Source: Verrucomicrobiota bacterium
GTDB taxonomy: Bacteria; Verrucomicrobiota; Verrucomicrobiia; Chthoniobacterales; UBA10450
NCBI GenBank assembly: GCA_003218975.1
Contig: QHPD01000006.1
Coordinates: 1 to 38,324 of the forward strand
Length of the DNA: 38,324 nucleotides
Direction of reading: 5' to 3'
Part shown: in pieces, positions 1 to 38,324 of the stretch
Numbering within the stretch: the stretch's first letter is position 1
How the letters are laid out: each line of letters starts with the position of its first letter
Notes under the pieces: generated by a model
What the model was told of the DNA's origin: nothing
The model's input: the letters and a program-made list of their open reading frames with translations, nothing else
Database searches by the model: none
Position numbers and translations under genes: made by a program

Positions 1-730
1 GGGTAACAACTACTACGGTCAGCTTGGCAACGGCACGACGACCAATAGCTATGTAGCGGTGCAAGCGATTGGCGTCACCAACGCTATCGCGGTTGCTGCA
101 GGTCAATACCATACCCTGGCTCTGAAAAGCGATGGAACGGTCTTGGCCTGGGGCTACAACAGTAACGGTCAGTTGGGCGATGCCACAACCACTCAGCGCA
201 ACGCGCCCGTGACAGTTAGTGGTGCCGCCAATATGATCTCGGTCGTCGCTGGCAACCACAGCCTCGCCATTGGCATTTACAAAGGGGTCGCTCTCATCTG
301 GGCGTGGGGTCCAAACAGTTATGGCCAATTGGGTGATGGGACAACCACTGAAAGACATGCTCCCGTGCTAACGCACACACCGTTCGATGCCGATCAAGAC
401 GGGTTGCCAGATTGGCAGGAGTACAACTGGAACAGCGATCCGCTGAATCCCGATACGAATGGTGACGGTCTATCCGATAGTGATGATGTGCTCATGGGTA
501 TCAATCCAGCGAATCTGGACGTCGATGGAGATGGACTCACAAATGCGCAAGAGCTTGCGATGGGAACCAACCCTTTCGTGGCCGATACCGATGGAGATGG
601 AGTGCTAGATAGACAAGACGCTTTTCCGTTGGATCCAACGCGTTCTCAAGGACCAGCGCCTGATCCCAACGATCATACGCCGCCCGTTATAACAATCACT
701 TACCCAACAACAGGAATTACCCAGCTGTAG
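1..730 (+). CDS. RCC1-repeat protein with thrombospondin-3-type calcium repeats (3' part)
   Basis: The reading frame is open from base 2, so the gene begins left of the window; the first in-frame GTG (59) is not a credible start. At least two RCC1-type blade units are visible, with the signatures YGQLGNGTTT, VAAGQYHTLALKSDGTVLAW and YGQLGDGTTTERHAPV, which in known families form a beta-propeller. About four aspartate-rich units follow (DADQDGLPDWQEY, DTNGDGLSDSDD, DVDGDGLTNAQE, DTDGDGVLDRQDAFPLDP), matching the DxDxDG pattern of thrombospondin-3/EF-hand-like calcium sites in secreted proteins. The protein stops 11 residues into TPPVITITYPTTG, which resembles the first strand of a bacterial Ig-like domain, so it may be truncated. 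It lies 45 bp upstream of the RHS gene on the same strand. The family calls are confident; the role (likely surface or secreted) is inferred. Confidence 0.85.
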   Translation, partial: GNNYYGQLGNGTTTNSYVAVQAIGVTNAIAVAAGQYHTLALKSDGTVLAWGYNSNGQLGDATTTQRNAPVTVSGAANMISVVAGNHSLAIGIYKGVALIWAWGPNSYGQLGDGTTTERHAPVLTHTPFDADQDGLPDWQEYNWNSDPLNPDTNGDGLSDSDDVLMGINPANLDVDGDGLTNAQELAMGTNPFVADTDGDGVLDRQDAFPLDPTRSQGPAPDPNDHTPPVITITYPTTGITQL

Positions 731-775
731 CTCCATCGAATACGCACGCCCGCAGCTTGATCGAATTCGAACTCC

Positions 776-3700
776 ATGAATCACAGAACCATTGTTACTT
801 CCGCTAGGATTACTGCACTTTTTTGCAGATGGTTGATTACGTTCATCCTGTTGCTCGAGTTAACTGTCTTGCCCCATGGCATGCGCGCCTTAGCCGCCGG
901 AACAGGCAAATTGACATCCGGAAAGCAGGCGCAGTCTACGGCCTCTACGGCCGCCGTCAGTGGCAACACGACGCAGCTGGCGGCGCCGCCACAGCCCCCG
1001 AGGAAAATCAGTCTGAGGCCGCTGGATCTAAGCCGCGCGCCAACTGAACAAGAATTGAGAATGGCGGGCCAGTTGGGGAGCCCATTAACCCCATCGAGAT
1101 CGGCAGATCCTGCCAAAATTGCCGACCCCGGCCAGCGTAAGCAGCAGGAAAATGACAACCTGCTCTTTGGGCAGGCGATTCAAAAATGGAACCAGCATAA
1201 GTATCCAGAAGCAATCGGGCTATTTCGGCAGCATCGGCAGCAATATCCAAATAGTCCGTGGGCGGGCGAGGCAGAATTGCACCTCGGATGCGCGGCACAG
1301 TTTAGCGGTAGCTGGGCTGAGGCACAGTTTAGCTTTGAATGGATTCTGGGACACCATGAAGCGGGCACAGACATTTACCAGAAGGCGAAGCTGCGTCGAT
1401 CCGTTTTGTACATCGATCAGGGGCAACTGGAAGAAGCAACGAATTCCTTTAGTGAAATGCTCCAGAGGGAAACGGATTGGGGACGGCGCACCTATGCGCA
1501 CCACTGGATTCTGCAACTCAACCTTTACAAGGCGAATGAAATCGCGCTGCGCGACTGCGGAGCAAAGAGCCTGGCCTACGTCTTGCGACAAAAGGGCTAT
1601 GCGCGGAAAGCCGGCGAAGTTAGTCTGGCGGGCGCCCCGGGAGCAAAAGGCTTCTCGCTAGGAGAACTAGCTCAGTTTGCTCAGAAGGTTGGACTAACTC
1701 CAACGGCCGTTAGGGCCCATCGCGGTCAGCTACGACAGCTTTCGATTCCATTCATTGCCCATTATTCGGATCAACATTTCGTCGTGGTAACTGGCTTCGG
1801 CGCATCGAGCTCCGTGAAGTTATTCGATCCGCGATTGGAACGGCCGACTGAACTGACGAACAAGCAATTTAATGACCAATGGTCGGGTCTTGCGTTGGTT
1901 TTCACCGCTCCACCGAAAAGAATAAGGCTCGCCACTACGACGGACCTCACTCGCGAGATGGGTGGATGTTGTGGACAGCCCAGATACCCAAGCGACTTGG
2001 GGCCAAAGAAGTCTGACAATCCTTGTGGTATGCCCGCATGGCAGGTCAACCCTGTAAACATGAATCTCGTCGTACAAGACGTCCCGATGTGGTACAAAAG
2101 TGAGATCGGGCTGAACATCGCGATTGAAATTACTTACAATAGCCAGGACTCCCTAAATCAGCTCCGCCCGTTTGGGAACAAATGGATATTCAACTATGCG
2201 TCGTATGCGATGGAGTCTCCAGGCGGCGCGCCGGCAGGATCAGTGCTGGTCGTTATGCCCGGTGGAAAAGGCGACACCTATCAACCTGACGGCAGTGGCG
2301 GATATGTCTCGCCGGCCGGAGTTTTTAATAAGGTATCGAAGCTCGCTGATTATACGTTCGATCTCCAGCTAACAGACGGGACTATTTACCACTACGGCGT
2401 GCCGCCGGAGATGAACGGCTTCTCTTCCCTTCTGCTATCGATCGAGGGCCGGAATCATGATTTTGTCACGATCACGCACGATGTTAATGGTGCCGTTACT
2501 GGAATCAAAGACTCACAAAATCGTATTTGGGCCCTGTCTTACAATGCGCAAGGCCTAGTCAGCCGAGTCGATGATCCGTTCGGAAGAAACGCAACGTTCT
2601 CCTACGATGCGAACGGCAATCTAGTGGGGCAAACCGACATGGGCGGGTTGTCGTACGGTTACACCTATGACAGCAATGTTTATCTCACCGGCATAAATAA
2701 GCCCTCGGGGACGACTGGGTTCTATATCGAGCCGGCAGACGGAATCGGCAACGGTTCCAATCAGTACCCCCTTTCAGGAGGGACGATGTGGCAGGACTAC
2801 CGCATTACCGTCACTGATCCTCTCGGCTTTGCAGAAGAATATTATTACGACGGATATTATCGATACGGCTGGTATCGAGATAAGAATCAGTATCATCCTG
2901 GCCAAAGCACTGCTGTTGCGTTAGCGAGCTCAAAGACAAGATACGATTATACTCTGGTAAGCAACCAAGGGGTGGTCTCAAAGATTACGTATGCTGATGG
3001 AAAGACGATTGTCTATTCCAACTTCAACACCGCGCGTCAACCGCAGACGATTACTGATGAGAACGGCCACGCGACTACAGTGACTTACAACTCGATGGGC
3101 CAGGTCTTGACCCGTGCCGATGCGAGAAATGTTGCTCCCGCTAACCAGTACATGACGACCTACACGTATGCGGCCAACAATATTGACCTGATTAAGGTGA
3201 CTGACTTTTTCCACGATAGCAACCATCCGGCACTTCAGATCGGATACGACGGCAACAGGAATATTACGTCGATTGCAGATGGACTCGGGTGGTCAACCGT
3301 CATCACTCGCAATCAATTTGCCCAACCGTCAACCGTCACCGACGCAACGGCACAAGTGCGGACATACAACTACGACACGTCTCATCGACTCGCATCGGTC
3401 ACGCAAAATGGAAACACGCTGTTGTCGATCGCGCCCGACGCTGTGGGCCGGCCGGGCAGCATCACTAACTCTAATGGGTACACACTCAGCTACACTTATG
3501 ATGGGCTGAATCGTCTGGTTCGTGTCACGTATCCAGACGGCAGTTATACTGAGAATGATTGGGAATGCTGCCATCTGAGCGCACAACGTAATCGTGCAGG
3601 CTACTTTACGAGGTTCACTCACGATCCGGTAAATCGACTCGTGCTCAGTATCGATGCCCAGAATCGAATCACCGAATATTTGTATGACCCCGCAGGCAAC

Positions 3701-5875
3701 CTGACGACATTAGTTGATCCAAATCGCAACGCTACCCAATGGCGATACAACAACCGGAATCGCGTCGCCAAAGAGATTTACGCCGACGGCAGTAGTTACC
3801 TTTACGATTACGATGGCGTCGGCAACCTCATGCATCAAACTGATGCGAAAGGCGTGGTGACGACCTACGGTTACGATGCAGTCAATAATTTAACCAGCGT
3901 CGCCGCCACTGGATTAGCCACCATCAGCTTCACCTACGATTCACTCAACCGTCGGACACAAATGGCTGATGGAACGGGAACGACAACGTTTGGGTACGAT
4001 CTGGCGAGTCAGCTGACGACAATAGACGGGCCACTGGCGAACGATACAACTAGTTTGTCGTATGACGCGTTCGGTCGACCAACAGGGCAATCGATCAACA
4101 ACACCGGGACCAGCACGCTCGTCTATGACAACTACGGGCGCCCCCAGACCGCGACCAACCCGTTGGGGACATTTACCTACAATTATCCCAGCGCGGTATC
4201 GACGCTTTTGTCTTCGATTACAGGAACAAGCGGGCCGAATATCAGCTTTGCGTATTTGGATACGGCACACGACCAACGACTCGGAGAAATTTGGAACAAG
4301 GAGTCCGGGAGCCAGACGATCTCAAAGTTCGATTACGAATACGACGTGCTTGGCCAGATCACGAAATGGACGCAGCAGGTCGGCGCAAACCCGGCGCAGG
4401 CTTACGACTTTGGCTATGATCCAGTGAGCCAACTTAAGAGCGGGACTCTGAAAGATCTTTCAGGCACAGTATTAAAGAGTTACGCCTACGATTACGACGG
4501 GGCCGGCAATCGCACCACAGAAGCGATCGATAGCCTTGTAACTGGCGACACAATCAACAACCTCAACCAATTGAAGACGCGACAGGGTGGAACAGGTGTC
4601 ATGCCAATCCGAGGCACGACCAATGAGCCGTCGACTGTGACCGTGAACGGAACTCTTGCGACTGTTAAAGTCGATAACAGCTTTGAAGGAAGAGCTGCGG
4701 TCACTGCGGGCAATAACACGGTCACGGTCGTGGCGACGGACGTGAACGGCAACACCACGACCAATCGCTACAATGTGACTGTCACCGGGAGCGGAAGTAA
4801 AACTCTCGTCTATGATGCCGACGGGAACCTTACGAGTGACGGCACACGCACATTTGAATGGGATCCACTGAATCGATTAACTGCAGTCACGAGCAGCACC
4901 CACCGGAGCGAGCTCACCTATAACGGATTGAGCCAGCGCGTGAAAATTGAGGAAAAGGAGAATGGGAACGTCACGAGCACGAAGAACTTGGTCTGGGTTG
5001 GATCAGAAATTTCTGAGGAGCGGGACGGGAGCAACACCGTCAGGAAACGCTACTACCCCCAGGGAGTGCAGGTTAACACGACGAACTATTACTACACAAG
5101 GGATCACTTGGGTTCAATTCGCGAGTTGACCGACAGCTCGGGCGCTGTTCAGGCTCGTTATGACTATGATCCCTATGGACGACGTACTAAGGTTAGCGGC
5201 AATGTCGATGCGGATTTTGGATTCACGGGCCATTATTATCATCAGCCGAGCGGGCTAAATCTCGCGCTTTATCGCGCGTATGACGCTGACTTGGGAAGAT
5301 GGATGAGTCGCGATCCGATTGCGGAGTTGGGCGGGATAAACCTTTATGGATATGTCGGAAATAGCCCTGTCGACTCCATCGATCCGCTCGGTTTGATCGA
5401 CGTCAATCTATTTGCTCCTGGGGACAGGCTTGCCACGTGGATTCAAAATGCGCCCGACCCTGCGAGTGTTTATACAGTCGGTGTTCACGGTTCCAACCGC
5501 AGCGTCTCGGCGTTCAGCGATCTGACGCTGCACACAGGGATGTGGCTATCTCCAGAAGACTTGGCGCGAAAAATCCTAAGTGACCCGAACTTCTCAGGAA
5601 ACACAGCGGTTCAGCTATATTCGTGCAATACTGGTAACAGAGAAGGGCAACCACCAGATTTTGGTCCGTTCCGTAACGCTCCAACGAAAAAGCCATTTGC
5701 GCAAAAGTTGGCTGACTTGCTGCATGTCCCGGTTATCGCGCCAGACAACTTTTTGTGGATTTCTCCAAGCGGTTCTGTTTTTATCGGGCCGCCAGTTGAT
5801 TCTCATCTGGCTCCAAGGGACTGGACAGCGAACCACAGTTCGCCCGGCCATTGGATCGCTTATTTGCCTCATTGA
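776..5875 (+). CDS. Exported RHS/YD-repeat polymorphic toxin-like protein with C39-like peptidase domain and caspase-like tip
   Basis: This is a 1699-residue protein. Residues 1-42 look like a Sec signal peptide (hydrophobic stretch around 14-32, then ALAAG). Residues about 127-240 form TPR-like helices. Residues about 250-375 resemble a papain-like C39 peptidase, with Cys261 in LRDCGAKSL, His334 in DQHFVVV and Asp351 in LFDP as a plausible triad. YD/RHS repeats run from about 430 to 1450, interrupted by an Ig-like insert (about 1275-1345). The RHS core reads GRWMSRDPIAELGGINLYGY and ends in IDPLGL near residue 1540, where RHS proteins of known families are cut by an aspartyl autoprotease. 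The final 159 residues are the variable tip: VHGS (His1571) and YSCNTG (Cys1617) follow predicted strands, resembling the His-Gly and Cys of clan CD (caspase/CHAT) peptidases. The next gene overlaps its stop codon. Family and layout are clear; the toxin role is inferred. Confidence 0.9.
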   Translation: MNHRTIVTSARITALFCRWLITFILLLELTVLPHGMRALAAGTGKLTSGKQAQSTASTAAVSGNTTQLAAPPQPPRKISLRPLDLSRAPTEQELRMAGQLGSPLTPSRSADPAKIADPGQRKQQENDNLLFGQAIQKWNQHKYPEAIGLFRQHRQQYPNSPWAGEAELHLGCAAQFSGSWAEAQFSFEWILGHHEAGTDIYQKAKLRRSVLYIDQGQLEEATNSFSEMLQRETDWGRRTYAHHWILQLNLYKANEIALRDCGAKSLAYVLRQKGYARKAGEVSLAGAPGAKGFSLGELAQFAQKVGLTPTAVRAHRGQLRQLSIPFIAHYSDQHFVVVTGFGASSSVKLFDPRLERPTELTNKQFNDQWSGLALVFTAPPKRIRLATTTDLTREMGGCCGQPRYPSDLGPKKSDNPCGMPAWQVNPVNMNLVVQDVPMWYKSEIGLNIAIEITYNSQDSLNQLRPFGNKWIFNYASYAMESPGGAPAGSVLVVMPGGKGDTYQPDGSGGYVSPAGVFNKVSKLADYTFDLQLTDGTIYHYGVPPEMNGFSSLLLSIEGRNHDFVTITHDVNGAVTGIKDSQNRIWALSYNAQGLVSRVDDPFGRNATFSYDANGNLVGQTDMGGLSYGYTYDSNVYLTGINKPSGTTGFYIEPADGIGNGSNQYPLSGGTMWQDYRITVTDPLGFAEEYYYDGYYRYGWYRDKNQYHPGQSTAVALASSKTRYDYTLVSNQGVVSKITYADGKTIVYSNFNTARQPQTITDENGHATTVTYNSMGQVLTRADARNVAPANQYMTTYTYAANNIDLIKVTDFFHDSNHPALQIGYDGNRNITSIADGLGWSTVITRNQFAQPSTVTDATAQVRTYNYDTSHRLASVTQNGNTLLSIAPDAVGRPGSITNSNGYTLSYTYDGLNRLVRVTYPDGSYTENDWECCHLSAQRNRAGYFTRFTHDPVNRLVLSIDAQNRITEYLYDPAGNLTTLVDPNRNATQWRYNNRNRVAKEIYADGSSYLYDYDGVGNLMHQTDAKGVVTTYGYDAVNNLTSVAATGLATISFTYDSLNRRTQMADGTGTTTFGYDLASQLTTIDGPLANDTTSLSYDAFGRPTGQSINNTGTSTLVYDNYGRPQTATNPLGTFTYNYPSAVSTLLSSITGTSGPNISFAYLDTAHDQRLGEIWNKESGSQTISKFDYEYDVLGQITKWTQQVGANPAQAYDFGYDPVSQLKSGTLKDLSGTVLKSYAYDYDGAGNRTTEAIDSLVTGDTINNLNQLKTRQGGTGVMPIRGTTNEPSTVTVNGTLATVKVDNSFEGRAAVTAGNNTVTVVATDVNGNTTTNRYNVTVTGSGSKTLVYDADGNLTSDGTRTFEWDPLNRLTAVTSSTHRSELTYNGLSQRVKIEEKENGNVTSTKNLVWVGSEISEERDGSNTVRKRYYPQGVQVNTTNYYYTRDHLGSIRELTDSSGAVQARYDYDPYGRRTKVSGNVDADFGFTGHYYHQPSGLNLALYRAYDADLGRWMSRDPIAELGGINLYGYVGNSPVDSIDPLGLIDVNLFAPGDRLATWIQNAPDPASVYTVGVHGSNRSVSAFSDLTLHTGMWLSPEDLARKILSDPNFSGNTAVQLYSCNTGNREGQPPDFGPFRNAPTKKPFAQKLADLLHVPVIAPDNFLWISPSGSVFIGPPVDSHLAPRDWTANHSSPGHWIAYLPH

Positions 5876-6204
5876 TGAATCCTTCGTTCTGCAGCGTATT
5901 ATTTTTGATCGGTTCGGCTACAGCCGCCCTGATTGGCTGCGCTGCAAACGATACAACTTCATCAGATATGAAAAATCGTCAACAAGCTTCTAAGAAACTG
6001 GTACCAATGATTTCGACAGCGAGAAAGGAAGATGTGATTCCAATTTCGGATTCTGAGCTTGCAACAACGAGGCGACGCGCTGAGTCCGGCGATTTAGATG
6101 CAATTAACAAGTTGGTTGGTTATTACCTACAACACGACGAGGACGCCGAAGCACGAAAGTGGAGCGCTCGGCGTGATGAAATCATATCGCGCCGCAGTCA
6201 GTAA
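5875..6204 (+). CDS. Small lipoprotein, candidate immunity protein for the caspase-like RHS tip
   Basis: The ATG at 5875 overlaps the RHS stop codon (TGATG), so translation is probably coupled. An upstream in-frame ATG (5851) lies inside the RHS gene and is less likely. The product is 109 residues with a lipoprotein signal: hydrophobic CSVLFLIGSATAALIGC, the last four residues being a usable lipobox. The C-terminal part, AESGDLDAINKLVGYYLQHD followed by AEARKW, resembles one Sel1/TPR-like helical repeat. In polymorphic toxin loci the gene directly after the toxin tip is usually its immunity gene, and an envelope lipoprotein would suit a tip acting outside the cytoplasm. No family was recognised beyond the repeat-like helix, so the function is inferred from position. 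Confidence 0.75.
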   Translation: MNPSFCSVLFLIGSATAALIGCAANDTTSSDMKNRQQASKKLVPMISTARKEDVIPISDSELATTRRRAESGDLDAINKLVGYYLQHDEDAEARKWSARRDEIISRRSQ

Positions 6205-6249
6205 TAATCGGCGAGTTGAACCCGTGCAGATATAGTGACCCCCCCCGTA

Positions 6250-6621
6250 TCACGCTGACCGGCAACAGCACCTCCGAAGCAGTCGACAGCCTTGTGACGG
6301 GTGACACAATCAACAACTTCAACCAATTGAAGACCCGGCAGGGCGGGATTGGTGTCATGCCGATCCGAGGTACCACCAATGAGCCGTCGACTGTGACCGT
6401 AAACGGAACTCCCGCCACCGTTAAAGCCGATAACAGCTTTGAAGGAAAAGCTGCGGTCACTGCCGGCGATAACACAGTTACTGTGACGGCGACCGATGCG
6501 AACGGCAATGCGACGACAAATCGCTACAAAGTGACTGTCAGCGGGAGCGGCACCAAAACGTTCGTTTATCTGAGGAGAGAGATGGAAGCAATGACGCGAC
6601 CAAACGCTTTTATCCACAAGG
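6250..6621 (+). pseudogene. RHS core remnant, 5' part of displaced tip 2, broken by a frameshifting deletion
   Basis: The frame from about 6250 to 6570 encodes a near copy of the RHS gene around 4505-4800: DSLVTGDTINNFNQLKTRQG, then GVMPIRGTTNEPSTVTVNG and the Ig-like segment to GSGTKTFVY. Directly after FVY (about 6570) the DNA jumps to the equivalent of SEERDGSN, missing about 205 bases that the intact gene and tip 5 carry between these points. The loss is not a multiple of three, so the downstream RHS sequence lies in another frame and the upstream frame ends at 6686 as nonsense. There is no start codon or signal peptide of its own. I read it as a displaced RHS 3' fragment that later suffered a deletion. 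Confidence 0.8.
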
Positions 6622-6622
6622 A

Positions 6623-7414
6623 ATGCAAGTTGGTTCGACCAACTACTACTACTCGAAAGATCACCTTGGTTCGATACGTGAACTGACTGATAGCTCAGGC
6701 GCGGTGCAGGTGCGCTACGATTACGATGCGTATGGGCGGCTAACAAAAGTTCAGGGCGATTTGGATAGTGATTTCACCTATGCAGGTTACTACAACCATT
6801 CGGCGAGCGGGCTTTATGCGACTCTCAATAGGCTGTTTGACCCCAATCTAGGCAGGTGGATCAGCCGCGATCCGATTGAAGAAATAGCAGGCAGTAATCT
6901 ATACAGATACGTGTCCAGCAATCCAGTGAACTTCTTGGATCCACTGGGACTGGCCTCACTGACGACGGATATGACCGCCGGACTGACAGTTTTCAATCCA
7001 AATCCAGAAATGCCCGGACCAATCTCTGTCTATCCATCGCGAAATGAAGTGACCGCTAATTCGAAGCCCGGGGCGGCAGGTCCGTACAACTCCGATGACG
7101 TTTATCCAACAAAGGGGCCGTACTATAATGACCCAATATCTTACGGCCCCAATGATATTTTGAGAACCGATGATGAGAGGGGTCGATGGCTGCATGGTGG
7201 CGGTTTGGGCCTCCCCGATCCGTTTGCTCCTCGCCAAGGATGGGCTCCTACACATGGATGTACGAGATTACAGAATGAGGATATCCAAGATCTAGTAGAT
7301 AAGATTCGCGACTTCAAACAACAAAACCCTGGAGTGCCGGTGCCTTATCAGCGCTATAACTCGCCTGTCGGGGATTTTTATTCTCCGCTTCCAAAAAGAA
7401 TCGTGCTCGCATAA
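6623..7414 (+). CDS. Orphan RHS tip 2: RHS core end plus L,D-transpeptidase (YkuD)-like domain
   Basis: This open frame starts at an internal RHS methionine (6623, MQVGSTNYYY) and carries the end of the RHS core: KDHLGSIRELTDSSG, GRWISRDPIEEIAGSNLYRY and FLDPLGL. The tip (residues about 112-263) contains WLHGGGLG (His191) and, 22 residues further, PTHGCTRL (Cys213). This fits the H...[ST]HGC.R signature of YkuD L,D-transpeptidases, whose Cys attacks peptidoglycan stem peptides. L,D-transpeptidase-type effectors are known as antibacterial toxins (for example Tlde1 with a type VI system). There is no signal peptide, so it is probably not secreted alone and may act as a donor of 3' sequence for the full-length gene. 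A secreted candidate immunity gene follows 15 bp later. Tip fold: good confidence; expression as a separate protein: doubtful. Confidence 0.7.
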   Translation: MQVGSTNYYYSKDHLGSIRELTDSSGAVQVRYDYDAYGRLTKVQGDLDSDFTYAGYYNHSASGLYATLNRLFDPNLGRWISRDPIEEIAGSNLYRYVSSNPVNFLDPLGLASLTTDMTAGLTVFNPNPEMPGPISVYPSRNEVTANSKPGAAGPYNSDDVYPTKGPYYNDPISYGPNDILRTDDERGRWLHGGGLGLPDPFAPRQGWAPTHGCTRLQNEDIQDLVDKIRDFKQQNPGVPVPYQRYNSPVGDFYSPLPKRIVLA

Positions 7415-7429
7415 CTGCTGATTGAACGC

Positions 7430-7879
7430 ATGCGACTTCCCTACACAGTCACTTGTGTTGGTCTAATAATTCTGGGTGTTTGCTACGGAATCGACCAGGA
7501 TCCCCAGGAAACGCTCCATTACTTTCTCAATTTAAGCGAACAGCGCGGTAATATTTTCTACCAAGCAAAACTTGACGGCGTTGACTACCGGGCACTGCTT
7601 AAAGGGGCAATGGCAAAGGATGAGAAATCCCTCACGGCGTTGTTCAAATATACGGTGAAGGGAAGTTTAATGGGCGAGGGGGCTGATACTCATGGGGCAA
7701 TCCTTCAGGCACTTCTGTATTACTATGGAGATAAAATGTATTCGAAGGTGCTGGGTCGGTTGGATCAGTTGGTTAGACGGGAGGTAATCGCATATTTGGA
7801 CGAACGGTTTGGCTTGGAGTCGTATTCGAAGCGGTTTCCAAGAACGTATGCGCTCGCCCCACATAAGCACTCGACTTGA
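7430..7879 (+). CDS. Secreted small protein, candidate immunity protein for YkuD-like tip 2
   Basis: This 149-residue product begins 15 bp after tip 2. The N-terminus MRLPYTVTCVGLIILGVCYG is a signal peptide or membrane anchor; VCYG is only a weak lipobox. The middle part (YRALLKGAMAKDEKSLTAL, GEGADTHGAILQALL, SKVLGRLDQL) aligns well with the protein at 12120-12551, which sits after the other L,D-transpeptidase-like tip: the YR, GE, HG, L-AL and K-L--L positions are shared. Two related proteins after two tips of the same enzyme type support a toxin/immunity pairing. An export signal fits protection of the cell wall compartment. No named family was recognised. Confidence 0.75.
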   Translation: MRLPYTVTCVGLIILGVCYGIDQDPQETLHYFLNLSEQRGNIFYQAKLDGVDYRALLKGAMAKDEKSLTALFKYTVKGSLMGEGADTHGAILQALLYYYGDKMYSKVLGRLDQLVRREVIAYLDERFGLESYSKRFPRTYALAPHKHST

Positions 7880-7903
7880 ATTCCAAGCGCTTGCCAGGAG
7901 GCG

Positions 7904-8807
7904 CAGCGAGTTCACTTATAATGGACTTAGCCAGCGCGTGAAAATCGTGGAGAAAGATAATGGCTCTGTTACTAGTGCGAAGAATCTTGTCTGGGTCGGA
8001 TCAGAAATCGGTGAGGAGCGTGACGCGAGCAACAACGTTACCAAGCGCTATTATGCTCAAGGGGTACAGATTGGCTCGACGAATTATTATTACACACGCG
8101 ATCATCTCGGCTCGATTCGAGAGATGATTGACAGCAGCGAAGTCATGCATGCGAGGTATGACTACGATCCTTATGGCCGGCGGACAAAGGTTAGCGGCGA
8201 CTTGGATAGTGATTTTGCGTATGCAGGCTACTACAACCATTCATCAAGCGGCCTCTATGCAACTCTCAATAGGTTTTATGACCCCGGTCTAGGCAGGTGG
8301 ATCAGCAGGGATCCTATTGGAGAAACCGAAGGAATTAATCTGTACCGATACGCAGCAAATGATCCGCTGAAATACACCGACCCGAGCGGGCTGGAGGTAT
8401 TTCCGAACGGCGTTCCGAGCCCGACACCTTTGGGGTCAGGGCGTAGCCCGTGCACGATCTACGACGAAGCCCTGAAAGATGCACAAGCAAAATTCTCGAG
8501 ACAGGAGCTTTGGAATGTGACCAGGTGATGCATACAAGCATTGTCTGGCAAGTTGTATGATGGCAAGAGAAGATGGCAGTGCTGTGGCGAGTCTCTTTGG
8601 ATGGGCTAACGAAAAAAGGGGGACTGGCGCCACAATCAAGAAGAGGGCGAAAGAGCGATAGATGATTTTAACAATGTGTACGGGCGCCGATGTGCAAATG
8701 GATCTAACAGCACGCAGGACTGTCAGCAGAAATGCATGAATGCCGTAACCAGCGGAAATCTTATGACTTATACATCTGGTACGTCCTTAGGATATTGGGA
8801 TCGCTAA
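7904..8807 (+). pseudogene. Orphan RHS tip 3, decayed by two frameshifts (DAxxHC / NNxxGR-type tip)
   Basis: RHS similarity starts about 7904, just after the stop of the preceding gene, with FTYNGLSQRVKIVEKDNG, and runs through DHLGSIREM, GRWISRDPIGETEGINLYRY and YTDPSGL. The tip then continues in three frames. The first ends at 8528 with RQELWNVTR. The next frame gives DAYKHCLASCMMAREDG and GWANE. After an A6G5 run at 8612-8622 the frame changes again to give EEGERAIDDFNNVYGRRCA, QDCQQKCMN and a stop at 8805-8807. The DA..HC..SC ... D.NN..GR order recalls a domain often seen at polymorphic-toxin ends; I do not know its activity. Two independent shifts suggest real decay, although the homopolymer shift could be a sequencing error. 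Confidence 0.7.
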
Positions 8808-9349
8808 CGGAGCGTCTTAAAAATCAGTCGCACGTTGTCTTTGTTTACTCGATATTGTTCTGCTTGCTTGTTGGTTGCCGGGACGATTATGCATCCGTCT
8901 CGTTTCTAAAGGTTGAATCGGACGGCACTGGGCTTATCGATACAATCAAGAGTTATCAAAGCATCAATGAGTTTAAAGGGTTCCTTAGTCGCAGGTCATT
9001 TCGATGGGAAGAAAGTGAAGATCAGCCCTCTCCTAAAGGCAGACCGCCTTTTAATATGCACACTATCACGATCAAGAATTATGTACATCTTGGTTTTTCG
9101 GGCGAGCTGGATATTGCCTTTTTCAACAACAGATTGATCAGCACAAGATTCTACCCTACCGACCCTGAAAAATACATCGAAGTCCTTGGTGAAGTGGCAG
9201 GCATAAGGTTTGATAGCACTCAAGAGGCTAAATTACTGCGTCACACGAGAGTACGTTTTGGGATAGACTACAAGGGGCGAAAATACGTCGACTGGTCTGA
9301 TTTTCGTTTAGACAAGGAAGTAGAACTCTGGATCAAGCGATACTCGTAA
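8795..9349 (+). CDS. Putative lipoprotein, candidate immunity protein for tip 3
   Basis: From the TTG at 8795 the product is 184 residues and begins with a good lipoprotein signal, VVFVYSILFCLLVGC. An ATG at 8732 is also in frame, but it would add 21 residues overlapping the tip and make the signal unusually long. Neither start has a strong ribosome binding site. The body is a mixed alpha/beta sequence with aromatic positions (SINEFKGFLSRRSFRWEES, HLGFSGELDIAFFNNRLIST, FYPTDPEKYIEVLG) of the kind seen in small immunity proteins, but no family was recognised. It directly follows the frameshifted tip 3 and remains open although its partner is broken, consistent with retained protection against relatives. 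Confidence 0.65.
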   Translation: MGSLTERLKNQSHVVFVYSILFCLLVGCRDDYASVSFLKVESDGTGLIDTIKSYQSINEFKGFLSRRSFRWEESEDQPSPKGRPPFNMHTITIKNYVHLGFSGELDIAFFNNRLISTRFYPTDPEKYIEVLGEVAGIRFDSTQEAKLLRHTRVRFGIDYKGRKYVDWSDFRLDKEVELWIKRYS

Positions 9350-9439
9350 CTACATCGGCTGACCGCGGAGACCAGCGGCACGCAGGTACTTTCCTCGATA
9401 ACAACTCTCTTTCGCAATTGCGACTGCGGCGGCGTCAAG

Positions 9440-9620
9440 CTAGCTAACGTTCGGTTGCCTAGATTCTGGCGTTGCCAGCGCGGTTTTTTCCGGGAATTCA
9501 AAACTGACTTTTCCGTCTTCCAATTTCAAATATGCGGAGAACGGGCGTCCGCGTTTTGAGATGAAGCCGTCGAGGAGATCGGTTTTTCCCGTGGTGAGGA
9601 GTTTCTGCGCCTGGTCTTTT
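9440..9620 (-). pseudogene. Detached copy of the topoisomerase gene 3' end
   Basis: Read on the minus strand, 9620 down to 9440 encodes DQAQKLLTTGKTDLLDGFIS, then KRGRPFSAYLKLEDGKVSFE and FPEK, ending at a TAG stop (9442-9440). This is nearly the same as the last zinc-ribbon-type repeat of the topoisomerase encoded at 13088-16003 (there EQAQKLLATGRTDLLDNFIS, then KRGRPFSAYLKLENGKVGFE and FPEK), while the residues after FPEK differ. The fragment stops abruptly at 9620/9621, where RHS tip 4 begins. It lies in the same orientation as the intact gene, about 3.6 kb away. The changes point to a copy from a diverged allele rather than a fresh duplication. Confidence 0.8.
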
Positions 9621-10283
9621 GATGCGGATTTTGGATTTACTGGTCACTATTTCCATCAGCCGAGTGGTTTGAATCTTACCGTGTACCCAGGCTATGACTC
9701 TGACTTGGGAAGATGGATTAGCCGGGATCCAATCCGCAATGCAGAGTTTCTGCAAGGACCAAACTTATACGGATACGTCGGAAACAGCGTGATCAATGCG
9801 ATCGATCCTTACGGACTAAAGACCTGCTGGCGAAAACTAGATATAATTACGCATTTTGGAGATCGTCCTGAGGACAAGAAAGGGATCCGAAACCATGTGA
9901 TGCAGCCCGGCGACATCGCGGTCGGTCAATGGAGCGGGGATCGTTACATTCGCGGAGCAAATACAGCAGAAATCGAGGCAAACCAGGATCGGTACATGGT
10001 GCTAAAATATGGAACTGGTGTTTGGCTTTTCGTAGGCGGTAATGAGTCCGGTCGTTATCAGGTGACCGATTATGGGGCCTACGACAAGGACTACCCGGAA
10101 TATGCACCCGATAACTGGGCCGACATATACAACCCGGCAAGATCCGCTAGGCACGAGTCCTATGACAATGGCGGATGGATTGGCTTCGATGTCGACGACG
10201 ATTGTCCCTGCCCGCCGGGGTCAAGCCAGTATCCAGAGGGGGCTCCCGGGGTAGGACCTTGGCCGGGAGGTTACAACGTGTAG
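9561..10283 (+). CDS. Orphan RHS tip 4: RHS core end plus 3D/double-psi-barrel-like domain
   Basis: The open frame starts at an ATG (9561) inside the antisense topoisomerase fragment. True RHS similarity begins at 9621 with DADFGFTGHYFHQPSGLNL and continues through GRWISRDPIRNAEFLQGPNL and AIDPYGL. The tip (about residue 97 onward) contains MQPGDIAVG, YMVLKYGTGVWLFVGG and YQVTDYGAY, followed by WADIYNPA. This order recalls the 3D (MltA C-terminal/RlpA-like double-psi barrel) domain with its three aspartates, which in lytic transglycosylases acts on peptidoglycan glycan strands. It ends in a Pro/Gly-rich tail. There is no signal peptide, so it is most likely a stored 3' module. The fold assignment is a pattern match only. 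A secreted candidate immunity gene starts 22 bp later. Confidence 0.6.
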   Translation: MKPSRRSVFPVVRSFCAWSFDADFGFTGHYFHQPSGLNLTVYPGYDSDLGRWISRDPIRNAEFLQGPNLYGYVGNSVINAIDPYGLKTCWRKLDIITHFGDRPEDKKGIRNHVMQPGDIAVGQWSGDRYIRGANTAEIEANQDRYMVLKYGTGVWLFVGGNESGRYQVTDYGAYDKDYPEYAPDNWADIYNPARSARHESYDNGGWIGFDVDDDCPCPPGSSQYPEGAPGVGPWPGGYNV

Positions 10284-10305
10284 CGTAACTGACAGCGGAG
10301 TATAC

Positions 10306-10878
10306 ATGATGCGAAAGTCAGCTCGCCTTTTAGTCTTGTTGGTGTTGCTACATATCGTGGAATTGTTGGCTCAACCGCGTGGTTCCGACACAGTTGTTGG
10401 CATTTCCGAATCGGGAAATCTAAGAGTTACGATCGAGCGTACAGGCGAAAATCAATTTGAGGTTTTCCTTCTAAAAAAAGCACCCGCTGGAAAAGAGAAG
10501 ATCTGGGGTTCGTTCTGGGGAATAATCGACGCAAAGTTTTCACCTGACGAGCGGTACGTCGCGATTCGCGACGGGATGCGGTTTGATGTGCTGTCGCCGG
10601 TGCTGGTTTTTAGAATCCAGCCTGTTGGGACAGCGCTAGTGTACGAAACGCCGGGCAGTTTCTCCGCCGAAGAAACACATTTCACATACGAAATCGGAGC
10701 ATTCGAACACGACCGCCTTAGCATTAGGGTGTTCTCATTACAGCGCGACTCCGCCTCGCGGGCCACGCCTAAGTTTCAGTTCGAGTACGCCGTGGAAAAC
10801 CTTGACAAGCGGCAACCCATTGACTCGTTTTTCTACACTGGAGTCGAACGTCGACGATTACTTCAAAAGGGGCGCTAA
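10306..10878 (+). CDS. Secreted protein, candidate immunity protein for tip 4
   Basis: This 190-residue product has a clear N-terminal signal peptide (KSARLLVLLVLLHIVELLAQ). The mature part is predicted beta-rich, with SESGNLRVTIERTGENQFEV, AKFSPDERYVAIRDG (a strand pattern seen in WD40/TolB-like blades) and a PVLVFRI strand. It follows tip 4 by 22 bp on the same strand. Its position and export signal suggest it protects against tip 4 in the periplasm, but no family was recognised. The next RHS fragment starts about 60 bp after its stop, so it is bracketed by RHS sequence like the other small genes of the array. Confidence 0.7.
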   Translation: MMRKSARLLVLLVLLHIVELLAQPRGSDTVVGISESGNLRVTIERTGENQFEVFLLKKAPAGKEKIWGSFWGIIDAKFSPDERYVAIRDGMRFDVLSPVLVFRIQPVGTALVYETPGSFSAEETHFTYEIGAFEHDRLSIRVFSLQRDSASRATPKFQFEYAVENLDKRQPIDSFFYTGVERRRLLQKGR

Positions 10879-10935
10879 AGTCGAGGGAGCATCGTGAACT
10901 CTTCCCACATAGCCGGGCCGAGTAAGTGACTGGGG

Positions 10936-12123
10936 GTTCATAATACGGTCACGGTGGCTGCGACCGATGTGAACGGAAATACCACGACGAATCGCTACAA
11001 TGTGGCTGTCACCGGGAGCGGAAGTAAAACTCTCGTCTATGATCTCAACGGGAATCTTACCAGCGATGGCACGCGCACGTTTGAATGGGATCCACTGAAT
11101 CGATTGATGGCAGCCACCAGCGGCACGCATCGGAGTGAGTTTACGTACAATGGGCTAAACCAGCGGGTCAAGATTATTGAGAAGACCAACGGCAGCGTAA
11201 CGAGCACGAAGCAGTTTGTCTGGATTCCCGGAGACCCACAACCATCTGAGGAGAGGGATGGGAGCAATAGCCTTACAAAGCGCTTCTACCCGCAAGGAAT
11301 GCAGGTGGGCTCGACGAATTATTACTATACAAAGGATCACTTGGGCTCAATTCGTGAACTGACTGATAGCTCAGGCGCGGTGCAAACTCGCTATGATTAC
11401 GATCCGTACGGCCGCCGGATAAAGGTTAGCGGTGGTGTCGACGCGGATTTCGGTTTCACGGGCCATTACTACCATCAGCCGAGCGGACTGCATCTCGCCT
11501 TATATCGTGCCTATGATGCTGATTTGGGAAGGTGGATTAGCCGCGACCCAATCGCAGAAGAAGCAGGTTTAAACCTTTATCGATATGTGTTCAACAATCC
11601 CACGCGACTCACAGACATGTTCGGGTTGTTGGTGGATGCGTACTTCAATGTGTATCAAGGACTGTTAACGGTCGTGGATCGTGAGAGTGGTGCCAGGATT
11701 ACTCTCCCCGCCAATTCAGGGATACAAGGAACGACGATGAATAACAATCCTGATTACGAATTGCGACAAGGTGGTCCTATACCGCGGGGAGACTACGAGA
11801 TTCTGAATCGCCTTTATAATGAGCCGGATGAGTGGACTGACCTCGACCGGTTACAGGCGTCGGGCGTAGGAGTATGGGCGTTGGATATGCTCGACCGTAC
11901 CCCTCGCGATGACAAAGGCCGCGGTCGCGGTCTATTTCGGCTTCATCCGTTCTCGGGTACCGGGTGTGTCGTTTCGGACGATTTGAACAGCTGGGGTCAA
12001 ATGAGAGACATTGTTAACAACACAAGAACGCAGACGGTGACAGATGCTAATGGTAAGGAGCGTACGCTCTATGGGACGATGCATGTTTTCTCCACGGTGT
12101 CTCCGCGAGCTGTCTTTCCATGA
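10936..12123 (+). CDS. Orphan RHS tip 5: long RHS core piece plus L,D-transpeptidase-like (DUF2778/Tlde1-like) domain
   Basis: RHS similarity begins about 10936 (NTVTVAATDVNGNTTTNRYN) and stays in one frame to 12123; the first usable start is the GTG at 10954. The core is intact: SDGTRTFEWDPLNRL, KDHLGSIRELTDSSG, GRWISRDPIAEEAGLNLYRY. The cleavage-site block is altered, however, reading LTDMFGL where the other copies have DPxGL. The tip has GGPIPRGDYEIL and FRLHPFSGTGCVVSDD (His331, Cys338, numbered from 10954). This resembles the GxIPxGxY ... H...GC arrangement of DUF2778/Tlde1 L,D-transpeptidase-like effectors. No signal peptide is present. The stop overlaps the next start by 4 bp (ATGA). 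Enzyme type is probable; independent expression is uncertain. Confidence 0.7.
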   Translation, partial: VHNTVTVAATDVNGNTTTNRYNVAVTGSGSKTLVYDLNGNLTSDGTRTFEWDPLNRLMAATSGTHRSEFTYNGLNQRVKIIEKTNGSVTSTKQFVWIPGDPQPSEERDGSNSLTKRFYPQGMQVGSTNYYYTKDHLGSIRELTDSSGAVQTRYDYDPYGRRIKVSGGVDADFGFTGHYYHQPSGLHLALYRAYDADLGRWISRDPIAEEAGLNLYRYVFNNPTRLTDMFGLLVDAYFNVYQGLLTVVDRESGARITLPANSGIQGTTMNNNPDYELRQGGPIPRGDYEILNRLYNEPDEWTDLDRLQASGVGVWALDMLDRTPRDDKGRGRGLFRLHPFSGTGCVVSDDLNSWGQMRDIVNNTRTQTVTDANGKERTLYGTMHVFSTVSPRAVFP

Positions 12124-12551
12124 AAACTGTTTCGAATATCAGCACCGGAACATTCTATCTAGCAGCAGCAGCGATGGTGCTAGTTGCGTGCGCGGCCGGA
12201 GATCCTCGCAGTAACTCAAGTGACTGCGATATCAGCATTGGCGGATCTGTTTTAAGAGTGGCTGCGGAAAAGGGTTTTGCTTACCGGAGCTCGGTGCTGT
12301 CGGCATGCCACGGTGATTCTGAGGCACTTGTTCATCTCCTATTGTTTAGTGAGGAAACCGATGGGGAGGCGATGTTAGATCATGGAAATGTTCTCCTTGC
12401 CCTAAAGAGCCGTCTCGGTGTCGCGCGCTTCGACAAAACACTGCGCTCACTCGGTATAGAGCAGCAAAAGGCGATATCCGCAATTCTTCAGACGGCAGAA
12501 AGCATGCATCGGGCGACACGCCAAATTTTGGGATCTGGGGACCGTTCTTGA
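12120..12551 (+). CDS. Lipoprotein, candidate immunity protein for tip 5
   Basis: This 143-residue product overlaps the tip 5 stop by 4 bp (ATGA), suggesting coupled translation. The N-terminus has a lipoprotein signal, TFYLAAAAMVLVACAAG, with lipobox LVAC. The mature part (AYRSSVLSACHGDSEALVHL, GEAMLDHGNVLLAL, FDKTLRSLG) aligns with the candidate immunity protein at 7430-7879. Both genes follow L,D-transpeptidase-like tips, which supports a cognate relationship. The last codons appear to run into the remnant of another tip (see 12524-12613), so the native C-terminus may have been altered by recombination. Confidence 0.75.
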   Translation: MKTVSNISTGTFYLAAAAMVLVACAAGDPRSNSSDCDISIGGSVLRVAAEKGFAYRSSVLSACHGDSEALVHLLLFSEETDGEAMLDHGNVLLALKSRLGVARFDKTLRSLGIEQQKAISAILQTAESMHRATRQILGSGDRS

Positions 12552-12613
12552 CGGAGCCTGTTCCCGTTTGGCCTGCTGGGCTTGGACCTGGAACGCCAGG
12601 CTATACACATTGA
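12524..12613 (+). pseudogene. Possible 3' scrap of a sixth RHS tip
   Basis: In a frame different from the overlapping lipoprotein gene, the sequence reads NFGIWGPFLTEPVPVW and then PAGLGPGTPGYTH before a TGA at 12611-12613. The Pro/Gly-rich ending resembles C-terminal tails of secreted RHS tips (compare tip 4, which ends GAPGVGPWPGG). Another small exported-protein gene starts 10 bp later, the same spacing pattern as the intact tip/immunity pairs. This suggests the last codons of a further tip whose front was lost. The evidence is only composition and position. Confidence 0.35.
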
Positions 12614-12623
12614 TACGGAAGAT

Positions 12624-13055
12624 ATGGAACCCAAACAATTACTTGCGACCCGGCAACGTAGCTGTGTCTTGGGGGTTATCATCGCTTGCATCGTAATTGC
12701 CGCTGGTTGGCCGGCTGTAGTTAGAGCCATGGACTGGGAAACTGCCTCGGAAGTCGCTTTTTGTTATAACCGGGCAGGTTACGAACGCGATGCGGAACGT
12801 GTTCTGGACATCCTGAAAGCGCACGAGATATATGGCAAAATTATCTATTTCAAAAACATTAACGGCGTGGATGGAGTAACCGAGGATACATCTCACGCCG
12901 ACAAGTTTGGCGTTTTTGTGGACGTCCAGAGCGCTGATGCGGCGAGGAAGGTTCTTGCCGACGAAATAAAAAGAGGACTACGTCTCATTCTTTCTCAAAT
13001 CGACACTAACACGACTCCACGAATATCGCTCCCGCAACGCCGACTCAGCGTGTGA
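12624..13055 (+). CDS. Small membrane-anchored or exported protein, last gene of the RHS array
   Basis: The ATG at 12624 (MEPKQLLATRQRS) is preferred over 12582 because it leaves a normal signal/anchor, VLGVIIACIVIAAGWPAVVR, and places the start 10 bp after the preceding remnant's stop. The product is 143 residues. The mature part has two half-repeats of the type AERVLDILKAHEIYGKIIYF and FGVFVDVQSADAARKVLADE, vaguely like the DUF2007 (putative signal-transducing) ferredoxin-like fold. By position it could be the immunity protein of a lost sixth tip. The gene is convergent with the topoisomerase gene (33 bp between stops). Function unknown. Confidence 0.6.
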   Translation: MEPKQLLATRQRSCVLGVIIACIVIAAGWPAVVRAMDWETASEVAFCYNRAGYERDAERVLDILKAHEIYGKIIYFKNINGVDGVTEDTSHADKFGVFVDVQSADAARKVLADEIKRGLRLILSQIDTNTTPRISLPQRRLSV

Positions 13056-13087
13056 GAATGGCGAAAAAGTGTCACCAGGCGCTTTCG

Positions 13088-16003
13088 TTAGCTCGTCGTA
13101 CGCCCTTTGCCAGGGTTCAGCGCGGGCTCGATTTTTTCGGGAAATTCGAAGCCGACTTTTCCGTTCTCCAACTTCAAATAGGCTGAGAAGGGGCGTCCTC
13201 TCTTCGAGATGAAGTTATCGAGAAGATCGGTTCTCCCTGTGGCTAGGAGTTTCTGCGCCTGCTCTGTTGGGATATCGCGACCCAGAATCGTTTTGCTTAG
13301 TTTGAATTTGCACGGTCTTCGGTCGGCCTGCGAACGCTCACAAATGTAACTGTTCTCAGTTTCAAAAATCTTTCCGCCGCACTTTGGACACGTGCCGACC
13401 GGTTCTTTGCCTGTGAAATCAATCTTAGCGACCGGCTCTTTGGGCTTCCGTTCTTTTTTTGCCTTGGCCTCGCGCTTTTCGAATTCGAAGCCCACATCTC
13501 TTTTGTCGGTTAGCACGAGAAACGCTTTGAACGGCCTGCCTTTGCGCGAAATGAAGCGCGCGAGCAAATCGGTCTTCCCAGTGGTCAGCAATTTCTTTAT
13601 CTGCTCGCGATCCACCGGTTGTTGCAAGATGACTTTACCGGTTCGGAAGTCGCACGTTTTGTTTGGGCTGACTGAATTCTCGCAGACATAACTCATCCCG
13701 AACTCGAATACCCGCCCACCGCATTTCGGACATTTGCCCAGCGGCTCCTGCGCTGAAAAATCAACCGGTTGCGCAGCGCCGTTCTCCTGACCGTTTGGCC
13801 CGAAATCAAATTCAGCCTTGAACTGATCGCTCAGCCTCAGGACGGCTGGGAAACGCTTGCCTTTCCTGCTGCGAAAACCGGTCAAGGGGCCAACGTGTTT
13901 GTCCCGAACAAGAGTCTCGAACTCTTCACGGCTTAGCAACCGGCCGGCGATGGTTTTCCAAATCGTGAAATCGCACTCCTCATTCGTGCAGGTGAAACTC
14001 TTGAAGCGCTCGATGATGGACGAACCGCACTTTGGGCATTCTCCGAACGGCTCGCTCTCCGGCATGTGTTCGTCGGGATGAAAATGTCTCGCCTTGCCGA
14101 CGATTTCCTTCGTGAGATGGCGGATGTCGCGCATGAACGCGTCGCGTGTAAGCTTGCGATGCTCGATTTCCCGCAGGCGGAATTCCCATTCACCGGTTAT
14201 TTCCGGGCTGGTCAATTCCGGCACCGCGTTCTTCAAAAGGGAAATGGTTTGGATGGCCTTCGCTGTTGGCTGTAATTCCTTGCCGTGTCGCATCAGGTAA
14301 TGCGCTGAAATCAACGTCTCGATGATCGCCGCTCGGGTTGCCGATGTGCCGAGCCCTTTCTCCTTCATTGCCTCGCGCAATTCTTCGTCTTCGACCAGTT
14401 TCCCCGCCGCTTCCATCGCGCTGAGGATGGTCGCTTCATTGTAGCGAACGGGCGGCCGCGTCTCGTCTGTTTTGATTTCGACGCGCACCGTTTCGACGCG
14501 TTCGCCCTGATTGACCCTTGGCAAATTTTCTTCCGGCTTCTCGCTCGCAGCTTCGCGGCCATAAACCTCGAGCCAGCCGGGCGCGACCAGAATTTTTCCC
14601 TCCGTCTTGAAAGGCTCGCCTTCCACACGCGTGATTCGTGTGGTGTTCTCGTATTGCGCAGGCGGAAAGAACGCAGCCACAAAGCGCTTCGTCACCATGT
14701 CGAAGAGCGCTCGCTCATGGTTATCAAGCGACCGGGGAAGAGTGCCGGTGGGAATAATTGCAAAGTGATCGCCTACTTTTGCGTCGTTAAAAATACGCTT
14801 GTTTGGCTTGACCCAATTATTATCAAGGACTCTTTGCGCGAATCCCGCAATTGCGGGATCGATCCGTCCTAATGTCGATCTTACGGTTGGCGGGTAATCT
14901 TCCGGTAAAGCGCGCGAATCCGTGCGCGGATAGGTAATGGCCTTGTATTTCTCATAAAGTGCCTGCGCGATTTGCAGGGTGCGCTTTGCTGAGAAACCAA
15001 AGCGATTGTTGGCTTCGCGTTGCAAGGCGGTCAGATCATAGAGCTGCGGAGCGACCTGCGTGCTCGGCTTCTTTTCTTCCAACTCGACGATACCGTGTTT
15101 GCCGCTGCACTTGCGCTGGACGGCCTCGACGATTTCGCGGTACCACAATCTCGGCGCGGCGCGATGCTCGTCCCAGAGAGACCCGTTTGCAGAATCAAGC
15201 CGCTGCTCGGCATCGGGCAGATTCAATCGCAGGCGCGCAAGCAGTCTCTTTGTTCTCTCGACCTCGCCTTCTTCCTTCTTGAATGTTTCATCGAACCAGC
15301 GTCCCGAGTATTCGCCTGCCGCTGCGCGGAATGTGCCGATGATCTCGTGCAACTCGCGCGGCTTGAACTCCTGAATCTTGCTCTCACGGTCCACGATGAT
15401 AGCGAGCGTGGGTGTCTGAACGCGCCCGAGAGAAGTGACCGTGCTGCCGCGCCCGCCGCTCAGTCGCAACGTAAACGCGCGCGTCGCGTTAATTCCTACC
15501 AGCCAATCCGCCTCGTTCCGGCTTCGGGCCGCGCTGGCCAAGGGCTGCATTTCAGCGTCGCTGCGCAACCGCGCGAAGCCTTCGCGAATGGCTTCGGGCG
15601 TCATCGATTGCAGCCAGAGGCGCTTGATCGGCTTCTTCGTGTCCGCGTATTGGATGATGTAGCGGAAGATTAATTCGCCTTCTCGGCCCGCGTCGCATGC
15701 GTTGATGATCTCCGAAACACTTTTGTCTCTGATGAGCTTGCGAAGAACATTGACCCGACCGCTCATTTTCTCCGCAGGCTGGAGCTCAAATTCGGCCGGC
15801 ATGATGGGCAATTTCTTCATGTCCCACTTATCCTGTTCTTTCATCGAAGCTGGCACCGCGAGCTCAAAAAGATGGCCTACCGCCCACGAGATGAGGTATT
15901 TCTCTTTCTCGTAGTAGTCCTTGCCTTTCTTGAAACCGCCCAGCGCCTTGGCGATATCGCCAGCGACCGATGGCTTCTCGGTAATGATGAGGGACTTGGA
16001 CAT
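13088..16003 (-). CDS. topB: Type IA DNA topoisomerase, topoisomerase III-like, with zinc-ribbon repeats
   Basis: This 971-residue enzyme cuts and rejoins single DNA strands to relax negative supercoils or unlink DNA. The Toprim domain starts SLIITEKPSVAGDIAKALGG and includes CDAGREGELIFRY (acidic Mg site). The active-site tyrosine is in ITYPRTDSRAL near residue 358. The EKPS and YPRTDS motifs look like topoisomerase III rather than TopA. The C-terminal third has CPKCG-type zinc ribbons (FGECPKCGSSI, GKCPKCGGRVF, GTCPKCGGKIF) alternating with topoisomerase C-terminal repeats (GRPF.A.L.L). It lies 84 bp downstream of dprA in the same direction, the place many bacteria keep topA, so it may be the main type IA enzyme here. 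A diverged copy of its 3' end lies at 9440-9620. Confidence 0.9.
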   Translation of the reverse strand: MSKSLIITEKPSVAGDIAKALGGFKKGKDYYEKEKYLISWAVGHLFELAVPASMKEQDKWDMKKLPIMPAEFELQPAEKMSGRVNVLRKLIRDKSVSEIINACDAGREGELIFRYIIQYADTKKPIKRLWLQSMTPEAIREGFARLRSDAEMQPLASAARSRNEADWLVGINATRAFTLRLSGGRGSTVTSLGRVQTPTLAIIVDRESKIQEFKPRELHEIIGTFRAAAGEYSGRWFDETFKKEEGEVERTKRLLARLRLNLPDAEQRLDSANGSLWDEHRAAPRLWYREIVEAVQRKCSGKHGIVELEEKKPSTQVAPQLYDLTALQREANNRFGFSAKRTLQIAQALYEKYKAITYPRTDSRALPEDYPPTVRSTLGRIDPAIAGFAQRVLDNNWVKPNKRIFNDAKVGDHFAIIPTGTLPRSLDNHERALFDMVTKRFVAAFFPPAQYENTTRITRVEGEPFKTEGKILVAPGWLEVYGREAASEKPEENLPRVNQGERVETVRVEIKTDETRPPVRYNEATILSAMEAAGKLVEDEELREAMKEKGLGTSATRAAIIETLISAHYLMRHGKELQPTAKAIQTISLLKNAVPELTSPEITGEWEFRLREIEHRKLTRDAFMRDIRHLTKEIVGKARHFHPDEHMPESEPFGECPKCGSSIIERFKSFTCTNEECDFTIWKTIAGRLLSREEFETLVRDKHVGPLTGFRSRKGKRFPAVLRLSDQFKAEFDFGPNGQENGAAQPVDFSAQEPLGKCPKCGGRVFEFGMSYVCENSVSPNKTCDFRTGKVILQQPVDREQIKKLLTTGKTDLLARFISRKGRPFKAFLVLTDKRDVGFEFEKREAKAKKERKPKEPVAKIDFTGKEPVGTCPKCGGKIFETENSYICERSQADRRPCKFKLSKTILGRDIPTEQAQKLLATGRTDLLDNFISKRGRPFSAYLKLENGKVGFEFPEKIEPALNPGKGRTTS

Positions 16004-16087
16004 GGGGCAGGAATCGAACCCAGCTAAGGCGCCTTTGCAAGTGAGAGCCGTGTTGCGTGCGCCGTCTGCGTCGCGGTAAGTCTCTGA

Positions 16088-17188
16088 CTAGCAAAGCTTC
16101 ACGAAATATTTTCCCGGCAATTGTTTGACCAGGCGTTTTAGTTCCAACTGCAATAGTGTGGACGAAACGGCTGCGCTCGACAATTTGCTCTTCGCAGCGA
16201 TTTCGTCAATGGGCGTCTCGGTCGCGTCAATCGCGTCATAGACTCGGTGCTCTTCATCGGAGAGCGCCGGCAGTGGCCGCATAGCGGCCTCCGGCGACGG
16301 TTTTGTTTCTGGCAAAAGAATCTGCAGATCGTCCAGGATGTCTGCGGCATCCATAACGAGCTTGGCACCCTGCTGGATCAACCGATTCGATCCCATCGCG
16401 CTCGGCGCGTTAATGTGGCCGGGCACTGCGTAAATCGAACGACCTTGTTCCAGTGCCTGCGCTGCTGTGATGAGCGCGCCGCTATTCAAGCCGGCTTCCA
16501 CGACAAGAATGCCGTGGCTCCACCCTGCAATGATCCGGTTGCGCATCGGAAAAGTTTGTCGATCTGGTTCAATCTCCATCGAAAACTCGGACACGATCGC
16601 GCCATTTCCGCTCCGAATTTTCTCGGCGAGCGCAGCATTCTCCGGCGGATAGAGCCTGGCTAATCCGGCGCCGATTACTGCGATCGTGCGTCCTTTCGCG
16701 GCGAGCGCGCCTTGATGCGCGGCGGTGTCGATGCCGCGGGCAAGTCCGCTGATTACGGTCAATCCCGCGTAAGCCAGTTGATACGCCAGTTTCTTGGCCG
16801 ACTCCATGCCGTAATGTGTGGTGCGCCGCGCGCCGATGACACCGATTGCGTGATGATCGCGCTCCTCCAGCTCGCCCCAAACGTAGAGCACGATAGGCGG
16901 CGCATGGATTTCGCGCAGCGACTTGGGATATGCCGAGGATTCCTGGGTAATCACCGTCACCTCAAATTCGCGAACGCATGCAAGCTCCGCGGGAAGATCG
17001 ACAGTTGATTCCCAGTTGCTGATTTGCTCGGCTACTTCGTTGCCGATTCCTTCGACCTTGCGAAGTTCGCCGCGTCTCGCAGAGAGGATTTGTTGAGGCT
17101 CCTTAAAAACCTCCAGCAATTTACGCAGCCGCACCGGCCCAACCGTGGGCAACATGTTGAGCGCGATGCAGGCTTCGGTCGCGTTCAT
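16088..17188 (-). CDS. dprA: DNA processing protein DprA
   Basis: The 366-residue protein has the full DprA layout. An N-terminal helical/HhH-like region (MLPTVGPVRLRKLLEVF, KVEGIGNEVAEQI) is followed by the Rossmann-type core with GARRTTHYG, VISGLARGIDTAAHQGAL, GAGLARLYPPEN, FPMRNRIIAG and VPGHINAPSAMGSNRLI. It ends in a winged-helix-like domain (ETPIDEIAAKSKLSSAAVSS). DprA binds incoming single-stranded DNA and loads RecA during natural transformation. It is transcribed toward the topoisomerase gene. Two hairpins lie between it and ssb. The assignment is secure; whether the organism is competent is not shown here. Confidence 0.95.
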   Translation of the reverse strand: MNATEACIALNMLPTVGPVRLRKLLEVFKEPQQILSARRGELRKVEGIGNEVAEQISNWESTVDLPAELACVREFEVTVITQESSAYPKSLREIHAPPIVLYVWGELEERDHHAIGVIGARRTTHYGMESAKKLAYQLAYAGLTVISGLARGIDTAAHQGALAAKGRTIAVIGAGLARLYPPENAALAEKIRSGNGAIVSEFSMEIEPDRQTFPMRNRIIAGWSHGILVVEAGLNSGALITAAQALEQGRSIYAVPGHINAPSAMGSNRLIQQGAKLVMDAADILDDLQILLPETKPSPEAAMRPLPALSDEEHRVYDAIDATETPIDEIAAKSKLSSAAVSSTLLQLELKRLVKQLPGKYFVKLC

Positions 17189-17208
17189 TCCAAATTGGGG
17201 AATGGGTA

Positions 17209-17250
17209 GGGGCGATTGCCCCGATCACCCATGGCCGGTTCGGCGAACCG
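17209..17250. terminator. Two adjacent hairpins between ssb and dprA
   Basis: GGGGC-GATT-GCCCC (17209-17222) and CGGTTC-GGC-GAACCG (17236-17250) are perfect inverted repeats in the 72-bp gap between the ssb stop and the dprA start. Neither is followed by a T run on the minus strand, so they may slow or attenuate read-through rather than form a classic rho-independent terminator. Confidence 0.4.
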
Positions 17251-17260
17251 CCACTACCAT

Positions 17261-17704
17261 TCAAAACGGGATCTCATCCTCGTCTGGCTCGGCTGGTGCA
17301 GATGGTTTCGGGGGCCCGGCGGTTTGTCGATCTTCGCCAGCAGCCTCGGCGGCAGCACCGGTCCCGGGCGGACGAGTGCCTAGCAACTGCATGCTCTCGC
17401 CCACAACGCGAAGCCTCGTTCGTTTTTGTCCGGTCTGCTTGTCGTCCCACGTATCCATTTGCAGACGGCCTTCAATGAAAACGGGCCGTCCTTTTTTCAG
17501 GTATTCACCAGCAATCTCAGCGAGGCGCGCCCACAGCACGACATCGACATAAGTGACTTCCTCACGTCTTTCTCCGCTGTCGATCGTGTAAACGCGATTG
17601 ACCGCGATGCCGAGATCGCAGACTGCGCTGCCCTTGGGCGTATAACGCACCTCGGGATCGCGGGTGAGATTTCCGAGCAGAATGACTTTGTTAAAACTGG
17701 CCAT
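17261..17704 (-). CDS. ssb: Single-stranded DNA-binding protein
   Basis: This 147-residue protein starts MASFNKVILLGNLTRDPEVR and has the OB-fold signatures VNRVYT, VDVVLWARLAEIAGEYLKKG and VFIEGRLQMDTWDD. A Pro/Ala-rich linker and the acidic tip DEDEIPF follow; in known SSBs this tip docks replication and repair proteins. It sits 18 bp after rpsF, an order kept in many bacteria, and before dprA, whose product also handles single-stranded DNA. Confidence 0.95.
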   Translation of the reverse strand: MASFNKVILLGNLTRDPEVRYTPKGSAVCDLGIAVNRVYTIDSGERREEVTYVDVVLWARLAEIAGEYLKKGRPVFIEGRLQMDTWDDKQTGQKRTRLRVVGESMQLLGTRPPGTGAAAEAAGEDRQTAGPPKPSAPAEPDEDEIPF

Positions 17705-17722
17705 CTCAGTCTTATAGCGAAA

Positions 17723-18052
17723 TCATTTCGCTTTTGCCAGCTTTTTCGCCGGTTTCTCCTTCTTCTCTGGCAGGCGCTGGTAATTCTGGCGGTACACTTC
17801 CGGATCCAGCTTAAATCTGGCGCGCAGTCTCGCGATAAGTTCAGGATCCGCGTTAAAAATAAAGTTCACATAGTACCCGGCATCGAGCGGGCCAGCCACG
17901 TACGAAAACTGGCGCTTATCCATTTTTTGCACCTGTTCGATCTGAACCCCTTCTTTTTGAAATTCGGATTCCAGTCGATCGATAATTTCCCTGACGGTGT
18001 CCTCTTTGCCCTGTGCGTTTAGCACAAGCAGCGCTTCGTAACGGCGGTTCAT
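17723..18052 (-). CDS. rpsF: 30S ribosomal protein S6
   Basis: This 109-residue protein begins MNRRYEALLVLNAQGKEDTV, has the ferredoxin-like S6 pattern (KRQFSYVAGPLDAGYYVNFI, LIARLRARFKLDPEVYRQ) and ends in a Lys-rich tail. S6 sits on the 30S platform beside S18. The start codon overlaps the pth stop by 4 bp and ssb follows 18 bp later, so the three are probably one transcript. The usual partners rpsR and rplI are not in this block. Confidence 0.95.
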   Translation of the reverse strand: MNRRYEALLVLNAQGKEDTVREIIDRLESEFQKEGVQIEQVQKMDKRQFSYVAGPLDAGYYVNFIFNADPELIARLRARFKLDPEVYRQNYQRLPEKKEKPAKKLAKAK

Positions 18053-18693
18053 GCTTGTTCGGTTTCTTTACCCTGAAGGTCCGGTCGCCGCGGCGATACC
18101 GACTCGTCCCGCCGTACGGCTGGGGAGCTTTCGGGATTGAAAGTGTTCATCGCGGAAAGGAGCCCGTTGTCAATCGCGCATTTCACCGCTTCCACTGCGC
18201 GATCGATTGTCGATCTAACCAAGGGTTTCTCCTCATCGAAAAAGCGGCTCAGTACGTAATCAACCGATTCCTCGTGCGGCGCCTCGCCGATGCCAATGCG
18301 CAAGCGAGGGATCTCCTCGGTCCCGAATTGCATGATAATCGATTCAAGGCCGTTGTGGCCTCCCGATCCGCCCCCCGCGCGCAATCGAAGGCGGCCCAGC
18401 GGCAAGGAAAGGTCATCGAGTACGACCAGAATTTCCTGCGACGCGATCTTGTAAAACTGCGCGATGGCGGAAATAGGATAACCACTCCGATTCATGAAAC
18501 TCATCGGCTTTACCAACTGCACGGCGCCACACTTGGAAGAGAGCGCGTCCCACTTTGTCGATCGTTCCCATATCGATCCAAACTGCGCGGCCAGTTGATC
18601 GACCACCATGAAGCCGATGTTATGACGTGTGACCGCGTACTCGGGTCCAGGATTTCCAAGACCGGCAACTAGCCGAATTGGTTTTTGTTCCAC
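18049..18693 (-). CDS. pth: Peptidyl-tRNA hydrolase
   Basis: The 214-residue product carries the Pth signatures GLGNPGPEYAVTRHNIGFMV (catalytic His24, Asn14), KPMSFMNRSG, LVVLDDLSLPLGRLRLRAGG and GGHNGLESI. The enzyme frees tRNA from peptidyl-tRNA that has dropped off the ribosome. The C-terminal 25 residues extend past the usual family end. It lies between rplY and rpsF, a common order, and overlaps rpsF by 4 bp. Confidence 0.95.
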   Translation of the reverse strand: MEQKPIRLVAGLGNPGPEYAVTRHNIGFMVVDQLAAQFGSIWERSTKWDALSSKCGAVQLVKPMSFMNRSGYPISAIAQFYKIASQEILVVLDDLSLPLGRLRLRAGGGSGGHNGLESIIMQFGTEEIPRLRIGIGEAPHEESVDYVLSRFFDEEKPLVRSTIDRAVEAVKCAIDNGLLSAMNTFNPESSPAVRRDESVSPRRPDLQGKETEQA

Positions 18694-18770
18694 GGTCGCT
18701 CAATCGTAATCCAAAAACTTGTCCTAGGCGAAACGCAGCGGAGTCCAATGGATTGAAAATCGAAAACGGA

Positions 18771-19475
18771 TTATTTTTTTTGTTCCTTCTCTTTTGTAGC
18801 TTTTTCTTTCGCAGCCGGTGCGGGAACTTCGCCCTCTTCCTTTTTCTCGGTGATCACTTCCGGTCCGGCAGCTGCTGCTTCCGCTTCCACGACAGCCGGT
18901 TCTTCTTCAACTACGGGCGCGAGCAACGAAAATGCCGTAAGATCGGGCTGCACCCTTGGCGTTACTCCGGGTGGGAATTGAATATCGCGAACATGAATGG
19001 AATCCCCAATGTTCAGCTGCGAGACATCCACCGTGATCCGATCCGGCAAATCGCGCGGTAAGCATTCAATCGCGAGCGTGCGTAAGCTTTGCTCCAGCAA
19101 TCCGCCAAAAGTCTTAACGCCGACGGCGGTACCAGTCGGTTCGAGGGGAACTTCAGCTTGAATCATCTCGTCCATGGAGATGGCGTGAAAATCCAGATGA
19201 CGAATGGCGCCACCGACAGGCGAATGTTGTACTTCCTGCACGAGCGCGGTGCGACTCGAATCCTCGCCGGCTATCTCGAGTTCAACCAAAACGTTTTCTC
19301 CTGAAGCGTGGCTCATCATGGCATTGATATCGCTCGCGGCGACTTGCAATGGCTGCGGTTTATCGTTGCCCCCGTAGATGATCGCAGGAATCAGTCCGCG
19401 CGCTCGGAGTTTGCGCACGGCAGAGCGTCCCAAATTCGTCCGGGGTTCTGCTTTGAGCTTAACTTGTTTTGCCAT
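18771..19475 (-). CDS. rplY: 50S ribosomal protein L25 (general stress protein Ctc type)
   Basis: The 234-residue protein has the L25 5S-rRNA-binding domain (TNLGRSAVRKLRARGLIPAI, YGG) in about residues 1-95 and the longer TL5/Ctc C-terminal domain (RTLAIECLPRDLPDRITVDV, GDSIHVRDI) to about 190. A low-complexity Ala/Glu/Lys tail follows. It overlaps the end of prs by 17 bp, so translation may be coupled. The prs-rplY-pth order is widely conserved. Confidence 0.95.
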   Translation of the reverse strand: MAKQVKLKAEPRTNLGRSAVRKLRARGLIPAIIYGGNDKPQPLQVAASDINAMMSHASGENVLVELEIAGEDSSRTALVQEVQHSPVGGAIRHLDFHAISMDEMIQAEVPLEPTGTAVGVKTFGGLLEQSLRTLAIECLPRDLPDRITVDVSQLNIGDSIHVRDIQFPPGVTPRVQPDLTAFSLLAPVVEEEPAVVEAEAAAAGPEVITEKKEEGEVPAPAAKEKATKEKEQKK

Positions 19476-20433
19476 CTGTTTCGTTCTCGATGTTGAACAG
19501 CGACGACACCGATTCGTCGTTATGTATCCGTTTAATGCTTTCCCCGAGAAGCTCAGAGACGCAGAGCACCGTGGTTTTAAATCCTTCCACGGTGCGCACC
19601 GGAGTGCTGTTAGTCGTTACTAATTCCGCGATTTTCGATTTTTGCAAACGTGGGATCGCGACATCTACCAGGACGGCATGCGAAACTCCTGCGTAAATTC
19701 TCTGTGCGCCGCGTTTTTTCAGAAGCTCAGCAGCTGAAGTCAACGTGCCCGCTGTTTCAGTGAGGTCATCGACCAAAAGCACATCGCGGCCTTCCACTTC
19801 ACCAATGAGATACAACGCCTCGGTCTCGGTGGCGCTGCGACGCTCCTTTGCCACGATTGCCAGATTCGCATGCAACGCTCCTGCGTATGCCGAAGCCATT
19901 TTGAGCCCGCCCAAATCTGGCGAAACCACGGTCGTCTTCCCCTTGAGCTGTCGCCGCAGATATTTAATCAATACCGGCAACGAATAGAGGTGATCCACCG
20001 GGATATCGAAGAACCCCTGCACCTGTTGCGCGTGCAGGTCCATGGTGAGCACACGGCTCACCCCGGCTGCATGCAGCAAATTGGCCACCAACTTGGCAGT
20101 AATCGGGACGCGCGGCTGATCCTTGCGATCCTGGCGCGCGTATCCGAAAAATGGAATCACCGCCGTTATCCGATCCGCGCTGGCGCGGCGCGCCGCGTCC
20201 ACCATAATGAGCAACTCCATCAAATGCTGATTGGTCGGCGGACAGGTCGGCTGAATAATGAACACATCGTGCCCCCGAATGTTTTCCTCAATCTTTACGT
20301 ACGTCTCGCCATCGGGAAACGAGCTGATCGTCGCCTGACCGAGCGGCACACCGACGTATTTGCAAATGCGCTCGGCCAAGTCGCGGTTGGCAGAGCCGCT
20401 GAAGATTTTCAATTCTGGCTGGAGCGCGAACAT
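19459..20433 (-). CDS. prs: Ribose-phosphate pyrophosphokinase (PRPP synthetase)
   Basis: This 324-residue class I PRPP synthetase makes phosphoribosyl pyrophosphate from ribose-5-phosphate and ATP for nucleotide, His and Trp synthesis. Visible motifs are FSGSANRDLAERICKYVGVP, FPDGETYVKIEENIRG, FFGYARQDRKDQPR, a Lys/Arg flexible loop (VAKERRSATETEA) and the PRPP-binding loop VLLVDDLTETAGTL. In the last, LTETAGT replaces the usual MIDTAGT-like form. It is first in the minus-strand block and diverges from the desaturase gene across about 100 bp. Confidence 0.95.
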   Translation of the reverse strand: MFALQPELKIFSGSANRDLAERICKYVGVPLGQATISSFPDGETYVKIEENIRGHDVFIIQPTCPPTNQHLMELLIMVDAARRASADRITAVIPFFGYARQDRKDQPRVPITAKLVANLLHAAGVSRVLTMDLHAQQVQGFFDIPVDHLYSLPVLIKYLRRQLKGKTTVVSPDLGGLKMASAYAGALHANLAIVAKERRSATETEALYLIGEVEGRDVLLVDDLTETAGTLTSAAELLKKRGAQRIYAGVSHAVLVDVAIPRLQKSKIAELVTTNSTPVRTVEGFKTTVLCVSELLGESIKRIHNDESVSSLFNIENETDGKTS

Positions 20434-20533
20434 GGAGCGGTTAACTTAGGCGCGCGGGAATGGCGTTGGCAATCTTCAAAACTTGCCAGGCGTGATTTCT
20501 TTAGCGAATAGTTTCTATTCGAGGTTGTCCCCG

Positions 20534-21505
20534 ATGAATGCTGACGCGATTCGAATAGAACGCCCAACAACAAACTCAAAGCTCTTCGCGCATACGCGCT
20601 GGGACGCTGTTCCGGCCGCGGCGGGCCTTTTTCATCTCGCTTATTTCCTGGGCCTCTTCTTCCTTTACCCGCATGCGCCGCTGTGGGTGATGTTGATTCT
20701 CGGATTCACTTACTCACTAATGGTCAACGCGAGCATCAATGGGGTAGGACACAATTTCATTCACAATCCATTTTTCCGATCGCAATTGCTCAATCGCCTC
20801 TTTGGAATCACGCAATCGATCGCATGCTGCTTCTCCCAGACGATCTACGATGCGGTCCATATGCAGCATCACAAAGGAAACTCGGATCGTCAGGATGAAA
20901 ACGGCGACACGATTGATTGGTTGTCGATCTATAGGCACAGCCATGACGGCGAAGCGGAGAATCCTTGGAGCTACGTGTTCCTGAGTTTCTTTCGCGACGA
21001 TGTCGGCGCCATTCGCAAAGAACTGCGCAAGCGCAATAACGGCGATCTCTTCTGGGGCAACGTGGAATTGGCCGCATTCGCAACGGCGCTTTTGGTGATG
21101 GCGATCATCGTCCCGACGAATCCGGTTCATTTCATCAACTGGAAGTTCATGCTCTTTTTCCTGCCGTTCTGGTATCTGGGACATTGTTTCAGTTATTTGA
21201 ACGGCTACTACCGTCATTACGGCGCGAACCCTGACAAGCCGATTGCGTGGGGTGTGAGCAGCTACGGAAAAATCTATAACTGGCTTTTCTTTTACAACGG
21301 CTATCACGCCGAACACCATTTCCGGCCGAAGGTGCACTGGACGAAGATGGAAAAGTTTCGCCGAAACATTGTCGATTTGCAGAAGCAGGAAGGCGTCCGC
21401 ACCATCAAACGTGCGCACATGCTCGGGTTCCTCGACCCCGATTTGCCGAAACGCGGAGAACGCAGCACGCGCGTGGAAGGCGCTGAGCCATCGATTTCCG
21501 GGTAG
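20534..21505 (+). CDS. Membrane fatty acid desaturase family protein
   Basis: The ATG at 20534 (MNADAIRIERPTTNSKLF) is preferred to the 17-codon longer frame, which lacks protein-like sequence. The 323-residue product has three histidine clusters typical of di-iron membrane desaturases/hydroxylases: HNFIH (73-77), HMQHH (109-113) and HAEHH near residue 270. Hydrophobic segments (AAGLFHLAYFLGLFFLYP, WVMLILGFTYSLMV, AFATALLVMAIIV, FMLFFLPFWYLG) place the active site at the membrane face. Family members insert double bonds or hydroxyl groups into lipid acyl chains or carotenoids; the substrate cannot be told here. It stands alone between prs and the small UVR-like gene. Confidence 0.85.
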   Translation: MNADAIRIERPTTNSKLFAHTRWDAVPAAAGLFHLAYFLGLFFLYPHAPLWVMLILGFTYSLMVNASINGVGHNFIHNPFFRSQLLNRLFGITQSIACCFSQTIYDAVHMQHHKGNSDRQDENGDTIDWLSIYRHSHDGEAENPWSYVFLSFFRDDVGAIRKELRKRNNGDLFWGNVELAAFATALLVMAIIVPTNPVHFINWKFMLFFLPFWYLGHCFSYLNGYYRHYGANPDKPIAWGVSSYGKIYNWLFFYNGYHAEHHFRPKVHWTKMEKFRRNIVDLQKQEGVRTIKRAHMLGFLDPDLPKRGERSTRVEGAEPSISG

Positions 21506-21525
21506 CGCACGCCTCTGGCGTGTTG

Positions 21526-21641
21526 GTTTCGGCGTCGCGCCGAAACAGGCTTTTCGTTGGAGGCTCCGCAGCGCGTGGGGAGAAAGCAGAGGGAAAGTTC
21601 GCGATGGCGAGGGCGCCATCGCCAGCACGCGAGACGCGTGC
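21526..21641. repeat. Cluster of three palindromic hairpins (REP/BIME-like)
   Basis: Three perfect inverted repeats lie between the convergent desaturase and UVR-like genes: GTTTCGGCG/CGCCGAAAC with 3-nt loop (21526-21546), GATGGCG/CGCCATC with 4-nt loop (21603-21620) and GCACGCG/CGCGTGC with 3-nt loop (21625-21641). They are GC-rich, unlinked to T runs and spaced like REP/BIME elements. A second pair of similar style lies at 22821-22862. Confidence 0.55.
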
Positions 21642-21642
21642 G

Positions 21643-21927
21643 CTACCCAGCAAAACTTCCGCGCAGCTTTTCCTTCCTGGTTTCGCAATCTTCCTGCAAT
21701 CGGCGGATTTCCGACGCAAGCTGCTTTTCCAGTGATTCGGCTTCTTCAAAATTTCCGACGACTTGCGCCTTGCGAATCTGATCTTTCAGGAAAAGCTCTT
21801 TCTCGGCGATCTTCGCCCGATACACGGAATCCACCTCCGCGATTTCTTTCTTCTGGTCTTCAGTGAGCGAGAGCGAGGGCGACGTTTTCTCGAGCCGTTC
21901 CATCGCCAGTTCGTAAGCCGATTTCAT
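21643..21927 (-). CDS. Small UVR-motif-like coiled-coil protein
   Basis: This 94-residue protein is rich in Glu and Lys and is probably all helical. LKDQIRKAQVVGNFEEAESL, followed by EKQLASEIRRLQ, resembles the UvrB/UvrC (UVR) motif, where L...m..A....fE.Aa.lRd..  forms a helical hairpin that binds partner proteins. N-terminal helix: AYELAMERLEKTSPSLSLTE. No enzyme domain is present. It is convergent with the desaturase gene and its stop lies beside a hairpin cluster. The role is unknown; it may be a partner-binding adaptor. Confidence 0.7.
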   Translation of the reverse strand: MKSAYELAMERLEKTSPSLSLTEDQKKEIAEVDSVYRAKIAEKELFLKDQIRKAQVVGNFEEAESLEKQLASEIRRLQEDCETRKEKLRGSFAG

Positions 21928-21984
21928 TGTCGATCTTGCTCCTAAACCAATCGATGCATTGCACGTCGGAAATCAATTCTTAAA

Positions 21985-22788
21985 TTGTTTTCAGTGCATC
22001 CACCAATTCAACTGCTCAGCATCGATTTTGACGGCACGCTAGTTTCACGAGCCAGCGAACCCGTCCTCGATACGCAGTGCATGGAATTAATCCGGGAATT
22101 GCAAGAAACCGGCGCGATTTGGGCGATCAACACCGGTCGTTCCGTTGATCTCCTCGAATCCGGGCTCGCCGATTTCGCCTTCCCGATCCGTCCGGATTTT
22201 ATTCTCACGACTGAACGCGACGTTTTTCGTCCAGGGCGAAATGGAGACATATGGGAACCGTTCGGCGATTGGAACGAGCGCTGCGCGCGCGATCATGCCG
22301 AGTTGTTTTCTTCCGCCCACTCGGTCATTGCTGAAGTCGTTGATTTCTTAATCCAAAAAACCGAAGCGCGTCTTATTTACAATTCCGAAGGTCTCGAAGG
22401 CCTCGTTGCGCAGAGCGACGAAGAAATGGAGCGCATCACCGAATTTATCGAGCAAACGCGGGCCGAACACCCCAAGTTGGATTACCAGCGGAACACAGTT
22501 TATCTGCGTTTTTGCCACACTGATTACCATAAAGGCGCGGCGCTGGCCGAGCTGGCGCGTCTGTTGGAAGTCCCGCGCGACAACATTTTCGCGTCGGGCG
22601 ACCATCACAACGACATCTCGATGTTGGATGGAAGAGTTGCTGGTATGCCGTCATGCCCAGCGAATGCAATCCCTGAAGTGCAAGATGCCGTGCGCAACGC
22701 CGGCGGTTACGTCGCGCGGAAAGACTACGGTGCCGGTGTTCACGAAGCGCTGCTGCATTTCACGAACGGAAAATCGTTGACGGTGTAG
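21985..22788 (+). CDS. HAD-superfamily (Cof-like) phosphatase
   Basis: The product is 267 residues from the TTG at 21985; a GTG at 21994 is an equally possible start. HAD motif I is SIDFDGTLVS (nucleophile Asp and acid Asp in DFDGT), motif II is NTGRS, and the C-terminal motif is FASGDHHNDISML (Mg-binding Asp pair). A C2-type cap lies between, as in Cof/sucrose-phosphatase-type enzymes that dephosphorylate small sugars or cofactors. The substrate cannot be predicted. It stands alone on this strand between two hairpin groups. Confidence 0.85.
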   Translation: MFSVHPPIQLLSIDFDGTLVSRASEPVLDTQCMELIRELQETGAIWAINTGRSVDLLESGLADFAFPIRPDFILTTERDVFRPGRNGDIWEPFGDWNERCARDHAELFSSAHSVIAEVVDFLIQKTEARLIYNSEGLEGLVAQSDEEMERITEFIEQTRAEHPKLDYQRNTVYLRFCHTDYHKGAALAELARLLEVPRDNIFASGDHHNDISMLDGRVAGMPSCPANAIPEVQDAVRNAGGYVARKDYGAGVHEALLHFTNGKSLTV

Positions 22789-22820
22789 CCACGGCGCTCC
22801 GTCGCCGGGTCTTCAACACG

Positions 22821-22862
22821 CGCCTCGGCAGAGCGAGGCGGTTACAACGCAGAATCTCTGCG
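22821..22862. terminator. Paired hairpins between convergent genes
   Basis: CGCCTCG/CGAGGCG (22821-22840, 6-nt loop) and CGCAGA/TCTGCG (22848-22862, 3-nt loop) lie between the HAD gene stop (22788) and the end of the minus-strand lipoprotein gene (22878). They could stop transcription from both sides or be REP-like. No T run is present. Confidence 0.4.
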
Positions 22863-22877
22863 TAGCACGGGGCGAAA

Positions 22878-23075
22878 TCACCAGTGGACGCTTCCGCTGG
22901 ATCCGGGAGGGCCTGGCGTAAAGGCGCCCTCGTCGGGAATTTTTTCACCGGGAACCCTTGCAGCCGATTGCGAGCCCGATTGCTCGCTGATCTCTTCATC
23001 GCGCGAAACACAAGCCGAGATGAGGAATGCAATTGCCAGAAACAAGACCGCTGGAAGTGCAAAACGTTTGGTCAC
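22878..23075 (-). CDS. Small lipoprotein, unknown role
   Basis: From the GTG at 23075 the product is 65 residues: VTKRFALPAVLFLAIAFLIS, then the lipobox Cys in LISAC, then a polar, Ser/Gly/Pro-rich tail ending GPPGSSGSVHW. The lipoprotein signal is convincing. A GGAGG lies about 14 nt before the GTG, farther than usual. A longer frame to 23165 exists but would overlap rlmN and bury the signal. It is divergent from rlmN (starts about 60 bp apart) and convergent with the HAD gene. Function unknown. Confidence 0.55.
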   Translation of the reverse strand: MTKRFALPAVLFLAIAFLISACVSRDEEISEQSGSQSAARVPGEKIPDEGAFTPGPPGSSGSVHW

Positions 23076-23136
23076 AGCCAGCGAACGTAACCTCCGGCCT
23101 GGTTGATGCAAGCGCTGGCGTCCGGTAAGCTTCGCC

Positions 23137-24219
23137 GTGACGGCCGCTGCGAAGATCGACATCAAATCCCTCCTCTTTCCCGAGCTTCAAGAAAAGCTTC
23201 AGGAACCGGCCGAGCCCTCTTATCGCGCCGGGCAAATCATGGACTGGCTTTACAAAAAGCGCGCCGGCGCATTTGAGCAGATGACCGATCTGCCGCAGTC
23301 ACTGCGAGCGCGGCTCGCTGAGAAATTTTCGATCGGCAAGATCGACATTGTGCGCGTTCTTGGATCTCGCGACACGACCCGGAAGTTTCTGTTTTGTTTG
23401 AGCGATGGGAACTTGATCGAGTCGGTCCTGATTCCCGCGTCGTCTGCGCTCTACGGAGAAAAATCGGATCGCCGGACGGTTTGTATTTCGACGCAAGTAG
23501 GTTGCGCCTACGGTTGCAAATTTTGCGCCAGCGGTTTGGAAGGATTTTCTCGCAATCTGCGCGCGAACGAAATTGTCGACCAAATCATCGCCGTTGAGCG
23601 CGCGAGCGGAGAGAAGATCGACAACCTCGTTTTCATGGGAATGGGCGAACCGCTCGCGAACTTCGACCACGTGATGCGCGCGATTCGAATCATCAACGCA
23701 CCGTGGGGTCTCGGCATCGGCGCGCGGCACATCACCGTCTCAACCAGTGGCCTCGTCCCGCAAATTAAGAAGCTTGCCAACGAGCCCCTGCATATTCGTC
23801 TGGCGATTTCGTTGCACGGCGCGACGGACGCAGTGCGCAGCCAAATCATGCCGATCAATCGCCGTTACAACATCGAGACATTGCTATCAGCTTGCGATTA
23901 CTACGTCGCGCGCAAAAAACAGCGGCTCACCTTCGAGTATATCTTAATCGCTGGTGTAAACGACGCTGACGAGCAAGCGCGCCTTCTTTCTCGCCACGCC
24001 CGGCGGCTGTCAGCAAAAGTTAATTTGATTCCGTACAACAGGATCGAAGGCTTGTCGTGGTTGCGACCTTCGCAGAATCAACAGGAGAGGTTCTTGTCGA
24101 TCTTACGGGCGCACGGAATTTCGGCCACGTTGCGTCGCGAGAAAGGTGGTGATATTGACGCGGCCTGCGGGCAATTGCGGTTGCAAACTAAGCGCAAATT
24201 CTGTAGCGGCGCTCTGTGA
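23137..24219 (+). CDS. rlmN: Dual-specificity rRNA/tRNA adenine-C2 methyltransferase RlmN
   Basis: The 360-residue radical-SAM enzyme (GTG start) methylates C2 of A2503 in 23S rRNA and, in known cases, A37 of tRNAs. The iron-sulfur cysteines are Cys123, Cys127 and Cys130 in VGCAYGCKFCASG. Other family blocks are LIPASSALYGEK, NLVFMGMGEPLANFDHV, ITVSTSGLVPQI, LAISLHGATDAVRSQIMPIN and, near the end, DIDAACGQL with the cysteine that carries the methyl group. A 9-bp hairpin lies 77 bp after the stop. The assignment is firm. Confidence 0.95.
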   Translation: MTAAAKIDIKSLLFPELQEKLQEPAEPSYRAGQIMDWLYKKRAGAFEQMTDLPQSLRARLAEKFSIGKIDIVRVLGSRDTTRKFLFCLSDGNLIESVLIPASSALYGEKSDRRTVCISTQVGCAYGCKFCASGLEGFSRNLRANEIVDQIIAVERASGEKIDNLVFMGMGEPLANFDHVMRAIRIINAPWGLGIGARHITVSTSGLVPQIKKLANEPLHIRLAISLHGATDAVRSQIMPINRRYNIETLLSACDYYVARKKQRLTFEYILIAGVNDADEQARLLSRHARRLSAKVNLIPYNRIEGLSWLRPSQNQQERFLSILRAHGISATLRREKGGDIDAACGQLRLQTKRKFCSGAL

Positions 24220-24295
24220 GCGACGAAATTATTGTGGCGCAACTTTGTAATTTGCGCAGGTAACATCGCAAGTTCCAAACCTGTGCCACATCTGA

Positions 24296-24317
24296 GCGCG
24301 CAAAACGCTTTGCGCGC
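24296..24317. terminator. Strong hairpin after rlmN
   Basis: GCGCGCAAA/TTTGCGCGC with a 4-nt loop lies 77 bp after the rlmN stop and 27 bp before the next start. The stem is strong but is followed by GAGAAC rather than Ts, so it is a terminator candidate only in a broad sense; it could also be a 5'-leader structure of the next gene. Confidence 0.4.
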
Positions 24318-24343
24318 GAGAACAAAGTAACGTTTAGTCGAGT

Positions 24344-25012
24344 ATGGCAGGTTACGAGGGCCGGTCCGAGCGGATGTGGGATGAGTACGACTGGGAGCGT
24401 TTTCTCCAGGAACAGGATCAAAAGACCGAGAAATACATGCAACTGCTGGAGACCTACCTTGATGACCCACGGCGCGACGAAATCATCGCGCGCGAAATGG
24501 GCTGGACGCAATTGCTGGACGCGAAAGATTGGAGCGCAGAGGTGGATGCGCTTCTCGATGAAGACGCGGAGGACGAGGACGGCTTCGACCCGGGCGATGC
24601 GGTGCGAGCACCCGAAACGATTGAGCAGCACAGCTTGTATCAAGCTGCGTTAGCTCTCACAATTTGGATTGACCAACTGTTCGATCAAAAGCCGTTACTC
24701 CAAAACGAGCCGGCTGCGATAAGATTGGCGACGCACTCTGCTCTGGCGAGCGCTAAACTGGCCGCCGCTCTGAGCGGCGATGACGTAGATGAAATCGGGA
24801 TGACGATTGCGTACCTAAAGAGGGCGCTCAAGGCGATCACGATTTCGCTGGATGCGGCGGCGCAGCTTTTATCGAAAAAACTCATTACCGGCGCGCAGCA
24901 TTCGGTCTTGCAACAGCGGCTCTTTCAAGTGCGCGACGGCATTATCACCCTGATGGGCGAATATCGTAGCGAATGGCGACGCCGCTTCGGCTCCGAAGGC
25001 TTTCGGAGTTGA
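24344..25012 (+). CDS. Conserved-looking protein of unknown function upstream of a sigma factor
   Basis: This 222-residue soluble protein has no signal peptide. The N-terminal half is acidic with aromatic residues (RMWDEYDWERFLQEQDQKTE, ALLDEDAEDEDGFDPGD). The C-terminal half is helical with Ala/Leu-rich helices (LYQAALALTIWIDQLFDQKP, LATHSALASAKLAAALSGDD, AYLKRALKAI), resembling a four-helix bundle. It ends immediately before the ECF sigma factor start (no gap), so the two are probably co-translated. It could be a regulatory partner of the sigma factor, but that is only context. No family was recognised. Confidence 0.7.
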   Translation: MAGYEGRSERMWDEYDWERFLQEQDQKTEKYMQLLETYLDDPRRDEIIAREMGWTQLLDAKDWSAEVDALLDEDAEDEDGFDPGDAVRAPETIEQHSLYQAALALTIWIDQLFDQKPLLQNEPAAIRLATHSALASAKLAAALSGDDVDEIGMTIAYLKRALKAITISLDAAAQLLSKKLITGAQHSVLQQRLFQVRDGIITLMGEYRSEWRRRFGSEGFRS

Positions 25013-25651
25013 ATGAAACAGGGTCAGCTCCGTCTAACGATGCAAACGGAAGCGACTCTGGCTCAACCTGATGTCTCGGAACTGGAGTTAGTGAAGCGAT
25101 GCCAGGCTGGTGACACCGGAGCATTTGACGAGCTGGTGACCCGCTACCGGACACGCGTATTCAGCATGATTTACAACATGGTCCATAGCGAGCAGGACGC
25201 CTGGGACCTAGCTCAGGACAGCTTCGTGAAAGCGTGGAAGTCGATCAAACGCTTTCGCGGGCGCTCCTCGTTTTACACTTGGCTTTATCGAATTGTGATG
25301 AACGTCACCATCGATTGGGCGCGGAAAAAACAAGTCAAAGCCGGCGCCGCCGAGTTCGACGACGCGACCCAATTAAAGGAAATAGATCCGGCATCGAAAA
25401 CGGCCCCAAAAGCGGACGCGTTGCCATACGAGACAATGGAACGAAGCGAGATACGGGCGCGCATCGACCACGCGATTGCTCAACTCACGCCGGAGCATCG
25501 CGCCGTCATTTTGATGAAAGAAATTGAAGAAATGCAATATCACGAAATTGCAGAAGCGCTTGGCTGCTCGATCGGCACGGTGATGTCGCGCCTGTTTTAT
25601 GCCCGCAAGAAATTGCAAAATTTACTGAGAGACGTTTATGAAAACATTTGA
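25013..25651 (+). CDS. ECF-type RNA polymerase sigma factor
   Basis: The 212-residue protein has sigma-70 region 2 (AFDELVTRYRTRVFSMIYNM, DAWDLAQDSFVKAWKSIKRF, FYTWLYRIVMNVTIDWARKK) and region 4 (LTPEHRAVILMKEIEEMQYH, EIAEALGCSIGTVMSRLFYA), joined by a short linker without region 3: an RpoE/SigW-like ECF sigma. The ATG at 25013 has GGAG a few bases upstream inside the previous gene; an ATG at 25040 is an alternative. It overlaps the likely anti-sigma gene by 14 bp. Target promoters are unknown. Confidence 0.92.
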   Translation: MKQGQLRLTMQTEATLAQPDVSELELVKRCQAGDTGAFDELVTRYRTRVFSMIYNMVHSEQDAWDLAQDSFVKAWKSIKRFRGRSSFYTWLYRIVMNVTIDWARKKQVKAGAAEFDDATQLKEIDPASKTAPKADALPYETMERSEIRARIDHAIAQLTPEHRAVILMKEIEEMQYHEIAEALGCSIGTVMSRLFYARKKLQNLLRDVYENI

Positions 25652-26156
25652 AGAAAAATGGACTGCGTGGCTGGATGGCCACCTCACCGGTAGGGAACTA
25701 GCCGAGTTCGAAGCCTCACTGCCGGACAAGGCTGCTGCTGAAACCGAAAGGGCTGACGCCAAAAAACTCAGCACACTTTTGAAGCGCGAACTCGCGGCGC
25801 ACGCGCTGACTAACGAAGAGTTTTTCAGTCATCAGGTGCGCGAAAGAATCGCGCGCGAAGGCGTGAGCCCCTCTCGGGAACGCAATGTTGCGGTCCCCAC
25901 GTGGTGGACCATTCGCCGCCTGTTATGGACGGGAACTGCGTCCCTCGCCATCTTTTTGATTCTTGCGATTTTCGTGATGCGCGACAAAAATCCAGCCGAG
26001 CAATCACAGTATCTTACGCAGATTCTAAACGCCCGCGTTGATCCAGTCGTTAGCCCGAATGCGACGGTCTCGATGTTCGAAGCAAAGAAGGACCGAGTAA
26101 CTGTGCTGTGGACTGAGGGCTTGCAGTCGTTGCCGTCGGATTACGCAGCCAGATAA
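25638..26156 (+). CDS. Probable membrane anti-sigma factor
   Basis: This 172-residue protein overlaps the sigma gene by 14 bp. The N-terminal cytoplasmic part (EKWTAWLDGHLTGRELAEFE, ASLPDKAAAETERADAKKLS) resembles the helical sigma-binding domain of anti-sigma factors but lacks the HxxxCxxC zinc motif. One membrane segment follows (LLWTGTASLAIFLILAIFVM, about residues 95-115), then a short exported tail (ATVSMFEAKKDRVTVLWTEG). Position and topology support a regulator that holds the ECF sigma at the membrane; this is an inference. Confidence 0.7.
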   Translation: MKTFEEKWTAWLDGHLTGRELAEFEASLPDKAAAETERADAKKLSTLLKRELAAHALTNEEFFSHQVRERIAREGVSPSRERNVAVPTWWTIRRLLWTGTASLAIFLILAIFVMRDKNPAEQSQYLTQILNARVDPVVSPNATVSMFEAKKDRVTVLWTEGLQSLPSDYAAR

Positions 26157-26162
26157 TCCCTC

Positions 26163-26606
26163 ATGGCTCGCGCGCGCCCGCTCTTGCTCGCATTTATTGC
26201 GCTGATCGTGAGCGCGGTCCCGGGCCTGCGCGGCGCGGAGAAGGTGTGGAGCGGCCTGGTGATCGCGGAGAACGTGTCCCAGCCGCAACCGATTCCGCCG
26301 GAGCTGACCCGGATCGAGCGACCGCTCAAGCAGCTTTTCGGCTACAATCAGTTTCAAGTGATTGGCCAATCGCAAAAGACGCTTCAAACCGGGCAGGAAG
26401 ATTGGCTCGCCACCAGCAAATTTTTCGGGTTGCACGTGGATGCGCGAGGTGAGAGCGAGGCCGGTTACATTCTGAATCTGAAGCTTTACAAGGAGAAAGA
26501 GCTGTTGCTCGAAACCGATGCTAAATTGAGCAAGCGTAGCCCGCTAATCATCAAAGGCCCACAGGTCGGTGGCGGACAATTGCTACTGGTATTGGTGGTG
26601 CAATAA
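26163..26606 (+). CDS. Secreted protein of unknown function downstream of the sigma/anti-sigma pair
   Basis: This 147-residue product begins with a clear signal peptide (ARPLLLAFIALIVSAVPGLR, then GAE). The mature part appears beta-rich: GLVIAENVSQPQPIPPEL, PLKQLFGYNQFQVIGQSQKT, AGYILNLKLYKEKELLLETD, PLIIKGPQVGGGQLLLVLVV. It starts 6 bp after the anti-sigma stop, so it probably belongs to the sigma operon and may be an envelope-stress effector or reporter. No family was recognised. Confidence 0.75.
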   Translation: MARARPLLLAFIALIVSAVPGLRGAEKVWSGLVIAENVSQPQPIPPELTRIERPLKQLFGYNQFQVIGQSQKTLQTGQEDWLATSKFFGLHVDARGESEAGYILNLKLYKEKELLLETDAKLSKRSPLIIKGPQVGGGQLLLVLVVQ

Positions 26607-26716
26607 GATTTGCCCGCCGTAGCGGCTTATCACCTGCGTGACAAAGGTTGCAGTCGAGACGCCTCCCATCCACACAAGTAGATGCAAAGTCCGGCACGCG
26701 TTGTTTAGTGCGAGAA

Positions 26717-29404
26717 ATGCGCGCTCTGTTTCCTTTTTTGGCAGCTCTATCTTCTATTGTCTTTCCCGCCACTATGATTGCGGAAAAGCCATTCAGTTTT
26801 AAAGATACACCGGGAAAATTGCCGAAAGAGGTTGTTCCGACCGATTACTCCATTCGGATCGTTCCAAACATCGACAAATCCGTCAGTCGGACGGACTCGT
26901 CCCGTGGCGAGCTCACGTTCACTGGAACAGAAACGGTAAAGCTGAACGTGCGCAGTCCGGTTCATCAGTTGGTGCTGAACGCGCTCGAGCTTGAAATCAC
27001 AGAGGCATCTCTCGATGGCAAAGCGCTGCCCAAGTCTGCAATCAAGACCGATAGGGAAAAGGAGCTGCTCACCCTCGCGTTGCCGTCGGAGCTGGCGCGT
27101 GGGGATCACACGCTCGCGCTCAGTTTTTCCGGAAAGATCAATCAGCAGGGACAGGGACTTTTTTACATGCATTATCACGAGCAGGGGAGCGGAACGAAAA
27201 AAATCATGCTCGGAACGCAGTTTGAAGCGACCGACGCTAGGCGTTTTTTCCCTTGCTGGGACGAACCGGTTTTTCGCGCGCGCTTTCAATTGACGGCGGT
27301 CGTTCCGGAGAATTGGCTCGCCGTCTCGAACATGCCAGTCGAGAGCGAGAAAAAAATCGCTGGTGGAAAAGAGGTCCGCTTCGCCCCGACTCCGCCAATG
27401 TCGAGTTATCTCAATGTCTTCGCTGCCGGTGACCTCGATCTCATCGAGTCGCGAAGCGGCCCGACCCAAATCCGTGTGATCGCAACGAAAGGCAAAGCGA
27501 AATTGGGTCGCTACGCACTCGAAGCGACGGCGCAAATTTTGCAATACTACAACGATTATTTCGGCGTGGCGTATCCATTGCCGAAGCTGGATCAGATCGC
27601 TCTGCCCGGCGGCTTTGGCGGCGCGATGGAAAACTGGGGCGGCATCACCTATTACGAATCGACGCTTCTGTTTGATCCGAAAAATTCCTCTGCGGACACG
27701 AAGCAAAATATCTATGAGGTTCTCGCGCACGAGATGGCGCACCAATGGTTTGGTGATCTCGTGACCATGGCGTGGTGGGACAACCTCTGGCTCAACGAAG
27801 GCTTCGCCTCGTGGATGGGCACGAAATGCACCGCGCATTTCAACCCGCAATGGGAAGTCTGGCTGCGGCGAAATCTTCCGCGCGACCCCACCCGGCGCGT
27901 CGGAATCGCGAAGGAACAAGCGATGGAAAGCGACGCAAGATCGACAACGCATGCGATTCAACAGCCCATCGCGACGGAGGCGGAAGCCAACAGCGCTTTC
28001 GATGATATCACTTACAAAAAGGGGCAATCGTTGCTGCGAATGCTGGAGAGTTTTCTCGGCGAAGACGTTTTCCGCGATGGTATTCGCCGGTACATCGCTG
28101 CGCATAAGTATTCGAACTCGACCACGGCGGATTTGTGGAACGCGCTATCGGAAGCTTCGAAGAAACCGGTGGGCGAAATCGCGGCTGGCTGGACGGAGCA
28201 GCCCGGATTTCCGCTGGTGAGAGTTAAGCGGGAAGCAGAGGGAAAAGTCCGACTCGCACAGGAGCGCTTCGCGGTGAATTTCAAAAACGCTCCGCCGCTC
28301 CAGTGGAAAATTCCGCTGACATATTCACTCGTCGGGGAAGCGCCTGCGACTTTGCTGATGACCAGCAAGATCGGCAACCTGCAAAACATTCCCGCAGATC
28401 GCGCGCTCAAATTAAATGTAAACGGCGCGGGAAATTATCGGGTCGAATACGACGAGCCTTCCTGGAATTTATTACTCGAGGCTCTGCCGAAGCTTGGCGT
28501 TGAAGATCGTGTCAACCTCCTGAGCGACGCGTGGGCCCTTGTGCAGCCCGATCGCGCGTCCGTCTCGCTCTATTTTCGATTGGTGGAAAAATTGCCTCCT
28601 TCCACGGAGCTGGCTGAACGCGAACAGATCATCAATGTGCTGGATTTCATAAACCGGCTGTTCGTTGGCAGTCCGGAGCGCGAAAAATTTCAGCGCTATG
28701 CCCAGTCACTTTTGCGTCCGACGTTTGAGACGCTGGGCTGGGAACCGAAAGAGGGCCAGCCGCCTACCGCCGGGAACTTGCGCGCGGACTTGATTAACAC
28801 TCTGGGAGATTTGAATGACCCGGAAATTATCACGGGTTGTCGCGAACGTTTCGAAAAATACCTCGCAAATCCAGCATCCCTCGTACCCGATCTGCGCCCG
28901 CCAGTTCTTGCAGTGGTCGGCCGTTACGCAGACGAAAAGATCTGGACTAAGCTGCACGAGCTTGGTCTAAAAACGACGAGCATTGAGGAAAAACAAAATT
29001 ACTACAACGCGCTGGCCGAAGCGATCGATCCCAAGCTGGTGAAGAAGACGCTTCCCATTGCGCTCACCGATGAGCTGCCAACTAGTCGCGCGATATTTCT
29101 CGTCGCAGGCGTCGCCCGTGACAGCGATCACCCGGACATTGCCTGGGAATTTGCGAAGGCAAATATGAAAGCGCTGCTCGCCAAGACCGATGCGGTCGGC
29201 GTGAACCGGTTTGCGCCGAGTCTCTTCACCTTTTTCCCAGACGACTTGCGCGCGGACGAATTAAAAAGTTACGCCAAAGACAATTTGCCCTCGGCGAGCG
29301 CGCCTGAAGTAGCAAAAGCCGTGGATGAAATTCAGTTTCGAGCGGAATTCAAAAAACGCCTCGCAACTCAATTGCGCGCATGGGTCGGCGATAAAGGCCT
29401 GTAA
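26717..29404 (+). CDS. M1-family zinc aminopeptidase, exported
   Basis: The ATG at 26717 gives 895 residues starting with a signal peptide (MRALFPFLAALSSIVFPATM, then IAEKPF); the longer frame from 26648 would hide it. Gluzincin motifs are HEMAH (338-342) with Glu361 in WLNEGFASW, preceded by the substrate-binding GGAMENWGG, as in aminopeptidase N/M1 enzymes. The C-terminal 350 residues match the helical ERAP1-like domain (NYRVEYDEPSWNLLLEALPK onwards). It removes N-terminal residues from peptides, probably in the periplasm. It follows the sigma operon on the same strand with a 110-bp gap. Confidence 0.93.
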   Translation: MRALFPFLAALSSIVFPATMIAEKPFSFKDTPGKLPKEVVPTDYSIRIVPNIDKSVSRTDSSRGELTFTGTETVKLNVRSPVHQLVLNALELEITEASLDGKALPKSAIKTDREKELLTLALPSELARGDHTLALSFSGKINQQGQGLFYMHYHEQGSGTKKIMLGTQFEATDARRFFPCWDEPVFRARFQLTAVVPENWLAVSNMPVESEKKIAGGKEVRFAPTPPMSSYLNVFAAGDLDLIESRSGPTQIRVIATKGKAKLGRYALEATAQILQYYNDYFGVAYPLPKLDQIALPGGFGGAMENWGGITYYESTLLFDPKNSSADTKQNIYEVLAHEMAHQWFGDLVTMAWWDNLWLNEGFASWMGTKCTAHFNPQWEVWLRRNLPRDPTRRVGIAKEQAMESDARSTTHAIQQPIATEAEANSAFDDITYKKGQSLLRMLESFLGEDVFRDGIRRYIAAHKYSNSTTADLWNALSEASKKPVGEIAAGWTEQPGFPLVRVKREAEGKVRLAQERFAVNFKNAPPLQWKIPLTYSLVGEAPATLLMTSKIGNLQNIPADRALKLNVNGAGNYRVEYDEPSWNLLLEALPKLGVEDRVNLLSDAWALVQPDRASVSLYFRLVEKLPPSTELAEREQIINVLDFINRLFVGSPEREKFQRYAQSLLRPTFETLGWEPKEGQPPTAGNLRADLINTLGDLNDPEIITGCRERFEKYLANPASLVPDLRPPVLAVVGRYADEKIWTKLHELGLKTTSIEEKQNYYNALAEAIDPKLVKKTLPIALTDELPTSRAIFLVAGVARDSDHPDIAWEFAKANMKALLAKTDAVGVNRFAPSLFTFFPDDLRADELKSYAKDNLPSASAPEVAKAVDEIQFRAEFKKRLATQLRAWVGDKGL

Positions 29405-29483
29405 AGGCAAGCGTGTCGCCCGCACAAAGGTGCGGAATCGCAGCCGACACGGTGCTACCACAGTTGCCGCAGAGAGCGCAGCA

Positions 29484-29981
29484 TTACACATTTTGCTCCG
29501 TCTGCTCGCTCTGCGACGTGATCCACAGGCGCATCGGAATCATTGAAGACTCGACGAAGCCGTGTTTTCGGAAAAATGCTTGCGCCACATTTTCCGGCCG
29601 ATCAGTCAACAAAGTGATACGGAGAAAATTTTTCTGTTTCGCGAAATCGATCGCGTAATTGAGCAGCTTTGAGCCGTAGCCTTGGCCTTGATACTCCTTG
29701 TGAATTACCAGGTCCTCCAACAAAATGACGAAGCCGCCTTCGGCTGTGCTGATGGTAAAGAGCAAATTAATCATGCCTACGATCGCGCCCTCGCGTCGCA
29801 GCACGAAAACGCGCCCGCGGCTGGGCTGTTCGAAAATGAGCCGCAAACCACGAAGCTGTTTTTGCTTATCGGGGCGAAAATCGCTTTCCTGAGCGAACAA
29901 ATCGCCCAACATACCAGACAATTCGTCCAAGTCGGCCTCGGTTGCTGGTTCGATCACTACTGTTTCGCTCATGCTTTGCAT
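29484..29981 (-). CDS. GNAT-family N-acetyltransferase
   Basis: The 165-residue protein (or 162 residues from the Met at 29972, MSETVVIEPATEADLDEL) shows the GNAT fold: motif A is LEDLVIHKEYQGQGYGSKLL with the acetyl-CoA pyrophosphate loop Q-G-Q-G-Y-G, and motif B is NFLRITLLTDRPENVAQAFF, then RKHGF. GNAT enzymes move acetyl groups from acetyl-CoA to amines; the substrate is unknown. It is convergent with the M1 gene and divergent from rpmH. Confidence 0.88.
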   Translation of the reverse strand: MQSMSETVVIEPATEADLDELSGMLGDLFAQESDFRPDKQKQLRGLRLIFEQPSRGRVFVLRREGAIVGMINLLFTISTAEGGFVILLEDLVIHKEYQGQGYGSKLLNYAIDFAKQKNFLRITLLTDRPENVAQAFFRKHGFVESSMIPMRLWITSQSEQTEQNV

Positions 29982-30120
29982 TGTTTATGGCAAAACTTGG
30001 AGGCGCTGGCAATCTCCGAATCAAAAATCGACAATCGCGGCGCGGCGCACAAATTGACAACGCCTGACTCACTCCTAGTGTAACCGCTCTTCGATCCGGC
30101 CGGAGCTATTTCTCGGTTTT

Positions 30121-30294
30121 ATGAAGCGGACTTATCAGCCATCAAAACGGACACGCAAACGTCAGCACGGCTTTCGCGCGCGCATGCGGACCAAAGGGGG
30201 TCGCGCGATACTCGCGCGCCGGCGGCAACGCGGCCGAAAACGTCTGCTTCCGAAAGGCGTCGAGAGGCATTACGTCCGTCACACTCAGGCTTGA
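30121..30294 (+). CDS. rpmH: 50S ribosomal protein L34
   Basis: This 57-codon gene begins [20 protein letters not shown] and continues with [20 protein letters not shown], the strongly conserved basic L34 sequence, ending [12 protein letters not shown] before TGA (30292-30294). L34 is a late-assembling 23S-binding protein. rpmH usually opens the rnpA-yidC block near the chromosome origin. Here it is followed instead by tRNA-Lys, so it stands apart from those partners within the window. Confidence 0.93.
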
Positions 30295-30300
30295 TCGATT

Positions 30301-30328
30301 TTTCTGTTAGCCGAAATTCTGCTAAAAT
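30301..30328 (+). promoter_or_regulatory. Possible sigma-70 promoter for tRNA-Lys
   Basis: TAAAAT at 30323-30328 resembles a -10 box and TTTCTG at 30301-30306, 16 bp upstream, is a weak -35 box. It lies about 35 bp before the tRNA. Three tandem ATCGAAAA-like units lie between it and the tRNA. The tRNA could equally be read through from rpmH. Confidence 0.3.
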
Positions 30329-30362
30329 CGGCAATCGAAAATCGAAGATCGAAAATTTTCTC

Positions 30363-30435
30363 GCACCGTTAGCTCAATTGGCAGAGCAAGTGACTCTTAA
30401 TCACTGGGTTGCAGGTTCGATTCCTGCACGGTGCA
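30363..30435 (+). tRNA. tRNA-Lys (anticodon CTT)
   Basis: The 73-nt sequence folds as a full cloverleaf. The acceptor stem is GCACCGT/ACGGTGC with discriminator A, the D arm is GCTC-AATTGGCA-GAGC, and the anticodon arm is AGTGA-CTCTTAA-TCACT with anticodon CTT (reads AAG). The T arm is GCAGG-TTCGATT-CCTGC. The CCA end is not encoded. It lies 68 bp after rpmH. Confidence 0.95.
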
Positions 30436-30546
30436 ATTCATCTTTTACTAATTGAAGAAGTTATGCAAGCTAAGGCTTTCAAAACGTAGCCGCCCACGTA
30501 GCTGTTAGCGAAGGATTTCCGCAAACAATTTAGCCGGAAACGACTT

Positions 30547-30590
30547 GCACCGTCAGGTCAATTGGCAAATCAATTGACTTTGAATCAGAT
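30547..30590 (+). pseudogene. 5' half of a tRNA (Lys-like body, anticodon loop TTG)
   Basis: These 44 bases repeat the first half of the upstream tRNA-Lys (identical acceptor strand GCACCGT and TCAATTGGCA D-loop; about 34 of 43 positions match), with an anticodon loop CTTTGAA, which would read as Gln(TTG). The D stem no longer pairs (GGTC/AATC) and there is no T arm or 3' acceptor strand: the sequence becomes CCCGGGCCGCG. It is therefore not functional as a tRNA. Confidence 0.7.
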
Positions 30591-30591
30591 G

Positions 30592-31003
30592 CCCGGGCCG
30601 CGCCAGACTTAGGATTGCGAAATCGTCGATTTCAAAACATCGCTCGCCATTTCAAATCAAACGCGTTTTACGAGGGGAAAACGGCTAGTCTCGAGAAAAT
30701 CGTCCAATTCGCGAATGGCGAGCAGAAAGCGGTTCGATCTAGCACAAATTCTAGCACACAAACGCGCCAGACTTCGCCTCTGGAGCCCCGGATTTTTCGC
30801 CACCACACCTCCTTTGCGGGATGATGAGAGCACGCGATGGCTGAATGGTTTCAAGTCGTCCTAATCATGCTAAGTTTGTCGCGTACATGATACCTTGCTT
30901 TGTCACCTGGTGGTTATCGAATCTAAAAGCGATTTTCATACCATGAGAGTTTGCCTTGGCCGACGCGAAATGCCGTGCAGCGATCTCAATCACGCGAGAA
31001 CCA
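30592..31003. other. Stretch without recognisable genes
   Basis: About 400 bases between the tRNA half and the LuxR-type fragment. Short open frames on both strands have no recognisable protein features. The only structure seen is a short direct repeat, TCTAGCACA, near 30737-30762. The setting between a tRNA remnant and a gene fragment fits the worn edge of an old insertion, but no integrase or attachment site can be shown. Confidence 0.4.
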
Positions 31004-31156
31004 AAATCCGACCCCCACAAAGAAATCGGCTCGGCGCTATTTATTAGTGAAGGCACAGTGAAATCGCACGTGAAAGCCATCTTCGCCAAGATGAATGTGA
31101 TCAGCCGGACCGAGGCTGTCGCAAGCGCCACGCGCCGCGGCTTGATTCAGCTGTGA
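31004..31156 (+). pseudogene. C-terminal fragment of a LuxR/NarL-type response regulator
   Basis: The frame ending at 31156 contains HKEIGSALFISEGTVKSHVK and AIFAKMNVISRTEAVASATR, then RGLIQL, the full C-terminal helix-turn-helix of NarL/FixJ-family regulators. The receiver domain and the first HTH helix (usual LTPRE...) are absent, and the preceding codons are not protein-like. It is a remnant rather than a functional regulator. Confidence 0.75.
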
Positions 31157-31333
31157 AGGTGGCTATCTGAGCCGCAGTTGTAGCTACGCTTTCGCTTCAG
31201 TCGAGTTCCTTCTTTGCGAATTAGCCTTTCTCGTTCTATCTCGAACGAGGGAATATGGATCACCTCGCGAGTGGTACTCAAAAATCCTGCGTACGCGAAA
31301 TACAACACTTCCTGGTCGCCGATATCTTCGGAG

Positions 31334-31537
31334 ATGAAATTGAAGACATCTGCGAACGCTTCCGAGGAGACCCGTTCTTACACGCAACTTCAACAACAGA
31401 TCCACGACGCTTTGCGCGTGCAGCATCCAGAATGGGTCGAGCCTAACGGTGATTGTCCTACCTGCGAGTCGTACGAATCGCGCCTCGCAGAACTGCTTCG
31501 TCTTTCTTCATCGAGCGAACATCGCTCGGCTGCGTAA
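31334..31537 (+). CDS. Small protein with CPTC motif, unknown role
   Basis: From the ATG at 31334 the product is 67 residues: MKLKTSANASEETRSYTQLQ, QQIHDALRVQHPEWVEPNGD, CPTCESYESRLAELLRLSS and a short tail. The block is hydrophilic with one CxxC pair, which might bind a metal or be redox active. Upstream codons of the longer frame (from 31214) look non-coding. It precedes the SDR gene by 51 bp on the same strand. No family is recognised. Confidence 0.55.
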   Translation: MKLKTSANASEETRSYTQLQQQIHDALRVQHPEWVEPNGDCPTCESYESRLAELLRLSSSSEHRSAA

Positions 31538-31588
31538 TCAACCCCGAAAGCGTTCGGGGTTAACCTGCCAAGAGAACAACACAACATT

Positions 31589-32350
31589 ATGAATCCGAAT
31601 ACCAAGAAACTTGACGGTAAAGTTGCGATCGTGACGGGAGCGTCCAAGGGAATCGGCGCTGCCATCGCCAAACAATTTGCCGCCGAAGGTGCGGCCGTAG
31701 TGGTGAACTACGCCTCCTCAAAACAGGGTGCAGACCGGGTCGTGGACGAAATTGCAAAACGCGGCGGAAAGGCGCTCGCGGTGCAAGCCGACGTGGCAAA
31801 AAAAGCGGAAGTCGAACGCCTCTTTGCTGAGGCTAAAAAATCCTTCGGCAAGATCGACGTCCTGGTCAATAAGGCCGGAGTTTACGAATTCTCGCCGCTT
31901 CAAGATGTCACGGAGGAACATTTCCATAAACATTTTAACGTGAATGTTCTCGGCCTGCTCCTCGCATCACAGGCCGCACTCAAACACTTCGGTCCGGAAG
32001 GCGGGAGCATCATCAATATCAGCTCGGGCGCCAGCACTGTGACTCCACCCAATACGTCGGTTTACACGGCCACGAAAGGCGCGGTCGATGCCGTAACGAG
32101 GACGCTGGCCAAAGAACTAGGCCCGCGCAAAATCCGCGTTAACGCCATCAATCCCGGTATGGTGATAACGGAGGGGGTGCAGGCAGGCGGATTCGACAAG
32201 AGCGATTTCCGGAAACAATTAGAAGCGCAGACTCCGCTTGGCCGCATCGGTCAGACCGAGGACGTCGCGCCGGCTGCTGTCTTTCTCGCCTCTTCGGATT
32301 CCTCCTGGATCTCCGGCGAAACGCTGATGATCGCGGGCGGCCTTCGTTGA
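31589..32350 (+). CDS. Short-chain dehydrogenase/reductase (FabG-like)
   Basis: The 253-residue SDR has the cofactor-binding TGASKGIGAAIA and a VNYASSK stretch that suggests NADP preference. The catalytic Ser lies in NISSGAST, the Tyr/Lys pair in VYTATKGAV, and the C-terminal block reads GRIGQTEDVAPAAVFLASSD followed by WISGETLMIAGG. The usual NNAG motif reads NKAG here (VLVNKAGVYEF), a notable change at a position that helps shape the active site. It reduces or oxidises a carbonyl/alcohol substrate not identifiable from sequence. A second SDR start is left as a remnant directly downstream. Confidence 0.9.
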   Translation: MNPNTKKLDGKVAIVTGASKGIGAAIAKQFAAEGAAVVVNYASSKQGADRVVDEIAKRGGKALAVQADVAKKAEVERLFAEAKKSFGKIDVLVNKAGVYEFSPLQDVTEEHFHKHFNVNVLGLLLASQAALKHFGPEGGSIINISSGASTVTPPNTSVYTATKGAVDAVTRTLAKELGPRKIRVNAINPGMVITEGVQAGGFDKSDFRKQLEAQTPLGRIGQTEDVAPAAVFLASSDSSWISGETLMIAGGLR

Positions 32351-32360
32351 TGGAGACGTC

Positions 32361-32462
32361 ATGATCGAAAACAAAGTTGCGTTAATCACAGGTGTTTTGA
32401 GAAAGCGCGCGCCGAAGGTTTCCTTTGAGCCTCGTTCCGACAAGACGACCGAATTAGCTTGA
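32361..32462 (+). pseudogene. N-terminal scrap of a second SDR gene
   Basis: Ten bases after the intact SDR stop, an ATG opens MIENKVALITGVLRKRAPKV, whose first 11 residues match the first strand and glycine of an SDR (KVALITG). The rest to the TGA at 32460-32462 is unrelated. This is the 5' end of a paralogous or neighbouring SDR gene left after a deletion. Confidence 0.6.
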
Positions 32463-32558
32463 AACTACGCTCGATTTTTGATAATTCCATTTCGGCTAGA
32501 AGGCCAATCGATGCCTCTTTAGGTTGAACGCGTTGATGGAGGATCGGGCGGTAAACGC

Positions 32559-33746
32559 ATGAAGCACTTCTTTTTTGCCAGCGTCAGTCTCTTGCTCATC
32601 TTTTTGGCGGGAAGTGGGTGCAAGAAAGCATCAGTAGCGCAGGAACCTCCGCTCCCAGTCAACGTCGTTACCGCGATTGAGAAAGAGGTAAACGAATGGG
32701 ATGAATTCACCGGGCGATTGGAGGCAGTCGAGTTCGTCGAGATCCGACCACGCGTGTCCGGTTACATTACGGAGATTCGCTTCAACGCTGGTGCGATCGT
32801 CAAAAAGGGAGATTTGCTTTACGTGATCGATCCGCGCCCTTATCAGGCGGATTTCGATCGTGCCGCCGCTGAAGTCGAACGAATGGATGCGCAGCTCAAG
32901 CTTGCCCAGATTGAACTAAACCGGGCAAAGGAGCTGCGGGACAAAAACACAATCTCGGCGAGCGAATTCGACCAGAAAGCTGCCACTTATCAGGGTTCTG
33001 CCGCCGCCAAGAGTTCGGCTGAAGCGGCCAAGAATTCCGCCGCGCTGAATCTTGAGTTCACCCAAATTAAATCACCAATCGATGGCCGCGTGAGCGATGC
33101 TCGCATCACCCTTGGAAACCTCGTCCAGCCGGGTGCAGGCCCGGAGAGCGTTCTTACCACGGTGGTCTCGGTGGATCCGATTTACGCGAAGGTCGATGCT
33201 GACGAAAATGCAGTCCTGAAGTACGTAAAGCTCAGCGAGGAAGGGAAACGCGTAAGCGCGCGCACGGCGAAAATCCCGGGTTTCGTTGAACTCGGTAACG
33301 AGACGGACTTCCCTCATGAAGGCTACATCGATTTCGTCGATAATCGTCTTGATCCTGGAACAGGAACGATTCGCGCGCGCGTCGTGCTAAAAAACTGGAA
33401 CCCTAACTTCATCACGCCGGGTTTCTTTGCTCGCGTGCGGGTTGCCGGCGCGACGCCGTATCGAGCTGCTCTTATAGACGACAGAGTAATCAGCTCACAG
33501 CAAGGGCTAAAATACGCCTTCGTCGTGAAACCCGATAATACAATTGAGCGCCGTACCCTTGAAACCGGCCCGCTTTTCGAAGGCAAACGGATCGTGAAGC
33601 GCGGGCTTAAAGACGGCGAGAAAGTTGTCTCCACGCGTCTGCAAATGCTGCGAGCTGGTATGAGCGTGACGCCTGTACCCGAGCCAACGTCTGCCAGCGA
33701 GCCGGACACGAAGGCGATCGTCACTCAAACGAAAAGCGCAAAATGA
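32559..33746 (+). CDS. RND efflux periplasmic adaptor (AcrA/MexA family)
   Basis: The 395-residue membrane-fusion protein starts with a signal (FFFASVSLLLIFLAGSGC, KKAS follows). Cys21 could be lipidated although the lipobox is not ideal. Barrel-sandwich halves are FVEIRPRVSGYITEIRFNAG and LEFTQIKSPIDGRVSDARIT around a helical hairpin (ELRDKNTISASEFDQKAATY), followed by beta-barrel and membrane-proximal domains. It links the inner-membrane pump to an outer-membrane channel. The pump gene follows after 28 bp, so the two form an operon. No TolC-like gene is in the window. Confidence 0.92.
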   Translation: MKHFFFASVSLLLIFLAGSGCKKASVAQEPPLPVNVVTAIEKEVNEWDEFTGRLEAVEFVEIRPRVSGYITEIRFNAGAIVKKGDLLYVIDPRPYQADFDRAAAEVERMDAQLKLAQIELNRAKELRDKNTISASEFDQKAATYQGSAAAKSSAEAAKNSAALNLEFTQIKSPIDGRVSDARITLGNLVQPGAGPESVLTTVVSVDPIYAKVDADENAVLKYVKLSEEGKRVSARTAKIPGFVELGNETDFPHEGYIDFVDNRLDPGTGTIRARVVLKNWNPNFITPGFFARVRVAGATPYRAALIDDRVISSQQGLKYAFVVKPDNTIERRTLETGPLFEGKRIVKRGLKDGEKVVSTRLQMLRAGMSVTPVPEPTSASEPDTKAIVTQTKSAK

Positions 33747-33774
33747 CCGCGGCTCCGGCGTAACGGCGATCGCC

Positions 33775-36700
33775 ATGAACTTTCCGCACTTTTTCATCGA
33801 TCGGCCGATCTTTGCCGGCGTGATCAGTATCGTCATCACGCTCGTCGGCGTCATTGCGCTTTCGACGCTTCCAATTGCTCAATATCCCGAGATCGCGCCG
33901 CCGACTATTCAGGTGACGACCAACTATCCCGGCGCAAACGCAAAAGTTGTATCGGAAACGGTGGCGACGCCAATCGAGCAACAGGTCAATGGCGTCGAGA
34001 ACATGCTCTACATGTCTTCGCAGAGCACGAGCGATGGCAACATGACCCTGAGCATCACGTTCAAGCTCGGCACCAACCTCGATACGGCGCAGGTGCTGGT
34101 GCAAAATCGAGTCGCCATCGCCATTCCTGTGCTTCCGCCCGATGTGCAGCGCATCGGCGTGACAACGAAAAAGCAATCGCCCGACATCACGATGGTCGTG
34201 CACCTCGTCTCGCCGGACGGGTCGCTCGATTCGCTTTTCACCAGCAATTACGCTCTTCTCCAGATACGCGACGAACTCGCGCGCGTCGATGGCGTGGGCG
34301 ACATCAATGTCTTCGGCGCGCGCGAATATTCGATGCGCCTCTGGCTTGATCCTAACAAGCTTTCGTCGCGTGGACTGACCGCGCAGGATGTCGTGACAGC
34401 GGTTCAGGAGCAGAATGTGCAGGTCGCAGCGGGAATCATCGGCGCGCCGCCGGTGCCGAAAGGTGCGACGGCATTTCAATACACGGTTAGCACGCAAGGC
34501 CGGCTCACTGACGAAAAACAGTTCGGCGACATCATTGTTAAGACCGGCGCTAACGGTCAGGTCACTCGGGTGCGCGATATCGCGCGGGTTGAGCTCGCCG
34601 CTCGTGATTACACAGTCAACAGCGGGCTCGGCGGAAAACCTGCGACCGCGATTGCCATCTACCAATTGCCGGGCTCAAACGCGCTCGCGACCTCCGACGC
34701 GGTGCGGAAGAAGATGGCTGAGCTGAAACAGCGTTTCCCGACCGGCCTCGACTACACAATTGTTTACGATCCGACCGTTTCTGTTCGCGAATCGATCCAC
34801 GAAGTGCAAAAGACGCTCTTCGAAGCGATCGCGCTGGTCGTTCTGGTAGTCTTGATTTTCCTCCAGACCTGGCGCGCGGCGATTATCCCTCTCATCGCGA
34901 TCCCAGTTTCGTTGATCGGCACGTTCGCGGCGATGAAAGGCTTCGGATTCTCGATCAACAACCTCTCGCTTTTCGGCATCGTCCTTGCGATCGGCATCGT
35001 GGTTGATGACGCCATCGTGGTGGTGGAAGCCATCGAACATCACATCGAAGATGGCCTGAGCCCGCGTGACGCAGCCCGCAAAGCCATGACCGAAGTCGGC
35101 GGAGCATTAGTCGCGATTGCGCTTGTGCTTTGCTCGGTATTTATCCCGACTGCGTTCATTACCGGCATCACTGGCACATTCTTTCGGCAATTCGCGCTCA
35201 CCATTGCAGTCTCGACCGCGATTTCCGCGCTCAATTCGCTCACGCTTTCCCCTGCTCTCGCTGCGCTCCTTCTCCGGCCGCGCGGCGCGGAGAAGGATTC
35301 ATTTCAACGCATACTTGATGGCCTTTTGGGATGGCTCTTTAAAGGATTCAACAGAACGTTTGCATGGAGCTCGAACGCATACGGCAACACCATTGCGCGT
35401 CTTGTCCGACTGGCCGTCATCATTTTGTTTATCTACGCAGGTTTGCTTGGTCTGACCGGTCTCGGTTTCAAGGTTGTGCCCGGCGGTTTTCTACCGACGC
35501 AGGACCGCGGGTATGCAGTTGTGTTCGCGCAATTACCCGATGCAGCTTCGCTCGATCGCACCCAAGCCGTCGTCGATAAAATTTCGAAGATCGCCCATGA
35601 GACACCCGGCATTTTCAATACGGTGGAATTCGCCGGGTTCAATCTCTTCGGTGGCAATCAACCGAACACTGCCGCCGTCTTCCTGCCGTTCAAGGAATTT
35701 TCGGAGCGAAAGACGCGCGACCAGGGAATGCCGGCAATTCTGGCGAAAATCAATGCGCGCGTTCGCGCCGAGATTCCCGAAGCTCTTGTCATAGCCTTTC
35801 CGCCACCGCCAGTGGCCGGTATTGGCAACGCCGGTGGCTACAAGCTTTTCATTCAAGATCGCGGCAACGCCGGTCTCGATGAACTGCAAACGCAAGCTTT
35901 CGCCATGATGATAAGAGCGAATCAAACTCCCGGACTGGCAAACAACCTGACGACTTTTCGCGCGAACGTCCCGCAGCTTTGGCTCGAAGTCGATCGCGTC
36001 AAAGCGAAAAGCATGAATGTGCCGCTCAGCAACATATTCGGCACGCTTCAAACTTATCTTGGTTCAACCTACATAAACGACCTCACGCTCTTTGGTCGAA
36101 CCTATCGCGTAACGGCGCAAGCCGACTCGCGATTCCGCCTGAGCCCCGATGACATTCGCTTGCTGAAAACGCGAAATAATTCGGGCGGAATTGTTCCACT
36201 CGGTTCCGTTGCGACTGTGAAGGAAGTGAGCGGCGCCGACAAGATCACGCGCTACAACATGTTCACTGCGGCCGACCTCAGCGGTCAGCCGGCGCCAGGT
36301 GCGAGCACTGGCGACGCTTTGGCAGCCATCGAACGTCTCGCCAAACAGATTTTACCTACCAGTTTCACGACAGAATGGACCGAGATCGCGCTGCAGCAAA
36401 AGCTCGCAGGCAACAGCGCGATTTACATTTTCCCGCTCTGCGTTCTCTTCGTTTTTCTTCTACTCTCGGCGCTTTACGAAAGCTGGGCTTTGCCGCTCGC
36501 GATCATTCTCATCGTCCCGATGTGTCTGTTCAGCTCGATCTACGGCGTCTGGCTGCGCTCCATGGAAAACAACATATTTACTCAGATCGGGTTTATCGTG
36601 TTGGTTGGACTCGCTTGCAAAAACGCCATCCTGATCGTCGAATTCGCGAAGCAAATCCAGGATCGCGATCTAAAAGACCGTTTCACGGCCGCGGTCGAAG

Positions 36701-36975
36701 CCTGCCGACTCCGATTGCGACCGATCCTTATGACTTCCTTTGCCTTCATTTTCGGCGTCCTCCCACTAGTTCTCAGCACCGGCGCCGGTGCTGAAATGCG
36801 TCAGGCGCTCGGCACCGCTGTCTTCTTCGGAATGCTCGGAGTAACCGGGTTCGGCCTCTTTCTTACGCCGGTGTTCTACGTCGTAATCATGTGGTTCAAA
36901 GAACGCCGCACGAGAACTTCAGTGCCCGCACCAACACAACCCGCGGCACCATTGGTGGCGGAACCCACCCTTTAA
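33775..36975 (+). CDS. RND multidrug efflux transporter (AcrB/HAE1 family)
   Basis: The 1066-residue inner-membrane pump begins MNFPHFFIDRPIFAGVISIV (TM1), with porter-domain signatures YPEIAPPTIQVTTNYPGANA and MSSQSTSDGNMTLSITFKLG. The proton-relay aspartates are Asp411 and Asp412 in GIVVDDAIVVVEA (TM4) and the Lys partner is in LVGLACKNAILIVEFA (TM10). Length and twelve hydrophobic segments fit the family. It exports drugs or hydrophobic compounds using the proton gradient through a tripartite complex with the adjacent adaptor. The last 85 bp overlap the longest form of the next frame. Confidence 0.95.
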   Translation: MNFPHFFIDRPIFAGVISIVITLVGVIALSTLPIAQYPEIAPPTIQVTTNYPGANAKVVSETVATPIEQQVNGVENMLYMSSQSTSDGNMTLSITFKLGTNLDTAQVLVQNRVAIAIPVLPPDVQRIGVTTKKQSPDITMVVHLVSPDGSLDSLFTSNYALLQIRDELARVDGVGDINVFGAREYSMRLWLDPNKLSSRGLTAQDVVTAVQEQNVQVAAGIIGAPPVPKGATAFQYTVSTQGRLTDEKQFGDIIVKTGANGQVTRVRDIARVELAARDYTVNSGLGGKPATAIAIYQLPGSNALATSDAVRKKMAELKQRFPTGLDYTIVYDPTVSVRESIHEVQKTLFEAIALVVLVVLIFLQTWRAAIIPLIAIPVSLIGTFAAMKGFGFSINNLSLFGIVLAIGIVVDDAIVVVEAIEHHIEDGLSPRDAARKAMTEVGGALVAIALVLCSVFIPTAFITGITGTFFRQFALTIAVSTAISALNSLTLSPALAALLLRPRGAEKDSFQRILDGLLGWLFKGFNRTFAWSSNAYGNTIARLVRLAVIILFIYAGLLGLTGLGFKVVPGGFLPTQDRGYAVVFAQLPDAASLDRTQAVVDKISKIAHETPGIFNTVEFAGFNLFGGNQPNTAAVFLPFKEFSERKTRDQGMPAILAKINARVRAEIPEALVIAFPPPPVAGIGNAGGYKLFIQDRGNAGLDELQTQAFAMMIRANQTPGLANNLTTFRANVPQLWLEVDRVKAKSMNVPLSNIFGTLQTYLGSTYINDLTLFGRTYRVTAQADSRFRLSPDDIRLLKTRNNSGGIVPLGSVATVKEVSGADKITRYNMFTAADLSGQPAPGASTGDALAAIERLAKQILPTSFTTEWTEIALQQKLAGNSAIYIFPLCVLFVFLLLSALYESWALPLAIILIVPMCLFSSIYGVWLRSMENNIFTQIGFIVLVGLACKNAILIVEFAKQIQDRDLKDRFTAAVEACRLRLRPILMTSFAFIFGVLPLVLSTGAGAEMRQALGTAVFFGMLGVTGFGLFLTPVFYVVIMWFKERRTRTSVPAPTQPAAPLVAEPTL

Positions 36976-37427
36976 TTAGCATCAGGAATGCGAATCTAAT
37001 TACCGCACTCGCCGGAATCCTAGGCTCGTTAAGTGGCGCCTCTGCAGCGATCGCCACCACCTGGATTTCGCAGAAGAGCCAGACAATTCGCGAGCGCACC
37101 AAGTGGGAAACGCGGAAGCGCGAGACACTCTACGGTGACTTCATCACAGAAGCATCGCACCTCGTCGCCGATGCTTTTGATCACTCGTTAGACCAGCCCG
37201 AAACGCTTGTAAAACTTTATGCCATCCTTGGTCGGATCCGCCTTGTTTCCTCGGAAGGGGTGCTCTCTGCAGCCGAAGAATGCTGCAATCGCATTCTCGA
37301 TGTTTATGCTCAACCGAACCACACAAGGGACGAGCTTATCACTACTATTCGAAGCGGGGAGCTGGAGTTTCTAAGGAACTTCAGCGACGCGTGCCGCCTT
37401 GAGCTGCGTAAGTATGCCGCATACTGA
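36891..37427 (+). CDS. Membrane-anchored protein of unknown function
   Basis: The frame is 178 codons from the ATG at 36891, but the first 28 codons overlap the pump gene and do not look native. The protein-like part begins about ISIRNANLITALAGILGSLS near 36975, where no ATG, GTG or TTG exists, so the true start is unclear (overlapping ATG or a rare ATT/ATC start). One membrane segment (LITALAGILGSLSGASAAIA) is followed by a helical cytosolic domain (ERTKWETRKRETLYGDFITE, GRIRLVSSEGVLSAAEECCN, ELEFLRNFSDACRLELRKYA). Similar short membrane-anchored helical proteins are common, with no known role. Confidence 0.65.
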   Translation: MVQRTPHENFSARTNTTRGTIGGGTHPLISIRNANLITALAGILGSLSGASAAIATTWISQKSQTIRERTKWETRKRETLYGDFITEASHLVADAFDHSLDQPETLVKLYAILGRIRLVSSEGVLSAAEECCNRILDVYAQPNHTRDELITTIRSGELEFLRNFSDACRLELRKYAAY

Positions 37428-37633
37428 GAACAGACGCGCCTGTCCTCGGTTAGGCGTTTTCATCGTGCTTGCTAGTCCGGCGCGATCGGATTCCGGCGTG
37501 AACCGGCTGTCGGCCAAACTCGTGAGAAACTCGAGGCTCAGAGGCGGCTGCAAATAAAATAGACGCACTAGCGCCGGTTTGATGTAAATTGTGGGCGGCC
37601 TCAACCTTCACGATTGGCGAGAACGAGGCACTT

Positions 37634-38324
37634 ATGAAGGCAGTTGCGCCTGTCGAGAACGAGCAATCGACTGCAGCCGAAGACGTGCTTCGACGCGCGG
37701 TCGATACGACGCCTGCTTTTATTCATACCGCCCGGCCCGACGGCTATTTGGATTACTTCAACCGCGGCTGGTTGGATTTTTTGGGCAAGTCACTCGAAGA
37801 AGTTTGCGACTGGCCAGGAGCTGTCCTGGCGTCTACAATTTCAAACCTGCGCAAGAGAAAGGTTGGGAACGTGAAACGCGACAGCCTGAGCACTCGACCT
37901 GAGCGGCCGCAAGGGCCACTCACGGATCTCGAGCGAAGCGAATTTTATCTGCGAGAAGGTGAGCGACTCGCACACATGGGAAGCTGGTCGCTCCGGCCGG
38001 ATGGAACATTCGATTATTGGTCGCCGGAGACGTTCGTTCTCTTCGGTTTCGATCCGTCGGAAGGCATTCCTACACTCCCGAAATGGCTGACCGTTCTGCA
38101 TCCTGACGATCGCGATCGCGTAGCCAAAACGCTCGAGAGAATATTTCGCGAGAACGTTCGCATCGACGTGACGTATCGGGTTGACCATCCGAAACAGGGA
38201 AAACGGATTATGCACAGCACGGGAGAGCCAGTCGCCGAGGATGGCAAGGTCACGCGATTGATCGGCAACACGCTGGATATTACCGAGCAGGCGAATGCGG
38301 CGCAGGAACTGCAAAGAAGCGAAT
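37634..38324 (+). CDS. PAS-domain sensor protein (5' part), likely histidine kinase
   Basis: The ATG at 37634 opens a frame that stays open to the window end (230 codons). A first PAS domain begins AVDTTPAFIHTARPDGYLDY, FNRGWLDFLGKSLEEVCDW but then loses PAS character (ASTISNLRKRKVGNVKRDSL), as if its centre had been removed. A linker (LERSEFYLREGERLAHMGSW) leads into a second, complete PAS/PAC unit (FDYWSPETFVLFGFDPSEGI, LHPDDRDRVAKTLERIF, IGNTLDITEQANAAQELQRS). Such PAS strings normally precede a histidine kinase, which would lie beyond the window. There is no membrane segment, so sensing is probably cytoplasmic. Confidence 0.8.
   Translation, partial: MKAVAPVENEQSTAAEDVLRRAVDTTPAFIHTARPDGYLDYFNRGWLDFLGKSLEEVCDWPGAVLASTISNLRKRKVGNVKRDSLSTRPERPQGPLTDLERSEFYLREGERLAHMGSWSLRPDGTFDYWSPETFVLFGFDPSEGIPTLPKWLTVLHPDDRDRVAKTLERIFRENVRIDVTYRVDHPKQGKRIMHSTGEPVAEDGKVTRLIGNTLDITEQANAAQELQRSE

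Follow-up and report, generated by a model that had tools for sequence, protein, structure and literature searches.

How does part of a housekeeping gene come to lie inside an array of RHS sequences, and when a locus holds two versions of the same gene end, which of them is the old one? These questions are raised by the window, a stretch of 38,324 nucleotides from a Candidatus Udaeobacter-like genome (3.06 Mb, 165 contigs), in which the 3' end of a DNA topoisomerase IA gene (topA) recurs within such an array. To our knowledge, the way in which hotspots without an integrase gain genes has mostly been deduced from statistics, and most observations of additive illegitimate insertion come from laboratory transformation. 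An earlier note on this DNA read the second gene end as the scar of an import from a relative and proposed that cassettes arrive by recombination anchored in flanking housekeeping DNA. Here we examine this proposal by comparison with related genomes, which are drafts and mostly metagenome assembled.

A second topoisomerase 3' end within the RHS array

The features of the locus are listed in Table 1. Translated from the minus strand, the remnant comprises the last 61 codons of a topoisomerase gene (60 residues plus TAG) with no frameshift or internal stop. A repeat search aligned positions 9478 to 9621 with positions 13126 to 13269 in the same orientation, with 81% identity over 144 nt, and the stop codons of the two copies, TAG in the remnant and TAA in the local topoisomerase gene at 13088, are exactly in register (offset, 3648). 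Over the whole 177 nt, the identity is 72%, because the tails after FEFPEK are unrelated. Within its own genome, the remnant matched only itself, the local gene (E = 3.7e-32) and, over 40 nt, an RHS sequence; at this E value, the match to the local gene is not a chance similarity. The description given in the earlier note, a diverged topoisomerase 3' end with a different tail inside the RHS array, is borne out, except that of the last Toprim_Crpt repeat (residues 898 to 955), which had been said to recur, only the second half is present.

The cut had been placed exactly where RHS sequence begins, and it lies within a base or two of that point. At the junction, topoisomerase sequence ending in TCTTTTG abuts the RHS sequence (G)ATGCGGATTTTGG, with the cut at about 9620 to 9622; a comparison of TCTTTTG/ATGCGGATTTTGG with the topoisomerase sequence TCTTTTGGGATGTC and with the RHS sequence AATGTCGATGCGGATTTTGG, for which the main copy served as the reference, leaves an overlap of about 1 base.

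The window contains an RHS tip array, in which a full core is followed by core fragments with unrelated tips. The RHS core fragments of insert A differ by about 20% from the main gene, which is similar to the divergence between the two topoisomerase ends. The full-length RHS protein looks unusual in that a Peptidase C39 domain and a TPR-like stretch are located N-terminally of the RHS repeats, and two displaced tips (6623-7414 and 10954-12123) match L,D-transpeptidase-type families, YkuD and Tlde1, respectively.

Table 1. Features of the window and topoisomerase remnants at related loci
Feature	Position	Strand	Basis or remark
3' end of RCC1-repeat gene	2..730	+	probably the side toward eamA
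Full-length RHS gene, 1699 aa	776..5875	+	Pfam scan
Additional RHS core fragments carrying displaced tips (YkuD-like tip at 6623-7414)	6258..8528	+	
205-aa ORF at the 3' flank of the remnant, possible immunity gene	8732..9349	+	
Displaced topoisomerase IA 3' end (remnant)	9440..9620 (about to 9622)	-	open frame to stop TAG at 9440-9442
Abrupt junction of remnant and RHS core	9616..9623	.	about 1 nt overlap; read as illegitimate
Presumed insert A between the two gene ends	9621..13087	.	contains two tip-bearing RHS core fragments and small genes
RHS core fragment with tip	9621 (about)..10283	+	repeat and translation analysis
190-aa ORF, possible partner of the preceding tip	10306..10878	+	no Pfam match
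RHS core fragment with Tlde1-like tip	10915..12123	+	Pfam scan
Small ORF following the Tlde1-like tip, probable immunity gene	12120..12551	+	same pair in G144
157-aa ORF between array and topoisomerase gene	12582..13055	+	ORF list
Present topoisomerase 3' end, presumed part of the import (upstream crossover not located)	13088..13270	-	identity drop versus gene body
Intact DNA topoisomerase IA gene, 971 aa	13088..16003	-	Toprim, Topoisom_bac, three C-terminal repeats
dprA, core flank upstream of topA	16088..17188	-	
G030 (L044) remnants	9269-9494 and 14997-15255		profile match
G014 (L039) remnant	15393-15492		profile match

Remnants at the topA loci of related genomes

A nucleotide profile of the gene ends of the genus was scanned across the topA loci of about two dozen genus genomes. 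It recovered four remnants in three genomes, namely, that of the window (E = 1.9e-46), two in G030 (2e-63 and 8e-75) and one in G014 (5e-22), and with this 3'-end profile no further remnants were detected among the other loci scanned. The possibility that the remnant is unique to the window was hence rejected, as was a role of RHS sequences as the general mobile agent, because G030 and G014 have remnants without RHS at the locus. All four remnants end at the stop codon (profile positions 314 to 319 of 321), and their starts fall at four different codons (profile positions 149, 94, 61 and 214); since these starts vary, the cut is not site specific.

Site-specific elements integrate at gene 3' ends, for example, those of guaA or tRNA genes, and a renewed gene end with the old end left at the far side is their hallmark. 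The loci described here share this hallmark; however, no integrase was found among the scanned ORFs, the cut points are four different ones, and the copies are 70 to 81% identical instead of sharing a short identical core. With no integrase found and no fixed site with a short identical repeat, the integration of mobile elements into the topoisomerase gene 3' end is largely refuted, and we regard it as extremely improbable.

The clearest case for polarity is G030, in which the remnants carry the gene end that is native according to the species tree and the present end is foreign. Its two remnants, r1 and r2, are 87.9% and 86.2% identical to the sister genome G021, versus 67.8% for the present end (Fisher's test, 9e-6 and 7e-5), and they group with G021 in a tree (99/94), in agreement with an rpoB clade of G020, G021, G024 and G030 (99/96). 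In both, the tail is almost that of G021, and the 11 bases that follow the stop are also about the same. The G030 gene body (about 1800 to 2750) is 92 to 94% identical to G021, and this identity falls over the last ~200 nt, so that a homologous crossover at one end is visible as a native gene body followed by a foreign 3' end. In G021, a DUF900 hydrolase gene directly follows topA (the DUF900-type call comes from a Pfam scan of the homologue in L048). The native gene order is retained behind r1 in G030, where the 3' half of a G021-type DUF900 hydrolase, 94.8% identical at the amino acid level, is found 1.05 kb further on; a further event replaced the 5' half of this hydrolase. Because the ends are sister-like and the native hydrolase lies behind r1, the G030 remnant marks the old end and part of the old neighborhood.

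The start of r1 also bears on a variant in which a single homologous crossover brings in a circle that carries cargo together with a 3' piece of the topoisomerase gene, as proposed for RHS arrays (PMC2935791). Such a circle would leave the same anatomy with no need for an illegitimate junction, and variable remnant starts would also be expected. It predicts a new gene end, the cargo and then a remnant with a donor 5' part and a recipient 3' part. However, the first 40 nt of r1 match the host gene body at 39 of 40 positions, and both match G021 at only 36 to 37 of 40; over these 40 nt, the 5' part of r1 and the gene body both look recipient derived. In addition, sequential use of the locus would need circles carrying a housekeeping gene end. 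We consider a circular intermediate unlikely.

In G014, the tail of the remnant contains TESK, which is also found in the clade of G014; the tail of the present end, together with the bases that follow it, resembles that of G034, a member of another clade. Identity to the nearest relative does not separate the remnant from the present end in this genome (P = 0.88).

The probable old gene end in the window

In an rpoB tree of 33 genus genomes, the sister of the window genome (G000) is G007 (100/100). Because the G007 assembly breaks off inside topA, the polarity in the window is judged from G019, the closest remaining relative for which a 3' end is available, and by analogy. The available part of the local gene body is 83.5% identical to G019 and the remnant is 83.9% identical, versus 70.1% for the present end (Fisher's test for remnant versus present end, P = 0.002). 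No genus genome matches the present end at more than 79% identity, compared with a mean best identity of 87.6% for the gene body, and this drop is the largest among the genomes that could be scored (z = -3.5). On the basis of these identities, both to G019 and to all genus genomes, the remnant looks native and the present end looks like a newcomer. The remnant is thus probably the old native 3' end of the recipient, and the present end is probably the import.

This probably reverses the direction assumed in the earlier note, according to which the fragment itself came from a relative. Under that polarity, a donor segment with an RHS tip, the partner gene at 8732-9349 and the topoisomerase end would have entered through RHS core homology on the left and would have been joined illegitimately to the native RHS core at 9621, and the present gene end would be native. 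RHS cores have been proposed as anchors (PMC2935791), the remnant is as close to G009, a member of another clade, as it is to G019, and the present end groups with G011, which is the outgroup of the rpoB clade of the window and, as a neighbor of that clade, not clearly foreign. However, the present end is an outlier versus every genome, the identity of the remnant to G019 is as expected from the gene body, and G030, with native-like remnants and no RHS at its locus, shows the opposite polarity. We regard an imported remnant as quite unlikely.

The donor may have had topoisomerase and RHS tips as neighbors, as the earlier note supposed. Within the genus, RHS adjoins the topoisomerase gene only in G000; the RHS genes of G001 and G030 are located on other contigs. 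When 213 genomes of the order were searched with two queries, the 9771-10283 tip and the 12120-12551 ORF, no donor was detected in the genus. The Tlde1-tip pair was found in G144 only, on a short stretch with no topoisomerase gene seen, and a weak match was found in G181. The G144 copy (G144:C44:4974-5264, L191), from another genus of the family, combines a Tlde1 tip (63% at the amino acid level) and a small ORF with an RHS core.

Similarity of the remnant to other species and to the local gene

The topoisomerase genes of the genus were aligned, and the remnant was compared over a 147-nt core. It is closest to G019 and G009 (85.7% each), followed by G013 and G026 (85.0%), and the local gene, with 78.9%, is near the bottom of the genus ranking. 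At fourfold sites, the remnant is matched by G019 at 16/21, by G009 at 13/20 and by the local gene at 8/17; at all third positions, the counts are 34/49 for G019 versus 30/49 for the local gene. The remnant is therefore not closest to the local gene at synonymous sites, the outcome that was to point to a local duplication. By identity, the copy resembles the genes of other lineages. In a tree on 192 columns, the local present end groups with G011 (98/93), and the remnant is located next to G019 and G009 without support. For this short sequence, an approximately unbiased (AU) test did not reject the local gene and the fragment as one clade (P = 0.24), nor did it reject, on the same columns, a clade of L044 with its own remnants (P = 0.31). 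A rank correlation of rpoB identity with end identity was not significant.

Because both overall similarity and fourfold sites favor other species over the local gene, duplication is disfavored, if not formally rejected, and the remnant is probably not a local duplicate. A gene end that was duplicated in tandem and then diverged, or a chimera of the assembly, would be in line with the AU result; however, the local gene is among the genes least similar to the fragment, and three separate genome bins show the same anatomy, one of them with two remnants. Either origin seems very unlikely to us.

The gap between topA and eamA

The core gene order at the locus is dprA-topA, the gap and eamA-nrdR. 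Downstream of the gap, eamA is found in 17/22 and nrdR in 14/22 relative loci, with the others ending early or being rearranged. Across relatives, at least six cargo types are located between topA and eamA, and nine relatives have no cargo, with eamA within about 300 nt of topA. A DUF900-type hydrolase is the cargo in six relatives; other cargo consists of an S74-chaperone protein, a histidine kinase and a LuxR-type regulator, ORF6N and PIN, PLD and a PemK-like toxin, or RCC1 and RHS. A Pfam scan of the main insert ORFs identified no integrase or transposase. The topA gene is mosaic. A simple linkage of tail and cargo, with one tail type in all hydrolase genomes, was not seen.

In the window genome, the contig with eamA and nrdR terminates within an RCC1-repeat gene, and such a gene is also where the window contig begins. 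Since both contigs break inside such a gene, the topA-eamA gap is most likely occupied by the RCC1 gene together with the entire RHS array. The very large RCC1-repeat gene itself is probably split over the two contigs (2-730 of the window and the end of C148, L143) by an assembly break in repeats.

Discussion

The data presented here support the proposal that cassettes recombine in through flanking housekeeping DNA, which fits the window and two related genomes. We think it likely that the gap is an integrase-less hotspot at which incoming DNA renews the topA end and displaces the old end downstream, with the cargo in between. DNA of a relative would recombine homologously with the 3' region of the topoisomerase gene, and the last codons of the recipient would be swapped for those of the donor, so that the gene would acquire a new tail and remain intact. 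At its far end, where it has no homology, the incoming DNA would be joined illegitimately inside the old 3' end of the recipient. The new cargo would then separate the renewed gene from the old end, and the latter, truncated but with its stop kept, would be displaced downstream. In the window, the displaced end would be 9440-9620 and the new cargo would be 9621-13087 with its RHS tip cassettes. We infer one such step per remnant, with linear incoming DNA.

The general frame for such a locus is given by the integrase-less hotspots of Oliveira et al. (2017), which are anchored in flanking core genes (PMC5635113). Fixed core flanks (here, topA and eamA), varied cargo, no mobility genes found and a mosaic flanking gene are common to both; however, the published model is a double-crossover replacement, whereas the individual events described here are additive and can be recognized by pieces of the flanking gene that were displaced. 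Similar to our proposal, Kirchberger et al. (2017) explained the sequential displacement of effector-immunity genes in the type VI secretion system (T6SS) clusters of Vibrio cholerae by homology-facilitated illegitimate recombination, a process that was proposed for T6SS immunity arrays and that these authors noted to be rare in experiments (PMC5361080). In both cases, there is a homologous anchor on one side and an illegitimate join, which is presumed in our case, on the other, old sequence is pushed downstream, and repeated events build an array. Here, however, it is the end of a housekeeping topoisomerase gene that both serves as the anchor and becomes displaced, and most of the cargo is something other than effector-immunity pairs. 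The displacement of RHS C-terminal tips, for which Jackson et al. (2009) presented a circle-based model (PMC2935791), likewise stores old 3' ends downstream of an intact gene, and the window also has such an RHS array. However, the topoisomerase is not a toxin, and the core copies are identical within a locus in that work, in contrast to a difference of about 20% here.

Displaced ends of housekeeping genes are direct marks of single natural events, as they record the anchor, direction and order of the event along with a donor signal, and a single profile for each flanking gene could be used to look for them at other hotspots. Our findings suggest that the topoisomerase C-terminal tail has repeatedly been exchanged as a by-product. 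It is possible, if doubtful, that the topA 3' end is a portable homology arm and that the cassettes of the genus move as units of cargo plus topA end without a recombinase. If so, each arrival would renew the housekeeping tail and leave a scar, and the remnants would be a readable record of acquisition.

Several observations on the genes of this locus may be added. Directly upstream of topA is dprA, a DNA-uptake processing gene, which alone is no proof of competence. In G002, G003, G004, G008, G025 and G028, most of which are near G000 by rpoB, the topoisomerase shares only about 55% identity with the enzyme of the other genus members, a possible whole-gene replacement. Lastly, the gene bodies of G006 (L034), which has hydrolase cargo, and G027 (L049), which has no cargo, are about 95% identical until the last ~60 nt, where the tails differ, and these genomes form a clean pair for locating the tail switch.
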